In this document: positions 1-64,000 of the stretch, piece after piece
Layout: each line of letters begins with the position of its first letter
Numbering within the stretch: position 1 is the first letter of the stretch
Assembly (NCBI GenBank): GCA_011525625.1
Contig: WYAX01000003.1
Location: 124,001-188,000 of the forward strand
From: Nitrospira defluvii
GTDB lineage: Bacteria; Nitrospirota; Nitrospiria; Nitrospirales; Nitrospiraceae
Direction of reading: 5' to 3'
DNA: 64,000 nucleotides
Made by a program: the position numbers and the translations under genes
Notes under the pieces: generated by a model
What the model was told of the DNA's origin: nothing
What the model saw: only the letters and a program-made list of their open reading frames with translations
Databases searched by the model: none

Positions 1-26
1 CTATATTTGATGCAGCCTGCTCCATC

Positions 27-47
27 CGGAGAAACGGCCGTTCTCCG
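27..47 (-). terminator. Hairpin downstream of tRNA-Glu, possible terminator
   Basis: A perfect 7-bp inverted repeat (CGGAGAA at 27-33, TTCTCCG at 41-47) encloses a 7-nt loop, 34 bases past the 3' end of the minus-strand tRNA. No clear T-run follows on the minus strand, so intrinsic termination is only a possibility; it could equally be a processing or stabilising hairpin. Confidence 0.35.
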
Positions 48-80
48 AAACAGTCTGCCAACAAGCAACCTGGAGAAGTG

Positions 81-158
81 TGGTGTCCCCAACGGGATTT
101 GAACCCGTGTTACTGCCTTGAAAGGGCAATGTCCTAGGCCAGGCTAGACGATGGGGAC
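81..158 (-). tRNA. tRNA-Glu (anticodon TTC)
   Basis: Read on the minus strand the sequence starts GTCCCCATCGTCTAG, the usual tRNA-Glu 5' end. The 7-bp acceptor stem GTCCCCA pairs with TGGGGAC. The anticodon loop CTTTCAA gives anticodon TTC for GAA/GAG codons. The T arm reads GGGTTCAAATCCC. The CCA tail is encoded (81-83). It stands alone; the next gene on its left is outside the window. Confidence 0.97.
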
Positions 159-320
159 GAAGAGAGACCCGTATTGGCGGGTTGATTCATATCATACTTG
201 CGTGAGAGGTGTCACTAGCCTCGTGCAAGTTCTCCTTCTCCCTCTCTCGTGAAAGACTGCGAGACGGATGACGACCGCCGCCAATTGACGCCCCGCCCTC
301 AGCCGAAGTACTCTGCCTCT

Positions 321-2291
321 ATGGATCACCTCCCACACAACCAAGCTGGTCAGCCGATTGCTTCGCCCTCACCTCTGTTCGACAGGTCCCTGGGGAGTCG
401 CAGCCTCTTCTCCTCGGATGATCTCTATCTCTTCAACGAAGGCACCCACTTTCACCTGTACGAGAAACTCGGCGCGCACCCCGCAACCTTCGACGGCGTG
501 GAGGGAACGTATTTCGCCGTGTGGGCCCCGGAAGCCCAGCAGGTGTCGGTGTTTGGAACATTCAACCATTGGGACCCGACGCGCCATCCACTCCACCCCT
601 GCCACTCATCCGGCATTTGGGAAGGGTTCGTCCCCGGCGTGGGCCGCGGCGCCTTATACAAATTTCATATTCGCTCGCGAGATCACGGGGCCGTGCTCAT
701 CAAAACCGACCCATTTGCCCGCTTGAATGAGGTTCCGCCGAAATCCGCCTCTGTGGTCTGGGACCTGAGTTACACCTGGCACGATCAGGACTGGATGCGC
801 TCCCGCGCCCGGCACAATGCACTCGATGCCCCCATCAGCATTTACGAAGTGCATCTTGGTTCCTGGATGCGTGTCCCCGGTGACGGTAATCGTTCCCTCA
901 GCTATCGTGAAGCTGCCCCGAAGTTGATCGAGTATGTGCAGCAATTAGGGTTTACCCATGTGGAATTCCTGCCGCTCATGGATCATCCCTTCTTCGGCTC
1001 CTGGGGCTACCAAACCACGGGATACTTTGCCCCATCCGGCAACTATGGCACGCCGCAAGATTTGATGTACTTGATCGACCAGTTACATCAACATGATATC
1101 GGCGTCATTCTGGACTGGGTGCCGTCGCACTTTCCGACTGACGAGCATGGGCTCAGCCGGTTTGACGGGAGCTATCTCTACGAACATGCCGACCCACGGC
1201 AGGGACTCCACCCCGATTGGGGCACTGCCGTGTTCAACTATAGCCGCAATGAAGTGCGCAGCTTCCTGATCAGCAGCGCCCTCTTCTGGCTGGAGCAGTA
1301 CCACGCAGACGGACTCCGGGTGGATGCCGTGGCCTCGATGCTGTATCTGGACTACTCGCGCAAAGAAGGCGAATGGATCCCCAATCGCCAGGGCGGGCGG
1401 GAGAATTTGGAGGCGATCACCTTTCTTCGCCAACTTAATGAGGAAGTCTATCGCCGACACCCGGACGTGCAGACTTATGCGGAGGAATCCACTTCCTGGC
1501 CGTCAGTTTCGCGGCCGACCTATGCAGGAGGACTGGGGTTCGGCATGAAGTGGGATATGGGCTGGATGCACGACACTCTCGAATACATGGCGCTGGATCC
1601 CGTCTATCGCAAGCACCATCACCGGAATCTCACTTTCCGCATGCTCTACGCGTTTCAAGAGAATTTTTTACTGCCTCTCTCCCATGACGAAGTCGTGCAC
1701 GGAAAAGGCTCCCTCCTGGGGAAAATGCCCGGAGACGACTGGCAAAAATTCGCCAACCTCCGCGTGCTCTTTGGCTACATGTACGCCCAGGCGGCCAAGA
1801 AACTGCTCTTCATGGGAGGCGAGATCGGCCAGTGGCGGGAGTGGGCCCATGACGACAGCATTGATTGGAACCTGCTCCAATATCCGCCTCATCAAGGCGT
1901 GCAACGGTGGGTTGCCGACCTGAATCGCCTCTACCGTACCGAGCCGGCCCTGCATGAGTGTGACTTCGACCCTCGCGGGTTTGAATGGATCGACTGTCAG
2001 GATGCGGATACCGGCGCCATCAGCCTCCTGCGCCATGGCCGATCGTCTCTGCACAGCATTGCCATCGTCTGCAATTTCACGCCTGTGCCGCGCCAGCAGT
2101 ATCGCGTCGGCGTGCCGCAAGGTGGGTATTGGAAAGAGTTATTAAACAGTGATGCCTCGGCGTACGGCGGAAGTGGAATGGGAAATCTCGGCGGCTTGTC
2201 GGCCGAACCGGTTCCCGCCCACGGCCACGCCCATTCCCTAGTCATGACGTTGCCGCCGCTGGCCGTGCTGTTCTTTCAACCCGCCGCCTAG
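321..2291 (+). CDS. glgB: 1,4-alpha-glucan branching enzyme
   Basis: Cytoplasmic enzyme that cuts an alpha-1,4 glucan chain and re-attaches it as an alpha-1,6 branch during glycogen synthesis. The protein has the GlgB order: an early-set CBM48-like domain (roughly residues 40-150, with [17 protein letters not shown]), a GH13 (beta/alpha)8 barrel and a C-terminal beta domain. Catalytic residues are visible: nucleophile Asp335 in GLRVDAVAS, acid/base Glu388 in YAEEST, and the third carboxylate region [22 protein letters not shown]. Length (656 residues) fits the short GlgB type. I took ATG 321; an in-frame GTG at 249 would add 24 residues, and neither start has a clear ribosome site. No other glycogen genes are adjacent. 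Confidence 0.97.
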
Positions 2292-2384
2292 CATGACGCT
2301 TCGACTCGCCTTTCCGCTTTCGCTCAGGTAGGATCACGACTCCGAATCTCCGTCAGGAATCTTGGGACCAACCGGGAGGCAGCA

Positions 2385-2876
2385 ATGGCCATTCGCATCC
2401 GCATACCTGTGATCTATCGGAGCTTGGGACTGTTCACTCTGTGCCTCATGCTCACGCATTGCTCCCATGACATCCATGAGAAACGCGCCGACACCGTCAA
2501 AGACCATGTCGAAGCCTTCTACGATCACTTGACGCACGATCGCGTGGCCGCCGCGGTCCGGGAAAACGAAGCCATTGAACAGCTCTCCGCTCAATTGGGG
2601 GAGATCATCACGAAGCGAGTCAACCGCCCCGGAACCAATCAGGTCGATCGCGAATGGACGGACCTCCGCACCGCCAACGAAACGGCCGCCCAAAATTGGC
2701 TGGCGCTGGGGCAATATCTCTCGATCAAAAAGCAGTACGCTCAATCCCGTGCCACGTACCAACGCGTCATCGATACGTATACCGGCGCCACCGAACGAAC
2801 CTATCGCGAACAAGCGGCACGGGCCATTCGCGATCTTGATCTGCTCAGCCCACCCCCGGCTACACGCGAACGATGA
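2385..2876 (+). CDS. Hypothetical lipoprotein with TPR-like helical C-terminus
   Basis: A GGGAGG ribosome site lies 5 bases before ATG. The N-terminus is a signal peptide ending in a lipobox-like MLTHC, which puts the lipidated Cys at residue 26. The rest is helical and polar; residues ~100-160 (NWLALGQYLSIKK, then YAQSRATYQRVIDTY) look like one or two TPR-type helix pairs, which usually mediate protein contacts. No enzyme motif is seen. It is followed 19 bases later by a second lipoprotein, so the two are probably co-transcribed. Function unknown. Confidence 0.8.
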   Translation: MAIRIRIPVIYRSLGLFTLCLMLTHCSHDIHEKRADTVKDHVEAFYDHLTHDRVAAAVRENEAIEQLSAQLGEIITKRVNRPGTNQVDREWTDLRTANETAAQNWLALGQYLSIKKQYAQSRATYQRVIDTYTGATERTYREQAARAIRDLDLLSPPPATRER

Positions 2877-2895
2877 CAAGCAGCACGCTCGCACA

Positions 2896-3447
2896 ATGCT
2901 GACATCAACACATCGCCTGACCGTGCTGTTGCTCACCGCCTTCCTCATCGGAACCGGATGCGTCCACAGCATTCAGTTGTCGATTCCCGCGAATGGCACC
3001 AGCACCGCACCGATTCCAGCGAGCGCACAACTTGAGGTGCCGTTTCTGGCCATAGAAGGAGCGGATCATATGCCGGGAATTCCCCTGCTCGAATGGCCGG
3101 CGAAAGAGCTTCGACACACCATCACCCACTACTTTACTCAACGCCAAACGTTCACGAGCATCGGATCCGAACCTGGTGATCTGCACCTCGTCGTCAAGGC
3201 CTGGCTGACCCTACGCGCTCCGGACCGCTATCTCTACCGTGTGCACTTAGAATCCGACGTCTCATTCCCTGGGCAAGCACCGATCAAAACCTACGCTGCG
3301 GAAGGAGAGGCCCTGGGGTCGTCAGTGCGATGGGTCACCGCATCCGACCAAGACCCTATCGCAGAGGCTACCAGTCAAGCCTTACAGCAACTAGCGACCC
3401 AGATTGAGGCGGATCGGGACCTGATCATGAAGGGTACTCGTCGGTAA
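2896..3447 (+). CDS. Hypothetical lipoprotein
   Basis: 183-residue protein. Its N-terminus is a basic start, a hydrophobic run (TVLLLTAFLIG) and a lipobox TGC, giving Cys22 as the acylation site. The reading frame is open further upstream, but only ATG 2896 yields a coherent signal peptide. The mature part looks like a mixed alpha/beta periplasmic domain (for example DLHLVVKAWLTLRAPDRYLY), and I do not recognise a family with confidence. It starts 19 bases after the preceding lipoprotein gene, which suggests an operon. Confidence 0.75.
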   Translation: MLTSTHRLTVLLLTAFLIGTGCVHSIQLSIPANGTSTAPIPASAQLEVPFLAIEGADHMPGIPLLEWPAKELRHTITHYFTQRQTFTSIGSEPGDLHLVVKAWLTLRAPDRYLYRVHLESDVSFPGQAPIKTYAAEGEALGSSVRWVTASDQDPIAEATSQALQQLATQIEADRDLIMKGTRR

Positions 3448-3480
3448 CGCACCACACGTCCGCCCGCAAACAGAATACGC

Positions 3481-3678
3481 TCACTTCGCTGCATGCCCAC
3501 GGGGCGCGCAGAATTCCTCACACAGCACCATCCGAAGCTCCGGCGCTACAGGCGAACCCGAGTACGGGTTGATGCCCGAATGTGTGCGATCGCCGTATAC
3601 GTTCGGATACGAGCCCGTATCAGTTTCGATACAGATTCTGACACCCGATTGTTGAGCGTCCGGCGCTTCTCTCTTCAC
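3481..3678 (-). CDS. Possible small hypothetical protein
   Basis: On the minus strand an AGGAGG lies 6 bases before GTG at 3678 and opens a 65-residue frame. The product is soluble, with three cysteines (VRICIET, VLCEEFC) and a Gly/Ser/Pro-rich middle. The ribosome site and the lack of any other gene between 3448 and 3871 are the only support. Family not recognised; it may be spurious. Confidence 0.35.
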   Translation of the reverse strand: MKREAPDAQQSGVRICIETDTGSYPNVYGDRTHSGINPYSGSPVAPELRMVLCEEFCAPRGHAAK

Positions 3679-3871
3679 AATTCTCCTCCTCATGGCTTAC
3701 GACCTGATTGTTCTCCTTTCAGGATATTTTCGCGCGCACCCTCACAATCGTGGCATCATGTTTGCTCACCACTCGATCCGCAACTTACTGCCCCCTACTT
3801 GCCTTCCCCTCAACCGAGACAAGCGGAATACAGGGAGGGCCCATATCAAGCGCTGGGGAGAAAGTGCCTGT

Positions 3872-5068
3872 GTGCCCAAACGCATAATTCTGTGTTTCGA
3901 TGGCGAATGGGACCGTCCTCCAGACCCTGGCGTCTGGCCGTCTGCAGCAAGTGCTGTACGGACACCTCGCCGTTCCGGCCTCGAATGCCCCTCGCGTCGG
4001 GAGACGAACGTGTCCCACCTCTACCGATCGATTCTTCCGCGGACAGAGCAGGGGCTCGTACAACAGCGGTGGTATGACTCCGGCACGAGCATGGCTTGGT
4101 TTGATCGATTCCAGGCGGGATCGTTCGGCTATGGGCTCGACAGAACCATCCTCCTGAGCTATGCCTATCTGGCCGCAACCTACGAACCGGGCGATGAGCT
4201 CTTCCTCTATGGATTCAGTCGAGGGGCTTATACTGCACGAACCCTTGTGGGCCTGCTCGCAAACATAGGCCTGCCTTCAGGTACCCTGCTGAATCAAGAC
4301 TTGGTCACGTTCACTCGGGAAACCGCGAACTTGGCCGCAGGCAACACGACGGAGATGCATGATCTGACTGAGTGCCTTGGTCAAATGATTCTCAGTCGTT
4401 CAGGCTATGTCATTGCCGATGCGTATCGACGCTATCGCAGCACACAAGCCGACATCGACAGTTCCAGAGCTGCCGCGTCGAGACGCCGCGGATTCCAAGG
4501 TGTTTCCGTGTCGCTTCTTGGACTCTGGGACACCGTGGGCCCGCTGGGCATCCCCACAAATGCACTCAAATGGCTGAATGAGCCTCGTTATAACTTTCAC
4601 GATACCGAGCTGAGCCCCATCGTACGGCGGGCCTACCACGCGCTCGCCATTGATGAACACCGGGCAAACTACAACGCGACTCTATGGACATCTCCTGCAA
4701 GAACCAGTCAATTCATTGAACAGCGATGGTTCGCCGGAGCACATGGAGATCTCGGAGGAACCTATCCTGAGCGTGGGTTAGCGAATGTACCCCTGGCGTG
4801 GATGTTACACATTTCACGGATGAACGGCCTGGCGATTGATCGACGCACGTTGCAAGGGAAAATAGATGCGCTCAGTCCGGCTCACGATTCGTTCGGTGAA
4901 TCTTTTGTTGGGCTCCGAAAGTGGATTCACTCACGATTCTATCGGCCCGTCATGCAAACCGGCACGAATACCGAAGTTCTCGACGAATCCGTCCACACAC
5001 GCTTGCTCCAAACCCACTCCTACAGACCAAAAAACGAAGGCCTGAGCAGCCTGCTCACATTTCGCTAA
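3872..5068 (+). CDS. DUF2235 domain protein (alpha/beta-hydrolase type)
   Basis: The protein begins VPKRIILCFDG, the typical first residues of DUF2235 proteins, so GTG 3872 (GGGAG 11 bases upstream) is preferred over upstream ATGs at 3692 and 3758. The nucleophile elbow GFSRGA (Ser116), WYDSGT (Asp69) and a later HGDLGG motif are present, as in the alpha/beta-hydrolase fold of this family, which includes Tle1-type phospholipases. There is about 25 residues of extra sequence between FDGEW and TNV compared with the usual pattern. No type VI secretion or immunity gene is beside it and no signal peptide is seen, so a cytoplasmic hydrolase of unknown substrate is the safe call. Confidence 0.9.
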   Translation: MPKRIILCFDGEWDRPPDPGVWPSAASAVRTPRRSGLECPSRRETNVSHLYRSILPRTEQGLVQQRWYDSGTSMAWFDRFQAGSFGYGLDRTILLSYAYLAATYEPGDELFLYGFSRGAYTARTLVGLLANIGLPSGTLLNQDLVTFTRETANLAAGNTTEMHDLTECLGQMILSRSGYVIADAYRRYRSTQADIDSSRAAASRRRGFQGVSVSLLGLWDTVGPLGIPTNALKWLNEPRYNFHDTELSPIVRRAYHALAIDEHRANYNATLWTSPARTSQFIEQRWFAGAHGDLGGTYPERGLANVPLAWMLHISRMNGLAIDRRTLQGKIDALSPAHDSFGESFVGLRKWIHSRFYRPVMQTGTNTEVLDESVHTRLLQTHSYRPKNEGLSSLLTFR

Positions 5069-5363
5069 CTGGATGTCCGGCAACGAAAGAGTGCGCGGTA
5101 CGCCTGTCCGTGCTCCTAGCGCAAACACTCTCGACCTTCCCCACCCTTTCCCGACCACCGGCCCTACATACAGCGTGCCCGCGCTCTCGGATCCGTCATG
5201 AAACCTTGCGCCTACTCGTCGCGACCTTTCCTTCCAGTGGCTTCTTCAACCGCCGTCCCCTCCGTAGACGTACCTCCTTCGCAGACTATCCGACGAGTCA
5301 GAAGCGCGATACCTTCGGCCACGATATGCGTGCGAACAGTCAGATAGGTGGTGGGAGGGACAG

Positions 5364-5726
5364 GTGAGACGACCGCAGACGGTAACATTCGTGGTCCATT
5401 GCACAGTCTCTGCTCTGGCGACCGGCTTCGCAGACCTGGCGCAGATTTATTATCGAGAACGCAGCGCCTTGCAGCGCACAACCTTCCACAGACTCATCGA
5501 CGACGACTATCTCGCCCTTCAGCTGCATCACCACAATGATCGCCGTCCCCTTTCGGTTCGCCTCGCGAGAGTACTGTGGGTACAAGAAGCGCGATTCGCC
5601 GTGGAACCGCTCATTATGGACGCTGATGAGTACATTCTGCTCAGTCAACTCTTCGACACCACTCCCCTCCTGGAGATGCAATTGCAGGATTCGCCATCAG
5701 AACTCATCATTCGCGCGACAGAATGA
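5364..5726 (+). CDS. Hypothetical protein
   Basis: A strong GGGAGG sits about 6 bases before GTG 5364, which decides the start. The 120-residue product is soluble, with no signal peptide, no cysteine motif and no domain I recognise; the C-terminal half is acidic (MDADEYILLSQLFD). The 295 bases before it hold nothing convincing. Confidence 0.6.
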   Translation: MRRPQTVTFVVHCTVSALATGFADLAQIYYRERSALQRTTFHRLIDDDYLALQLHHHNDRRPLSVRLARVLWVQEARFAVEPLIMDADEYILLSQLFDTTPLLEMQLQDSPSELIIRATE

Positions 5727-5998
5727 CTGATGCTCCAAGCCAACGAGCATCACCCGGTCAACAGTGGCCCCCTATGGCTCGTCCCCTGTGCTCAGCCAGC
5801 CCCTACATAACGCAAGTCTCTCCGCCTCGCGCGAAGAGACCCAGCTGTCACGTCGTCCTCCGAGAAGGAGGGAAATAGTCGTAGCAACTCGGGGCCACCC
5901 TGAGCAGGGTCCCTCCAAGGAGGTACTTCGTTCCGGTCTACCGGGAAGGAGCATCGGAATCTAAGCTTACACGTAGGCACTGAACAACGGAGGAACCT

Positions 5999-6247
5999 AT
6001 GACGAACTGTTCTCGCTGCGCAGGATGCATGATTGAAGACTTTTTGTTGGATATGGAGGATTCATCCGGCCCCATGTGGCTCAAAGCATGGCGCTGCATG
6101 AACTGCGGAAATATCTATGAACGTGTATTGCAGCAAAACCGGCTGGCCAAGGAAGCACAGATGGGTGCGCCGACCGCCATCGTCCCGCATGCGAGCGCCG
6201 AACGCCTACCGTTGGGCGCCGACGGGCTCGAGCAGCTGGCGGCCTAG
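5999..6247 (+). CDS. Small zinc-ribbon-like protein
   Basis: GGAGG lies 6 bases before ATG. The 82-residue protein carries CSRC-AGC near the N-terminus and MNCGN (CMNC) about 28 residues later; the two CxxC knuckles are the pattern of a treble-clef or zinc-ribbon metal site. Such short proteins often bind nucleic acid or protein, but nothing here proves a role. First of a chain of very short genes (to 7.3 kb) on the same strand. Confidence 0.75.
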   Translation: MTNCSRCAGCMIEDFLLDMEDSSGPMWLKAWRCMNCGNIYERVLQQNRLAKEAQMGAPTAIVPHASAERLPLGADGLEQLAA

Positions 6248-6313
6248 GGCAACCGCGAACGGCCTGGTGAGGTCTCACAACCATGTCATTACCGAATGTG
6301 TGGATCGACGAAC

Positions 6314-6493
6314 ATGTCAATTGATGTAGAGCTGGCCCTCATCCTCGGGCTATTCATCATCGGTGCGGTGGTGCTCGCAATCGACAACCTCGTGTATGCC
6401 TTATCCAGACGAGTGAGTCGTTGGATGCAGGACCGAAAATCGTCGCGCACTGCATCCCCTGCGCCCATTTCGCCTCAGAAAAAAAGGCCGTAA
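6314..6493 (+). CDS. Small single-span membrane protein
   Basis: About 60 residues: a hydrophobic segment (LALILGLFIIGAVVLAI) followed by a very basic tail (SRRVSRWMQDRKSSR). This is a one-helix inner-membrane protein by the positive-inside rule. ATG 6314 puts the helix right after the start; ATG 6296 in frame is an alternative. No clear ribosome site, so moderate confidence. Confidence 0.5.
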   Translation: MSIDVELALILGLFIIGAVVLAIDNLVYALSRRVSRWMQDRKSSRTASPAPISPQKKRP

Positions 6494-6613
6494 CAGGACA
6501 ACTCTGTGTTTCAGGACTCCACACGGCACAAACAGGCGATCATCCAACACGCGGGTGGATCGCCCCCCTGTTCCTTCAACGGCTTCTTGGTCCGCCTATA
6601 TAAGGAGGTTTCA

Positions 6614-6763
6614 GTGACAAGTTCCCGACCCAAAACAGCCCAGCGGGTAGGATCGCAAGCTCAACGGCCTGATGGTATCCCGCAAACGCTCCTCTTTTTT
6701 ATCCTCAAACAGCTGGAAACACCTCATCCTGCTGTCGGCATACAGCAGGACCCCCTACAATGA
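6614..6763 (+). CDS. Small protein coupled to the next gene
   Basis: A near-perfect ribosome site (AAGGAGG) is 5 bases before GTG 6614. The 49-residue frame ends in a TGA that overlaps the ATG of the following membrane-protein gene (ATGA at 6760), the classic layout for translational coupling. The product has no recognised motif. It may be a real small protein or a leader whose translation opens the next start. Confidence 0.5.
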   Translation: MTSSRPKTAQRVGSQAQRPDGIPQTLLFFILKQLETPHPAVGIQQDPLQ

Positions 6764-7131
6764 CCCCTCGGCCCTGGGCGGTACTACGAGACGCAGGGAT
6801 TGTGTATGGGCTGACCTTTGCAGCCGGGATCGGCATGGCCTCGATCGGAGTGACACTGCAAAGTAATCCTTCGTCGGCGTACGTGGCGAACCTACTCTCG
6901 GGAGCGCTCGGCTTTTTAGTATCTGGACTTCGGGCCACTTCGGAGCGGGTCGAACATCTCGCCTGGGTAGCGGCAACCCTCTGGACATGTAACCTCCTTA
7001 ACGTCGCGTTGCACCTGCAGAGCGCCGCCTCCTGGATTCACAGCGGCCTTACGGTCATCTTCATGGCCGCCCTTGGCGGAACCCTGTCTATGATACTCCC
7101 GCCTCGCGCATCGTTTCATCGACAACGATGA
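6760..7131 (+). CDS. Hypothetical multi-span membrane protein
   Basis: 123 residues with about three to four hydrophobic segments (AGIVYGLTFAAGIGMASIG, LLSGALGFLVSG, WVAATLWTCNLLNVAL, GLTVIFMAALGGTLSMIL). No signal peptide cleavage site or catalytic motif is seen. Its ATG overlaps the stop of the 49-residue frame before it. Family not recognised. Confidence 0.65.
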   Translation: MTPRPWAVLRDAGIVYGLTFAAGIGMASIGVTLQSNPSSAYVANLLSGALGFLVSGLRATSERVEHLAWVAATLWTCNLLNVALHLQSAASWIHSGLTVIFMAALGGTLSMILPPRASFHRQR

Positions 7132-7223
7132 GCCCAAGCCATGTCCACACCGCCGGGCCGGTGGATTCGGCAAACAGTGCAATCGACATCTTAACCATCC
7201 GTGACGGCGGGAAGGAGAAGACC

Positions 7224-7316
7224 ATGAGCCGACACGTGCGGGAAACATTGCGCGACAATGGGGGATCTGCAGCCTACCTATCGAGTCTCGGTACGGACGT
7301 CCGATACCGTCCGTGA
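7224..7316 (+). CDS. Possible 30-residue peptide
   Basis: GGAAGGAG lies about 6 bases before ATG 7224 and opens a 30-codon frame that runs 39 bases antisense into the end of the efflux outer-membrane gene. A longer in-frame ATG at 7128 overlaps the previous stop (ATGA). Only the ribosome site and the overlap support it. Confidence 0.25.
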   Translation: MSRHVRETLRDNGGSAAYLSSLGTDVRYRP

Positions 7317-8720
7317 CCGCTCATCCGATGACTCTCCTTCAGGTGACCAACCGCCGCCAAGCGCCTTGTACAACTGAACGATCGACACCAGATGCAATCG
7401 ATGGGTGCCCATAAGGGCTAATTCGGCTTCAAACAAATTGCGCTGAGCGATCAAGACATCCAGATAATTGGCCAATCCTCCTTTGTACCGGAGATTCGCT
7501 AAACTCAGGGCCGACCTCAGCGCGTCGACTTGTTGTAGCTGCGCGGTACGCTGCTCGCGAACCGTCCGAACCGCGACCAGCGAATCCTCGACTTCTTTGA
7601 ACGCCACCAACACCGCCTGCTCATACTGCGCCACAGCCTGCCTGGCTTGGGCTTCCGCGGCTTCCTGTTGAAAACCCAGAATCTGCGCGTTCAGTAATGG
7701 CCCGGCCAGGCCTGGCCCAGCCACGCCAAAGGCGGTTTCATTGGCCACCAGTCTCGAAAGGTGCGGACTCGCCACCCCCAAAATTCCGGTGATGCTCAGT
7801 TTCGGAAACCGGTCGGCTTTGGCCATGCCGATTCGAGCGGTAGCCGCAGCAAGGTCCTGCTCTGCCTGTAAAATATCAGGACGCCGCTGGAGCAGCTCGG
7901 AAGGAAGCCCAGGCGGAACATCAGGAGGCATCACCTGTTCCGTCAACGAGTGGCCGCGTGCAATTCGTCCGGGATTCCGGCCCAGCAACACACTCAGTTG
8001 GTTCTCCTTCTGCACTTTCTGTCGCTCAAACTCTGCCGCCTTTGCCGCGGCATTGGCCCGTTCGGCTTCGAATTGGTCTGCGTCGAGCTTTGAAATCATC
8101 CCCTGTCGCAGCCGTGCCTGCGCGATCCTGACCGACTCCTCCCAGGACTTGAGCGTACGCCGGGCAATGTCGAGTTGCATGTCGAACTGCAACAGATCGA
8201 AGTAGGCCTCCGCCACCCCGCTCACCAACTGGAGCACGATGGCTCGTCGATTCTCCTCACGCGCAAGCAAGTCTCCACGAGCCGCTTCATTCGACCTCCG
8301 GATGCGTCCCCAAATATCGAGCTCCCATGAGAGATTTCCTTGCAGGTAGTAATTGAAGGGGTTGGGAAATCCCGGAAAGAGAAAATTGGTCTTGCGGCCA
8401 AACAGCGGGGCATTGGCGGTCACATTCATCTGCGGGGCGAAGTCGGTCCTCGCAACAAATAGGCGGGCCTGAAACTCCTCCACCGCCGCCGCCGCACGTT
8501 TTAAGTCTTTGTTCTCCTCAAGTGCTGTGCGAATGAGCTTCTGCAGCTCCTGATCCTTGAGCAATTCCCACCAGGGCGTATTGGCAATCGACGCCGCATC
8601 GCCACCCGACTCCGCCATACGGAAGGCATCCGGCGTCGTCGCCTCGGGTCTAGTGAAATCCGGACCGAGGGCACACCCGGCCAACAACCCTGCACCAAGC
8701 ACCAACGCCAGTCTATGCAT
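7278..8720 (-). CDS. RND efflux outer-membrane lipoprotein (OprM/NodT family), operon 1
   Basis: Outer-membrane channel of a tripartite efflux pump. Signal peptide with lipobox LLAGC (Cys16) followed by the family start ALGPDFTRP; then the two repeated helical OEP domains with WWELLKDQEL, NYYLQGNLSWELDIWGRIRRSNEAARGD and RRPDILQAEQDL. The frame is open to 8792, but ATG 8720 begins the signal peptide directly and overlaps the pump gene by 8 bases, the spacing expected within an operon. It is strikingly similar to the outer-membrane factor of operon 2 (22658-24130), more so than the pumps are to each other. Confidence 0.95.
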   Translation of the reverse strand: MHRLALVLGAGLLAGCALGPDFTRPEATTPDAFRMAESGGDAASIANTPWWELLKDQELQKLIRTALEENKDLKRAAAAVEEFQARLFVARTDFAPQMNVTANAPLFGRKTNFLFPGFPNPFNYYLQGNLSWELDIWGRIRRSNEAARGDLLAREENRRAIVLQLVSGVAEAYFDLLQFDMQLDIARRTLKSWEESVRIAQARLRQGMISKLDADQFEAERANAAAKAAEFERQKVQKENQLSVLLGRNPGRIARGHSLTEQVMPPDVPPGLPSELLQRRPDILQAEQDLAAATARIGMAKADRFPKLSITGILGVASPHLSRLVANETAFGVAGPGLAGPLLNAQILGFQQEAAEAQARQAVAQYEQAVLVAFKEVEDSLVAVRTVREQRTAQLQQVDALRSALSLANLRYKGGLANYLDVLIAQRNLFEAELALMGTHRLHLVSIVQLYKALGGGWSPEGESSDERSRTVSDVRTETR

Positions 8721-11700
8721 GCTGATAGTCGCGCTCCTTTTCCGGTCCATCCGGCATATGCGGTGAAGGCGGAGAGCCAGGATTCGTTCCACGGCTGCTC
8801 AGCGAGCGGATCAAGACAAAGAACAACGGCACAAAAAAGATGGCCAAAAACGTCGCGGCCACCATGCCGCCGAACACGCCGGTGCCGATCGAATTACGAC
8901 TAGCGGCACCGGCTCCAGTCGCGACCACCAGCGGCACCACGCCCAAAATAAACGCCATCGACGTCATCACGATCGGACGGAATCGAAGTTTCGCCGCCTC
9001 GATTGTCGCATCCAACAAGGGATGCCCTTCCTCATACCGTTTGTTCGCAAACTCCACGATCAGGATGGCATTCTTGGCCGAGAGTCCGATCAACGTTACC
9101 AGGCCGATCTGAAAATAAATGTCATTCGTCATCCCCTTGAGCCACACCGCACTCAGCGCGCCGAACAATCCGATAGGGACCGCCAGAATGACCGCAAACG
9201 GCACCACCCAGCTCTCATATTGGGCAGCCAGCACCAGGAAAACCATCAACAATCCAAACCCGAAGGCGTAGAAGGACTGGTTCCCGACCATTCGCTCTTG
9301 ATAGGAAATGCCGCTCCAGTCGATTCCGTACCCCTTTGGCGCCAAGACCTCTTTCGCCAACGTATCGAGCGCATCCAACACCTGCCCTGAACTCACCCCT
9401 GGCGCCGCCGCACCAAGGACCAGCGCCGTGTTATATCCGTTGAAATGCGTCACTGGATCGGGACCGCTGCTGAACTCCGTGCTCACCACCGTATCCAACG
9501 GAATCATCGTCGGGCCCTGCGCACCGACCGCCCGCACATAGATCTTGGAAATATCGTCCGGCGTCGACCGGTACTGCGCTTCCGCCTCCGTCTGTACACG
9601 AAACACCCGGCCGAATTTGACAAAATCGTTAATGTAGAGATTTCCGAAATAGGCCTGCAACGTATCGAACACTTCAGAAATCGGCACGCCTAACGCCTTG
9701 GCACGTTCACGGTTCACCTTGGCGAAAATCCTCGGGGCGCTCACACGAAAGCTGGTCCCGATGGCGCCGATCGCCGGATTCTGCCTAGCCTTGGACACGA
9801 ACTCCTGAGCCACCGCGGAGAACTTGTTAAAATCGCCTCCGCTCGGATCTTGGAGCTGCACCGAAAACCCACCCGTGGCTCCCAGGCCCCGAATCGACGG
9901 GGCATTAAAGGCAAGAATCAACGCCTCTGGAATCTTGGCAAATTCTCCGTAGGAGGCCCCGATGAGGGATTTCACATGATGTTGCGGCGCCGTTCGCTCG
10001 TCCCAATGTTTGAGCGGCACAAACATCGTCGCGGCATTGGACCCTCGAGTGTTGAAGACGAAGTTTTGCCCCGAGAGGGCATCCGTCGAATGAATCGCGG
10101 GACTCGCCAGGAAATAGCTTTCGATCTTACTCAACACGGCATCCGTACGTTGCTTCGACGCCCCGTCGGGAAGTTGCACGATCGTGATGAAATACCCCTG
10201 ATCTTCCTCCGGCAAAAAGCTGTTCGGCGTAATTCTGAACAGCATGACGACGCCCACGAGCAGAACGCCGAAGAGCGCCATCGAGAGCACCCGCCGCGAC
10301 AGAGTCAGGCCGACGGTCGAGGCATATCGAGCCTGCATCCAGGCGAAGGTCCGGTTGAATCGACCGAACAATCCGCGATGAGATTCCTCTCCTGGCTTGA
10401 GCACCAGCGCGCACAACGCGGGGCTCAAGGTCAGCGCGACGAAGCCGGAGATAATGACGGCAATGGAGATGGTAATGGCAAACTGTTTGTACAGCTCGCC
10501 GGTGATCCCGCCTAAAAATCCGACCGGAACAAACACCGCGCACAGCACCAACACAATCGCGATCACCGGCCCCGTCACTTCCTCCATCGCCCGCTTCGCA
10601 GCCTGTTTTGCCGAGAGCCTGCCTTGGCTCATATGCCGTTCGCAGTTTTCAACGACGACAATCGCATCGTCCACCACGATCCCGATCGCCAATACCATGC
10701 CGAACAGGGTGAGGGTATTGATCGAAAAGCCGAGCGCCTGCATACCGGCGAACGTTCCGATCAGGGAAACCGGCACCGCCACCCCGGGTATCAATGTCGC
10801 ACGCCAGCTCTGCAAAAACAGATAGACCACGAGGATGACCAGCACCATCGCTTCGGCCAACGTCTTGACGACTTCTTTGATGGAGACATCGATAAAGCGA
10901 GTGGTGTCATAGGGAATGTCATACGACACGCCGGTCGGAAATCCTTTGGACACCTCCGACAACTCAGCCCGCACCCGTTTCACGGTTTCCAGCGCATTGG
11001 CCCCCGGGGAGAGAAAGGTGAGCAAGAACACGTTCGGCTTCCCGTTCCAACGGCCTTCGAGGGTGTAGGATTGCGCCCCCAACTCTACACGCGCGACATC
11101 CTTCAGCCGGACCATCGATCCGTTCGGCATCGCGCGCACGATCATCTCCTCGAAATCTTTGACTTCCGTCAGCCGGCCTTGGGTAATGACGGGGATCGTG
11201 AGCTCTGTTCCCTTCAATGCCGGCTCCCGGCCGATCGTGCCGGCCGGAAAATCGCGGTTCTGTTCACGCACAACGTTGGCGATATCCGTCGGTATCAAAC
11301 TGAGCTGAGCCATGCGGATCGGATCCAGAATCAATCGCATCGAATAGTTCTGTGAACCGAAGACCACCGCATTGCCCACGCCTCGGAGACGCTTCAGGTT
11401 GTCGAGGACGCGAAGAATCGCATAATTGGAGAGATAGACCGTGTCATGGGTCGGATCGGTCGAACTCAACGCGACGACGGCCAACAGGTCCGGCGACACC
11501 TTGTTGATACTGATGCCCTGCCGGACAACCTCAGGCGGCAACTGCGGCTCCGCAAGTTTCACGCGGTTCTGCGTTTGCACCTGCGCGATATCGACATCCG
11601 TGCCGATCTCGAAGGTCAACTTGATCGACATATGTCCGTCGTTCGTACTGGTCGAATCGTAGTAGAGCAGATTGTCGATACCGGGCAGCTGCACCTCTAT

Positions 11701-11895
11701 GGGGCGCGCCACCGAATCGGCCACGATTTCCGCATTGGCGCCGGGGTAGTCGGCTTCGATCTGAACGACCGGTGGGGTGATTTCCGGAAATTGGGCGACC
11801 GGCAAGGCCTGTAACGCGACCACGCCGAGCACCATGATGACGATCGACAAGACCGAAGCGAAAATCGGGCGGTCGATAAAGAAATGTGAGATCAC
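8713..11895 (-). CDS. RND efflux pump, HAE1 (AcrB/MexB) type, operon 1
   Basis: Inner-membrane proton-driven multidrug transporter, 1060 residues, the normal size for AcrB homologues. Starts MISHFFIDRPIFASVLSI, with 12 membrane spans and two large periplasmic loops. The proton-relay Asp pair is present in GIVVDDAIVVVEN, and the second-half motif LVTLIGLSAKNAILIVEFAN is intact. Gene order adaptor-pump-outer-membrane factor, with a 4-base overlap to the adaptor, shows one operon. Substrates cannot be read from sequence; hydrophobic compounds are typical of this subclass. Confidence 0.97.
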   Translation of the reverse strand: MISHFFIDRPIFASVLSIVIMVLGVVALQALPVAQFPEITPPVVQIEADYPGANAEIVADSVARPIEVQLPGIDNLLYYDSTSTNDGHMSIKLTFEIGTDVDIAQVQTQNRVKLAEPQLPPEVVRQGISINKVSPDLLAVVALSSTDPTHDTVYLSNYAILRVLDNLKRLRGVGNAVVFGSQNYSMRLILDPIRMAQLSLIPTDIANVVREQNRDFPAGTIGREPALKGTELTIPVITQGRLTEVKDFEEMIVRAMPNGSMVRLKDVARVELGAQSYTLEGRWNGKPNVFLLTFLSPGANALETVKRVRAELSEVSKGFPTGVSYDIPYDTTRFIDVSIKEVVKTLAEAMVLVILVVYLFLQSWRATLIPGVAVPVSLIGTFAGMQALGFSINTLTLFGMVLAIGIVVDDAIVVVENCERHMSQGRLSAKQAAKRAMEEVTGPVIAIVLVLCAVFVPVGFLGGITGELYKQFAITISIAVIISGFVALTLSPALCALVLKPGEESHRGLFGRFNRTFAWMQARYASTVGLTLSRRVLSMALFGVLLVGVVMLFRITPNSFLPEEDQGYFITIVQLPDGASKQRTDAVLSKIESYFLASPAIHSTDALSGQNFVFNTRGSNAATMFVPLKHWDERTAPQHHVKSLIGASYGEFAKIPEALILAFNAPSIRGLGATGGFSVQLQDPSGGDFNKFSAVAQEFVSKARQNPAIGAIGTSFRVSAPRIFAKVNRERAKALGVPISEVFDTLQAYFGNLYINDFVKFGRVFRVQTEAEAQYRSTPDDISKIYVRAVGAQGPTMIPLDTVVSTEFSSGPDPVTHFNGYNTALVLGAAAPGVSSGQVLDALDTLAKEVLAPKGYGIDWSGISYQERMVGNQSFYAFGFGLLMVFLVLAAQYESWVVPFAVILAVPIGLFGALSAVWLKGMTNDIYFQIGLVTLIGLSAKNAILIVEFANKRYEEGHPLLDATIEAAKLRFRPIVMTSMAFILGVVPLVVATGAGAASRNSIGTGVFGGMVAATFLAIFFVPLFFVLIRSLSSRGTNPGSPPSPHMPDGPEKERDYQHA

Positions 11896-13088
11896 TGCGC
11901 GCGCTCCGGCTGTGTCGGGGCGGCGGTCGGAACGGTCGCTGCGCCGACGGCGGGAACCGGTACGGGCTTCACCGGAGCCCCGGGCGCGATTTTATGCAGG
12001 CCCTCCACAATGATGCGATCGCCGACATGCAATCCCTCCTCCACAATCCACTGGTTGCCCTGCCAACTGGTCGCCACGATCTCCCGCATCTCGACCTTAT
12101 CGTCCTTGCCCACCACAAATACGATGGAGCCCTTGGCACCCTGCTGGACGGCGCGTTGCGGCACCAGAATCGCCCCGGTCTTGAGGGTGCCCTTGAATCG
12201 CACGCGTACGAACTGCCCCGGCAACAACACCCGGTCGGGGTTGGGAAATACCACCCGCGCCTGTCGTGAGCCCGTATCGGTTTTTAATCCTACATCGAGC
12301 AGATCCAAGACCCCTTCATGCCGGTACGTGGTGCCGTCGACAAACGTGAGCACGCCGCGCAATTGGTACACGCCGGGGTGTTGAATACGTTTGGCATCGG
12401 TATCGCGCTTCCGCTTCAGCAAAAAACTCTCCGGCGCGCTCACGATGACATACATGGGGTCGACTTGATGAATCATAGTCAACAGATCCGTTTGCGCCGA
12501 CACCAACCGCCCTTCATACACACGAGTCCGTTCGATCATCCCATTGATCGGCGCGATGATCAGCGTATTGTCGAGATCGAATTTCGCTTTGACGAGTTCG
12601 GCTTTGGCGCCTTCGAGAGCGGCCTTCGCCGCCAACTCTTCGGCCACCGCGTCATCCACGTCTTTCGTACTGACCGCCTGCTCCGCTAACAGCGGCTTCA
12701 CGCGCGCCAGATTCTGCTTCGCCTGCACCAACCGGGCTTCCGATTGCGCCACTTTGGCCTTGGCACTCAGCATTGCGGCGTGGAAGGGCACAGGATCGAT
12801 TTGATAGAGCCGATCGCCCTTTTTGACGTCGCGCCCTTCCTTAAAAAACCACTGTTTCAGAATGCCGGTGACCTGAGATCGAATTTCCACGGGACGCGAC
12901 GACTCGGCCTGCCCGATAAATTCCGGTTCGTCAGGCACATCCTGAGCGGTCGCGACCACGACCCCCACCTCCGGCACCTGGAGCGGCGGAGCGGACCCGG
13001 CTTCCTGCTTGCAACCAGGGACAAGCGCCAACGCGAACCACCCGCACAACATCGGCGCGAGAGCGGACCATCGCAGTCGCCTGATCAT
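11892..13088 (-). CDS. RND periplasmic adaptor (membrane fusion protein), operon 1
   Basis: Links pump and outer-membrane channel. Signal peptide with lipobox LVPGC (Cys26), split biotinyl-lipoyl domain (PVEIRSQVTGILKQWFFKEG ... INGMIERTRVYEGRLV), alpha-hairpin (~100-165, AKVAQSEARLVQAKQNLARV) and beta-barrel, ending in an Ala/Pro/Val-rich tail. ATG 13088 has GGAG 5 bases upstream and is preferred over ATG 13112. First gene of the operon, with about 245 bases to the next gene upstream, where the promoter should lie; no linked repressor gene is seen. Confidence 0.94.
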   Translation of the reverse strand: MIRRLRWSALAPMLCGWFALALVPGCKQEAGSAPPLQVPEVGVVVATAQDVPDEPEFIGQAESSRPVEIRSQVTGILKQWFFKEGRDVKKGDRLYQIDPVPFHAAMLSAKAKVAQSEARLVQAKQNLARVKPLLAEQAVSTKDVDDAVAEELAAKAALEGAKAELVKAKFDLDNTLIIAPINGMIERTRVYEGRLVSAQTDLLTMIHQVDPMYVIVSAPESFLLKRKRDTDAKRIQHPGVYQLRGVLTFVDGTTYRHEGVLDLLDVGLKTDTGSRQARVVFPNPDRVLLPGQFVRVRFKGTLKTGAILVPQRAVQQGAKGSIVFVVGKDDKVEMREIVATSWQGNQWIVEEGLHVGDRIIVEGLHKIAPGAPVKPVPVPAVGAATVPTAAPTQPERAQ

Positions 13089-13333
13089 GCGTACTCCATA
13101 AAAAAACCTCATGTGGTGGGCGTGCTCCTATGAACGCGAGTCCATCTTACTGGTTGGCTGCCAGGTAAGCAACGGACTCACGGCCCGGTCATATCGCACT
13201 GGCACAGCGGCTGACGAATGGCAGAGGTGCTGCAGTGAGGACAGGGCATCGTGGGGGAAGGAGGCGGAAGGACAGCCGTCCCTTCACGATGAGACAACAA
13301 GCCCTCTCCGCCACCGTCATCCCTCGGCGGAAC

Positions 13334-13768
13334 CTACTTGATGGCGTGGAGCGTCTCGCGCAATTCCTTCAACTCGGCCACCAAGAGCTCCAGATGCTGA
13401 TCGCGTTGAGGCTGATCATCCTTGAACTTCCAGAGCCGCCGGAAGATCGCATCGAGTTCCTTCTTGTGCGTCACCGCCAGCGCATACGCCGGAGTCTTGC
13501 TTTGCGCATCCGTCACCTCGCAAAACGAATCATCCAGAGCATGGAATTGATTGTGGAGATCGTCAAACGCCGAATCGACGCCCTTGCCGCCCTTCGCTCG
13601 CGATGCGGTCGCCTCCATCATGCTGGTCAGATTCGTCATGGTCTCCACCCCGTTGGCCCCCTTCGCCTGCGTCACATAGTCGCCGGCGCGTGGATAAAAC
13701 AGGTAGCTACACCCGCTCACGGTGGTCAGCGTCAGCGCCATCGTGAGCAATCCAATCACACGGTGCAT
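13334..13768 (-). CDS. Hypothetical lipoprotein
   Basis: AAGGAGG 5 bases before ATG 13768 fixes the start (the open frame extends to 13810). Signal peptide with VSGC lipobox (Cys20). The 144-residue protein is helical, with a conserved-looking middle (NQFHALDDSFCEVTDA) and a charged C-terminal helix that may form a coiled coil (LELLVAELKELRETL). Function unknown. It is a separate unit upstream of efflux operon 1 on the same strand. Confidence 0.75.
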   Translation of the reverse strand: MHRVIGLLTMALTLTTVSGCSYLFYPRAGDYVTQAKGANGVETMTNLTSMMEATASRAKGGKGVDSAFDDLHNQFHALDDSFCEVTDAQSKTPAYALAVTHKKELDAIFRRLWKFKDDQPQRDQHLELLVAELKELRETLHAIK

Positions 13769-13935
13769 GGTATCCTCCTTTGTAGAAGCGATGCTGCCCC
13801 AATCACGCATGTTACTGCCGCAAGGTCAATCAGCAGCACCGCCGTGTGGTCTGCGACCGACCCGATCCGCATTGCCCATTTTTCGCCGTGGGCTGGAAGA
13901 CGCGCACGTTCCAGCTTGCCCATCGCGAGATGGCC

Positions 13936-14535
13936 TTACGGCTTTCTCGTATAGACGATTTCCAGCACCTTCGATTCCTTCTGGCCGTGATGCGTACCGT
14001 ACATCTCGAAGACCTGGTTATTGTTGTCGACGATCTTCCAGACCGCGCGATGGTGCATCTGTCCTCCGCCCGGCTCCGGATGCGAGCCCTTCAGGGTGAT
14101 CGTCTTGCCGTCGCCGCCTGCTGTGCCTTCCATGGTAAAGATGCCCGTGCCCATACTATCCATCCAGGCGGTGACATACTTCTTTTTCATATTGTCGTAT
14201 CCGTCGATGCCGATGCCGGAGAAAGGCTGCCCCATCATCTGCCCGCGATACTCCTGGTAGATGAACCGCCCGTCCATCAGGGTTTTGATTTCTGCGGTCC
14301 CGTCCGATTCCATCGCCGGCTTACCGGGCTCCATCCATTCCTTGGTCTTCGTCGTCCAACTGCCGGCCAGCCCGGCCAGTAACGTGTGCTGTTCCCCCGG
14401 CGTGGCCATCTGCTTCCAGAGCTCCATCATCGCCTGTTCGTCCATTTTCTTTCCGGCCTTCTGCTCCTTGGCCAGGGCAGGAACCGCCATCAACACAGCG
14501 CACAAGCACAGCATCGTGGCATATGAACGTCGCAT
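13936..14535 (-). CDS. DUF1579 family exported protein
   Basis: Strong AAGGAGG with ideal spacing before ATG 14535. Signal peptide MRRSYATMLCLCAVLMAVPALAK cut after ALA. Then the DUF1579 pattern: HTLLAGLAGSWTTKTKEWMEPG, a DGRFIYQEYRGQMMGQPFSGIGIDGYDN core and a Trp/Tyr-rich beta-barrel-like end. The family is of unknown function and probably lipocalin-like. Periplasmic location is inferred from the signal. Confidence 0.88.
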   Translation of the reverse strand: MRRSYATMLCLCAVLMAVPALAKEQKAGKKMDEQAMMELWKQMATPGEQHTLLAGLAGSWTTKTKEWMEPGKPAMESDGTAEIKTLMDGRFIYQEYRGQMMGQPFSGIGIDGYDNMKKKYVTAWMDSMGTGIFTMEGTAGGDGKTITLKGSHPEPGGGQMHHRAVWKIVDNNNQVFEMYGTHHGQKESKVLEIVYTRKP

Positions 14536-14776
14536 AGGAACCTCCTTCTCGTGAACGGCGACCTGAACGGCCGCCGCTGTGTGTACCGATAGCCGGTCGC
14601 AGCGGCCGGCGTCCTTGCATCATGCACGTCGCGAACATTCATCGTTTGCACCCGCGTTCAACGCTCGATACGAGTAACCGGCCCGTGAGAATTCCACTGG
14701 AATGAGGTCGCGCCTCTATTCCGGGGCAATTCCTAGCCATGGCTCCGTTCTCCTTTAGGAGAGCGCTCCGGACCGG

Positions 14777-15184
14777 CTATTGCGCCTGCACGTGCTGCTG
14801 GTCCATCCAAAAGAGTTCCCAGATGTGGCCGTCGGGATCCTCGAAGCTCCGGACAAACATGAAGCCATAGTCTTTAGGCTGGTAGGCCTCTTTGCCTCCG
14901 GCTTGGAGCGCCTTGTCCGCCATGACATTCACCGTCGCCTTGCTATCGACGGCCAGAGCGGTGAGCACTTCGGTGGTCTTGTGAGCATCGGCGATCTGCT
15001 TGTTCGTAAACTCCTTGACCTTGCCGTGAGTCAACAGCATCGCGAAGATATCCTCATTGATGACCATACAGGCCGCGGTTGCGTCGGTAAACTGCGGGTT
15101 GAAGGAAAATCCAAGCGCCTTGAAGAAAGCCATGGACTTGTCGAGATCCTTGACCGGAAGATTGACAAAAATTTTGCTGACCAT
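14777..15184 (-). CDS. VOC (glyoxalase/bleomycin-resistance) family protein
   Basis: Starts MVSKIFVNLPVKDLDKSMAFF, typical of VOC proteins that act on or bind small molecules; the paired beta-alpha-beta-beta-beta units end with FEDPDGHIWELFWMD, where Glu is the usual metal ligand. 135 residues, cytoplasmic. GGAGG precedes the start. It heads a minus-strand group of small stress-type proteins leading back to the ECF sigma factor. Substrate unknown. Confidence 0.92.
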   Translation of the reverse strand: MVSKIFVNLPVKDLDKSMAFFKALGFSFNPQFTDATAACMVINEDIFAMLLTHGKVKEFTNKQIADAHKTTEVLTALAVDSKATVNVMADKALQAGGKEAYQPKDYGFMFVRSFEDPDGHIWELFWMDQQHVQAQ

Positions 15185-15236
15185 TCAGGCCTCCATAGTT
15201 CAGCAGACGTCCAGGCCCTCCACGCCGACACCTCAG

Positions 15237-15596
15237 CTACGCATCGACGGCGACTTTGAATCCCCCATAGGCCATCCGTTTGACGTCGAACGGCATGCTG
15301 TCTTCGTTGCAGATGTCTTTGAGACGAGGATCCTGCATCACCTTGGCGTTGACCCGGTCGCGATGAGCCCGGGATTTGTAAACGATCCAGGAAAACACCG
15401 CGATTTCCCCGGACTTGAGCTTTGACAAGCGTCTGAAGGAGAGGCCCATCTTCACGTTGAGGTCATCTCCCACGCATTCCCGATATTCCAGCGCACCATG
15501 CCCCCGCCAGATTTTCCCTGCCTTTCGCGACATCCGTAGATAGGATTGTAGATTCTTCTTGAGTACAGGCAGCACAAATCCATCGATATACGCCAT
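15237..15596 (-). CDS. DUF1428 family protein
   Basis: Begins MAYIDGFVLPVLKKNLQSYL and continues with WRGHGALEYRECVGDD and MPFDVKRMAYGGFKVAVD, the pattern of DUF1428, a dimeric alpha/beta-barrel (ferredoxin-like) family. 119 residues. GGAGG is about 8 bases before the ATG. DUF1428 genes often accompany YCII and VOC genes, as here. No known reaction. Confidence 0.92.
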   Translation of the reverse strand: MAYIDGFVLPVLKKNLQSYLRMSRKAGKIWRGHGALEYRECVGDDLNVKMGLSFRRLSKLKSGEIAVFSWIVYKSRAHRDRVNAKVMQDPRLKDICNEDSMPFDVKRMAYGGFKVAVDA

Positions 15597-15630
15597 CTCG
15601 AATTCCTCCTCCTATTCTCATCCCCCGCCG

Positions 15631-16059
15631 CTAGCGCCGGCCTTCCAGTTGCTCCCGCATCCGCGCTTCCTGCTGCCTGAGTTCCGGCGTGAACTCAGCC
15701 CCAAAATCGTCCGCTTCGAACAGAGGGCGAATTTCGATGTCGGATTCCTCGCCGGGCATAGGATTGGGGCAGCGTTTCACCCACTCGATCGCTTCCTCCA
15801 TCGACCGGCATTGCCACAACCAGTATCCGGCTACGACCTCGTTCGTTTCCGCGAAGGGACCACCGGTCACGATCCGTTTCGAGCCGGAGAATCGGACACG
15901 CGCGCCTTTGCCGCTCGGGTGCAACCCCTCGCCCGCCAGCATGATACCGGCATCGACCAACGCCTGGTTGTAGTGCATCATCGCCGTCATCAATTCCTGG
16001 CTCGGCATCACGCCGGCCTCGGAGTTCTTGGTCGCCTTGACCAGAATCATTAATTTCAT
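15631..16059 (-). CDS. YCII/DGPF domain protein (copy 1)
   Basis: 142 residues starting MKLMILVKATKNSEAG, with GGAGG 6 bases upstream of ATG 16059 (an open frame runs much further up but is not coding). The YCII signature is TGGPFAETNEVVAGYWLWQC; this copy has G-G-P-F where the family name motif is D-G-P-F. YCII proteins fold as ferredoxin-like dimers with a conserved His/Asp pair. One of three copies in the neighbourhood of the ECF42 sigma factor. Confidence 0.92.
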   Translation of the reverse strand: MKLMILVKATKNSEAGVMPSQELMTAMMHYNQALVDAGIMLAGEGLHPSGKGARVRFSGSKRIVTGGPFAETNEVVAGYWLWQCRSMEEAIEWVKRCPNPMPGEESDIEIRPLFEADDFGAEFTPELRQQEARMREQLEGRR

Positions 16060-16270
16060 CACCGGCCTCCTTCTCTGTATTGGGTCATATGCCTGGGACT
16101 TTTGAACCGAGGGCTCATCGCTCCTCGCCAACGAAAAGCACTCTGCAGGCTGATCAACACGGCGGCTCAGCAAGGCCACGGAGCGCGATGCACATGAGGC
16201 GGACACTCTGGGCACGTCGCTGTAAGCATCGCGGCCGAGCACGCGGCCGACAGCCATGTTCAACCTCCGG

Positions 16271-16567
16271 CTATCCTCCCGCCATCGCGCCGACGATGAG
16301 CAGGGCCTCCTTGCCCGTGGCAACAGCATCAGGCAACACTGCGTCAGCCGGCTCGTGCGAGAAGTCTTCTTCGCAGGCAAAGAAGCGAATGAACGGCCGT
16401 CGGCGCTTGCTGGTATGGTCGCGAATGGTGCCCCGCAGCACGGGATACCGCGCCTCCAGCGCATCAAGTACGGCCCCCTGCGTCACCGGCCCAACCACCT
16501 CCAGCGACACCTCACCTTCAACCTTGGCCAGCGTTCGCAAATGTTGCGGCAAGATCACACGCACCAT
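16271..16567 (-). CDS. MoaD/ThiS family ubiquitin-like protein
   Basis: 98-residue beta-grasp protein: [24 protein letters not shown], then [17 protein letters not shown], ending in the bare Gly-Gly needed for C-terminal adenylation and thiocarboxylation (AMAGG). MoaD and ThiS carry sulfur in molybdopterin and thiamine synthesis, but no moaE, moeB or thi genes are near. It lies directly before the BNR-repeat gene with an 85-base gap, both with good ribosome sites (GGAGG here). The real sulfur acceptor is unknown. Confidence 0.88.
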
Positions 16568-16652
16568 CGGTGGCCTCCGTACCTCAGTCCTCTCTCGTGA
16601 AGCGTCTCTCGTAGCTCGCAGCCGGACCGCGCGAACGGTTTCGCATCACGCC

Positions 16653-17837
16653 TCACGGCACCAGTTGCGCCTCGACGGACAACACCCCCGGCAAATTGCT
16701 CGCAATCGCCCTCCAGCTGTCGCCCCCGTCGGCCGACGCATAGACTTGCCCACCGGTCGTACCGAAATAGATCCCGCAGGGATCGCAGGGATCGACCGCC
16801 ATGGCATCTCGCAAAACATTCACGTAGCAATGTTCCTGGGGCAACCCCTTGGTCAGCGCTTCCCATTCGTGTCCTCCGGTCCGACTGCGATAGACCCGCA
16901 GTTTCCCGTCCGGCGGATAATGTTCGGAGTCGCTCTTGATCGGCACGACGTACACCGTCTCCGGTTCGTGCGCATGGACCGTGATGGGAAAGCCGAAATC
17001 GGTCGGCAGATTGCCGCTGATCTCATGCCACGAGTCGCCACCGTCATCGCTACGCATGACATCCCAATGTTTCTGCATGAACAACACGTTGGGACGAGAA
17101 GGATGCATGGTGATGCGGTGCACGCAATGGCCGACCTCCGCATCCGGATCCGGCAACTCGTATTGGGACAACAACCCCTTATTCGTGGGTCGCCAGGTCT
17201 GGCCCCCATCCTCAGTCCGAAACGTGCCGGCCGCCGAAATCGCCACGAACATGCGGTTCGGTTGCCGCTGATCCAGGAGCACCGTGTGCAGACACAGACC
17301 GCCGGCGCCCGGTTGCCACAGTTGCCCCTTTGCGCTACGTAGTCCTGCGAGTTCCTTCCAGGTCCGTCCGCCGTCCGTCGATTTGAACAGGGCCGCGTCC
17401 TCGACACCGGCAAACACCGTGTCGGGTTCCGTCGGCGAGGGCTCCAGATGCCAGACGCGTTTGAATTCCCAGGGACGTTGCGTGCCGTCGTAGTGCTGGT
17501 GCGTCGTCAGCGGCTTGCCGGTTTCCGCGGACTGGTCGTAGAGAAACATGTTGCTCTCGCCCTTCGGCATGCCGTCCGGCCCCACGAGATCTTCCGGCTT
17601 CGTGCCGGGAGGGTTCCAGGTCCTCCCTCCGTCGTCTGATCGCTGGATCACCTGTCCAAACCAGCTGCTCGTCTGCGAGGCGTACAGCCGGTCGGGATCG
17701 GCAGGCGAACCGGTCAGGTGATAGATTTCCCATCCGCCCCACAATGGCCCCTGCACCTCCCACTGCTTCCGGGTACCATCCGATGACAAGATGAACCCGC
17801 CCTTTTTTGTCCCCACCAAGACTCGGACTCGACTCAT
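16653..17837 (-). CDS. BNR-repeat beta-propeller (sialidase-like) protein
   Basis: 394 residues with repeated Asp-box motifs S-x-D-x-G-x-x-W: [69 protein letters not shown]. These form blades of a six-bladed propeller as in sialidases and photosystem-II-stability-factor-like proteins. It lacks a signal peptide and I do not see the sialidase Arg triad clearly, so an enzymatic role is not supported. AAGGAG precedes ATG 17837. Its MoaD-like neighbour suggests the two act together. Confidence 0.88.
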
Positions 17838-17928
17838 ATCCGGCTCCTTCCTCTACGGACTCGTAGCTCGTCGTTCTAAAGCGTATCTCGTGTGAAGGGG
17901 TGCGCGAGCAGGTTTTCACGCTTCCGTC

Positions 17929-18288
17929 TTATGGCAACCCCGCTACCTGTCGCACCGGCCGAACTTCGACCGTTCCGATGGTGGCTCCAGGCACTCGGGC
18001 GGCGATGGCCACCGCTTCCTCGCGATCCTTCGCGTCAATCAAGAAGTACCCCGCCATCTGTTCTCGTGTTTCGATGAACGGCCCGTCCGTGACGATAGGC
18101 GTGCCGTCTCGCACCCGGACTAAGGTTGCGCTTGCCGCCGGGTGGACCGGAGAAGCATGAACGTACTGGCCCTGTGTATCCAACTGATGGCAGAGGCCGA
18201 TGGAATCCGCCAGCAGAGCACGCTTTCGCTCCTCGCTGAATGTCTCAAACGACGTTTCATCGTGATGCACCAAGAGGATGAATTTCAT
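17929..18288 (-). CDS. YCII/DGPF domain protein (copy 2)
   Basis: 119 residues from MKFILLVHHDETSFE to VRPVRQVAGLP. The family motif is intact: VTDGPFIETREQMAGYFLID. GGAG is 6 bases before ATG 18288; in-frame ATGs at 18291 and 18300 are alternatives. Overall alignment with copy 3 just upstream is clear (HASPVHPAASATLVRVRDG versus SASPLHPVDTATTVRVRNG), so the two arose by tandem duplication. Confidence 0.93.
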   Translation of the reverse strand: MKFILLVHHDETSFETFSEERKRALLADSIGLCHQLDTQGQYVHASPVHPAASATLVRVRDGTPIVTDGPFIETREQMAGYFLIDAKDREEAVAIAARVPGATIGTVEVRPVRQVAGLP

Positions 18289-18322
18289 CATAGTCTCCAT
18301 GTGTCGTGAGGCCGACCGGTGA

Positions 18323-18679
18323 TTACGCGCAGCCGCCTTCTTTGATAGGCCGGACTTCGATGCTGCCGTACCGCGCGCCGGGAAACTTCGCCGCCACGCG
18401 CAACGCATCGTTCAGGTCTCGAACATCGATCAGCAGATAACCGGCCAATTGTTCCTTTGTTTCGGCGAAGGGCCCGTCGGTGGTCGTCACCTTCCCGTTG
18501 CGGACCCGAACCGTCGTGGCCGTGTCCACCGGGTGCAATGGCGAGGCAGACAACATCTCACCCTGCTTCGTCAGGGCCTCACAATACGCCATCGACTCGT
18601 CGGACAACGCGACGCGCTCGGCCTGCGACATCGCGTGCAGATGCTTTTCTTCCATATAGACCAAACAGAGGTATTTCAT
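18323..18679 (-). CDS. YCII/DGPF domain protein (copy 3)
   Basis: 118 residues starting MKYLCLVYMEEKHLHAM with TTDGPFAETKEQLAGYLLID, the canonical DGPF motif. GGAGGAG just before the ATG. 34 bases separate it from copy 2. DGPF proteins are the standard genomic partners of ECF42 sigma factors; the sigma factor gene lies about 430 bases upstream on the same strand. Confidence 0.94.
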   Translation of the reverse strand: MKYLCLVYMEEKHLHAMSQAERVALSDESMAYCEALTKQGEMLSASPLHPVDTATTVRVRNGKVTTTDGPFAETKEQLAGYLLIDVRDLNDALRVAAKFPGARYGSIEVRPIKEGGCA

Positions 18680-18742
18680 CCTCTCCTCCTGCTCAGGGAT
18701 TACAGACTGGAGCGGTTTCTAGTCCTTGCGTTGCAGCGGCTC

Positions 18743-18988
18743 CTACAAGGCAAACACATTGCCCTCCGTGTCCTTGCAGACGGCGAAGGAGCCCATGCCC
18801 GGCACCTCGGTCTTCGGTGTGCATACCGCCCCATCGAGTTTCTGCACCTTCGCGGCCGCCCGGCTGACCGAAGGCACCGCCACATAGTTGGTGATGCCCT
18901 GCCCCGGGTACATGCGCGGCATCAACCCGCCGTCAGGCGAGGCATCCTTCCCCCCGGTGATCGACCTGTCACGCTCCCCTTCACACAC
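18743..18988 (-). pseudogene. Remnant of a VOC family gene
   Basis: The frame encodes only the C-terminal half of a VOC (glyoxalase-like) protein: DGGLMPRMYPGQGITNYVAVPSV, then MGSFAVCKDTEGNVFAL and a stop, where relatives continue past FAL with a Trp-Glu end. The first beta-alpha-beta unit is missing and the start region (MCEGERDRS) is unlike a VOC start. It lies between the YCII pair and the ECF42 sigma gene, so it is probably a decayed member of that cluster. Confidence 0.7.
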
Positions 18989-19104
18989 TCACCGGTTTCA
19001 CAAGATAGTCGTCGGCTACGACCAAATTCGACAAGGCTTGATTATGTTTCGATACTCCACCTGATTCCTCGATTATTCAACTGGTTAGGCAAGCGATCGC
19101 CTGC

Positions 19105-20373
19105 TTAGGAGCCCTGGCCAGAGACTTCCAGCAGCCGGCGCTCAAGAAATCGCCGTTCCGGCTCCTGCCGGGTGAGACCGAGCGCCTGCTCATAGGCACG
19201 ACGTGCGTCGTCCGTCCGTCCTAACCGGCGACAGAGGTCCGCGCGCGCCGCATGGGCTAGGTGATAGGTCTGCAGTTCCCCTCGCGCGAACAGGTCATCG
19301 ATCAACCTCAGCCCCGCTTCCGGGCCGTGAAGCATCGCCACGGCGACCGCACGATTCAGTTCCACCACCGGCGATGGTTCAGCTTTGAGCAGCAAATCGT
19401 AGAGATCGACGATGCGGCGCCAGTCGGTCGCAGCCGCGCTGGCCGCCTGCGCATGGATAGAGGCGATCGCCGATTGAATCGCATAGGGGCCGACCTCCCC
19501 CATCGAGAACGCCCGCTGCACGAGTGCGGCCCCCTCCGTAATGAAATCCCTGTTCCAACGTGTTCGATCCTGATCTTCGAGCAGAATCACGTCGCCGGAT
19601 TCCGAGACGCGCGCGTCGCGCCGCGAATCCTGCAACAGCAGGAGCGCAAGCAATCCGATCGTTTCCGGGTCTGGGAGGAGTTGCACCAGGACACGAGCGA
19701 GACGAATGGCTTCTCCGGACAGATCATGGCGGGTGACGGCGTCCCCGGACGAGGCGGAATAGCCTTCGTTGAACACGAGGTAGACGACGCGCAGGACCGC
19801 GTCCACTCGCCCGGGCAACTCCTCTTGCGGCGGCACGTCATAGGGGATGTGGGCATCACGAATCTTGGCCTTGGCCCGGACAATTCGTTGCGCGATGGTC
19901 GCCGGTTTGGTCAGAAACGCCCGCGCGATTTCTTCGGTCGTCAGCCCGCAGACTTCCCGCATGGTCATGGCGATCTGCGCCTCCGGCGTCAGGGCAGGGT
20001 GGCAGCAAATAAAGATCAGCCGCAGCCGGTCGTCCTCCACCGAATGTTCGTCGAGCGACTCGGCATCGAGGCTGATCGTAGCGGTTTCAAGTTGACGGGC
20101 GAGTTCTTCCAGGGATGCGTCGAAGCGAGCGCGGCGGCGCATGCCATCAATGGCTTTAAACCGGCCGGTGGACACGAGCCAGGCCCGTGGATTCGCGGGG
20201 ATCCCCTCCCGCTCCCACTGCTCCACAGCCACCGTAAAGGCTTCGTGCAGCGCTTCTTCCGCCGCGTCGAAATCGCCGAGCAGACGAATCAGCGTCGCGA
20301 GGACCTGCCGCGACTGGGTCCGGTACAGCTCCTCGACCGCCGCGCGGAGAGATGTGGATGACTCCTCGCTCAT
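19105..20373 (-). CDS. ECF42-type RNA polymerase sigma factor
   Basis: 422 residues. Sigma region 2 (AVEELYRTQSRQVLATLIRLLGDFDAAEEALHEAF) and region 4 helix-turn-helix (MREVCGLTTEEIARAFLTKPATIAQRIVRAK) occupy the first ~185 residues. The long C-terminal extension (~190-422; LVFNEGYSASSGD, AIASIHAQAASAAATDW, LYDLLLKAEPSPVVELNRAVA) is the DUF6596/TPR-like part typical of ECF42. In that group the extension is needed for activity and no classical anti-sigma factor is encoded; none is seen here. Genomic link with the DGPF proteins downstream supports the call. Confidence 0.95.
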   Translation of the reverse strand: MSEESSTSLRAAVEELYRTQSRQVLATLIRLLGDFDAAEEALHEAFTVAVEQWEREGIPANPRAWLVSTGRFKAIDGMRRRARFDASLEELARQLETATISLDAESLDEHSVEDDRLRLIFICCHPALTPEAQIAMTMREVCGLTTEEIARAFLTKPATIAQRIVRAKAKIRDAHIPYDVPPQEELPGRVDAVLRVVYLVFNEGYSASSGDAVTRHDLSGEAIRLARVLVQLLPDPETIGLLALLLLQDSRRDARVSESGDVILLEDQDRTRWNRDFITEGAALVQRAFSMGEVGPYAIQSAIASIHAQAASAAATDWRRIVDLYDLLLKAEPSPVVELNRAVAVAMLHGPEAGLRLIDDLFARGELQTYHLAHAARADLCRRLGRTDDARRAYEQALGLTRQEPERRFLERRLLEVSGQGS

Positions 20374-20432
20374 GACAAGGCCCCTCGCGGACAGGCACAG
20401 CAGAGTCCCTGCCCGCAGTCACGGGATTCGCC

Positions 20433-20756
20433 TCACGTCCGGCCGAGTTGGGCCTTCGCTGCCTGGCTCATCATGTCCGGCTTCCAAGGTGGGTCCCATA
20501 CGAGATCGACGTCGACCGAGCGTGCCTCGGACAACTCGCGCATGATCGCCGAATGCACCATTTCCATCAATAACTCTTCCATCGGGCAGGCGGGCGTGGT
20601 CATCGTCATGGTGACATGCACCTGACCATCACGCACCTCGCTGCCATAGACCAACCCCAGGTCGACGATGTTGATCCCCAACTCGGGATCCACCACCTGA
20701 CGCAGGGCCTCCGTCACCCGAGGGTCTGATCCTGTTGCGTGTTTCTCTGTGGTCAT
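20433..20756 (-). CDS. DUF59 / metal-sulfur cluster assembly factor (SufT/PaaD-like)
   Basis: 107 residues from ATG 20756 (GGGAG 7 bases upstream). Core: VVDPELGINIVDLGLVYGSEV and TMTTPACPMEELLMEMV, the DUF59 (MIP18) signature with its conserved Cys in the T-P-x-C-P motif. Such proteins help mature Fe-S proteins. The next gene upstream is an NnrS-like membrane protein, then a hemerythrin protein, a group suited to nitric-oxide or Fe-S stress. Confidence 0.9.
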   Translation of the reverse strand: MTTEKHATGSDPRVTEALRQVVDPELGINIVDLGLVYGSEVRDGQVHVTMTMTTPACPMEELLMEMVHSAIMRELSEARSVDVDLVWDPPWKPDMMSQAAKAQLGRT

Positions 20757-20808
20757 CCAAGGCTCCCTTGTGCTGAGCACGACACCATTTTCATCCTCAT
20801 CGTCCGCA

Positions 20809-21909
20809 TCAGGTCGGCGCGCGAGTCGTGGCACCGGACCGATCCGGCAGGCTCCCCAACGCCGTGACCGTATTCGCAAGAAACAGCACCAGCGTGACGG
20901 CATTCAACAACCCGCCCATTTGCCGTCCCGCACCCCACCCAGCCGCGTCACCGACCAGCCGCATCAGCAACGTCGCCTGCAACAGCACCACATGCGCATA
21001 AAACAACGGACGATACGTCATCCGCGCACCGAGCACCGCCGGAAAGATGATCGGCGCATGGGCAAAGATCATCGCGAACACGAAGCCCAGAAAAAACGCG
21101 TGCAAGATGACGTCGTACTGTGGCCCCACCGGCACACCGCCATAGCTCAAGGCCGCCAACCCGCTTATGCCCAACCAGGCATAGCCACTGAGCAGGCAGA
21201 CGGCGATAAAGCGCGTCAGCCCGGTTTGTCGGACCGTTCGCCTGGCAATGTCATGACGACCTAACCACAGGGCCAGGCCGATACACCCCGCACCGGCCAG
21301 ACGAACCCCGGCGTCGAACGACCATTCCAACAGAAGCAGCCCACTCAGAAGCAGTCCCACCAGAAACAGGAATACTGCCTGAGCCCCTCTCGGCACCTGC
21401 TGCAACCGGGCGAGCTCCAACCGTTCACCGGCAATGGTGATGAGCAGAAAGGCCGCCCACCAGAAGACGACCAGAAAGACGGGCCGACCGAGCAACCAAA
21501 GCAGATTGCCCAACAGCCACACGACGGCACCCACGCCCATCGTCGATGTGTACAGTGCCGGATGCCGACGGATGATGGCCGCAAAGATCGCAACCAGACC
21601 TGCACTGCCGCCCAGCATCAACAGTCGTGCCACGACCAGCGGACCGCCTGCAACCAAGACCAGCGCGCCAAGACCAGTGAGGAGCGGCGCCGCATAGGCC
21701 CAACGCTGGCCGAGAGCCACCGCACGCTCCAGACTAATCAATGTCCCGAGAAAACCCGAAACCATCAGCGGACCATGCAAAAACGAGAAGTCCGGACGAG
21801 GGAGCGGAACATTCCAGCCGAGACGGGCGAGTCCGGCCCAGACCCCCGTCAGCAAGGCCATCATGCCGAGTGCGAGGAGCGGGAGCCGTCGCGGGTGGCG
21901 GATCGTCAT
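20809..21909 (-). CDS. NnrS-like integral membrane protein
   Basis: 366 residues, almost entirely hydrophobic, about ten to twelve membrane spans. The second half has QYDVILHAFFLGFVFAMIF followed by AHAPIIFPAVLG, the His-containing pair of helices typical of NnrS, a haem/copper membrane protein linked to nitric oxide tolerance. It is 22 bases from the hemerythrin gene and 52 from DUF59. Assignment to NnrS itself or to a wider NnrS-like family is not settled by sequence reading. Confidence 0.8.
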   Translation of the reverse strand: MTIRHPRRLPLLALGMMALLTGVWAGLARLGWNVPLPRPDFSFLHGPLMVSGFLGTLISLERAVALGQRWAYAAPLLTGLGALVLVAGGPLVVARLLMLGGSAGLVAIFAAIIRRHPALYTSTMGVGAVVWLLGNLLWLLGRPVFLVVFWWAAFLLITIAGERLELARLQQVPRGAQAVFLFLVGLLLSGLLLLEWSFDAGVRLAGAGCIGLALWLGRHDIARRTVRQTGLTRFIAVCLLSGYAWLGISGLAALSYGGVPVGPQYDVILHAFFLGFVFAMIFAHAPIIFPAVLGARMTYRPLFYAHVVLLQATLLMRLVGDAAGWGAGRQMGGLLNAVTLVLFLANTVTALGSLPDRSGATTRAPT

Positions 21910-21931
21910 CGTGTCGGACCCTTGCGCAGTG

Positions 21932-22480
21932 TCATCGTGGCTCGATCACGTCAAGTGCAGCGATCGGTTCCAGGCGATACCCCGCCCGAGCCAACGCGCC
22001 TTCCAAGGTTTTCATGACCGCCGGGCTGTCGGAATGCCGCATGACGATCGGAAGCGGCGCGGCCTGCAGGGCAGCCAGCAGCGGTTCCATCTCGTCGGTC
22101 GGCAACCGGTCGCAGAGGGAGTAGAGTCCCTCCGGACCTTCTTCCAATGGATTGTGGTCTGAGAGGATCCGGCGAATCGTCGCCAGGATCTGAGGCGTCG
22201 GGGTGGGCATGAGCAACGTCGCCAGCGCACCATGGTCGAGCCGTAGCTTTGCCGCCACCGGCAACGGGGCCCCGCCACGCCAGCGCTGCACCGCAGGCAA
22301 CAACAGCTTTTCTTCCATGCCGATGTGCCTGAGCAGTCCTGCGCGAAATTGATCGTAGGTTGTCTGATCAATCTGATCGGCAGTGGCTGCCGACGAGCAC
22401 AACAGCCCGTCCAGTCGTCGGTGATCCTCTGCCAGCAAGGTCGTGATGGGTCCCGGCCGTTCCTTGTCTGTCTCTGCCAT
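21932..22480 (-). CDS. Hemerythrin (HHE) domain protein
   Basis: 182 residues from ATG 22480 (an in-frame ATG at 22519 would add 13). The four-helix metal-binding pattern is present: LLAEDHRRLDGLL, LLRHIGMEEKLLLP, LRLDHGALATLL and LSDHNPLEEGPEGLY, giving the His and Glu ligands of a di-iron site. The C-terminal ~50 residues (PLPIVMRHSDSPAVMKTL) are separate. Proteins of this kind sense or bind O2 or NO or repair Fe-S clusters; NnrS-like and DUF59 neighbours favour a nitrosative stress role. Confidence 0.9.
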   Translation of the reverse strand: MAETDKERPGPITTLLAEDHRRLDGLLCSSAATADQIDQTTYDQFRAGLLRHIGMEEKLLLPAVQRWRGGAPLPVAAKLRLDHGALATLLMPTPTPQILATIRRILSDHNPLEEGPEGLYSLCDRLPTDEMEPLLAALQAAPLPIVMRHSDSPAVMKTLEGALARAGYRLEPIAALDVIEPR

Positions 22481-22657
22481 CCCTTGGCTTCCGTCGTACG
22501 CTCGACTCGCTGGTCTCATGACCGGTCAGCTCGCCTCTTCATCAGCGACAGACCCTACTGCCTGGGGGGCAGACTGTCAACGTTCCGGACGGGGAGGCGA
22601 GAGGAATGATCCAACGAGGCGAAAGGCTGGGAGGAGGCAGCCGGACCAACGAGCCGG

Positions 22658-24130
22658 TCATCCACGGCCAGGTGGTACCACATCGGTCGCTGGGACTGCT
22701 GGTCCTCGCGTTCCCGGCGCCTGTCCCGGCTGCTGTTGCGCCATGTCCAGCGGTGACCATCCACCACCCAGCGCTTTGTAGAGTTGCACCACGGACACCA
22801 ATTGCAGCCGGTGGGTGCCGGTCAGGGCCAGTTCCGCCTCAAACAAATTGCGTTGCGCAACCAGCACATCAAGGTAATTGGCCAGCCCTCCCTTGTAGCG
22901 AAGATTCGCCAGCCGCAAGGCCGACCGTAACGCGTCGACCTGCTGCGCCTGCGCGTCCCGCTGTTCCCGCGCCGTACGCACCGCGACGAGGGCATCCTCC
23001 ACTTCGCGAAACGCGACCAGCACCGCCTGTTCGTATCGCGCCAGCACCTCACGACTCTGGGCCTCGGCTGCGTCCTGTTGAAAGCCGAGAATTTGCGCAT
23101 TCAGCAACGGCCCCGCCAATCCTGGCCCCACCACCCCGAACGCCGTCTCGTCGGCAACCAGCCGCGACAATTGCGGACTGGCTACGCCCAGAATGCCGGT
23201 GATACTCAGCTTCGGAAATCGATCCGCCTTGGCCACGCCGATCCTTGCCGTGGCCGCAGCCAATTCCTGTTCGGCCTGCACCAGATCGGGGCGGCGCTGG
23301 AGCAATTCCGATGGAAGACCCGCAGGGACGTCCGGCGGCAACACCTGCTCCGTCAGGGAACGGCCCCGCGCCACCTGCCCCGGCGGTCGCCCGAGGAGAA
23401 CGCTCAGCTGGTTCTCCTGCTGTACCATCTGTCTGGTCAACTCCGCCGCCCGGGCCGCAGCGTTGGCCCGTTCCGCCTCGAATTGATCCGCGTCGATGCG
23501 CGAAATCATGCCCTGCCGCAGTCGAGCCTCGGCAATCCGGACCGATTCCTCCCAGGACTTCAGCGTGCGCTGTGCGACGCCAAGCTGCATATCGAACTGC
23601 AGCAACTCGAAATAGGCTTCCGCCACACCGCTCACAAGTTGCAGCACCACCGCGCGCCGGGCCTCTTCCCTGGCTAACAGGTCTCCCCTCGCGGCCTCGT
23701 TTGAACGGCGAACTCGTCCCCAGATATCCAACTCCCAGGACAAATTGCCTTGGAGGTAGTAGTTGAATGGATTGGGAAAGCCCGGAAACAGAAAGTTCGC
23801 CTTCCGACCGAAGGAGGGCGCATTGGCCGTGATATCGGCCTTCGGGGCGAAATCCATTTTCGAAATGAACAGGCGCGATTGGAATTCCTCGACGGACGCC
23901 ACCGCCCGCTGCAGGTCCTTGTTCTCCGCGAGTGCAATGCGAATGAGGCGGCGCAATTCCTCATCCTGCAACAGGTCCCACCAGGGAAGATTGGCGAAGG
24001 ACTCCGTTTCCTGAGCCGAGACCGCCATTCGGAAACCGTTCGGCACCTGCAGGTCCGGACGGGAGTAGTCGGGGCCGACCGCACAGCCGGTCAACATAAC
24101 GAGCCCGATGATGAAGGCGACAATACGCAT
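22658..24130 (-). CDS. RND efflux outer-membrane lipoprotein (OprM/NodT family), operon 2
   Basis: 490 residues; lipobox MLTGC (Cys16) then AVGPDYSRPDLQVP. The OEP domains match the operon 1 copy almost residue for residue over long stretches (NYYLQGNLSWELDIWGR, LPSELLQRRPD, NLRYKGGLANYLDVL). The C-terminus is an extra Gln/Gly/Pro-rich tail. It starts 12 bases after the STAS gene and completes the tripartite pump of operon 2. Confidence 0.95.
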   Translation of the reverse strand: MRIVAFIIGLVMLTGCAVGPDYSRPDLQVPNGFRMAVSAQETESFANLPWWDLLQDEELRRLIRIALAENKDLQRAVASVEEFQSRLFISKMDFAPKADITANAPSFGRKANFLFPGFPNPFNYYLQGNLSWELDIWGRVRRSNEAARGDLLAREEARRAVVLQLVSGVAEAYFELLQFDMQLGVAQRTLKSWEESVRIAEARLRQGMISRIDADQFEAERANAAARAAELTRQMVQQENQLSVLLGRPPGQVARGRSLTEQVLPPDVPAGLPSELLQRRPDLVQAEQELAAATARIGVAKADRFPKLSITGILGVASPQLSRLVADETAFGVVGPGLAGPLLNAQILGFQQDAAEAQSREVLARYEQAVLVAFREVEDALVAVRTAREQRDAQAQQVDALRSALRLANLRYKGGLANYLDVLVAQRNLFEAELALTGTHRLQLVSVVQLYKALGGGWSPLDMAQQQPGQAPGTRGPAVPATDVVPPGRG

Positions 24131-24142
24131 GATCGACCAATC

Positions 24143-24448
24143 CTATGCGGGATCGCACTGGCCGGACGCCCCGACCGGTCCCGTCCCGGTGATTTCACCC
24201 ACGATGTGCCTGGTGCAGCAGCCATGGGCGATCAAGGCCGCGCCTTCCCGCCACATCCTGGCCAACAGGGCCTTGCCCTCCTCCGAAATGAACGTGATGC
24301 CGACCAGTTCCACGACGGGAGCGAACATCCCGGACTGCCGTACGGTTTGCCATACCCGTTCCAGTTCCGTCACCCAAGGCCCGCTCAAACTTCCCTCCAG
24401 GGTCAGACGAGCGGAATCTCCAGTCTGCTCCGACGTAATCTTCAGCAT
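24143..24448 (-). CDS. STAS domain protein inside efflux operon 2
   Basis: 101 residues from ATG 24448 (GGAG 4 bases upstream). MLKITSEQTGDSARLTLEGSL, SGPWVTELERVW and VVELVGITFISEEGKALLARMW follow the STAS fold of anti-sigma factor antagonists (SpoIIAA). The conserved Asp-Ser of phosphorylated antagonists is replaced by V-G-I-T-F-I-S, so the switch residue may be Thr or Ser or absent. It ends with a Cys-containing tail (HGCCTRHIVG). It lies 10 bases after the pump gene and 12 before the outer-membrane gene. Confidence 0.82.
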   Translation of the reverse strand: MLKITSEQTGDSARLTLEGSLSGPWVTELERVWQTVRQSGMFAPVVELVGITFISEEGKALLARMWREGAALIAHGCCTRHIVGEITGTGPVGASGQCDPA

Positions 24449-24458
24449 GGTTCTCCAT

Positions 24459-27400
24459 TCACCCCTTTGCACCGGCAAGCTGCAAGTTAGGCTCCTCCGC
24501 GGCTTCAAGCTCCTCCGCCGGCTGATGTCGCGTCGCGATCAAGGAATAAAACACCGGCACGACGAACAAGGTAAACAGCGTCCCGACCGTCATACCTGTG
24601 ACCAGGACCATTCCGATACTGTTCCGCGCCGCCGCGCCGGGCCCCGACACCAACACCAACGGCAGGTGGCCGAATACCGTCGCCGCCGAGGTCATCAACA
24701 CCGGCCGCAGTCTCGTCATGGCCGCTTCACGCAAGGCCGCCGTCTTGGATAGGCCGCGCGCCTGCAAGGTGTTGGCGAACTCCACGATCAGAATGCCGTT
24801 CTTCGCGATCAACCCCACCAGCGTAATCAAACCGACTTGCGAATAGATGTTGATCGTGGTCAGATCCAAAAAACTGAACACCAGCGCCCCGGAGATAGCC
24901 AACGGCACCGAGCCCAGCAGCACGATCAACGGATCGCGAAAACTCTTAAACTGCGCGGCGAGCACCAGATAAATCAGCACGACCGCAAACCCCAGCGTCA
25001 CGATCAGCGCCGACCCCTCATGCCTGATCTGGCGCGACTCGCCGGCATAATCGAGGGTCGCGCGAGAACCGGCGGCAGCCGCGGCAGCTGTTTCCAGCAC
25101 CCGTAGCGCTTCGTCCTTCGTTACTCCCGGTTTCACTCCGCCGAAGATGCGGACCGCATTGCGTTGCTGAAAACGATTCAAGGTTCGCGGAGCAGTGCTG
25201 GTCTCAATGCGGGTAAACGTCGAAACCGGGACCAACTGCCCGCCGGGCGTCTTGATTTTCAAGTCGAGCAGCGGGTCGAGTGTCGCCCGATCCTTGTCGC
25301 CGATCTGTGGGATGACCTTGTAGCTCCGGTCATAGAAATTGAACCGGTTCACATAGGCGCCGCCGAGCAACGTGCCCAGCTCCTGCCCGACACGGGCCAG
25401 GTCGAATCCCAAGTCGGCCAGCCGTTCCCGATCGATCACGACCCGAGCCTCGGGCAAATCGATCTTGAGGTCCGTGTCGACGTAGAGGAATTTTCCGCTG
25501 TGCCAACCGGCCCCCAGCACGGCCCCGGTGGTTTCCAGCAACTGCTCGGCAGGTAACTGACTTTCCAGGATCAGTTCGACATCATACTGTCCCGGCGTCG
25601 GCAGCGGCGGATCGAGCCGCGGAAAGACCCGCAGACCGGGGATTTGCGACACGGCGCCATACACCTCGCCGTACATCAGCTCGGTCGACCGAGACCGTTC
25701 GCGCCAATCCTTCGCCACCAACCCGCCGAACCCGCCCCACGAGGAGGTCAGCGACCAGGTAAAGCGCGCTTCGGGAAACGCTCGAAGCGTCTCGATCACC
25801 TTCAAGGAATCCCGATTCGTGGCCGCCACCGTCGAATCCGGCGCCGCTTCGAGAAACAGGCTGATGTGACTCTGATCTTCTACCGGCGCCAACTCCTGCC
25901 GCGAGAATTGGTACAGCGGCCAGGCGGCCACCATCACCAACAGGGCCGCGACGACGATCGTCCAGCGCATCTCCAAGGCGCCGTCAAGCAGGCGACCGTA
26001 CCCCGCGCGCGTGGCGTCGAAGACCCGATTCACCAACGTGGTCAATCGCCCTTCCTTACCTTCAGGATGCACAAAGTACGAACTCATCACCGGCGAGAGC
26101 GTGATCGCCACCACGCCGGACAGGACCACGGCGGCAGCCAGGGTCATCGCGAACTCCAAGAATAACGACCCGGTTAAGCCGCCCTGAAACCCGATCGGCG
26201 CGTAGACCGCGGCCAGCGTGATCGTCATGGCGATAATGGGCCCGACCAGCTCGCGCGAGCCCAATAACGCAGCCTGCATACGGGATTTTCCTTCGCGTAC
26301 GTGCCGCTCGACGTTCTCGACGACCACGATGGCATCGTCCACCACCAAACCCACCGACAACACGATGGCGAGAATCGTCAACAGATTCAGGCTGAAACCG
26401 AACGCATACATGAAGATCGCCGCACCGACCAACGACACGGGCATGGCCACCAACGGCACCAAGGCCGTCCGCACCGAACCCATGAACAGAAACACCACCG
26501 TGGCCACGATCAGAATCGTTTCGCCGAGCGTCTTGGTGATTTCCGCCAGGGCGCTCCGCATGAACATGGTGCCGTCCCACACCAACTGCATGTCGATGTC
26601 CTTCGGCAGGGTGGGGCGAATCCGGTCCATTTCCTCCCGCAGCCGGTGCGCCACTTCGATCTCGTTCGAACCGACCAATGGCCAGATGCCGAGATACACC
26701 CCTTCCGTGCGGTTGTACTTGGCGACCATCTCGGCTTCCTCAGCCCCGTTCTCCACTCGCGCCACGTCTCTCAGCCGCACGATGGCCCCGCCGCGATCCG
26801 TAACGATGAGGTCTTCGAACTCTTCCGTACTCCGTAGGTCCGTGTTGGCCAGAAGATTGACCTGCACGAGGTTGCCCTTCGTCCGACCGACGGCCGCCAG
26901 GTAGTTGTTCCGCCGCAACGCCGCTTGCACATCGCCGGGCGAGAGGTTGTAGGCCGCGAGACGGTCCGGATCGATCCAGACACGCATGGCGATCTGACGC
27001 CCGCCTTCGATGGTCACGCGTTGCACACCGGTCAGGGTGGCGAATTGCGGCTGGAGCGACCGCAGCAGCCAGTCGGTCAAGGCCGGGACCGTGCGCTCCG
27101 CTGACGTGAAACTCAGATAAAACGAGGCATAGGGACGATCCGCCCGTTGCACCTCGACCGCAGGTGGCTCCGCCTCGGACGGCAGCTCCGAGCGGACCTG
27201 TTGCAGCCGCGCGGTCACTTCGGCCAGCGCCGCCGTGCTGTTATGGTTGAGCTTTAGATGCACCGTCACGGTACTCATCCCGGCACGGCTGGTGGACTCC
27301 AGATAGTCGACCCCGCTGATGGCCGACACCACCCGCTCGATCGGCGTGGTCAGAAACCCCCGCACCGTCTCGGCGCTGGCCCCGTAATAGACCGTGGTGA

Positions 27401-27542
27401 TGATGATCGACGAGCTTTCGATCTTGGGATATTGCTGCACCGGGAGCGTGGTCAGTGCGCGCCAGCCGACGAGCACGATGACCAGGTTGATCACCACGGC
27501 CAACACCGGGTGTTTGATGAAGACATCGGTAAACGAACGCAT
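24459..27542 (-). CDS. RND efflux pump, HAE1 family, operon 2
   Basis: About 1027 residues; begins MRSFTDVFIKHPVLAVVINL, with proton-relay Asp pair in GLVVDDAIVVVENVERHV, and LITLVGLIAKNGILIVEFAN in the second half. The sequence differs strongly from the operon 1 pump (for example VQQYPKIESSSIIITTVYYG), so it belongs to a different HAE1 branch (MdtB/MexK-like in appearance). ATG 27542 has GAGAGG upstream; a GTG at 27563 overlaps the adaptor stop and is the alternative start. Confidence 0.95.
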   Translation of the reverse strand: MRSFTDVFIKHPVLAVVINLVIVLVGWRALTTLPVQQYPKIESSSIIITTVYYGASAETVRGFLTTPIERVVSAISGVDYLESTSRAGMSTVTVHLKLNHNSTAALAEVTARLQQVRSELPSEAEPPAVEVQRADRPYASFYLSFTSAERTVPALTDWLLRSLQPQFATLTGVQRVTIEGGRQIAMRVWIDPDRLAAYNLSPGDVQAALRRNNYLAAVGRTKGNLVQVNLLANTDLRSTEEFEDLIVTDRGGAIVRLRDVARVENGAEEAEMVAKYNRTEGVYLGIWPLVGSNEIEVAHRLREEMDRIRPTLPKDIDMQLVWDGTMFMRSALAEITKTLGETILIVATVVFLFMGSVRTALVPLVAMPVSLVGAAIFMYAFGFSLNLLTILAIVLSVGLVVDDAIVVVENVERHVREGKSRMQAALLGSRELVGPIIAMTITLAAVYAPIGFQGGLTGSLFLEFAMTLAAAVVLSGVVAITLSPVMSSYFVHPEGKEGRLTTLVNRVFDATRAGYGRLLDGALEMRWTIVVAALLVMVAAWPLYQFSRQELAPVEDQSHISLFLEAAPDSTVAATNRDSLKVIETLRAFPEARFTWSLTSSWGGFGGLVAKDWRERSRSTELMYGEVYGAVSQIPGLRVFPRLDPPLPTPGQYDVELILESQLPAEQLLETTGAVLGAGWHSGKFLYVDTDLKIDLPEARVVIDRERLADLGFDLARVGQELGTLLGGAYVNRFNFYDRSYKVIPQIGDKDRATLDPLLDLKIKTPGGQLVPVSTFTRIETSTAPRTLNRFQQRNAVRIFGGVKPGVTKDEALRVLETAAAAAAGSRATLDYAGESRQIRHEGSALIVTLGFAVVLIYLVLAAQFKSFRDPLIVLLGSVPLAISGALVFSFLDLTTINIYSQVGLITLVGLIAKNGILIVEFANTLQARGLSKTAALREAAMTRLRPVLMTSAATVFGHLPLVLVSGPGAAARNSIGMVLVTGMTVGTLFTLFVVPVFYSLIATRHQPAEELEAAEEPNLQLAGAKG

Positions 27543-27559
27543 GGTCGGGCCTCTCTGAC

Positions 27560-28687
27560 TCACGGTTGTTCCGGAGCACGGGTGGAATCGGACGTGGCGA
27601 CGGGATCGCCGGCGGCCACGACGAGCACACCGTCACGCAATTTGAACGCCCCGGATGCCGCCACCTGCTCGCCTGCGGCCAACCCGGCATACACGATGAT
27701 GTCATCCCCCGACATGGCGCCGCTCTCCACCTGGCGGAGATGCGCGCGTGCTTTGCCTTGTCCGTCAGGCCCGATCACGAACACCTGGTCGCCGCCCGGT
27801 CCCTTCCGCAACGCGTTGACCGGAATGGCCACTGCGCTACGTGGCGCCCCCACCCGCACCTTGATTCGGACCGCGGCACCGGGCACCGGCATCGCGGGGG
27901 ACCGATCGATCCTCGCGCGGACCATGGCATTACGCGTCGCGGGGTCGATACGAGCGTCCAGCGCCACGATCTTGGCGTGAACTGCCGACGCCTCACCGGC
28001 CGGATACACCTCAACCGAATCACCGTGCCGCAACCCGGCCGCCACATGCTGCGGCACCGCAAAGTCGATATGCACGGCGTCATCGATGCCCTGCAGGGTC
28101 GTCAGTTGCGTGCCTTCATTCAGATACTGTCCGGGATGGACATCGGCCAGGCCGACCCGGGCACGAAACGGTGCGCGAATGGTCTTACGGGCGATCAAGG
28201 CTTTCGTGCGGGCGATTTGAGCCTGCGCGACATCGAGATCCGCCCTGGCACGGTCGACCTCTTCCTGTGCCGCAGCCAGGTCTTGCGTCAGCGCTCGACG
28301 CCGGTCGAGGACCGTGCGCGCCAACACCGCTTGGGCCTGCTGCGCTCGAAGGTCGGCTTCCTCCACCGACACATCGAGCGCAACCAAGACCGTGCCGGCC
28401 TCGACTACCTGGCCCGGCGTGAACCGCACCTGACTCACGGTCCCGGCTAATTCATTGCGCAACGTAATGGAGCGGAGGGCCAAGACCGTCCCGATCGAGG
28501 TGGACGTTTGGTGGTGATCCACCGCCTTCGCCACCGCAAGGGTGACGACTTCCATCGGCTCCGGCTGGTTGGCCGATGCGGCGGCTTGGTCCTGGATGCT
28601 GCCGTATTTCCACACCCCCAACCCCACCCCGACTCCGATCACCGTCAGCATCAGCAGCGACGATCCGATCCACCCACGACGATTCAT
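27560..28687 (-). CDS. RND periplasmic adaptor, operon 2
   Basis: 375 residues from ATG 28687, which has GGGAGG 7 bases upstream (in-frame start at 28741 possible). An N-terminal membrane anchor (SSLLMLTVIGVGVGLGVWKY) with no lipobox, then a lipoyl half (TLRNELAGTVSQVRFTPGQVV), coiled-coil hairpin (~115-160), second lipoyl half (IRAPFRARVGLADVHPGQYL) and beta-barrel. First gene of operon 2. A 46-base repeat with inverted arms lies upstream (28872-28917). Confidence 0.93.
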   Translation of the reverse strand: MNRRGWIGSSLLMLTVIGVGVGLGVWKYGSIQDQAAASANQPEPMEVVTLAVAKAVDHHQTSTSIGTVLALRSITLRNELAGTVSQVRFTPGQVVEAGTVLVALDVSVEEADLRAQQAQAVLARTVLDRRRALTQDLAAAQEEVDRARADLDVAQAQIARTKALIARKTIRAPFRARVGLADVHPGQYLNEGTQLTTLQGIDDAVHIDFAVPQHVAAGLRHGDSVEVYPAGEASAVHAKIVALDARIDPATRNAMVRARIDRSPAMPVPGAAVRIKVRVGAPRSAVAIPVNALRKGPGGDQVFVIGPDGQGKARAHLRQVESGAMSGDDIIVYAGLAAGEQVAASGAFKLRDGVLVVAAGDPVATSDSTRAPEQP

Positions 28688-28871
28688 GACCATTCCTCCC
28701 ACCGATACAGATGAACCAGGCGACTCACTCATGTCGCTCACCGCACCATGCTACCTCGTACACAGCAAACGGCATTCCTGTCGGGCTCATCTCAACCGTT
28801 TCAGCTAACCAACGGCCATGTCAGGAGAATTCTCGCCACCTCTCCTCATAACCAGGCTTCGATCGGAACCT

Positions 28872-28917
28872 GTGCCGAAGGCCGGCTGCCTGTCCCTCGG
28901 CACCTGCCGAAATAGCG
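28872..28917. repeat. 46-base dispersed repeat, copy A
   Basis: Matches 31070-31115 at 41 of 46 positions without gaps. It has three arms: GTGCCGA (start), TCGGCAC (middle) and TGCCGAA (end). The middle arm is complementary to both outer arms, so two alternative hairpins can form. It lies between the end of the TerB/Coq4-like gene and the start of efflux operon 2, both on the minus strand. Confidence 0.7.
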
Positions 28918-28923
28918 GCACGC

Positions 28924-29916
28924 TCATCGCCTGGCCCTCTGGGTGCCAGCCGCATCGGGCCGATGGCGAAATGCCTCCATCGGCAAAATGTTGTACCGCT
29001 GGCGAAGCACTTCAACCGGTTCCCGCATGACCGGCCAGTAGTCCCACTCATGATTGAGATCCACCGTCATGGCCGCGCCCCGGCGTATGGCAAGCAAGGC
29101 CAATTCCGGATCGAAAAACCCCGTTCGAGCCTTGGTGATCGGTGTCATGCGAATGCCCAGATGGAATTGGAGCAGTACGAAAAACACAAACAGGAACGGA
29201 TCGCGCCGCTGAAACCCCGCGCTGAAACAGGCAACTTGCACTTCTCCTGCCGGGTCCGTGCCATAGCCCGAGAGGATGTGGGCGCAATCGTGGAAGAGAA
29301 TCGCCTCGGGAGCGCCGTTCCGCTCGCCCGGGAGCGCGAACCCGTTGCTGCGGCAATACTCCCAATAACTCCGCCCCAGCGATCCCGCAGGGTACTGCGC
29401 CAATGCCTGGTACCGGGCCGCCAATTCGGCGTTCTCGTAGGTCCCGGCCAGCCCGCCCACAAATTTCGCCAACCCTCGCAACCCTTCCTGATTCCAGATC
29501 TCCGCCACCTTCTCGCGCAACCAGAAGCGGCGAACCAAATCGAGTCGTAAGTGAACAATCTCCCGCTTCACCACATGGCGGAGGTTGGTGACCTCGGGAA
29601 GACTGACATGAAGCGCCGATGCGAACCGCTCGACCAACTCGGCTTCTGCGGGAGTCACCTCCCGATCGATCAACGACATCACGACGAGCCCGTTCACCAG
29701 CTGATTCCGAATCTGCTGGTCGGGTAGCCCCGCCGCCAATTCCTCCGGCGTAATCGTGTCGAGCCCGTCCACTCGATAGTCGGTGCCGAACACCCGCTGC
29801 ACCGCCTCCAGCATCTGCCGTTCGGATTCATCGAGCGCGCCGTCCACCAGTGCGACCGTTTTCATCGCGCGCAATCCCCACTGCGCCTGTTCCGCCGTCG
29901 GTATCCTGAGTTCCAT
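28924..29916 (-). CDS. TerB-like/Coq4-like two-domain protein
   Basis: 330 residues; GGGAGG before ATG 29916. N-terminal ~110 residues resemble TerB-like helical domains (VALVDGALDESERQMLEAVQ, MSLIDREVTPAEAELVERFA). The C-terminal half has HD-C-A-H at 209-213 and Glu225, an exact match to the HDxxHx11E metal motif of Coq4, together with LSGYGTDPAGEVQVACF as in Coq4 homologues. Coq4 acts in coenzyme Q synthesis at the membrane. Whether this protein modifies a quinone is inference; no ubi genes are near. Confidence 0.75.
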   Translation of the reverse strand: MELRIPTAEQAQWGLRAMKTVALVDGALDESERQMLEAVQRVFGTDYRVDGLDTITPEELAAGLPDQQIRNQLVNGLVVMSLIDREVTPAEAELVERFASALHVSLPEVTNLRHVVKREIVHLRLDLVRRFWLREKVAEIWNQEGLRGLAKFVGGLAGTYENAELAARYQALAQYPAGSLGRSYWEYCRSNGFALPGERNGAPEAILFHDCAHILSGYGTDPAGEVQVACFSAGFQRRDPFLFVFFVLLQFHLGIRMTPITKARTGFFDPELALLAIRRGAAMTVDLNHEWDYWPVMREPVEVLRQRYNILPMEAFRHRPDAAGTQRARR

Positions 29917-29959
29917 GATGGCCCTCCCTGCATGGCTGACGCAGGATCGGCTCCCGCCG

Positions 29960-30912
29960 TCAGATCGCCAGCCCGTTCACCGGCATCAATCCCAACGGCT
30001 CCACCCCGTCCCGGCTCGCCCGCCAGGCATCGAGACCACCGGCAAGCGGCCACACTCGCGAGAATCCTTTGCGTCGCAACAGCAAGGCTCCTTGCGCACT
30101 CGCGGCATCAGCCGGGCAGGCACAATACAGCACCAGATCGCGGGAGCGGGGCAGCTCTCCATGCCGTTGCGCCAGCTCATCCAGCGACAGATGCAGAGCG
30201 GCGGGAATCCCGGGCTCTGCCTCGACGGTGGGTCGGGGTCGTACATCGATGAGCAGCGGCGGCTCGGGGGCCGACAGTTTGTCCAGCAGTTCCGCCACCG
30301 TCATCCTCGGAACCGCCTGCAGTTGCCGGCGGACATGCCAGGCCTTCCAACCGATGTAGCCCGGCAAGAGGACCGCCGCTGCGAGCAACAGCGCGGGGAC
30401 GACCTGTTCCGAATAGGCCAAGGCCTGCTCCACCTGCCCGCTGAAGAGCAGGCCGAAGCCCAATCCCGACCCGCCCACACGACAGCGCCCAGCGCATCGT
30501 AGAGCAGGAACAACGGAAGACCCAGTCCTACGATCCCGGCCAGCGGCGGGGCGATCGTGCTCAATCCCGGGATAAACTTCACCACCAGCAAGGACCGCAC
30601 GCCATACCTGCGAAACACGTCTTCCGTCCGCCGCACACAGGCGTCCGGCTCCAACGCAATCCGGCACAGCAGCGTGAGTACGGGCCGCCCGCGCCACCGC
30701 CCGGCGAAAAACCAAATGACATCCGCCAGCAGCGCGCCTGAGATCGCGGCGACCAGGGCCCCCGACCAGGAGAGGTGGCCGGTCCCCACCAACACACCGG
30801 CCGCGACCAGCAAGGGCAAGGCCGGAAACGGTAACCCGAGTTGCTCGGCCAGCACCCCACCGAACAACACCCACGCTCCATGCTGCCCCAATAACTCACC
30901 CGCCGTTTCCAT
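29960..30912 (-). pseudogene. DedA membrane protein fused to rhodanese domain, frameshifted
   Basis: The first part (from ATG 30912, GGGAGG upstream) is a DedA/VTT protein: GVLAEQLGLPFPALPLLVAAG, DVIWFFAGRWRG, VVKFIPGLSTIAPPLAG, LYDALGAVVWAG. At about 30470-30472 the frame is lost; a neighbouring frame continues the protein as GSGLGFGLLFSGQVEQ, a further membrane helix and a rhodanese domain (LLIDVRP, LVLYCACPADAASAQG, WPLAGGLDAW). Restoring one G in a GGG run (minus strand) rejoins the two exactly. DedA-rhodanese fusions are common, so the intact gene is easy to infer. Either a real frameshift or a sequence error. Confidence 0.85.
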
Positions 30913-31069
30913 CCGCCCCTCCCCGTGGTTCATTGCTCATCACGACGCAAGCCGGTAGTAAGCAGGGTTCATTCCACCGGCTGCGGTCATGTCACAGGAA
31001 CAGGATTCCCTGATGCCTGAAGGGATTCGCGAGCAGGGACATAGACAAGACCATGCAGCCTGGGCGCCG

Positions 31070-31115
31070 GTGCCGAACGCTGACTGCCTGTCCGTCGGCA
31101 CCTGCCGAAATATCG
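31070..31115. repeat. 46-base dispersed repeat, copy B
   Basis: Second copy of the element at 28872-28917, with five substitutions and all three complementary arms unchanged. It lies between the 3' end of ndh and the start of the DedA-rhodanese gene, again between two minus-strand genes. Confidence 0.7.
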
Positions 31116-31157
31116 TCGCCTACTTACTCATGGGCGACCACGTTCAGGCACCGGCGA

Positions 31158-32423
31158 TTAGACGTGGGGTGTGTCGTGGGGCTGTTCGATCAGGCGAGCG
31201 CCTGGTTTGAATGTCAGGTAGTACCAGATCCACTCGGAGACGACACGGAAGCGATTGCGGAGGCCGATCAGAAAGAAGATGTGGACGGTACACCAGAGCA
31301 GCCAGGCCCAGAGACCGGAGACATGCACCGATCCGAATTGCGCCACAGCCTTGGCGCGCCCGATGGTGGCCAAGGTCCCTCGATCGACATAACGAAAGGC
31401 CACCCGCTGGCCCGACGCTGTCCGCGCGGCAATCACCGCCGCCACATACCGCCCCTCCTGCATGGCAACCGGAGCCAGCCCCGGCAGGGTATGGCCTTGC
31501 GCGTCCTGCACCGCGGCGGCATCGCCGATCACGAACAGCCATTCATCATCCGAAACCGTCAGATCCGGCCGCACAAGAACCCGGCCGGCGTGATCCAGGG
31601 GAACCTTGAGCGACGACAACAGTGGAGAGGCGCGGTTGCCGGCAGCCCAGATGACATGGCCGGTCTCGATGAATTGCCCGTCGAGCGACACGCCCCTCGG
31701 GCCGACGTCACGCACCCGCTGATTGAGGAGCACCGTGACGCCCATCGACTCCAGTGCAGACTGTGCGTTCGCGGAGAGGTCGGGGGGAAAGCCCGAAAGG
31801 ATTCTCGATCCCGCTTCCAGCAGTATGATCCTGACCGTCTGTCGTCGCAGGAAGGGAAAATCCGGAAGCATGGCGTTTCGGCCGATCTCCGCCATAGCCC
31901 CGGCAAGTTCCACGCCGGTCGGTCCGCCGCCCACGATCACGAAGGTCAACGGAGTCGTACCGGTCGACGTGGCGGCCAGGCGCTCCGCCTGCTCGAAGGC
32001 CAGCAACATCCGCGTGCGCAACGCGACCGCGTCAGCGAGCGTCTTGAGCCCGGGAGCATGGTTCTCCCAATCGGGACGGCTGAAGTACGCGTGTCGAGAG
32101 CCGACCGCGACGATCAGGGCATCATAAGACACAGGCGGGTGGTCCATGACCTGGACCTGCCTGGCCGGACGATCGATCCCCTGTACTTCCCCCATCAGCA
32201 CACGAATGTTCGACTGAGACCGGAAGATGGTCCGCAGGGGCCAGGCGATATCGCCGGGAGAGAGCGCGGCGGTTGCCACTTGGTACAGCAACGGCTGAAA
32301 AAGATGATGGTTTGTGCGATCGATGAGCGTGATGTCGAGGTCGGCGTCTCGCAAGGCCTCGGCCGCAGCCAATCCGCCGAATCCGCCTCCGATGATCACC
32401 ACACGCATTCGCTTCGGGTCCAT
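31158..32423 (-). CDS. ndh: Type II NADH dehydrogenase (NDH-2)
   Basis: 421 residues. Two Rossmann dinucleotide motifs: FAD site VVIIGGGFGGLAAAEAL at the N-terminus and NAD(P)H site FVIVGGGPTGVELAGAMAEI near 165-185; then VIWAAGNRAS and LFVIGDAAAV for the FAD-binding end. The C-terminal hydrophobic region (LWAWLLWCTVHIFFLIGLRNR) with WYYLTFKPGARLI gives membrane attachment, as in NDH-2. It passes electrons from NADH to quinone without pumping protons. It lies about 80 bases downstream of the sigma-54 activator on the same strand. Confidence 0.95.
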   Translation of the reverse strand: MDPKRMRVVIIGGGFGGLAAAEALRDADLDITLIDRTNHHLFQPLLYQVATAALSPGDIAWPLRTIFRSQSNIRVLMGEVQGIDRPARQVQVMDHPPVSYDALIVAVGSRHAYFSRPDWENHAPGLKTLADAVALRTRMLLAFEQAERLAATSTGTTPLTFVIVGGGPTGVELAGAMAEIGRNAMLPDFPFLRRQTVRIILLEAGSRILSGFPPDLSANAQSALESMGVTVLLNQRVRDVGPRGVSLDGQFIETGHVIWAAGNRASPLLSSLKVPLDHAGRVLVRPDLTVSDDEWLFVIGDAAAVQDAQGHTLPGLAPVAMQEGRYVAAVIAARTASGQRVAFRYVDRGTLATIGRAKAVAQFGSVHVSGLWAWLLWCTVHIFFLIGLRNRFRVVSEWIWYYLTFKPGARLIEQPHDTPHV

Positions 32424-32500
32424 CTGCAGACTCTAGCGCGGCCTCCTGTACCGGAGCATCCTGGGGAAGTTCCCAGCTGTCGTCGCGACGGGAGCGCGAG

Positions 32501-34588
32501 TTACACCGGCCGGGCAATCCCGAGTTTCTGCATCTTGGACTGGAGCGTGGTGCGTTTCATCCCTAAGCGGGCGGCAGCGCCGGACGACCCACCGACGACC
32601 CAGTTCGTCTCCCGAAGGGCCTTGAGGATATGGTCGCGCTCCGCCTCCTCGAGCGTAGTGGCAGACCCGTTGGGCGGCAATACCGGGCGTTTCAACTCCG
32701 CGGCCGGCACGAACAGCTCCGACCCGGACGATAGGATGACCGCCCGCTCGATGAAGTTTTCCAGTTCCCGCACGTTGCCGGGCCACCCGTAGGCTTGCAA
32801 CGCGCGCATGGCGTCGGTCGGGACGGACTCGAGCCGCTTTTTCATACGCGACGCGAACTTCTGCACGAAGTGCCGGACCAGCACAGGAATATCCTCGACA
32901 CGTTCCCGAAGCGGCGGCACGGTCACGGGGAAGACCTTCAACCGGTAATAGAGGTCGCTGCGAAACTTCTGTTCATCGACCATCTGCCCCAGATCGCGAT
33001 TTGTGGCGGCAATCACACGGACGTTGACCCGCATGGTCCTGGTGCTCCCCAACCGCTCGAATTCCTGTTCCTGGAGCACGCGCAGCAGTTTGACCTGCAG
33101 TTCCAGCGGAATTTCGCCCACTTCATCGAGAAAAATGGTGCCGCGATCCGCCAATTCGAATCGCCCGATCTTCGTCGCGATGGCTCCGGTGAAGGCGCCC
33201 TTTTCGTGCCCGAAGAGTTCGCTTTCCAACAGGCCCGTGGGAATCGCGGCACAATTGAGCTTCACAAACGTCCGTTCACGGCGGTCGCTGAGATTGTGCA
33301 AGGCGCGCGCAATCAATTCCTTTCCGCTCCCCGTCTCTCCGAGAATCAACACGGTGGAATCGGTCGCAGCGACCGTCTGCACTTGCTTGAGTACCTGCTT
33401 GAGCGCGCGGCTCTCTCCGACGATCTCCTCGAAGTTGTAGGCCGTTTGAATTTCCTCTTCGAGATACACCTTTTCCTTAGTCAGTGTATCTTTCAGGACC
33501 GCGATTTCACGGAACGCCAAGGCGTTCTCGACGGCAATGGCGATTTGTTGCGCAACCTGCCCGAGCAACTGCACATCGTCCGGGTCGAAACCGGCGTCCC
33601 GTCGCCGCCCCACATTCAACGCGCCGAGCGCACGGTTGCGCGACAGGAGCGGCACGGAGCAGAACGACTTGATGCCGCGATCGAGCAGATCCTGCGCACA
33701 AGGCGACGTGCCCGACATGACCAGCAGATCCCGCTCTCCGAACAGGGCCGCTTTCCCCGTCGTAATCGCCAAGCAGGACGGCGACTGTGTGCTCTCCTCG
33801 ATGCGCCCCTCCTCGATGAAGCTTTCATTCCGGTCGAAGTCCAACACATGGATACGCCAGCGTCCGGTCGCCTCATCGCACAGAAGTAGGCTCGACCCGT
33901 CATGCTGAATCACCCGGCGCAAGCAGGCGCTGACGGCGGGGAATAATTGGTCCAAGTCCAGATGCGAGACCACCGCATTGTTCACTTCGAGCAGCAGGCG
34001 CAACCGGTCCCGATCGTGCGCCAGATCCTGGTGATGCAGCACATTATCCACCGCCACCGCCACCAGCGTGGCCACCTGATGCAGGAACGTCACGCTGCCT
34101 TCGTCGAAGGCAAAGGGTTTCACACTGCCGAACCCGATGGCCCCCAAGCGGCGCATGGCGGTCGTCAGCGGAAAGAAGCAGACGGATTGGACGCCGATTC
34201 CACGCAAGGCATCCATTCCGACGTGAAACCGCGTCTCCTCCGCAAGCGACGGGATCAGAATCGGCTGCTGGTGTTCCCATACCCATGCGCTGGCCGAGTC
34301 CTTCATCGGGATCTCGAGGCCGTCGAGCCGTCGTGTCACCCGTCTCGCCTCCGCTGTCTCCAACACATGGACCTTCATCACCTGCTTTGCGGCGTCATGC
34401 AGCACCAGCCCGACGAAATCGAACGGCGCCACCACCGGCAGGCATTGCGCCAGGCCCTGAAAGAGCGAGGGCAAATCGTGGTGCGCGGCGATCTCTTCCG
34501 CCACCTGCAGCAAGGCGGCCCCGTGATCGGTGACCGCCGACTCAACGTTGCCTGAAATCGTCTCATGCATGGGCATAGTATACGGCGC
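32501..34588 (-). CDS. Sigma-54-dependent transcriptional activator (GAF-GAF-AAA-Fis)
   Basis: 695 residues from ATG 34588 (AGGAG 5 bases upstream). Two GAF sensor domains (~30-165, ~195-345), a coiled linker ([17 protein letters not shown]), then the AAA+ domain with Walker A GETGSGKE, the sigma-54 contact loop GAFTGA, Walker [12 protein letters not shown] and an arginine-finger region, and a C-terminal Fis-type HTH ([18 protein letters not shown] ... [19 protein letters not shown]). The architecture is that of FhlA/NorR-like activators. The effector is unknown. The adjacent ndh gene is a candidate target; I found no convincing GG-N10-GC promoter. Confidence 0.95.
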
Positions 34589-34645
34589 CATCCGGGCTCC
34601 TATGCAACCGTCTCGGCGTGGCCCACCCATTCCCCCAGGGAACCG

Positions 34646-35008
34646 TCACCGCACGTCGAACTCCCACGTCATGCCCTGCGCAAAATGCGGTGCGCCGGTC
34701 CGGGTATCGGGGAAAAAGCAGATCAAGGCATACCGGCCTGGATCGAACTGCGCCGAGAAGAGGCCCCGGGCTCCTCGTTCAATCCCGACGATGCCCCCCA
34801 GCGGCCGTCCCGGCGGAGGCTCGACAGCCCCGGACTCGAACGCCGGGATGAAGTCCTGGGCCTTCGCGGCCGGCGCCAATTTCACCAGCACAACCTCGTG
34901 GGCTTGCGCGCCTTCGTTCACCAATACGTATGAACGATCGGAATCCTCCGGCCCCCTGTTCCACGCCCTGTCGTTGCAACTGCAGGCCATTGCCTCCCAT
35001 GCCGGCAT
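34646..35008 (-). CDS. Cupredoxin-like hypothetical protein, probably 5'-truncated
   Basis: The last ~85 residues ([68 protein letters not shown]) match the end of a family of exported cupredoxin-like beta proteins. The first ~30 residues ([17 protein letters not shown]) are unlike the expected signal peptide and first strands, so the 5' end seems lost or degraded. It lies upstream of the sigma-54 activator on the same strand, head-to-head with the GAF gene. Confidence 0.6.
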
Positions 35009-35055
35009 GTCCGACGTGTTTCGTCTCCGGGCCGCCGATATCTATTATCTATGCC

Positions 35056-36063
35056 GTGCGCCGCATCGAACGAGTCGATGGCATCACCTCACTCCCCACC
35101 CCGCCGCACGACGTTCAACCTCCGTCCCTCTTCATTGAGCCGGACCTGCACGCGTTGTGGGTCATCGCCGAACGGGTGGACCGGACCGAATGCCTCGGCG
35201 AATTCTTGGAGACCGCGCTCCACTGTCTGGACGAACTCTTCGGCCTTCACCTCACGATGCTCCTGCTGCTGGACGAAAAACGCCGCACACTCCAGACCAT
35301 TGCAAGCCGCGGCTACCAGGAGAACGGGCTCGGCTCGGAGGCGGGTTTCGGAGAGGGCCTCATCGGGACGGTCGCGGCGGCGCAACTGCCGCTGCGGCTC
35401 TCTGGGCTCGACCACACGTTGCGTTATGCCCGCGCGGTCCACGATCGCGCGGAAGCGCTGTCGGGACCCGATGCCGTCTGTCGCGAGATTCCTTTGCCCG
35501 GTCTGTCGAATGCCTCGACGCAGATTGCCGTGCCGCTGATGATCCAAAACCGTTGCCACGGGGTGTCGGTCGCTGAAACCTTGGAGCCACTCAGCTTGCT
35601 GATTCGTGAAGAAACACTGATGGCCATCGTGGCCGGCCATCTGGCCGCCGGAATCGAGCAGTCGGCGCAGGAGACTGAGGATCAGGTTCCATTTGACGGC
35701 CCTCTCCCGACACCGCCCGTGGTCCGTTCAATCTCCTCGCAACGCTCGTTCTGCTTCGATCATGCGGATGACTGCATCTTCGCCGACGGCAAATACTTGA
35801 TCAAGAACGTCCCGGGACGCGTGCTGTGGCGGATTCTGAAACAACATCAGGACGAACAGCGAGTGGAGTTCACGAATCGAGAACTGCGGATGGATAGCTG
35901 GCTGGGCCTACCCGAATGGAAAGATAACTTCGAAACGCGATTGATTCTGCTGCGGAAACGGCTGGAACAGAAATGCCCCGACGTGCGCCTCGTACCTCGC
36001 AGACGCGGCCGATTCGCCCTCGAACCCTCGGTCAAGATTGCCCTCTCCGAAACGCCTGCGTGA
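35056..36063 (+). CDS. GAF domain protein with winged-helix-like C-terminus
   Basis: About 335 residues. Residues ~20-205 are a GAF domain ([56 protein letters not shown]). Residues ~240-335 ([58 protein letters not shown]) look like a winged-helix DNA-binding domain. The start is uncertain: the frame opens at 34930 but that part overlaps the opposite gene and is low-complexity; GTG 35056 is my choice. Probably a one-component regulator, divergent from the sigma-54 activator cluster. Confidence 0.75.
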
Positions 36064-36117
36064 TGGCAAGACGGCGCGAGCCGGATCACAAGCATCCTAC
36101 CCGGATCGACCCCGCAA

Positions 36118-36627
36118 TCACCGGTCTAGATCTTCCTCCGTCACCGCCGGGGGCAATGCCGATTCGCCGGTTCGGCCCGCTCGACTTCTGGCGGAAAACA
36201 GGGGGCCTTTGGCCGACTGCGCCGGGGCGAATCGCAGGAAGCCGATCTCCATCAGGATGTCGTTGTACACCGCCTCCATCCCGCCGCGCATGAAATAGGC
36301 TTCGTGCCAGAATCCTGTTCCCCCGGTATCACGAAGAAACTGCTGCCACCACTGCCGATGAGGATCGGATCGCGCCCAGCGCTCCAGGGCGTCGAAGTCG
36401 CGCCAATATTGCCGCATCCCGACATGCGGCGGCAGCATCGACCAGAGCAGCGGTTCATGGAGCAACAACCCGTCCGGGCGGGCCTCGACCGACTGAGCGA
36501 TCGTCGGACCGAAGCCGAATACCGTCTTCAGTCCCGTCCAGCGGTTGACCCTCATGCCGAGGTAGATGACCACGAGATCCGGAAAGCCGGACAGGTCGAC
36601 GGTCTTGCGCAGGACTGGAGGTGGCAT
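36118..36627 (-). CDS. DUF4188 family (monooxygenase-like) protein
   Basis: 169 residues: LVVIYLGMRVNRWTGLKTVF, then MRQYWRDFDALERWARSDPH and GFWHEAYFMRGGMEAVYNDI, the pattern of DUF4188 proteins that have a ferredoxin-like fold and are often labelled monooxygenase or dehydratase-like. A charged tail follows. The gene converges on the GAF gene with a 54-base gap. Reaction unknown. Confidence 0.82.
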   Translation of the reverse strand: MPPPVLRKTVDLSGFPDLVVIYLGMRVNRWTGLKTVFGFGPTIAQSVEARPDGLLLHEPLLWSMLPPHVGMRQYWRDFDALERWARSDPHRQWWQQFLRDTGGTGFWHEAYFMRGGMEAVYNDILMEIGFLRFAPAQSAKGPLFSARSRAGRTGESALPPAVTEEDLDR

Positions 36628-36694
36628 CTCAACGTTCGTGGACTTTGGGTGGGGTCTAGATGAATCGTCGGTGAGCGATCCACCTGTGCCGCGA

Positions 36695-37021
36695 TTACTT
36701 CGCGCGGCGCACGATCACCGCGGCCACCTGATCCAGGCGTATGGTGGCATCGAACAACTCCATCCCGGACAACTCGCTGAGCGTGACCGCCTGTGTGCCG
36801 ACCTTCGCCACCTTCCCGTCGACATCCTGCCCGGACAGCAGCTTGATCTTCACCCGCTTCCCCGCCTGCTGTTCAAGCAACTGGCGCACAACGTCCGGAC
36901 TGTTGAGTTCGACCACCGTTTCCTCCGCCGATACGGCAGCCGGACTAACCTGAAACACTCCAAGCAGGCAGAGGAGCAGCACGATCATGTCCGGCCCGAC
37001 TCGTTTCCTACCACGATGCAT
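36695..37021 (-). CDS. Small exported protein with SH3/Sm-like fold pattern
   Basis: GGGAGG lies 5 bases before ATG 37021 (open frame extends to 37186). Signal peptide around MIVLLLCLLGVFQVSPAAVSA. The mature ~75 residues (VRQLLEQQAGKRVKIKLLSGQ, DVDGKVAKVGTQAVTLSELSG, RLDQVAAVIVRRAK) look like the short beta-barrel of Sm/SH3-like domains. Function unknown; expressed divergently from lemA. Confidence 0.75.
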   Translation of the reverse strand: MHRGRKRVGPDMIVLLLCLLGVFQVSPAAVSAEETVVELNSPDVVRQLLEQQAGKRVKIKLLSGQDVDGKVAKVGTQAVTLSELSGMELFDATIRLDQVAAVIVRRAK

Positions 37022-37283
37022 ACACGCCTCCCTGAATTGACCACTCTCCGACTCCAGGCTTGACGGCGATTCCCCGGTCGCGTCGCGGGGAGAATACCTG
37101 GGCAAGCGCAGAAAGTCACGCGCAGCCACGCTGCCGCCGAGTCGCGCTTGAGGCCCCGGCTGCCGATCCTTCCCGCGCTCCCGCAAGGCAAGGACTCCTC
37201 GACAGCTTTACAGATGTTCGGGGGCAGGCTATCATCGTCGAAGCCCCATACGTACCTTCACCCAAATCCGCAAGGAGACACCG

Positions 37284-37832
37284 ATGGGTTGGATCGTCCT
37301 CGCCGTGCTCGTACTGGTTGTCCTGATCGTCATCGGGATGTACAACGGCCTGGTGCGGCTCCGCGCCGCATGCGAAAGTGCCTGGGCCGATATCGACGTA
37401 CAACTCAAACGTCGCTACGACCTGATCTCGAACCTCGTCGACACCGTCAAAGCCTACGCCGCCCACGAGAAGGGCGCCCTTGAAGCGGTGATCGACGCCC
37501 GCGCGAAGGCCATGGCGGCCCAGGGGCCTGAAGCCAAAGCCACGGCCGAAAATCAGCTTACGCAATCATTGCGATCACTCTTCGCGCTGGCGGAAGCCTA
37601 TCCGCAACTGCGGGCCGTCGAGGCCTTTACGCAGTTGCAAGGCAGCCTGAACCAGATTGAAGATGCGGTGCAGAACGCCCGCCGCTACTACAATGCGGTG
37701 GTACGCGACTACAACGCCAAACGCCTCGAAATTCCGACCAACTTCATCGCGCAATGGTTCGGCTTCATGGGACGGCAGTTCTTTGAATTGTCCGACACTG
37801 TCCAACGCGAACCGCCGCGGGTGCAATTTTAA
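37284..37832 (+). CDS. lemA: LemA family protein
   Basis: 182 residues: an N-terminal membrane helix (WIVLAVLVLVVLIVIGMYNG), then VRLRAACESAWADIDVQLKRR and DLISNLVDTVKAYAAHEKGAL, the LemA signature, and a long helical bundle. GGAG is 5 bases before the ATG. It directly precedes a DUF2207 membrane protein, a very common pairing. The role is unknown, with envelope function suspected. Confidence 0.95.
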   Translation: MGWIVLAVLVLVVLIVIGMYNGLVRLRAACESAWADIDVQLKRRYDLISNLVDTVKAYAAHEKGALEAVIDARAKAMAAQGPEAKATAENQLTQSLRSLFALAEAYPQLRAVEAFTQLQGSLNQIEDAVQNARRYYNAVVRDYNAKRLEIPTNFIAQWFGFMGRQFFELSDTVQREPPRVQF

Positions 37833-37833
37833 C

Positions 37834-39606
37834 GTGGTCCGCCGGTGCGGCACGCCTGTGAGCGGTAGACCAGCCGAACCTCTCGTCTCTGTCCTCCTAC
37901 ACCTGGTCACCCTCTACCTCCTGATCCTCGGGCATATCCCCTGTGCTGAGGCACGATCCTTCGTACTCAGCCGCTTCGATGTCGACATCCAGGTACTCCC
38001 GAGCGGCGATGTGCTCGTCACCGAAACGGTCAGCCCTCGATTCGAAGGGTCCTGGAACGGCATCGAGCGTCTCATTCCCGTGGAATACCGCACGCCGCAA
38101 GGCTTCAATTACGAACTGCGGCTCGACCTGATCTCGGTCACCGATGAGCAGGGCACCGCACTCAAACATGAGAGCAGCCGCGAGCGGCATTACCGGAACG
38201 TGCGCGTTTGGATCCCGGGCGCGGCGGATACGACCCGCACGTTCGTGTTGAAATACCGGGTCCGCAACGGACTGAAGTTCTTCGACGATCACGACGAACT
38301 CTACTGGAATGTCACCGGTGATGAGTGGGACGTCCCGATCGAGCAGGCGACCGCTCGCATCCTGCTTCCGCCGAATGCGGCCGGCGTGCGCGCCCTCGCG
38401 TTCACCGGCGCCTACGGAGCGAGAGAGGAGGCGGCGACGGTCTCCATCGACGGATCACGCATCGAGATGACGATGACCCGACAACTTGGATTCCGTGAGG
38501 GCCTCACCGCGGTGGTCGGATGGGACAAAGGCCTCGTCGCTGCGCCCACGTCGGTGGACCGGGCCCAACAATTCCTCGGAGCGAATTGGCCGTTGCTCAT
38601 TCCACCGCTCGTACTGGCCGCGATGCTGCGGCTCTGGTGGACCAGAGGACGAGACCCTCGCCTGCGGCCCATCGTGGTCGCCTACGAGCCGCCCGACAAC
38701 CTGACCCCGGCGGAAGTCGGCACTCTGGCGGATGAGAGCCCCGACGTGCGGGACATTACCGCCACCGTGGTGAATCTCGCCGTGCGTGGATACCTCCGCA
38801 TCAAGGAACGGAAGACCGAACAGCTCTTCGGCCTTTGGACAAGCACCGATTACGTCTTCCACCGCATCAAGCCTCAGCAGGACTGGGCCGGACTTCCGAA
38901 GCACGAGCGCCTCCTCCTGGAAGCCCTGTACAAGGATCAAGACGGCGACGAGGTCTCGCTCAGCAGTTTGGAAAACAGGTTTTATCGTTCCCTGCCGGGC
39001 ATTCGTGACGCGATCTTCGACTCGCTCCAAGGCCGTGCCTACTATGGGCAACGGCCAGACCGCGTGAAGCAGAACTATTACCTGGCTGGAGGGTTGCTGG
39101 CGTTGGGGCTCACCTTCGGGCTCGCCGCCGTGGCCGACAGCTGGGGGCTTGCCCCGCCGGCCTTCTTCACCGCCGGCCTCCTCTCAGGAGCGATCGTGGC
39201 CGGCTTCGGCCGTATCATGCCGGCCAGAACGCTGAAAGGAACACGCGCATTAGAAGGCGTACTGGGCTTCGAGGAATTTCTGACGAGAGTCGAGGCGGAT
39301 CGGTTCGAGCGAGTCGTCAAAACGCCGGATCTGTTCGAGACGTTCCTGCCCTATGCGATGGCGCTGGGCGTGGAGACAAACTGGGCCCGTGCGTTCGAAT
39401 CCATCGTGATGACCGCTCCGGCCTGGTATCAAGGGAGCGACCTCGCCCAATTCAATACACGCGGTTTCACCAGCCGCATGGGCGATATGGCGTCGCGCAC
39501 CGGTTCGACGATGACGTCCGCACCGCGTAGCTCAGGCGGATCAGGATTCAGTGGAGGCGGATCATCCGGCGGAGGCTTCGGCGGTGGAGGCGGCCGGGGG
39601 TTTTGA
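37834..39606 (+). CDS. DUF2207 domain membrane protein
   Basis: About 590 residues following lemA immediately. Signal/anchor (LLHLVTLYLLILGHIPCAEA), a beta-rich DUF2207 domain (FDVDIQVLPSGDVLVTETVS, ERLIPVEYRTPQGFNYELRL, YWNVTGDEWDVPIEQATARI), a membrane helix (LLIPPLVLAAMLRLWW), a cytoplasmic segment (VNLAVRGYLRIKERK), two more helices (~470-510) and a C-terminal Gly/Ser-rich tail (SGGGSSGGGFGGGGGRGF) typical of the family. GTG 37834 or GTG 37858 are the possible starts; neither has a good ribosome site, so coupling to lemA is likely. Confidence 0.9.
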   Translation: MVRRCGTPVSGRPAEPLVSVLLHLVTLYLLILGHIPCAEARSFVLSRFDVDIQVLPSGDVLVTETVSPRFEGSWNGIERLIPVEYRTPQGFNYELRLDLISVTDEQGTALKHESSRERHYRNVRVWIPGAADTTRTFVLKYRVRNGLKFFDDHDELYWNVTGDEWDVPIEQATARILLPPNAAGVRALAFTGAYGAREEAATVSIDGSRIEMTMTRQLGFREGLTAVVGWDKGLVAAPTSVDRAQQFLGANWPLLIPPLVLAAMLRLWWTRGRDPRLRPIVVAYEPPDNLTPAEVGTLADESPDVRDITATVVNLAVRGYLRIKERKTEQLFGLWTSTDYVFHRIKPQQDWAGLPKHERLLLEALYKDQDGDEVSLSSLENRFYRSLPGIRDAIFDSLQGRAYYGQRPDRVKQNYYLAGGLLALGLTFGLAAVADSWGLAPPAFFTAGLLSGAIVAGFGRIMPARTLKGTRALEGVLGFEEFLTRVEADRFERVVKTPDLFETFLPYAMALGVETNWARAFESIVMTAPAWYQGSDLAQFNTRGFTSRMGDMASRTGSTMTSAPRSSGGSGFSGGGSSGGGFGGGGGRGF

Positions 39607-39661
39607 CCAGAGGTCTCTGCCGTCCGGTGGCGCCTTCAGCACCGATGACACGACGGAGCGC

Positions 39662-39841
39662 TCAGGAAGTCAGCTTCTGCGCAAGGAGGATTCCCGCCAC
39701 GATGAACGTTCCGCAAATCGCGAGAAAGATGTAGAACAGAATCTGCGCAATCTCCGCGGCACCTTGCGCGATGCCGCCGAATCCCATCGCTCCGGCAGCC
39801 ATGGCAATGATAAAAAAAATGGCAGCCCACTTCAGGAACAT
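39662..39841 (-). CDS. DUF1328 small membrane protein
   Basis: 59 residues: [21 protein letters not shown], then [21 protein letters not shown], the two-helix DUF1328 (YtjA) pattern. GAGGAG is 7 bases before ATG 39841. Small stress-inducible inner-membrane proteins of unknown function. Converges with the DUF2207 gene. Confidence 0.92.
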
Positions 39842-40086
39842 GGCAGTCTCCTCTTGGCCTGGTAGCCGTTGACCTTTCGTCCAACTCGCCCTCTTCGCAC
39901 CCAGCGCCGCACTCACGCGCGTCGCCTGAATAGAGAGGGGTGACCAACGACATGTACGTGATCAGCACCATGCGATGGTACACCGCAGATGCCTAGAGCC
40001 ATTGAACATTGCCGGGGGGAAGAAGACACCTCTGGAAAGCCCTAGTTCTCGAACGCGGTCGGCAGATCGAGACAGGCTGGGGAACA

Positions 40087-40530
40087 TCAGCAAACGGTAG
40101 GGATCGGTTTGCGTCCTTCATCCATATCGATCACATCGAACAGGGGGTGCTGCGTGAAATCCACCTGCTTCGCCAGCTCGGGGCTGAGCCTGCCCAAGAA
40201 TCTGGCCAACACTCGATCCGGCCGGAGTTGTTCCAACGCATGACTCCACACCTCGATGTCCTGGGGACCGTGGAGCATCGCCTCCTGCGTCACCCACGCG
40301 AGGATGTCCCTGTCATCGTTCCTCAAGAGCACCGCTTCCCGAAGGGCCTCCGGCTGCAACCCGGTGAACGCGAGAAAACGTCCATCCAACGGTAAGCCGG
40401 AACGAAGAAGAAACGGCACATACGGTTCAGGCAAGAACCCCTGCGCATGGAGCCGCACCTTGTCAATCAGCCGCGGCAGGATGACATAGCCCCCCAGCCG
40501 TTCACGCGGGGACCGAAGTGTAGGTTGCAT
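40087..40530 (-). CDS. DUF5069 family protein
   Basis: 147 residues starting MQPTLRSPRERLGGYVILPRLIDKVR, the hallmark N-terminus of DUF5069, followed by FLAFTGLQPEALREAV and VTQEAMLHGPQDIEVWSH. Cytoplasmic, helical; role unknown. The start is chosen by this homology; the open frame extends to 40584. Precedes nothing on its strand for 245 bases downstream. Confidence 0.85.
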   Translation of the reverse strand: MQPTLRSPRERLGGYVILPRLIDKVRLHAQGFLPEPYVPFLLRSGLPLDGRFLAFTGLQPEALREAVLLRNDDRDILAWVTQEAMLHGPQDIEVWSHALEQLRPDRVLARFLGRLSPELAKQVDFTQHPLFDVIDMDEGRKPIPTVC

Positions 40531-40604
40531 AGACCACCGAGACAGGCAGCGCTGTGCCCTCGCGTAGGAGTCGCACAGATGCATTCTTCATCAATCCAAC
40601 CCGC

Positions 40605-41627
40605 TTAGCGCATCGACACCAGCACCTGTTCGATCGACCCGGCCACGGGGTGCAACTCCGTTCTGGTAAACCCCGCCGCCGCGAACATCCGCTCATACTC
40701 CCGGAAGGTGTAGGCATCTCCCTCCGGCGTCGTCGCCAGCATGATCAAGCTGAACTCCGCCACCGGCGGCGGCGTGACCCGGTCGTCATGCGGCACGAAC
40801 TCCAGTGTGATGACCCGTCCACCGGGCGCCAGCGATCGATGGATCTTGCGCAACAACGACTCGCAGGTCTGCATCGAGAAATGGTGGAGAAAGTTGGTGA
40901 GCAGGACCAGATCGTAGCCCTCGCCGAACTCCTGCTGAAACGCATCGCCTGCGATGGTACGGTAACGCGACTCGATGCCGGACTTCTGTGCCAGCTCGCG
41001 AGCTACGGTCAATACGTTGGACCAATCCAAGGCCGTCACCTCGGCCTCCGGGCAACGGGCCGCAATCTCTATTCCAAAGAGCCCGTGCCCCGCCGCGATA
41101 TCCAGCACCTTTTTCACGTTCGGCTGCGACTGCCGCACGAACATACCGATCTCCTCCGCCGGCTTAGCCATCATCGGAATCATGGAACGGGCAAAATCAA
41201 CCCAGAGGGGATGCTCGGGAGATACCGTCCCCGCCTCGCCGGCCACCGTTCCACCCTTCCGCACCGCTTCGGTGAGATTCTCGAAGGCCGCGATGAACTT
41301 CGGCGCATGCAGGAACCCCAACACGGACCCCATGTAGGCGGGCGACCGCCGATCGAGAAATAGGGCACTGTCGGGCGTCAGCTTGTACCGGTCACCTTCT
41401 TTAGTGAGGAACCCTTGGATCGTGAGATAGTCCGCGAGAATGCGCACGCCCCGCTGGGCCGACCCGCAACGCTCGGCCAATGTCGGCACTTGGTCATGTC
41501 CCAATCCGATGGCGGTAAAGAGATCCAGATCCACGGCAGCCTTGAGCGCCTGAGAGCGCTGATAGGCATTGGCCGTCTGGAAGAACAACTGCGGGGTCGG
41601 CCCACCGGCCGGTTCCGGTTTCAACAT
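40605..41627 (-). CDS. SAM-dependent methyltransferase (family 2 O-methyltransferase type)
   Basis: 340 residues from ATG 41627 (GAGGAG about 9 bases upstream). N-terminal winged-helix dimerisation part (LKAAVDLDLFTAIGLG, LADYLTIQGFLTKEGDRYKL), then the Rossmann SAM site VLDIAAGHGLFGIEIAARCP, post-I acidic ALDWSN, and YDLVLLTNFLHHFSMQTCE; ends with the usual AGFTRTELHPV strand. This architecture methylates small-molecule hydroxyls. The substrate is unknown and no biosynthetic cluster is adjacent. Confidence 0.9.
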   Translation of the reverse strand: MLKPEPAGGPTPQLFFQTANAYQRSQALKAAVDLDLFTAIGLGHDQVPTLAERCGSAQRGVRILADYLTIQGFLTKEGDRYKLTPDSALFLDRRSPAYMGSVLGFLHAPKFIAAFENLTEAVRKGGTVAGEAGTVSPEHPLWVDFARSMIPMMAKPAEEIGMFVRQSQPNVKKVLDIAAGHGLFGIEIAARCPEAEVTALDWSNVLTVARELAQKSGIESRYRTIAGDAFQQEFGEGYDLVLLTNFLHHFSMQTCESLLRKIHRSLAPGGRVITLEFVPHDDRVTPPPVAEFSLIMLATTPEGDAYTFREYERMFAAAGFTRTELHPVAGSIEQVLVSMR

Positions 41628-41765
41628 CGGCAGCACTCCTCGGTCAGATGGTGAGAGCCATGCGACAGATCGGCATCGGTTGGATTGTAATCCTTTGAGC
41701 GTGTTGTTGCGAGGGCGGGCACTCGAAGAGGTCGGTGACCCGAAATAGGATGGAAGGAGAAGCAT

Positions 41766-44700
41766 TCAGCGAACCGGCGGCTTCTGCGTCACCTCCAATT
41801 TCGTGCCGGCAGGGAACGCCGGGCCTAGACGAATATTCCGCACCGGCCCTCGTTGGGTGACACGCATGACATGCCCGTCCCACTGCCATGTGATGGTTCC
41901 GCCGGGGATGGCCAGGTTCGACACGGCCATCGGCTGCGCAAGCCAGGCCGACGTGATACCTGCCCCAATCACGACCACGGGCACCGCCGCCGTCTCATCG
42001 ACATAGGCCAACATGTCTTGCTGCAGCAACAGGAGCAATGCCGCCGTTTCATAGTCCGGCGTGACGGCCAGCTCGTTATGCCACCCCCTGGCATACTGCC
42101 AGCCATCCGCCACCTCATCCGCCATGGACCTCACCGTATCCCACGTATACAAACCCGGGGACGCTTGCTGACTCCACATCAGCTGTAAGGTAGCCCACAC
42201 GACTTCGGGTCGACCCGACCGCAACGCCTGATGGGCCTGCGCCAATTGTCCCGGGACCGTGCCTCGCTCGTCCGTGGGGCGGTAGGTCGTTAACGGCCGG
42301 CTCAACCGATTCCGTCGGAGGGCCGACCCGACCAACGAGCGCAACCCCACCGGTGAGGCGCTGCCATCCTGCGTGCCGTCGGGGAACTGCCGCAACCAGC
42401 TCTCATGGAGACTTTGGGCCTCGATGCGCCAACGCGCCGCATGATGACGCTTTCCGAGTCGCTCGGCAAAGTCGGCTGCGGCCAGGAGACCGCGATAACT
42501 CACGGCGTTGACATAGCGCAACGGCCAGTCGTCGCCGACCCGTCCCACGATCACGCCGTCGCGCGCCGGTCGGGCCAGCAGCGCCGTCCTGGTCTGCCGG
42601 AGGTGCTGGAAGTCATGCGGCGCCGGCACCGTATAGGACTCCACGATCGGAGCACGGGCGGTCATCATCTGCTCAATCCGTCCGACCTTTCGGAGAAGAT
42701 GCGGCCACAACCATTCATCGTGCACCTTGTCGGCGATGTACCCGGCTGACTCCGTGAGCGCCCAGATCGTCAAACCCGGGGCATCCGCTTCAGGCCCGGA
42801 TCCACCGGCAAAATCATGGGTCGCCAGAAACTGCGAGAGCACCCGGCCGACTTTGGGATCGCCTGCGCGAGCAAGCGCCGCCGCGATATACGCGCCCTGT
42901 CGATGCCACGCACGGTAGAACAGGGCCGGATCGCCGGGGCGCGTTTCATCGTCGACCAGACTCATCATGAGGTGAGTGATCTGCGCATTCATGGAGGCTT
43001 GCAGGCGCGGGTCTGGCAAGGCCAAACGCGCTCGTCTCGGGGCATCCCGATAGGAGCGCTCCATTTCAACCGGTGGTTGCAGATCCGAGAGCACCACACG
43101 AATCTCGTCACCCGCTTTGGCGGGGGCAGCCGCGAACGTCATCCGCGCATACCCCCAACCGGCCTCGCCGCTCCACGAGGTCGCCGGCGACTGCGCAGTC
43201 ATCCACCCGGCCTGATTCTCATCCCCCAGCGTGATGCCGACAGGGGCAGGTGTGGCGCTCACCGTCCACCGATGATTGACCGTGACTTGCCCACCATCCT
43301 GGCTGAGTGCTGTCACGGGCCCACCGGCGGGGCCGACGCTCCGGATCACGATCACGGGCATGTAGGACGTATCGTTTTTCAGCCGCAACTCCCAGCGAGT
43401 GGCATCCAACCTCGACCACGTGGCGTGATAGTAGGGCGTCTTCGTCACGATCGCCGGAATGGTCGCATGGGCCGAGGGACCCAATTCCTGCTTGATCTCA
43501 TTGAGCGGCACCGTCTGGCTGATGACCACCGGGACACCCTGTGCGTCGCAGAACCAGAGCGACACTCCGAAGCTGGGCGTCTGCGGGCTGAAGTCGCCGC
43601 CCGGCTCATGATAGGCCGTGCCGCCCTCCGGTGCGCCGGGTATGGCCAATGGCACATGTCCCACCGACCGGGGCCAGGGGCGAGAGGGATCCTGCTGCAT
43701 CATGGCCGTCATCAACTCGCGCTGGGGCGTGAACTGTGTCGCCGAATGGGCCGCCGCTTGGAACTGTTGCCAGTTGTTGAGGGCAACGCAACAGAGCAGC
43801 AGCGCGGTGAGCGTCACCACGAAATGACGGCCCGGACCGACGACGCCCAATGCCGCCACCGCGAGCAGGAGCGGAAGAAAATTCAAACTGTAGACGAACG
43901 TTTCTTCGCCGTAGAGGAGATGCAGCAGGAATTCGAAGAGCAGAACGCCGCCCAGGACCAACCGGAACCGCAGCTGTCGATCCGACGTCAGCAATCGCCA
44001 CAGCCCATTCAGCAACAGGGCAGACCAGAGGACCACGGCGACACCTCCAAGCCAGCCGGCCGAACCGGGAGCAGAAAACTGAAAGGTCAGCCGGTCCGTC
44101 AGACGAAACGCATCCGCCTTCGCCTGGGCATAGGCATCGTCTTTGATCAAACGAACCGAGGGTGCGACGAGGCTATGGAACACAAACGAGGTCGCGATAT
44201 TGGAAAGCCCCCCGGACTGTGGATGGTTGATAAACGACGCTTCCGCCCGATGGCCGATGAAAAACTCCGCCGACGGAAAAATGAATTTCTGTACGCCCCA
44301 CAACAGCACCACCAGACAGAGTGCGTTCACGGAGACCTGGATCGCCTGCTTCCAAGGCCAACGAGCCAGGCTCACCAGCAGGCCCGCCATCCAGTTGGTC
44401 ACCGTAAAACTGAGCGTCAAGGCGCTGGCAACGGCGTAGACGGTGGCGCCGAATGCACGCTGCTCGGCGGCGAGCAACAACAGCAGCGCGAGCATGATCG
44501 ACAACGATCCCCAGGAATAGGAGTTGGGAATCGGAAGCCAAAACAACGACGCGGCGCTGCAGAGCCCGAGCAACGTGAGCAGAGAGGCGTCGAAGAGGCG
44601 ACACCCGAGCAGACGGAACAGAAGGTACAGCGTGCCGCCCCAGAGGGCGGCGACCAGACTGTTGACCAGCAACACGGCGCGCAACGGGCTGATCGAGAAC

Positions 44701-45062
44701 GCGTGTTTCACCAGATAGACCGGAATGAACGTCATCAAGGAGAACAGGGGATGGACCGACGTCCGGTAATGGTCGTCGTGCACGCGGGTCATATTCGAGA
44801 TTTCGCGAAGTGTGTCCGCCTCAAACCAGAAATCCATCGACTGAAACAGAACCGACGGGAGCGATCGCGCGATCAGCAGGCAGGCTACGGCCACGGCGAG
44901 TGCGACCACAGCGGCACAGACCCAATCCGCGCGGTCCAGTGCCGCCGGCCTTGACTGCGGCGCGACGGACGGTCCGGCAGGACGCTCCAGGCAGTCCGCG
45001 AGAGCGGCGGGCCTTCGGCGAGCGAGAGTCCTGAGCGTAGGACCCGTTCTGACCATCCCCAT
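41766..45062 (-). CDS. Large membrane protein: glycosyltransferase-like N-terminus plus soluble C-terminal half
   Basis: About 1098 residues from ATG 45062; the frame is open to 45233, but the upstream stretch is Arg/Ser-rich and lacks a ribosome site. Residues ~45-450 hold about ten membrane helices with a luminal motif after the first (FQSMDFWFEADTLREI, then HPLFSLMTF), the layout of GT-C or PMT-like enzymes that use lipid-linked sugars. Residues ~480-1050 are soluble: a beta region (~520-720) and helical repeats (LFYRAWHRQGAYIAAALARAG, GLTIWALTESAGYIADKVHDE, WPLRYVNAVSYRGLLAAADFA) that suggest an (alpha/alpha)6 barrel. No close family is recognised. A 354-base non-coding stretch precedes it. 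Confidence 0.7.
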   Translation of the reverse strand: MGMVRTGPTLRTLARRRPAALADCLERPAGPSVAPQSRPAALDRADWVCAAVVALAVAVACLLIARSLPSVLFQSMDFWFEADTLREISNMTRVHDDHYRTSVHPLFSLMTFIPVYLVKHAFSISPLRAVLLVNSLVAALWGGTLYLLFRLLGCRLFDASLLTLLGLCSAASLFWLPIPNSYSWGSLSIMLALLLLLAAEQRAFGATVYAVASALTLSFTVTNWMAGLLVSLARWPWKQAIQVSVNALCLVVLLWGVQKFIFPSAEFFIGHRAEASFINHPQSGGLSNIATSFVFHSLVAPSVRLIKDDAYAQAKADAFRLTDRLTFQFSAPGSAGWLGGVAVVLWSALLLNGLWRLLTSDRQLRFRLVLGGVLLFEFLLHLLYGEETFVYSLNFLPLLLAVAALGVVGPGRHFVVTLTALLLCCVALNNWQQFQAAAHSATQFTPQRELMTAMMQQDPSRPWPRSVGHVPLAIPGAPEGGTAYHEPGGDFSPQTPSFGVSLWFCDAQGVPVVISQTVPLNEIKQELGPSAHATIPAIVTKTPYYHATWSRLDATRWELRLKNDTSYMPVIVIRSVGPAGGPVTALSQDGGQVTVNHRWTVSATPAPVGITLGDENQAGWMTAQSPATSWSGEAGWGYARMTFAAAPAKAGDEIRVVLSDLQPPVEMERSYRDAPRRARLALPDPRLQASMNAQITHLMMSLVDDETRPGDPALFYRAWHRQGAYIAAALARAGDPKVGRVLSQFLATHDFAGGSGPEADAPGLTIWALTESAGYIADKVHDEWLWPHLLRKVGRIEQMMTARAPIVESYTVPAPHDFQHLRQTRTALLARPARDGVIVGRVGDDWPLRYVNAVSYRGLLAAADFAERLGKRHHAARWRIEAQSLHESWLRQFPDGTQDGSASPVGLRSLVGSALRRNRLSRPLTTYRPTDERGTVPGQLAQAHQALRSGRPEVVWATLQLMWSQQASPGLYTWDTVRSMADEVADGWQYARGWHNELAVTPDYETAALLLLLQQDMLAYVDETAAVPVVVIGAGITSAWLAQPMAVSNLAIPGGTITWQWDGHVMRVTQRGPVRNIRLGPAFPAGTKLEVTQKPPVR

Positions 45063-45416
45063 AATACGTCGACGTCCTGATTGACACAAAAGTGCCCCCT
45101 CGCGCGTCGCTGCAGGACGCACGAAAAGACTCGTTCTTTTACAAGGAACAGCGGCAAGCCCGGAGGCGGGCCGGAAACTGAGACGGGACGACGGTCGGGA
45201 AACAGGGGCTGAAGGAGTGGGGTCTCGTCTCACACCGTGGCATACACGGCTTGCTTCCTATCGCATCAACACGACTGCCTGTTCATACCTAACAAAGCGA
45301 GCCGGCCAGATCAACTTTTGTGCCACGCGCGACACAATGCGTCGCCATCGAACGAGCAGGAACCCGAAGGCGATGGTGAACAGAAACGTGCATGTGAAGA
45401 AGAAATCAGCTGCAGC
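45063..45416. other. Intergenic stretch upstream of the large membrane protein
   Basis: 354 bases with no convincing gene. The open frame of the large protein extends through part of it (to 45233) but reads as biased, non-homologous sequence. The promoter for that gene should lie here; I see no clear -35/-10 pair or repeat. Confidence 0.5.
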
Positions 45417-45623
45417 TCAGGGGTAGGGCCAGACGCTTTGGGCGATGAGCACGAGCAGGCAGACACACAATACGACGAGTGCGGCCAGAGAAGACCAGGC
45501 GACTGAGCATGGGCCATAGTGCCGGAACTTGTCGCGGCGCATATGGGGAAACCGCATGAGGCAGTACGTCGTGACCGACGCCCCCATCCCGACGATTGCG
45601 ATCAACACCCGCGCCAGGTCCAT
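45417..45623 (-). CDS. Small two-span membrane protein
   Basis: 68 residues: helix 1 MDLARVLIAIVGMGASVTTY, a basic loop (RFPHMRRDKFRHY), and helix 2 SLAALVVLCVCLLVLIAQS. GGGG lies about 6 bases before the ATG. No family recognised. Placed divergently from the acetyltransferase gene. Confidence 0.5.
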   Translation of the reverse strand: MDLARVLIAIVGMGASVTTYCLMRFPHMRRDKFRHYGPCSVAWSSLAALVVLCVCLLVLIAQSVWPYP

Positions 45624-45739
45624 TGTATCCCCGTAGGTAGAACTCTGGTGCCACCCTACCCGCGAAGCGCTACGCCGTCAAGAATCGCGCTGAAAGCCGA
45701 CGGTTGTGTCCGGCCCCGGCGATATGATCTGATCCATGC

Positions 45740-46312
45740 ATGACCGTCGACCTCACAGTCAGAACCGCGCGGCTGCTGCTCCGACCATTTCAGACGACCG
45801 ATGCCGAGGCCGTGCACCGTTTAGCCGGATCGCAAGATGTGGCCGCCGGCACCTTTCTCCCCCATCCGATGGATCGGCAGGCAGCCCTGAGCTGGATCAC
45901 CGAACGTGTGGAGGACCAGACGGCAGGCAGAGGCGTCACCTTTGCGATCACCCTTGAAGAGAGCGGGGAGGTAATCGGCGCCATCGGCATGGAGATCGTT
46001 GCGACACATGAACAGGGACGGTTGAGTTATTGGCTGGGCAGGCCTTACTGGAATCGAGGCTACGGGACTGAAGCCGTCTCAGCACTCGTGGGATATGGCT
46101 TCAGCAGCCTGAAGCTGCATCGGATCTACGCGCCGCATTTTCATACCAATCCGGCGTCCGGGCGAGTGTTGCAGAAAGTGGGCATGACCCATGAAGGGCG
46201 CCTGCGTGAACATTATCTTCGTTTCGGCCGACGCATCGACGTGGAACTCTACGGCATGCTCCGGGAGGAATTTCTCACAAAGACCATCGGCAAGAAAGGG
46301 AACGGCGCATGA
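45740..46312 (+). CDS. GNAT N-acetyltransferase (RimJ/RimL-like)
   Basis: 190 residues: VRTARLLLRPFQTTDAEAVHRLA at the N-terminus, then GRLSYWLGRPYWNRGYGTEAV, where the acetyl-CoA pyrophosphate loop lies, and ASGRVLQKVGMTHEGRLREH near the end, the RimJ/RimL acetyltransferase_3 pattern. It transfers acetyl from acetyl-CoA to an amine, often a ribosomal protein or small molecule; the acceptor is unknown. Its stop overlaps the start of the outer-membrane protein gene (ATGA), so the two are co-translated. Confidence 0.93.
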   Translation: MTVDLTVRTARLLLRPFQTTDAEAVHRLAGSQDVAAGTFLPHPMDRQAALSWITERVEDQTAGRGVTFAITLEESGEVIGAIGMEIVATHEQGRLSYWLGRPYWNRGYGTEAVSALVGYGFSSLKLHRIYAPHFHTNPASGRVLQKVGMTHEGRLREHYLRFGRRIDVELYGMLREEFLTKTIGKKGNGA

Positions 46313-47121
46313 TTATCGGTACGCTTGTACAGAGATGGAGACAGGGTGCTGCCGGTCCGGCAAGGGTTCCGATCCGGCTCGCCGTCATAGCCACCATCGC
46401 GATCCCGGCTCTTGTATCAGCCGGGGACGTGACGTCCCGCGACCATCGGTTCTCGTTGGAGTTTGAAACAGGTGCCGTATGGCAATCGCGAAATCAGATA
46501 CAGATTCCCGATAGCAGTAATGGAACCCGATTCGGTGTGACCGACATTCAAGGCAACGGCCCTGAAGCTCAACGACGCGTCGAGCTCACGTGGAACCTGA
46601 ATCATCGGCATTCCCTCCGGTTCGTCTATGCGCCGCTCGGCTTCTCCGGCACCGGTTCGTTCGGTGTCCCTGTGCGTTTCGCAGGCGGCACCTTTGCCCC
46701 CGGCGTCCCGGTCGATTCCGAGTACAAGTTCGATTCCTATCGGTTGACCTATCGGTATCTCCTGCATGACTCGGAACGCTGGCGCTGGCGCATCGGGGCC
46801 ACGGCCTTCATTCGAGATGCGCGGGTCGAGCTGCGCCAGCAAGGAACGGTAGCCACCGACAGCAATGTCGGGTTCGTGCCGCTGTTGAGCTCAAGTCTGG
46901 AATACGACATTGCGCCGCGCTGGACGGCGTTGCTCGATTTCGACGGGCTCGTCAGCACACAAGGGCGGGCGATCGATGCGGCGCTCAAAGTGCGGTATGA
47001 CCTCACCGATCACTGGTTCATGACTGCGGGATACCGTGTATTCGAAGGCGGAGTGGACAACGACCGGTATGCCTTCGGCTGGTACAACGTTGCGCTGGTG
47101 TCCTTGGGCCTGCGATTTTAA
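46309..47121 (+). CDS. Outer-membrane beta-barrel-like protein
   Basis: 270 residues. Signal peptide (LAVIATIAIPALVSAG), then alternating amphipathic strands (HRFSLEFETGAVWQSRNQI, YRLTYRYLLHDSERWRWRIG, WTALLDFDGLVST) ending in Phe (VALVSLGLRF), the usual C-terminal residue for BAM-inserted barrels. Eight to ten strands fit the length. ATGA overlap with the acetyltransferase gene is unexpected for an envelope protein. Substrate unknown. Confidence 0.78.
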   Translation: MIIGTLVQRWRQGAAGPARVPIRLAVIATIAIPALVSAGDVTSRDHRFSLEFETGAVWQSRNQIQIPDSSNGTRFGVTDIQGNGPEAQRRVELTWNLNHRHSLRFVYAPLGFSGTGSFGVPVRFAGGTFAPGVPVDSEYKFDSYRLTYRYLLHDSERWRWRIGATAFIRDARVELRQQGTVATDSNVGFVPLLSSSLEYDIAPRWTALLDFDGLVSTQGRAIDAALKVRYDLTDHWFMTAGYRVFEGGVDNDRYAFGWYNVALVSLGLRF

Positions 47122-47412
47122 GCGCCCGAGCGACAGCTCCACTTCCAACGCGGCCCGCGGCCCGCTCTCGACGACCCCGTTTGTGTGCCCTTGCCGATAC
47201 AGGCTGCTCTGTCCGCCGGCAAACAGAATCCGTCCATGCGGACGGGACAGCCAAGTGCGTAGCTCCGGATTGCCGCCTTGTCCTCGCTGTTCCTCACTAA
47301 GACGCGTGTCCTCTTGAAGGCCAGAATCCCTTTGTGACGATCGATCCCTTGCCTGACTTGATCCCACGTTCCAGAATCGCTACGCTACGGTTGTGGAACG
47401 TGGAGGTTGAGC

Positions 47413-48060
47413 ATGGATGCCGATCAACCGCATAGCCCTTCCTCTCCGGACATTCTCCTACCTCAACCCGCGACCGCTTCTACCCCAGCCGACGAACGGA
47501 GCTTCCACATCAGGCTGGCCGTGTTTGCCTCTGTGGTGATCATTGCAATCGTCGGCGCGTTCGTCGGGTATCCGACGTGGCAGGAATACATCTCGCAGCA
47601 AGAAGCCAAACTCGAACTGCGGGCCTACGTCAACGTCCGCGCGCTCGGGCCACCGGCACTGAAGGAAGGCGTGTCGCCGCGGGTGAGGGAGACGATCCAG
47701 AACACCGGTCGGACGCCGGCCTACAACGATGCCATCCAGGCCTTCATCACCGTAGCCGACTACCCCCTGATCAGGAACTTCGAGCGGGTGACCTGCCCCC
47801 CGGACGATTCGCAACCGGACAAACGGCGGTGGTTTCTGGGGAAAGTCCCGCGAAGGGAAACGGTCCGCGAGGCGCCGTTGACTGCCGAGGAGATCACGGC
47901 CATACAGACGGCCAAGTCGGCGCTGTATTACCACGGAACGGTCTGCTACCGGGATATCTTCCACGAATCGCACCGCACCGACTTTTGCATGTTTTGGAAA
48001 TGGGACGCAGGCCGCCTGAGCCCCTCGCTTCCCTGTGACCAGGGGAACAAGGCGGACTAG
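47413..48060 (+). CDS. Hypothetical single-span membrane protein
   Basis: 215 residues from ATG 47413 (GGAGG 6 bases upstream; TTG 47407 possible). A Pro/Ser-rich cytoplasmic lead of ~30 residues, one helix (LAVFASVVIIAIVGAFVGYP), then a soluble periplasmic domain (EAKLELRAYVNVRALGPPALK, IQNTGRTPAYNDAIQAFITVA, YYHGTVCYRDIFHESHRTDFC) with three Cys. The beta-sandwich-like pattern of N-T-G-x-T-P-A is common in many short hypothetical proteins. Function unknown. Confidence 0.72.
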   Translation: MDADQPHSPSSPDILLPQPATASTPADERSFHIRLAVFASVVIIAIVGAFVGYPTWQEYISQQEAKLELRAYVNVRALGPPALKEGVSPRVRETIQNTGRTPAYNDAIQAFITVADYPLIRNFERVTCPPDDSQPDKRRWFLGKVPRRETVREAPLTAEEITAIQTAKSALYYHGTVCYRDIFHESHRTDFCMFWKWDAGRLSPSLPCDQGNKAD

Positions 48061-48084
48061 AAGGGAAGGGATGGGCCTGGTCTG

Positions 48085-48507
48085 TTACTCCAGATCCTCC
48101 ACCCACACGAGACGATCATGAAACGGGTGCGCAGCTAATGCCCTATAGAATTTTCTGTCGGCCGTGATCAAGCGTCCTTCAACGACCTCCGCAAGAGCAA
48201 GGTACAGGCAATCGTACACACTCCGCTGCGTATCCAATGCAAGTTCGTAGGCAGCCGGAAACAGACGCTCGTCGGCATGTCGCTGGAGCGGAAGATACCG
48301 TAACTCCTTGAGGATCGTGCTTCCCTCCGCACGAGTGAGTTCTTTTCGCCTAATCTTCTTGGCGATAACGCTGCCGAGTTCCATCACCATGAAAGCGGGA
48401 ACATGAAGGTATTCATGAAGGCGAGTCGCGAGGAGCGCGGCATCAGAATGGATTTCAGAGATGAACCAATTAGTCGCGACACTGGCATCCACGACATAGC
48501 CGCTCAC
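48085..48507 (-). CDS. vapC: PIN-domain ribonuclease toxin (VapC family)
   Basis: 140 residues: YVVDASVATNWFISE with the first catalytic Asp, MELGSVIAKK with the conserved Glu, TQRSVYDCLYLALAE and RLITADRKFYRAL with the remaining acidic residues. The PIN fold cuts RNA with Mg2+, in this family usually tRNA or rRNA. The start overlaps the antitoxin stop by 4 bases. Neutralised by the RHH antitoxin encoded just upstream. Confidence 0.93.
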   Translation of the reverse strand: MSGYVVDASVATNWFISEIHSDAALLATRLHEYLHVPAFMVMELGSVIAKKIRRKELTRAEGSTILKELRYLPLQRHADERLFPAAYELALDTQRSVYDCLYLALAEVVEGRLITADRKFYRALAAHPFHDRLVWVEDLE

Positions 48508-48737
48508 CGGTCGCGGTCTCCCCGGATAAGGTCAGCACTATCATGGAATCTCTTTCCGGACTTCCTGAGTCGCTCACGCAATCTCTCGATTCGCTTCCAA
48601 GCCGCTTCATAGTCCGGCACCGCTTCTTCCAAGATCGTCTTTACTTCGGACTGCAAAGAGCGGCCATGCTCCTTCGCCCGCTTCTTCAACCGACCAATGA
48701 CATTGCTATTAAGCTGCCGCACAAGGACCTGAGCCAT
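48504..48737 (-). CDS. vapB: Ribbon-helix-helix antitoxin (FitA/VapB type)
   Basis: 77 residues from ATG 48737 with GGAGG 5 bases upstream. MAQVLVRQLNSNVIGRLKKRAKEHGRSLQSEVKTILEEAV is the FitA-like RHH DNA-binding domain; the basic/acidic C-terminal helix (AAWKRIERLRERLRKSGKRFH) should wrap the toxin. A perfect 19-base palindrome lies 27 bases upstream of the start and is the probable operator for autorepression by the complex. Confidence 0.93.
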   Translation of the reverse strand: MAQVLVRQLNSNVIGRLKKRAKEHGRSLQSEVKTILEEAVPDYEAAWKRIERLRERLRKSGKRFHDSADLIRGDRDR

Positions 48738-48764
48738 AACGGCCTCCAAATTACAGGACCAACA

Positions 48765-48783
48765 TGATAGCAGGATGCTATCA
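48765..48783 (-). promoter_or_regulatory. Palindromic operator of the vapBC operon
   Basis: TGATAGCA, a 3-base spacer, then TGCTATCA: a perfect 8-bp inverted repeat ending 27 bases before the antitoxin start. On the minus strand the right arm includes TATCAT, which resembles a -10 box, so a bound VapBC complex would cover the promoter. The site is seen; its function is inference from how FitAB/VapBC operons are controlled. Confidence 0.75.
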
Positions 48784-48863
48784 CTCTCGACACATGCGGC
48801 CACTGAAGTGCAAGAGAGGGGATGCGCAAGATGAATGTCTGCAAAAACGAGAGCAGCCATTTT

Positions 48864-49214
48864 TCACAGCACGAACACATGGTCGACGAGATAGCGAGAG
48901 CCCTGCTGCACGAGAACCATCTCCGCGACATAGTCGCCGGGCGAGTGTGAGAACTGCTGTTTCCACACAATGGCGATGGAGCCGGGGCGACGAAAGACCG
49001 CAACCGGCGTTCGTGCGCCAAACGTGCCTTTTTCGGCCTGGTACTGCCGGCACACCCGCTCGAGATAGTCCTTCGTCACGATTGCCTTCAAACGATCGGT
49101 AAAGTCTTGCACATGACGGGCATGGTCAATGGCCGTCGAGGCCTCCATTAAATTGTCCATGATCGGATCGGCAATCGCCAGAATTTCGGCGTCGGATTTA
49201 TTTTCCAGATCCAT
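48864..49214 (-). CDS. Hypothetical protein, NTF2-like pattern
   Basis: 116 residues: acidic helical start (DAEILAIADPIMDNLMEASTA), then VQDFTDRLKAIVTKDYLERVC, and a curved beta-sheet half (VAVFRRPGSIAIVWKQQFS, VAEMVLVQQGSRYLVDHVFVL). This helix-then-sheet order is like NTF2/SnoaL-type proteins. No catalytic residue stands out. Cytoplasmic; function unknown. Confidence 0.65.
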   Translation of the reverse strand: MDLENKSDAEILAIADPIMDNLMEASTAIDHARHVQDFTDRLKAIVTKDYLERVCRQYQAEKGTFGARTPVAVFRRPGSIAIVWKQQFSHSPGDYVAEMVLVQQGSRYLVDHVFVL

Positions 49215-49466
49215 CAGAGCCTCTTAGTGATGTGGTCCGCCCTAGCCGAACTACCATCGCACACACGATGGGGAAACGGGATTAACGAATCTTCCTACCA
49301 GCTACTCAATGAGTAACGCGTACCTACCAGTCCCATGTGAGACTCGCTTCAACTCCATCAGGCGAAACCACAAAATACCGCCGCAGTGTAGTGCTCCCAA
49401 ATGGCATCAAAGAGTTATCCCATACACCTCACCCCTTGTTATAGGAACTCATGGCTTCATTCCTAT

Positions 49467-51710
49467 CTATTTGAAGCAGTCTCCTATAGTTCCCGCTTTC
49501 CCCCCTTCTTTCGCTATCGTGCCTGGTTTCAGTCTATTGTTATCTTGATAGGCAACAGCTTCGCGATACCGAGCGCGTTTCTGTGATGCATTGCTCCCGT
49601 GGCCGAAAAACCAACCGAGCTGTCGTGCATAATACCGCCCGAGCTCGCGATAGGCTCCAAAGAGAAAAGGAGAGGAGTTTGCCGTGATCCATTTCGTATC
49701 GTTCTGGGGAATATATGGACAACGATCGCTACCATTTATCCCATTGCCATTACTTGAATTCTGCATCAAAAAGCCAAGTAACTCGCAGCTCACAAAATCT
49801 TCGTATTTCCAACCTCCAACAGAATCAGCCTTGCGTTGTCCCAATTGCCCGCTATAAGGATATGGTTGCCCATCATATAGCGCCCGACAAGCTGGCACGG
49901 CTGAAGGGGCACATGCTTTAGAGTTTGATTCGTTTTTGCATGTATCATTTGTCTTAGCCAATATGTCCTTTATACCTTTGAGTGCCACACCTAATTTATT
50001 TCCTGACTTCACACTTGGGAAAGCGGGCTTGATGAGGAATAGGCGTTGGAAATGCGATCCAGGAGCTGGCTCATCATTCATACACGTATCATTCTTCGCA
50101 TTATCTGTTATGCAACCCAATAGGATCGGGTGTTCCCAATGAAAAATGTCATAGCCTTGCTCGCTCTCTTTCTGATCGCAAAAATCGTTCAGGCGGTCCA
50201 GGGCGGGAAAGTAGACATAGAGGTGCGTTGCAGAACCATGCTCCCTCTCTAACCCACGCTTTAATCTACACACATCCTCCATCTTTCCGCTTCTGTCAGC
50301 AGAATGGTCCGAGAGAATAATGTCTGGGAGCTTACGTTGTATCAGCGCATAGGCACCTAGGTTTTCCGACTGTCCCCCATCTGATAGCCGAACATTGACG
50401 TACTTTTCGGCAGAATCGCCGGACCGCAAATGGAACAGATAAAATGGCCCAGGGATAACTTTATGAATAGCTCTTTGGAACCAATGAACCTGAAGGTTGG
50501 AAAGACTCACCCCCCAATTTAGGGTGGACGGATTGAGCATGATATTAACCCAAGGAGGATAAACTTTTTGCTGAGCGTCCAGGAAAGCCGCTGAAATCGT
50601 GACAGCCTGCCAGGGCATACGATCACCGATTACCGCCCGAGAATACCCGAACAGGCCTGACCCAGACCCGTAGGGCGAAAGCTCAAAACTTGTCATTTGA
50701 AAGGGCTTCTGGCCAGGATGTGCGAGCGCAGAAAAGAAGTCTCGATTTTCTCCAGCTGTCGCATTGATAATCCACAAAGGTATCGTTCCCTTTTCGTATT
50801 CCTCTCTAAGTTTGTCAAAGGTAAGGCTGGTGCGAACCCAATTCTCATCCCCTTGTAAGCGAAAACCTCCTACACAATAGTCGTTACGCTGTGCACAATC
50901 GGATGGAGTAGCTCCATAAGCCCTTAAAATGCCTTGCTGATACTGCAAGCGAGATGTTGAGAGGGGAAATTCCCAGTCGAATATCACATTCGGCACAAAG
51001 TTGACGGCAATTGAACCGAGGGTGAGCAGGACAGTACCGGCATATTCCACACCAACGCGGAGCTGATCTAGTGTCGTTTCCTTATAACCAAATGGCCGGC
51101 GCCAATTCCAAGCAAATACGTCCTGATAGCCCCGAAGATGATTCTGGTAGCGCACCGGGTCCTGCGAAAAGACCCCATTTTGATCTCTATCATAGTTCGT
51201 TTCAGGTGCGGGGCAAGGTCCTGACCAAGGTAGGTTAGAGTCATAGTTGTGACGAGACACGCCTTCCTTATGCGTGTCCGTGTCTAAGTATGTTTCTATA
51301 TACTTTAGCGGGATACAATCGCGGAAAAACTGGCTGGCATAGTCACTCGAAGTTAGTGGCGCCACCACACCTTCATTATTCTCTTCCGGATTCAAGAGTC
51401 GCGAGAAGTACCATAGAGCCGCATATCCCCCTCCCGACACCGTAGATACGGCATCTACCTCCTCCATAATGCCCGCCTCGGTCAGACCTTGAAGCACACC
51501 TATGGAAAAATCGGCCGCCTTCGTCCCTCCGCCTGCTAGAGCAAGTCCAAGTTTTGGCTCACTGCCTTTGACTTGCTTGCGAACAGCAACGCCTTGATTA
51601 AGGTAGTCCTCTTTCTTTAATCCACCCGGAAGAGGCTGGATACCACAGCCACCAGACAAGATTCCGATGAATACTAGAACGGCTCCAATCTGAAGATTCG
51701 ACAAGTTCAT
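49467..51710 (-). CDS. Patatin/cPLA2-like phospholipase lipoprotein
   Basis: 747 residues, AT-richer than flanks. Signal peptide with lipobox SGGC (Cys22). Patatin-type oxyanion loop LALAGGGTKAADFSIG (60-70), nucleophile Ser92 in S-T-V-S-G-G-G, and the Asp of the dyad in VNVRLSDGGQSENLGAYALIQ. The V-S-G-G form and D-G-G-x-x-E-N-L-G resemble the cPLA2-like branch. It should hydrolyse phospholipids on the periplasmic face or outside. Last gene of a four-gene minus-strand run that starts with three related lipoproteins. The long C-terminal part is Cys-rich (about six Cys), consistent with export and disulfides. Confidence 0.85.
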   Translation of the reverse strand: MNLSNLQIGAVLVFIGILSGGCGIQPLPGGLKKEDYLNQGVAVRKQVKGSEPKLGLALAGGGTKAADFSIGVLQGLTEAGIMEEVDAVSTVSGGGYAALWYFSRLLNPEENNEGVVAPLTSSDYASQFFRDCIPLKYIETYLDTDTHKEGVSRHNYDSNLPWSGPCPAPETNYDRDQNGVFSQDPVRYQNHLRGYQDVFAWNWRRPFGYKETTLDQLRVGVEYAGTVLLTLGSIAVNFVPNVIFDWEFPLSTSRLQYQQGILRAYGATPSDCAQRNDYCVGGFRLQGDENWVRTSLTFDKLREEYEKGTIPLWIINATAGENRDFFSALAHPGQKPFQMTSFELSPYGSGSGLFGYSRAVIGDRMPWQAVTISAAFLDAQQKVYPPWVNIMLNPSTLNWGVSLSNLQVHWFQRAIHKVIPGPFYLFHLRSGDSAEKYVNVRLSDGGQSENLGAYALIQRKLPDIILSDHSADRSGKMEDVCRLKRGLEREHGSATHLYVYFPALDRLNDFCDQKESEQGYDIFHWEHPILLGCITDNAKNDTCMNDEPAPGSHFQRLFLIKPAFPSVKSGNKLGVALKGIKDILAKTNDTCKNESNSKACAPSAVPACRALYDGQPYPYSGQLGQRKADSVGGWKYEDFVSCELLGFLMQNSSNGNGINGSDRCPYIPQNDTKWITANSSPFLFGAYRELGRYYARQLGWFFGHGSNASQKRARYREAVAYQDNNRLKPGTIAKEGGKAGTIGDCFK

Positions 51711-51772
51711 AGATTCGTTCCAGGGAATGGGTATGAAGTTCGCAGGAGTGAAGTCATCGGTTTCAGATGAGG

Positions 51773-52366
51773 CTACAGTTCACTTTCATATTTCCCCGCC
51801 AGTTCGACATCACTCTGAGAATCACATATTCCGGCCAATCGATCACCGAGCGCCCGCAGCATGTCGGCTTTCGTTGTCCAAACATGTATCTCCCTTCTAG
51901 GGAAGGCGATCCTATACAGCCCCTCTAGCTTCTTCCGAGAAGCATCATCGTCTTTCTTGGAGTATTCGGAGAGCTTCGCCTTGGCCTTTGCCTTCTTGTC
52001 CTTGAGCCCCTGGGATTCATCCACACACTGCCCAAATAGGGCCGCAACATTAGCTCCATCGCGGGCAAGGTTCTTTGCCGCAACACCTGTCGCGAAGACA
52101 TTCTTAATTCTGCTCTCGTAAGCAAACCGTATGTCGAGGTCGGTCTTGGATATGGCTGAACCGGCGTTTTCTCCGGGGGCCGTTCGCGGAACCACCGCAA
52201 TGATCCCCCGGTCGTACCCAAGGTTGACATCGACCGGCTTGACATCGGCCTGCGGAGCGATCTTGATCTGCGTTCCGACATGGGTATGTTCGGCATAGAT
52301 CATTCCTTGGTAGGTGCATCCGGCGCTGAGAGCCAGCACCGCGACAAGGACAGTTTTTTCGAACAT
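51773..52366 (-). CDS. Lipoprotein of the patatin-linked family (member 3)
   Basis: 197 residues; lipobox SAGC (Cys17). N-terminal block MIYAEHTHVGTQIKIAPQ and VNLGYDRGIIAVVPR recurs in the two genes upstream. A second block, RIKNVFATGVAAKNLA, matches member 2 (FATGVAA). The middle is Lys/Ala-rich and probably coiled (KDKKAKAKAKLSEYSKK). No known family. 62 bases separate it from the patatin gene. Confidence 0.78.
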   Translation of the reverse strand: MFEKTVLVAVLALSAGCTYQGMIYAEHTHVGTQIKIAPQADVKPVDVNLGYDRGIIAVVPRTAPGENAGSAISKTDLDIRFAYESRIKNVFATGVAAKNLARDGANVAALFGQCVDESQGLKDKKAKAKAKLSEYSKKDDDASRKKLEGLYRIAFPRREIHVWTTKADMLRALGDRLAGICDSQSDVELAGKYESEL

Positions 52367-52389
52367 GGTCGTTCTCCGTTGGAATTTCG

Positions 52390-52980
52390 TTAGTCGTTCG
52401 GAACCGTCACCAGCGCTTTAATCGCCTGGGGCCGACAGGCCATCCTGGTCGCTGCGACACCCGTCGCGAAATAGGTATGCACTCGCGAGGCCTCGAACCA
52501 TGCCACTTCGGCATTGAATGAGGAAATGACGGAAAGCGGCTCACTGCGGTCTAAGTCCTCGGCCGGGCAATCGGGATCCTCTCCCCTCGCCGCCTGAAAA
52601 CTATCCATAAAATCCTTCTTGGCCTTCCTGACCTCCGCCTCAACGAAGGTCGCCTTTTCAAGTTCTGACTTACCTGAAGTCTGGGAGTTGGCTTCGGCAG
52701 TTGCTCTGGCTTCGGCACTCACCTTTTCCAACTTTTCCCGGAGCAGTTGTCGATCTGTTTCAATTTTCTTCTTCTCCTCATCACTTTTCCCGGCGTTAGC
52801 CTTGGGAATCAGCGTCATGATGGAACGTCGATATCCAAAATCCACCTCACCAGGAGTGCCATCCACTGCCGCCTTCGCCTTCAGGCCTATATGCGACTCT
52901 TCGACGAAATACAGGCGCTCATGAGATGAGCACCCGCTCAGCACCGTGACAAGCATCATTGTTATCAACTGAGGGATCAC
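52390..52980 (-). CDS. Lipoprotein of the patatin-linked family (member 2)
   Basis: 196 residues; lipobox LSGC (Cys17). Block 1 VEESHIGLKAKAAVDG and DFGYRRSIMTLIPKA; then a charged coiled-coil stretch (~70-125, EEKKKIETDRQLLREKLEK, EKATFVEAEVRKAKKD); block 2 VHTYFATGVAATRMA close to the end. Its start overlaps the stop of member 1 (ATGA), so translation is coupled. The coiled coil suggests it multimerises or spans the periplasm. Confidence 0.78.
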   Translation of the reverse strand: MIPQLITMMLVTVLSGCSSHERLYFVEESHIGLKAKAAVDGTPGEVDFGYRRSIMTLIPKANAGKSDEEKKKIETDRQLLREKLEKVSAEARATAEANSQTSGKSELEKATFVEAEVRKAKKDFMDSFQAARGEDPDCPAEDLDRSEPLSVISSFNAEVAWFEASRVHTYFATGVAATRMACRPQAIKALVTVPND

Positions 52981-53555
52981 TTGTAACCTCCAGGTTCAGA
53001 GCTATACCGTGTGGCATGTAGATCATTTTCTGCAAAATCTATCTTCGTCGTGACTGACTCACTGACGGAAGGCCCGACGACGACTGCCGTGTGCTCATAG
53101 CCGATCATGAGTCCATTGGAAATCAGGCTGAAGCCTAATTCCGCGCCAATCACCCGCTTCACAAACAGCCCGGACTCGCTTGGAGCGGCATCCGTCACAC
53201 AGAACATACCGTCCTCATTGCCGGTCGATTCTTCCGAGCGATGTGGTTGTACCGTGATAACCTTCCTATACCCAATCGATAGTCCTGGATCGTGCGACCC
53301 CACACGTACGTCCAGACCAATAGACTGCACCAACAGGACATGGGCATGTGGACTGTTGATCATGGAATACCGAATTGCGCCACCGTGCTGCACTACGCCA
53401 TGCGCATCCTCCCAATGGACGGCCACGCAGCCGCCAAGGGACAACCCGATCAACAACAAGAACACCCAGCCGCGCACTTGCCCAGATCCCCCAAGCAGTC
53501 CTTTCCAGGCTCGATCAGGATTGATGGCAGGCGAAACAAGCTGAGCTTCAATCAC
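52977..53555 (-). CDS. Lipoprotein of the patatin-linked family (member 1)
   Basis: 192 residues as annotated; lipobox SLGGC (Cys43), preceded by a long n-region, so the true start may be later than 53555 (no good ribosome site decides it). It has block 1 (SIGLDVRVGSHDPGLSIGYRK, VITVQP) but not the coiled coil or the FATGVAA block. Instead the C-terminus is a beta-rich tail (MIGYEHTAVVVGPSVSESVT). First gene of the patatin operon. Confidence 0.75.
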   Translation of the reverse strand: MIEAQLVSPAINPDRAWKGLLGGSGQVRGWVFLLLIGLSLGGCVAVHWEDAHGVVQHGGAIRYSMINSPHAHVLLVQSIGLDVRVGSHDPGLSIGYRKVITVQPHRSEESTGNEDGMFCVTDAAPSESGLFVKRVIGAELGFSLISNGLMIGYEHTAVVVGPSVSESVTTKIDFAENDLHATRYSSEPGGYK

Positions 53556-54126
53556 AAGTTTTGTTTTGTCGGCATGAAAGATTCCAAACTGCCACGGAGT
53601 CTTGCGCTAACACGACTGCAGGTGACCATTTTCACCCTTTTTGCATACCGTCCCAGGCAAGGCCAGTGAGCAAGCGAAATCATGGCTCCGCCTAACACGC
53701 ACCCTTTTGAAGCGAAGCTTGTAGTCCATGTACGTACGTTTTCGCAATACGTACAAATGGCCCTACTGGCTAGCATAAATACCAGCATTTACCAGCTCCT
53801 AGGTCATCAGAAGATCGTCGATCCCCCGGTAGGCTGTGATAATATTGCGTGCATATGTGGAGCAGATTTGGCCATGGCCACTCCACCCGAACGTGCGGGC
53901 GATCCTCGCACAGAGTGGAGTACCAACAACGAGAACTGACATACAGCGTATTGACGTCAGGCTTTAGGATGAAGTGAAAATGATGCCAGCGTTCGCCCTG
54001 AAATAGGGCCAGCAGCATGTCGATGAGCGATTGCTATCTGGGACAAGTATCGTGGTTGATACCCGCCGGCAAGTCCTGCTTGTCGAGTTGAAACTTCCGT
54101 TCACCCTGCGAGATCTTCACGTAATC
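53556..54126. other. Gene-free stretch upstream of the lipoprotein-patatin operon
   Basis: 571 bases, AT-richer than the neighbourhood, with short open frames on both strands but none with a ribosome site or recognisable product. It holds the inverted repeat at 53729-53755 and should contain the promoter of the minus-strand operon. It may also be the decayed edge of an inserted segment. Confidence 0.5.
53729..53755. promoter_or_regulatory. Inverted repeat upstream of the lipoprotein-patatin operon
   Basis: TGTACGTA, 11 bases, then TACGTACA: perfect 8-bp arms. It lies about 174 bases before the first lipoprotein start. Spacing fits a dimeric repressor site or a small hairpin; the arms themselves contain the self-complementary core TACGTA. 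No assigned regulator in the window. Confidence 0.4.
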
Positions 54127-54473
54127 TCATACTGCAATTTGGCAATCGAAGAGCACCTCGCCGCTCACGAACGCATGCTTGCCTGTCGTGCCCTGCGGAT
54201 GCACTTTGAGTACCATGCTGTTCTCATCAATCACGACCGTGACTTCGGCACCCGCCTTCGGCATGACATGCCCATGCCGCTCCGAGCGATTCTTCTTGAG
54301 CAGATACGTGGTCCCGTTCGGCACCTTCACCACTACCTGTCCGCCTTTCTCCACCACCACTCCATGCAGCTCCTGCTGATGGCTCTTGACGGCAGACTGA
54401 TCTGCCATCGCCACCTGTCCCGTCAGTATCGCACTATCAACGCGAGGATCCCCTGCCGCATGAATGTTCGCAT
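54127..54473 (-). pseudogene. Small secreted protein gene, frameshifted in the signal peptide
   Basis: The frame at 54127-54414 encodes ~95 residues of an exported-type small protein (VVVKVPNGTTYLLKKNRSERH, VTVVIDENSMVLKVHPQG) but begins abruptly at MADQS. Upstream, an AGGAGG lies before ATG 54473 and encodes MRTFMRQGILALIV in another frame. Inserting one G at about 54431 joins them into a perfect signal peptide, GILALIV-AILTGQVAMA before DQS. So the gene is interrupted by a one-base deletion, either real or a sequencing error. Family unknown. Confidence 0.7.
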
Positions 54474-54864
54474 CACCTGTCCCTCCTGTGAGTGTTGATC
54501 CTGAGCTTGGACCTATGACGCACCTGACAGGACTGGAAGAAACCGCTGGGCAGGTAGCCCAACAATGTGCGCCTCGCAGCCTTGACTGACTCTGAGTCCT
54601 TAGCCGCCCTGCCTCAGCTCCGAGTCACTTCGAGCCAGAAAAACTTGTCCTATTCCCTGGGCAGAGGTGTCGACGAACTAGCGAATCTGCCAAGTTTTCT
54701 GAACAAACGGCTGGCCTCGCCCACGACGGTCCCACCGCCATCGAACGGCCGTACACCCGACAAACCCGGCCGTTCATTCCCCCAACATATCTAAGCTGCA
54801 CCCCGCAGTATCGGTGCTTCGCCTTGTGTTATCCTGAGTTCATCCACACACGGGAGGCTGAATC
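54474..54864. other. Intergenic stretch between divergent genes
   Basis: 391 bases. A 75-codon plus-strand frame (54567-54794) is present but lacks a ribosome site and a recognisable product. Promoters for the divergent neighbours should be here; no clear repeats. Confidence 0.45.
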
Positions 54865-56151
54865 ATGTTCCGCTCCCGCATAGGGCTGACCAGTGCCGCA
54901 CTGCTCGCACTCTGGTGCTCCGCCTCGACATTCCCTGCGGTTCCGGCCCTCGCGTCCACCACCATTTACAGCTATACCAACGAGCAGGGCGTCCAGACGT
55001 TCACCAACGAACTGGACGCGGTACCGGAGAAGTACCGCCGGCAACTCACGCAGCGACATTTCGAGACAGAGACCGTTCCTGATCGACCACCACCAGCCGA
55101 GGCCGCTGCTCCTCCGGTGCGTTCAGCCGATACACGCACCATCACTGCCGGCGGGGAATACCGCATGGGGGATCACGACAACCGCGCCGATGCCATCCGC
55201 CTGGCGACGGAATCCGCGAAGCAGGACGCACTTGAGCAGGTGGCGACGTATGTCGAACGCATTACCGAAGTACGTGATATGAACATCACGCGGGATGATA
55301 TCCGTAGCTTCACGGCGGGCATCGTGAAGGTGCTCGACCAGACGATTTCCACCAGGCTGGAGCAAGACCACGTCGTCGTTCGTGTCGATCTCACCGCGGA
55401 CATCGATCCCCAGGAGGTCACGCAGGCCATCGCAGCCCTCCGGGAGAATGAGCAGGCCCGCCATGAACTGCTCGCACTTCGGGAAGAGACCGATCGATTG
55501 CAAGAACAGGTCGATGCCACCAACCACGCGCTGGCCTCCGCCGCGACTCCTTCCGACGTGCAGCAATACACCGACCAGCGACAAGATATGCTCACCCAAC
55601 TCCAGGCCAACGCCCTCCTGTCACAGGCCTGGACAAGTTGGACCTATCCCACCGTAGGCTTTTATTCTTATCCTTGGTTCGGCGCACCGGGCATTAACGG
55701 CCTCCTGCTCCAAGCGCAACGCCTCCATCCAGGCCATCGCCGCCTCCCACTTGCGCAACGGACGATCACGGCCTACGGCAACAGCACTCCACCGGCCCAA
55801 GCGCCGCTCCCCTCGCCGCCGCGCCCCTCACTGCTGGTGCCGCCCATGCCGCAGGCGTACCAGCACCAGGCTCCGCCGCTGCTTAACAGCCAGGGACAGC
55901 CGGCCAAGGTCGGGGATGTGGTGGTGGTTCCGACACCTCGATCCGTTCCGGTGGCGCCACAATACCGGCCGCAGCCGCCGCCCTATCACCTGCACCCCAA
56001 CCACTTCTGGCGCCCCAGCCCGCCCAACATTCACAGCATGCCATCGGCCTCGCGCTCCAGCCCGTCAATGAACATGGCCCCGCGCTCACCCAGTGGACCT
56101 ACCAGCGGCAGCGGACGTTTCTACGGGGGCGGCGGCCACCGCGGTCGCTGA
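54865..56151 (+). CDS. Exported DUF4124 / LPP20-like protein with Pro-rich tail
   Basis: 428 residues; GGGAGG 7 bases before ATG. Signal peptide cut after ALA. DUF4124 motif TTIYSYTNEQGVQTFTNE at ~33-50. Residues ~95-195 (MGDHDNRADAIRLATESAKQ, TRLEQDHVVVRVDLTADID) match LPP20-like outer-membrane lipoprotein folds. A coiled coil follows (~200-260, RHELLALREETDRLQEQV), then a ~160-residue Pro/His-rich tail ending in GGGGHRGR. Probably periplasmic or cell-wall associated; it precedes a lytic transglycosylase. Confidence 0.82.
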   Translation: MFRSRIGLTSAALLALWCSASTFPAVPALASTTIYSYTNEQGVQTFTNELDAVPEKYRRQLTQRHFETETVPDRPPPAEAAAPPVRSADTRTITAGGEYRMGDHDNRADAIRLATESAKQDALEQVATYVERITEVRDMNITRDDIRSFTAGIVKVLDQTISTRLEQDHVVVRVDLTADIDPQEVTQAIAALRENEQARHELLALREETDRLQEQVDATNHALASAATPSDVQQYTDQRQDMLTQLQANALLSQAWTSWTYPTVGFYSYPWFGAPGINGLLLQAQRLHPGHRRLPLAQRTITAYGNSTPPAQAPLPSPPRPSLLVPPMPQAYQHQAPPLLNSQGQPAKVGDVVVVPTPRSVPVAPQYRPQPPPYHLHPNHFWRPSPPNIHSMPSASRSSPSMNMAPRSPSGPTSGSGRFYGGGGHRGR

Positions 56152-56276
56152 GGACTACGTAGAGCGGACCCCATGGACGAGCCACAGCGATAGCACAGTC
56201 CCGTTGGCTGACCGCTCGACATACACGTCCTCGAATAAGGCGCGGATCGCGAGTCGATTTCAGTTATAGTGAAGGC

Positions 56277-57191
56277 ATGGCGTCCCGGTCTGCTCACCAT
56301 ACGAGCCATGGTTCACACCGCAGAAGCCGCGCTCGCCGCCGTGTCACCCTTTCGGCAGTCCGCCGTTTCGTGGCCTCTCGCTGGATTAGCCTTCGCGCCT
56401 TCCTCCGTGCCGTTGGAAACACGCACCCGGTTCTCCGCATCGTCATCATTCCGGGACTGCTCATGGGATGTTGGCTCGGGGCGAACTGGACCTATCATGC
56501 AGTCCAGAAACCGACTGAGATGTTGTTCCCGCTGGACAACACGTTAGACAAGAGCCCGCACGAAACCTGGCGACAGTACGGCTCACTCTTCAGGGAACAT
56601 GCGACGCCATCCGTTGCGCCTGAGCTCCTCGCGGCGCTGGCGCAGGTGGAAGGCGCTGGAAATCCCGTCGCGCGAACCTATTGGCGGTGGCGCTGGTCAT
56701 GGAATCCGTTCGAATGGTACCGTCCGGCCTCCAGCGCGGTGGGCATGTACCAGATGACCGATGGAACGTTCCGTGCCGCCAAACGCTATTGCGTTCACGA
56801 TCATACCGTGGTGCAGGACGGTCCTTGGCACGATGTGCGCTCCTGCTGGTTCAACAGCCTTTACAGTCGCGTCTTGCCGAGCCATGCGATCGAACTGACG
56901 GCGGCCTCTCTCGATCGCAACATCGCCTCGGCTCTCACGGTTCGCCGTGGGACACCCGCCGGCGCACGGCAGAGGCACGACCTCGCCGCACTGATCCATC
57001 TGTGCGGAGCCGGGGCCGGACGGGATTTTGCCGCCAGGGGATTCCGTCTCACGCCTCACCAGACATGCGGCGACCATGACGTGGCCACCTACCTCGGCCA
57101 GGTGCGGGGCTTGACGCAGCAATTCGCCAGATGGGCGAAGGGAGCAACCGGCCAGGTCGCACTGGTGAAGGCCCACCGATCCGCTGACTAG
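56277..57191 (+). CDS. Lytic transglycosylase-like membrane protein
   Basis: 304 residues; GAAGG before ATG. A basic ~50-residue lead, a membrane helix (VLRIVIIPGLLMGCWLGANW), then the SLT-like domain: ELLAALAQVEGAGNPVARTY with Glu125 as the probable catalytic acid, SSAVGMYQMTDGTFRAAKRYC, and ASLDRNIASALTVRRG. It would cleave murein from the outer face of the inner membrane. Three conserved-looking Cys occur (YCVHDH, RSCWF, HLCGAG). Family assignment is by motif; which SLT family is not clear. Confidence 0.82.
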   Translation: MASRSAHHTSHGSHRRSRARRRVTLSAVRRFVASRWISLRAFLRAVGNTHPVLRIVIIPGLLMGCWLGANWTYHAVQKPTEMLFPLDNTLDKSPHETWRQYGSLFREHATPSVAPELLAALAQVEGAGNPVARTYWRWRWSWNPFEWYRPASSAVGMYQMTDGTFRAAKRYCVHDHTVVQDGPWHDVRSCWFNSLYSRVLPSHAIELTAASLDRNIASALTVRRGTPAGARQRHDLAALIHLCGAGAGRDFAARGFRLTPHQTCGDHDVATYLGQVRGLTQQFARWAKGATGQVALVKAHRSAD

Positions 57192-57243
57192 GGACCTCCC
57201 TAGTGACTCACCGCGTGCATCTTGGACCAATGTGCTCTTCACC

Positions 57244-58737
57244 ATGATCTGGCGATCCGCTGTAACCCGCTCACTGTGCAGGCTGATTTCAGTCGCGCTG
57301 CTGTTTGGGCCGACAGGTCCGTCGACAACCTTCGCAGAACCCCGGCCATTGACCGAACCCGAGCCGGACCATTCTGCTGAAGTGGTCGGACCGCCGGAAG
57401 CATTCAAACATACATCACCCGCCTCGCAGCTCGATTGGGACAGTGGCCGCGGGAAGAGCTATGTCATCCCCGCCGCCGGGATCCTGACGTACATCTTTCT
57501 CCTGAACCAATACGACCGTCATTTCGTCGAACCGCGGGACGAATATCGAACCGACGGCAGCACCATTCGTCAGCAGCTCACCGACTCGAAGTGGGTTATC
57601 GACAACGACCAATTCAAGGTCAACCAGTTCCTCCACCCCTACGGCGGCAGCGTGTATTACGGTTTAGCGCGATCCTCCGGCCTGTCGTTCTGGGAATCCT
57701 TCCTCTACAGCACGGCGGGCAGCTTCGCCTGGGAGATCGGTGGGGAGCGGACGAATCCTTCGATCAACGACATGATCACCACGCCGATCGGGGGCAGCTT
57801 TCTCGGAGAAGCCCTGTTTCGCATGGCCAGTCTGGTCTTAGAAGTGGACGATGGCCGGCCGGGCTTCGTGCGCGAAGTCGTTGCGGCCGCCATCTCGCCG
57901 CCCACCGGATTCAATCGTCTGATCTTCGGCCGTCGATTCGATGCCGTGTTTCCCAGCTACACGCCGGCCACGTTTTTCAGATTGGAAGCCGGCGGGACGC
58001 TGACGTCCAGCAGCCACAATGTCTCCTCAGGCGTGCGCGAACATGGCGCCGTGGGCGACCTGACGTTGACCTACGGCCTGCCCGGCAAACCGGGCTATCA
58101 CTACGCGCGACCGTTCGACTATTTTGATTTTCACCTGACCGCCGTCACGGCCAACACCCTGGAGAGTCTCAATACGCGTGGGCTTCTGGTTGGAACCACG
58201 TATGCCTCGGGCGACCACACGCGCGGGCTCTGGGGCCTATTCGGCAGTTATGACTATATTTCGCCGCAGGTGTTCAGAGTGTCGAGCACGGCCCTCTCAC
58301 TCGGCACTGTGTGGCAAACCTGGCTTTCCGAGCGCATCGCGCTACAAGGAACCGCACTCGGTGGGGTAGGGTATGGCGCGGCCGGGAGCATCCAACGACG
58401 AGAGGAACGGGACTACCACTATGGCCTGACGCCGCAGGCACTGCTCGCGCTCCGTCTCATCTTCGGCAACCGGGCGATGATCGACTTCACCGGGCGAGAG
58501 TACTATGTCAGCCATGTACTGTCGCCGGAAGGCAACGGCCAGGAGAACATCATGCGTGGCGACGCGGCATTCACCCTGCGGTTGTTCGACCGACACGGCA
58601 TCGCGCTGCGATACGCCGTGGCGCAACGGAACGCCGGCTATCCGAACGTCGAGTACCGCGACCAAACCGTCAGCACGGTCAGCTTGATGTATGTGCTCTT
58701 GGGAGCATCGGGATTCGGGGCGGTCGACTGGCGGTGA
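57244..58737 (+). CDS. DUF3943 family outer-membrane protein
   Basis: 497 residues from ATG 57244 (GTG 57232 possible). Signal peptide about MIWRSAVTRSLCRLISVALLF. The DUF3943 block is WVIDNDQFKVNQFLHPYGGSV, YGLARSSGLSFWESFLYSTAG, SFAWEIGGERTNPSINDMITT and GGSFLGEALFRMA. The rest is alternating strands with TLTYGLPGKPGYHYARPFDYF and ends in GAVDWR. Family proteins are of unknown function and probably outer-membrane. Convergent with the reductase gene, gap 22 bases. Confidence 0.88.
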   Translation: MIWRSAVTRSLCRLISVALLFGPTGPSTTFAEPRPLTEPEPDHSAEVVGPPEAFKHTSPASQLDWDSGRGKSYVIPAAGILTYIFLLNQYDRHFVEPRDEYRTDGSTIRQQLTDSKWVIDNDQFKVNQFLHPYGGSVYYGLARSSGLSFWESFLYSTAGSFAWEIGGERTNPSINDMITTPIGGSFLGEALFRMASLVLEVDDGRPGFVREVVAAAISPPTGFNRLIFGRRFDAVFPSYTPATFFRLEAGGTLTSSSHNVSSGVREHGAVGDLTLTYGLPGKPGYHYARPFDYFDFHLTAVTANTLESLNTRGLLVGTTYASGDHTRGLWGLFGSYDYISPQVFRVSSTALSLGTVWQTWLSERIALQGTALGGVGYGAAGSIQRREERDYHYGLTPQALLALRLIFGNRAMIDFTGREYYVSHVLSPEGNGQENIMRGDAAFTLRLFDRHGIALRYAVAQRNAGYPNVEYRDQTVSTVSLMYVLLGASGFGAVDWR

Positions 58738-58759
58738 GCGGATGAGATGAGGCCTGCTC

Positions 58760-59821
58760 CTAGGAGAGTCCGTGCTGCTGGCGGCCGATGCCGCCGTCGT
58801 AGCGGTTGGTGGACTTGAACAGTTCGAACCGGCCGTCCCTCGCATACAAGGCCACGCGCGCGCGCAACCCTTCCATTTCGGCCACCGTCATGGGAGTGAA
58901 GCGACGGACAATGTCGAGGTTCTGCTTGAGGACCTGCGGCGAATCGATCCCGCTCACCAACGACGCGATCGGCAAACTCAACACATACCGAATGGCCTCT
59001 TGGGGCGTGACGATCCCCTGTTTGATCGGCTCCGCGTTGCCGGTCAGGCTCTTCATGCCGAGGGCGGCAATCCCGCGCTGTGCCAACACCGGCAACACCT
59101 CATGCTCGAAACTGCGGTAGGTGCCGTCGAACACATTCAACGGCATCTGGCAGGTATCGAACGGAAAGTCGTGTGACAGCATCTTGAGGTGGATGTTGGG
59201 GTGCTTGTGCCCGGTGAACCCGACGAACCGCACCTTCCCCTGCTGCTTCGCCTCCAGTAACGCATCGACCGCCCCGTGCGGGACGAAATGCCGATCGGGA
59301 TCGTCTTCGTATACCACTTCGTGAATCTGCCAGAGATCGAGATAGTCGGTCTTCAAACGGCGGAGCGAGTCTTCCAGTTGCTGCATGGCAACCTTCTTAT
59401 CCCGACCGTGGGAGCAGACCTTCGTCATCAGGAAGACCTGCTGCCGCTTTCCTTGCAGGCCCTTCCCCATCAATTCCTCGCTGCGTCCGCCGTGGTACTC
59501 CCATGCGTTGTCGAGGAACGTCATGCCGGCGTCGATGGCCTCGTGCAAAATGCGAATGGCTTCGGCCTCGTCCGGATTGCGCCCCCAATGCGCACCCCCG
59601 AAACACATCGCCGACACCTTCACGCCCGTTTTTCCGAGCGGGCGGAGCGGGATCTCGCCGGTGGCGGTTCCGAATGGTGCACCATCCGCGGCCAAGGCCC
59701 CGGCCAGCCGGCCGGGACCGCCGAGGGCCATGAGAGAGCCGGCCAGACCCAGCCGCTTCAACAGCTGACGCCGATTGAGCGATGAGGACCAGAGGGTGTC
59801 GTCTGAGTGCGTGGGCGCCAT
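58760..59821 (-). CDS. Tat-exported aldo/keto reductase
   Basis: 353 residues. Tat signal SLNRRQLLKRLGLAGSLMAL with cleavage after ALA. Then the aldo/keto reductase barrel: PLRPLGKTGVKVSAMCFGGA, catalytic Tyr in FLDNAWEYHGGRSEE, Lys in FLMTKVC, His in LWQIHEV. It reduces aldehydes or ketones with NADPH in most relatives; a periplasmic folded form would need another electron source or a pre-bound cofactor. Substrate unknown. Confidence 0.92.
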   Translation of the reverse strand: MAPTHSDDTLWSSSLNRRQLLKRLGLAGSLMALGGPGRLAGALAADGAPFGTATGEIPLRPLGKTGVKVSAMCFGGAHWGRNPDEAEAIRILHEAIDAGMTFLDNAWEYHGGRSEELMGKGLQGKRQQVFLMTKVCSHGRDKKVAMQQLEDSLRRLKTDYLDLWQIHEVVYEDDPDRHFVPHGAVDALLEAKQQGKVRFVGFTGHKHPNIHLKMLSHDFPFDTCQMPLNVFDGTYRSFEHEVLPVLAQRGIAALGMKSLTGNAEPIKQGIVTPQEAIRYVLSLPIASLVSGIDSPQVLKQNLDIVRRFTPMTVAEMEGLRARVALYARDGRFELFKSTNRYDGGIGRQQHGLS

Positions 59822-59902
59822 GGGTGACCTGCCCTGTTAGAGGTGGAATCGTACGCTACGCGTCGGCTGCTCCGATGTCAAACCTACGGGATTGAGCATG
59901 AA

Positions 59903-60586
59903 TCAGCGCCGTCGCGCGGCCGCAAGCAACGCCGGCCGATCTATCTTCAACAGATCACCAATACACTCAATCGACAGGTCGGCGGCCGGAAAGGTCCGCA
60001 ACGCCTCGGGATCGGTTGCATAATGCCCCTGACGCGGGAACACCGTCGTGACACGTTCTCCCCAATAGGCCTTCACCGCCGTGAGAATGCGTAACTTATC
60101 GTCGACCAGGACATAGTGGTCGGCCGGAAACCGCTGCTCCACATCGTCCAGTTCCCGCTCCTTGTGGATATAGATCAGGACGTTGCCCTCCACCGCCTCA
60201 TACAATCCGGAGCGATCGATCTTGCGCGGCTGGAACACCACGTCGCCATCGGACAGGATGACCGGCCTGCTCCACTCCGCCGCATGTCGCACCACCGCGC
60301 AAGCCTGGGGGAACAACCGCTCGGCGAAGGGATAGTTCAGCAGAAATCGGGAGAGCGTGAGTAGATGCGGGTCGCGCGGATAGGCCTGCCGATACCGTTG
60401 CAACGCGCCGAGATAATCGACGTACCCCAGCTGTTCCCGCAATTCTTCGAAGATGGCCCAGTACTGCCGCTCCCCCCTGGTCCCGATTTCCTCATCTAAA
60501 TGTTGCGTGAGGTCGGCCGCGATCCGGTCATTATCCAGCAGCGTATTGTCGACATCGAAGAGCACGACCACCGTTGGTTCCGCCAT
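59903..60586 (-). CDS. HAD-family phosphatase
   Basis: 227 residues from ATG 60586. Motif I LFDVDNTLLDND with nucleophile Asp11 and Asp13; motif II S in VILSDGDVVFQ; motif IV VLVDDKLRILTAV with two Asp. It starts 4 bases after the phosphoketolase stop, so it is co-transcribed, with a likely role on a phosphorylated sugar or by-product of that pathway. The frame is open upstream into the xfp gene but MAEPTVVVLF is the natural start. Confidence 0.9.
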   Translation of the reverse strand: MAEPTVVVLFDVDNTLLDNDRIAADLTQHLDEEIGTRGERQYWAIFEELREQLGYVDYLGALQRYRQAYPRDPHLLTLSRFLLNYPFAERLFPQACAVVRHAAEWSRPVILSDGDVVFQPRKIDRSGLYEAVEGNVLIYIHKERELDDVEQRFPADHYVLVDDKLRILTAVKAYWGERVTTVFPRQGHYATDPEALRTFPAADLSIECIGDLLKIDRPALLAAARRR

Positions 60587-60590
60587 GGTG

Positions 60591-62966
60591 TCAGCGTCTT
60601 CCGCTCCATTTCCAGTTTCTGATCTCGGGCATGTCGGCCCCATGCAGCTCGATATATTGCTTGTGCTGCATGCGCTTGTCGCGCATTTCCTGCTTGAGAT
60701 AGGCGGCGCGGGCACCGAGTTGCGGCACACGATCCACCACATCGGACACGAGATGAAACCGGTCGAGATCGTTCAACACGACCATGTCGAACGGCGTGGT
60801 CGTCGTCCCCTCTTCCTTGTACCCACGGACATGCAGATTGTGATGGTTGGTCCGCCGGTAGGTCAGCCGATGGATCAGCCAGGGATAGCCGTGGAACGCG
60901 AAGATGATCGGCTTATCGGTCGTGAAGAGGGCATCGAATTCCTTATCCGACAACCCATGAGGATGCTCGCTGGCCGGCTGCAGCTTCATCAGATCGACCA
61001 CATTCACGACACGCACCTTGAGGTTGGGCTGGGCGATGCGCAGAATCTCCACCGCCGCCAAGGTCTCCATGGTCGGCACATCCCCGCAACAGGCCATCAC
61101 CACATCGGGCTCGCTCCCCCGATCGTTACTCGCCCATTCCCAAATGCCGATCCCGGCGGTGCAGTGCAGCACGGCGGCGTCCATATCCAGCCACTGCGGC
61201 GCGGGCTGCTTGCCCGCCACGACGACGTTCACGCAATCGCGGCTGCGCAGACACCGATCGGTGATCGACAGCAGCGTATTCGCATCCGGCGGCAGATAGA
61301 CACGAATGACTTCGGCCTTCTTATTCACCACATGGTCGATAAACCCCGGATCCTGGTGGCTGAATCCATTGTGATCCTGCCGCCACACATGCGACGTGAG
61401 CAAGTAGTTGAGCGAGGCGATCGGCCGGCGCCAGGGAATCGCGAGCGAGGTTTTCAACCACTTCGCATGTTGATTGAACATGGAATCGACGATATGGATA
61501 AACGCTTCGTAACAGTTCATGAACCCGTGGCGGCCGGTCAACAGATAGCCTTCGAGCCAGCCCTGGCAGAGGTGCTCGCTGAGGATCTCCATCACGCGCC
61601 CGTCATGGGCCACATGCTCGTCGCTCTGGAGAATCTGCTCCGTCGAACAACGGTCGGACACCTCGAACACGGCGCCCCATCGGTTCGAGGCCGTCTCATC
61701 CGGGCCGAAGAGTCGGAAGTTGTGCGAATTCTGCTTCAGCACATCGCGGAGGAAGAGCCCCTGCACCCTGGTCGCTTCGGCTTCGTCCGCGCCGGGCTTC
61801 ACCACCGGCACCGCATATTGCCGGAAGTCGGGCAAGTGGAGATCCCGCAGAATGCTGCCGCCGTTCGCGCAGGCAATCGCGCCCATACGGCGCTCCCCGG
61901 TCGGCGCAAGCGACGCCACCTCGGGCACCAGCTTGCCGGAGGCGTCGAACAATTCCTCCGGCTTGTAACTCTTCAACCACGCTTCCAGCTGCTCGACATG
62001 CCCAGGCTTGGCCATGTCGCCCATCGGCACTTGATGAGAGCGGAAGCTCCCCTCCGTCTGCTTGCCGTCCACTTCCTTGGGACCGGTCCAGCCCTTCGGC
62101 GATCGCAACACGATCATCGGCCAGCGTGGGCGGGTCGTAAACCCTTTCGTGCGAGCCTCCTGTTGAATACGCCCGATGGTCGCCACGATTTCATCCAACG
62201 TGGAGGCCATCAGTCGATGCATGGTCGCCGGATCGTCGCCTTCGACAAAAAACGGTTGGTGGCCGTACCCGATCAACAGCGACTCCAGTTCATCCGGCGG
62301 CATACGCGACAAGACGGTCGGCCCGGCGATCTTGTACCCGTTCAAATGGAGAATGGGCAGCACGGCGCCGTCATGCACGGGATTCAGAAACTTGTTTCCG
62401 TGCCAACTCCCGGCCAGCGGTCCGGTTTCCGCTTCCCCGTCGCCGATCACGCAGGCCACGAGCAACTCCGGGTGGTCGAACGCCGCGCCATAGGCATGGG
62501 CCAGGGAATACCCCAACTCGCCGCCTTCGTGTATCGAACCGGGCGTTTCCGGCGCGACATGGCTTGGAATGCCGCCGGGGAAGGAAAACTGTTTGAACAG
62601 CCGCTGCAGCCCGGCCTCATCCTGCGAAATGTTTGGATAGACCTCGCTATACGTCCCCTCGAGATAGACATTCGCCACGAGACCGGGGCCGCCGTGCCCG
62701 GGACCCGCAACATACAGAACCGAGAGGTCCCGTTCCTTGATGATGCGATTGAGATGGGCGTAGATAAAATTCAGCCCCGGCGTCGTCCCCCAATGGCCGA
62801 GCAGGCGTGGCTTGATATGCTCCCGCTTCAACGGCTGCTTTAAGAGGGGATTGTCATACAGATAGATCTGGCCGACGGACAGATAGTTCGCCGCACGCCA
62901 ATAGGCATGGATTCGCTCCACCATCTCGGGGCTGAGTGGCTGACTGACCGGCGTCGTCTGGTTCAT
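60591..62966 (-). CDS. xfp: Phosphoketolase (xylulose-5-P / fructose-6-P)
   Basis: 791 residues, usual length. TPP enzyme splitting xylulose-5-P (or fructose-6-P) with phosphate into acetyl-P and glyceraldehyde-3-P (or erythrose-4-P). Motifs: [24 protein letters not shown], the TPP site [19 protein letters not shown] and [25 protein letters not shown] is 5 bases before ATG 62966. It lies between the acetate kinase gene (upstream) and the HAD gene, so acetyl-P can be turned to acetate and ATP. Confidence 0.97.
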
Positions 62967-63039
62967 GCGTTCCCCCCATTCACGTTCAAGTCATGCGTGA
63001 TGAATGACTGCTGTGCGACCGCCGGCTCCTCGTGCGCGA

Positions 63040-64000
63040 TCACTGGTCGGCGTACAGCGACAATAGCCGGCAGACTGAGCGGGCGATCTGACTTTCTTCA
63101 TCCGTATGGATCACGCGCACGGTCACGCGGCTCTGGCTGCTCGAAATGATCGGGGCATGCGCTTGGTTGGCAGCGTGATCCAGATGGATCCCGAGAAACT
63201 CCAGGCCCTCGCACATCCGTGCTCGCACCACAGCTGAATGCTCGCCGATGCCGCCGCTGAAGACGAGTTGATCCACACCACCCAACGCCGCGGCATAGGC
63301 CCCGATATACTTTTTCCCCTGGTAACACAACAGGGCCACCGCATCAGCCGCACGCGTATCCTGGTTTTCGTGCGCGAGGAGATCGCGGAGATCGGAACTC
63401 AGTTCCGAGATCCCCAAGAGCCCGGACTCCGCATTCACCATGTGGTGAAATTGGTCCGCGGTCAGCCCTTCGGTCCTGGCCAGATACGACACGAGGCCGG
63501 GGTCGAGGTCGCCGGATCTGGTGCTCATCGGCAGACCGGAGGTGGGGGTAAAACCCATGCTCGTATCGATGCTGACGCCATTGCGTACGGCGGCCATGCT
63601 GGCGCCGTTACCCAGATGGGCGAGAATCACCCTGCCGCGAGCGGCCTCCCGGCCGGCCACCCGTTCCAGTTCCTCCATGAGAGAGGCGTAGGACAGGCCA
63701 TGGAATCCATAGCGCCGCACTCCCTGCTTCTCATACCGGCGCGGAATCGCCATCAATCGCGCGACCGGCGGCAGATGTTGATGAAACCCTGTGTCGAAGC
63801 AGGCCACCTGGGGCGCCTGCGGATACCGACCGGCCAACGCCTCGATCAGCGCAAGTTCCGCCGGAAGATGTTCGGGATCGTAGGGGCTCAGTCGCCGTAA
63901 CTCTTCGATCATCTCCGCCGACACCACATCAGGATCGGCATAGCGATTTCCCCCGTGGACCACCCGATGACCGATGGCCTGGATCCCCGTGCCCTTGCCG
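63040..64000 (-). CDS. ackA: Acetate kinase, 3' part (gene runs off the window)
   Basis: The frame is open to the window edge; residues before VVHGG (GKGTGIQAIGHR) are in frame, so the start lies beyond 64000. Motifs: GHRVVHGG, ACFDTGFHQ, YGFHGLSY, ILAHLGNGAS, MGFTPTSGLPMSTRSGDLDPG and VFSGGIGEHS. It converts acetyl-P + ADP to acetate + ATP. With phosphoketolase 73 bases downstream, the pair forms the end of the phosphoketolase shunt. Confidence 0.97.
   Translation of the reverse strand, partial: GKGTGIQAIGHRVVHGGNRYADPDVVSAEMIEELRRLSPYDPEHLPAELALIEALAGRYPQAPQVACFDTGFHQHLPPVARLMAIPRRYEKQGVRRYGFHGLSYASLMEELERVAGREAARGRVILAHLGNGASMAAVRNGVSIDTSMGFTPTSGLPMSTRSGDLDPGLVSYLARTEGLTADQFHHMVNAESGLLGISELSSDLRDLLAHENQDTRAADAVALLCYQGKKYIGAYAAALGGVDQLVFSGGIGEHSAVVRARMCEGLEFLGIHLDHAANQAHAPIISSSQSRVTVRVIHTDEESQIARSVCRLLSLYADQ

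What the first reader, a model, noticed from the sequence alone, without database searches (positions are those of the whole stretch)
49467..53555. Four-gene AT-rich operon: three related lipoproteins plus a patatin/cPLA2-like lipoprotein
All four genes run on the minus strand with small gaps or overlaps (ATGA between members 1 and 2). Three encode lipoproteins that share a block of the form I/V-G-x3-K/R ... G-Y-x-R/K-x-I, and two also share FATGVAA. The fourth is a large lipidated phospholipase-like protein with an intact Ser/Asp dyad. Base composition is visibly lower in GC than the neighbours, which suggests transfer. I know of no described system of this make-up; it could be a surface lipase with accessory or immunity-like lipoproteins.
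Basis: partly seen in the sequence, partly recalled or inferred. Interest (0 to 1): 0.8.

Follow-up and report, generated by a model that had tools for sequence, protein, structure and literature searches.

The report
Lipoprotein trio paired with swappable lipases
A Nitrospira-family bacterium carries a four-gene operon in which three lipoproteins from families no database describes are followed by a membrane-anchored phospholipase; the same trio recurs in about twenty related genomes beside different, even structurally unrelated, lipid-cutting enzymes, so it looks like a real, undescribed system for handling exported lipases.

Summary
The operon is real. Three lipoprotein genes (lipA 53555-52977, lipB 52980-52390, lipC 52366-51773) precede a lipidated cPLA2/patatin-type enzyme (51710-49467), all on the minus strand, with a 4-base overlap and gaps of 23 and 62 bases. 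LipB and LipC are paralogues. LipA is a separate family that shares only a short hairpin motif. Neither family matches Pfam, NCBIfam, PHROGs, PADLOC or PDB sequences. The grouping is not chance. Profiles find lipA followed by lipB-lipC, or by a fused lipBC, in 19 of 395 Nitrospirota genomes and 2 of 398 Pseudomonadota. In all nine genomes with separate lipB and lipC, the next gene is a large exported lipase-like enzyme: two patatin subfamilies or a lipidated alpha/beta-hydrolase. Modules that are 52-70% identical carry enzymes of unrelated fold. A patatin lies within 5 kb of the module in 10 of 21 genomes (0.28 expected). The sister patatin occurs without the trio in three genus-mates, but beside other lipoproteins. 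The window's genome has no T6SS sheath gene, which argues against the obvious effector-immunity reading. Most likely the trio is an outer-membrane partner that anchors and controls a co-exported lipase; its sign of action and target are unknown. Recurrence and swapping are shown; mechanism is inferred.

The parts
52977..53555 (-). lipA: predicted lipoprotein, LipA family (192 aa from the first GTG; likely starts about codon 27)
   Evidence: family profile A6 finds it directly before lipB(C) in the module loci scanned; no Pfam, NCBIfam or PDB match
52390..52980 (-). lipB: predicted lipoprotein of the FATG family with a helical insert (196 aa)
   Evidence: profile A3/A7; no family match
51773..52366 (-). 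lipC: predicted lipoprotein of the FATG family, paralogue of lipB (197 aa)
   Evidence: tblastn P0002 against lipB E=6.9e-5; sisters in the tree at 99/96 support, with long branches
49467..51710 (-). Lipidated cPLA2/patatin-type phospholipase, type 1 (747 aa; lipobox LSGGC; oxyanion motif GGGTKA; Ser92; Asp444)
   Evidence: Pfam Patatin E=1.4e-6; invariant dyad; Foldseek and VIA-align to human cPLA2

Best explanation
The operon encodes an exported, membrane-anchored phospholipase together with three partner lipoproteins that form a constant accessory module of the outer membrane or periplasm. LipA and the paired LipB/LipC domains most likely assemble at the outer membrane, bind the lipase after export, and both anchor it and set its activity. 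The enzyme's Ser/Asp dyad would hydrolyse acyl esters of membrane lipids, its own or another cell's. Across genomes the module stays while the lipase is exchanged (two patatin subfamilies, lipidated alpha/beta-hydrolases), so the lipoproteins probably recognise something common to these enzymes or their substrate, the membrane lipid, rather than one enzyme's surface. Shown: gene order, lipoboxes by inspection, homology, recurrence, enzyme swapping, purifying selection. Inferred: outer-membrane location, complex formation, control of activity, substrate.
For: The lipA then lipB-lipC (or fused lipBC) module is found in 19 of 395 Nitrospirota genomes plus G013 and G028 and in 2 of 398 Pseudomonadota. 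All nine loci with separate lipB and lipC have a large exported lipase-like gene next downstream: type-1 patatin (window), type-2 patatin (G004, G007, G023, G028, G228, G278), lipidated GHSxG hydrolase (G210, G284). Of the fused loci, G193 has the type-1 patatin next to it; G342, G303, G407, G013 and G001 have a patatin or alpha/beta hydrolase nearby. Patatin within 5 kb of the module: 10 of 21 genomes, 0.28 expected, P=3e-14; with like arrangements collapsed, 4 of 15, P=3.5e-5. Enzyme swap: LipA of G228 (patatin) and G210 (alpha/beta-hydrolase) are 70% identical. dN/dS is 0.10-0.52 for all four genes between close pairs.
Against: No experiment or interaction data exist. The LipC model is useless (pLDDT 39), so no fold supports binding. 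Several fused-module loci (G216, G234, G237, G197, G047) have no lipase next to them. Type-1 patatin occurs without the trio in G018, G022, G015 and outside Nitrospirota. Two loci sit beside cell-wall hydrolases instead, so the partner may be envelope hydrolases in general.
Confidence: 0.5

Rival explanations
1. Lipase effector plus immunity: the enzyme is an antibacterial toxin acting in the periplasm of rivals, and the lipoproteins protect the producer, like T6SS Tle with Tli lipoproteins.
For: Tli3 is an outer-membrane lipoprotein that inhibits the phospholipase Tle3 (PMC9860674); a Tli can also activate its Tle (PMC10294624). The gene pairing and swapped lipases resemble effector loci.
Against: The enzymes carry their own signal peptides or lipoboxes. 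The T6SS sheath gene is absent from the window's genome and from 16 of the 23 module genomes tested. Cognate immunity is usually specific (Tli1 does not inhibit Tle3, PMC9860674), whereas here close module relatives go with unrelated folds. Three lipoproteins per enzyme is unusual.
Confidence: 0.17
2. Surface lipid scavenging: an outer-membrane lipase with lipid-binding accessory lipoproteins that capture substrate for nutrition.
For: All four products are predicted lipoproteins; exported lipases of different fold are swapped, as digestive enzymes might be. Lipoproteins of Sus-like surface complexes bind substrates (general knowledge; title and abstract of PMC5080379).
Against: No TonB-type transporter or fatty-acid uptake gene is in the operon or recurrent beside the module. 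The hosts are mainly nitrifier relatives with little need for lipid feeding (general knowledge). Several modules sit with conflict-type domains (pYEATS, TIR, CHAT, FRG).
Confidence: 0.15
3. Passenger grouping: fast-moving AT-rich genes of accessory islands that collect lipases and lipoproteins without functional linkage.
For: The module is AT-richer than its flanks in 24 of 24 loci; a FitA-PIN pair and a gene remnant lie beside it; type-1 patatin has other partners elsewhere.
Against: Tight operon spacing; 9 of 9 split modules with a downstream lipase; gene order conserved at 15-25% identity; purifying selection.
Confidence: 0.08

Closest known systems
T6SS lipase effector/immunity pairs (Tle/Tli, e.g. 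Tle3/Tli3)
   Same: A phospholipase or lipase encoded beside lipoprotein(s) of the outer membrane; enzymes of different folds occur across the kind.
   Different: Here the enzyme is itself exported and often lipidated, no T6SS sheath gene is found in the genome, three lipoproteins in conserved order precede the enzyme, and the lipoprotein families are shared across enzyme folds.
cPLA2 / bacterial patatin-like phospholipases (PlpD, ExoU, VipD, CapV, CapE)
   Same: Fold, oxyanion GGG motif, nucleophile Ser in SGG, Asp in DGG.
   Different: 747 aa with large insertions, lipobox, no beta-barrel or secretion domain recognised; TVSGG instead of the usual GxSxG.
NTP-dependent prokaryotic conflict systems (PMC7159879)
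   Same: Some modules lie beside TIR, CHAT and alpha/beta-hydrolase genes of kinds that paper reports (plus pYEATS and FRG), with an effector-swapping logic.
   Different: No NTPase core; the products are exported lipoproteins; a search of that paper's text for 'lipoprotein' and 'phospholipase' found them only in its reference list.

Membership tests
Patatin/cPLA2 phospholipase superfamily (49467-51710) | Sequence match to the Patatin profile above the curated cut-off | tested here: met
   PF01734 29.1 bits against 27.7
Patatin/cPLA2 phospholipase superfamily (49467-51710) | Ser-Asp dyad and glycine-rich oxyanion loop conserved | tested here: met
   G60-G62, S92, D444-G446 invariant in six homologues down to 29% identity
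Patatin/cPLA2 phospholipase superfamily (49467-51710) | Fold | tested here: met
   Model pTM 0.65; human GIVD cPLA2 Z 18.9 over 329 residues, GIVA Z 16.4
Patatin/cPLA2 phospholipase superfamily (49467-51710) | Phospholipase activity | not testable with these tools
   needs an assay
T6SS Tle/Tli effector-immunity | T6SS present in the genome | tested here: not met
   VipB/TssC (PF05943) absent from G000 (99.5% complete) and from 16 of 23 module genomes
T6SS Tle/Tli effector-immunity | Effector without its own Sec signal, delivered by VgrG/Hcp | tested here: not met
   N-terminal lipobox LSGGC, by inspection; no VgrG-like ORF seen beside it
T6SS Tle/Tli effector-immunity | Immunity protein neutralises the effector | not testable with these tools
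   needs a co-expression assay
Bacterial lipoproteins (all four proteins) | Signal peptide ending in a lipobox cysteine | tested here: met
   by inspection; no signal-peptide predictor available. The Cys is invariant in the LipA alignment
Any Pfam/NCBIfam/PHROG/PADLOC/PDB-sequence family for LipA, LipB, LipC | Significant profile match | tested here: not met

The most novel reading that the evidence does not exclude
LipA plus LipB/C is the constant sensing and control core of an undescribed modular envelope effector system (defence, antagonism or regulated self-lysis). It holds an exported lipase inactive at the outer membrane and releases it on a membrane or envelope signal, with interchangeable lipid- or wall-degrading enzymes as effectors.
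Probability: 0.25. Interest if true: 0.85.

Novelty: new variant of a known kind. Interest (0 to 1): 0.62.

Why it matters
Two lipoprotein families without any database annotation travel as a unit with lipases of unrelated folds in nitrifier relatives. If the lipoproteins control the lipases, this is a general, enzyme-independent way for Gram-negative bacteria to handle their own exported phospholipases, distinct from T6SS effector-immunity pairs and lipase foldases. It can be tested in E. coli with four genes.

Tried and rejected
Plasmid collection (tblastn of P0001 and of a fused LipBC) and viral contigs (LipB and LipBC alignments): no match; PHROGs and PADLOC: none. So there is no sign of a phage or plasmid origin, nor of a catalogued defence system. 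AlphaFold of LipC with four sequences: mean pLDDT 39, not used. A genome-contig scan with the LipB/C alignment could not be run for lack of conserved stretches; the one scan went to the patatin, which returned only close Nitrospira-type loci, single patatins in Steroidobacter and Achromobacter without lipoprotein partners, and two weak Streptomyces matches. Homology of LipA to LipB/C: not established. Promoter/terminator scan of the operon: no more sites than in shuffles. Paper searches found no description of this combination; most subscription papers are not held.

Full report
WHAT IS THERE. Four minus-strand ORFs lie at 53555-49467: lipA, lipB, lipC and a 747-aa enzyme. By eye each product has a signal peptide with a lipobox (LGGC, LSGC, SAGC, SGGC) and no Asp at +2. 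The lipA start is uncertain; a GTG at codon 27 sits right at the signal peptide. GC is 0.49-0.55 against 0.61 for the rest of the window, GC3 0.47-0.62 against 0.71 +/- 0.06.

THE ENZYME. It passes Pfam Patatin. The oxyanion glycines, Ser92 and Asp444 are invariant down to 29% identity. A model (pTM 0.65, mean pLDDT 54) matches human group IVD and IVA cPLA2 best (Z 18.9 and 16.4), ahead of PlpD, CapE and ExoU.

THE LIPOPROTEINS. LipB and LipC are paralogues of one family with consensus T-x-T-x-x-G-L-E ... P-P-x-V-x-x-G-Y-K-R-x-E-x-x-x-x-P ... S-V-L-A ... F-A-T-G-x-A-A. In many genomes the two are fused in one protein. LipA is a second family with a lipobox Cys and two invariant Gly. The two families share only a short beta-hairpin-like motif. 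Neither matches Pfam, NCBIfam, PHROGs, PADLOC or PDB sequences. In the window LipB and LipC appear to be a local duplication, though on long branches.

RECURRENCE. The genome is of the family of Nitrospira sp. RSF1 (G193/L101). The LipB/C profile finds 19 of 395 Nitrospirota genomes, plus G013 and G028, and 2 of 398 Pseudomonadota. A LipA-like gene is recognised directly before lipB(C) in the Nitrospirota module loci scanned, very weakly in G013, G216, G237 and G407; in G234 it was identified by position and alignment. In the Pseudomonadota it lies directly after lipBC in G600 and is not recognised with confidence in G449.

PARTNERS. Nine genomes have separate lipB and lipC; in all nine the next gene is a large exported lipase-like enzyme: type-1 patatin in the window, a different ~1,060-1,210-aa patatin in G004, G007, G023, G028, G228 and G278, and lipidated alpha/beta-hydrolases with GHSxG in G210 and G284. 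Among fused modules, RSF1 (G193) has the type-1 patatin adjacent; G342 has a third, lipidated patatin about 3 kb on; G303, G407 and G001 have alpha/beta-hydrolases, and G013 a CHAT protein with an LCAT-like hydrolase region plus a patatin. G216, G234, G237, G197 and G047 show no such enzyme next door. A patatin lies within 5 kb in 10 of 21 genomes against 0.28 expected (P=3e-14; P=3.5e-5 after collapsing like arrangements).

ENZYME SWAPPING. LipA of G228 and G210 are 70% identical, yet G228 carries a patatin and G210 an alpha/beta-hydrolase. The RSF1, G342, G407 and G303 modules are about 60% identical with three enzyme classes nearby. Conversely the type-1 patatin (53-54%) sits in G018, G022 and G015 in another operon, with two other lipoproteins, a membrane protein and a DUF1353-like gene (named by memory, not tested), and alone in Steroidobacter and Achromobacter. 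The module and the lipase families are thus separately mobile but repeatedly combined. All four genes are under purifying selection (dN/dS 0.10-0.52), and the module is AT-richer than its flanks in 24 of 24 loci.

HOW IT MIGHT WORK. Inference: the trio is an outer-membrane or periplasmic partner that anchors and controls a co-exported lipase. A partner shared by unrelated folds more likely acts through location, membrane lipid or a common surface than as a tailor-made antidote. The nearest known kind, Tle/Tli, pairs a phospholipase with an outer-membrane lipoprotein (PMC9860674, PMC10294624), but no T6SS sheath gene is found in the window's genome and most module genomes and these enzymes are exported by their own signals, so membership is not met. 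Working like it (inhibition or activation by a lipoprotein) remains possible.

VERDICT. The system is undescribed in the libraries searched; its mechanism needs the bench.

Noticed in passing
window 54127-54414 (-): 95-aa remnant of a ~170-aa exported protein (SHHQELQGVVVEKGG) that is intact near the type-1 patatin operon in G018 and G022 (L033:4005-4517, L034:13266-13778).
   Followed up: partly
window 48085-48860 (-): FitA-like ribbon-helix-helix antitoxin and PIN toxin pair beside the operon; a related PIN gene is also near the patatin in L033 and L035.
   Followed up: partly
L106 (G013) 3882-13001: pYEATS-like/TIR-like protein, membrane protein, lipA-lipBC and a 1512-aa protein with DUF7379, LCAT-like and CHAT regions: a conflict-type cluster around the module (pYEATS/TIR assignment by eye).
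   Followed up: no
L060 (G001) 3125-11417: S8-type and M64-type peptidases (by eye), a DUF900 alpha/beta-hydrolase, lipA, fused lipBC and a small membrane protein in one direction.
   Followed up: no
L128 (G600) 5769-6194 and L120 (G080) 5153-5917: An M15-like peptidase gene (by eye) or a CHAP/peptidoglycan-binding gene, endolysin-like, lies directly upstream of the lip genes, so cell-wall hydrolases may also be partners.
   Followed up: no
L033 10409-14438, L034 2882-7026, L035 68-3522: Alternative operon of the sister patatin: 427-aa and 533-541-aa lipoproteins plus a 377-407-aa membrane protein; the one from G018 has no significant Pfam or NCBIfam match.
   Followed up: partly
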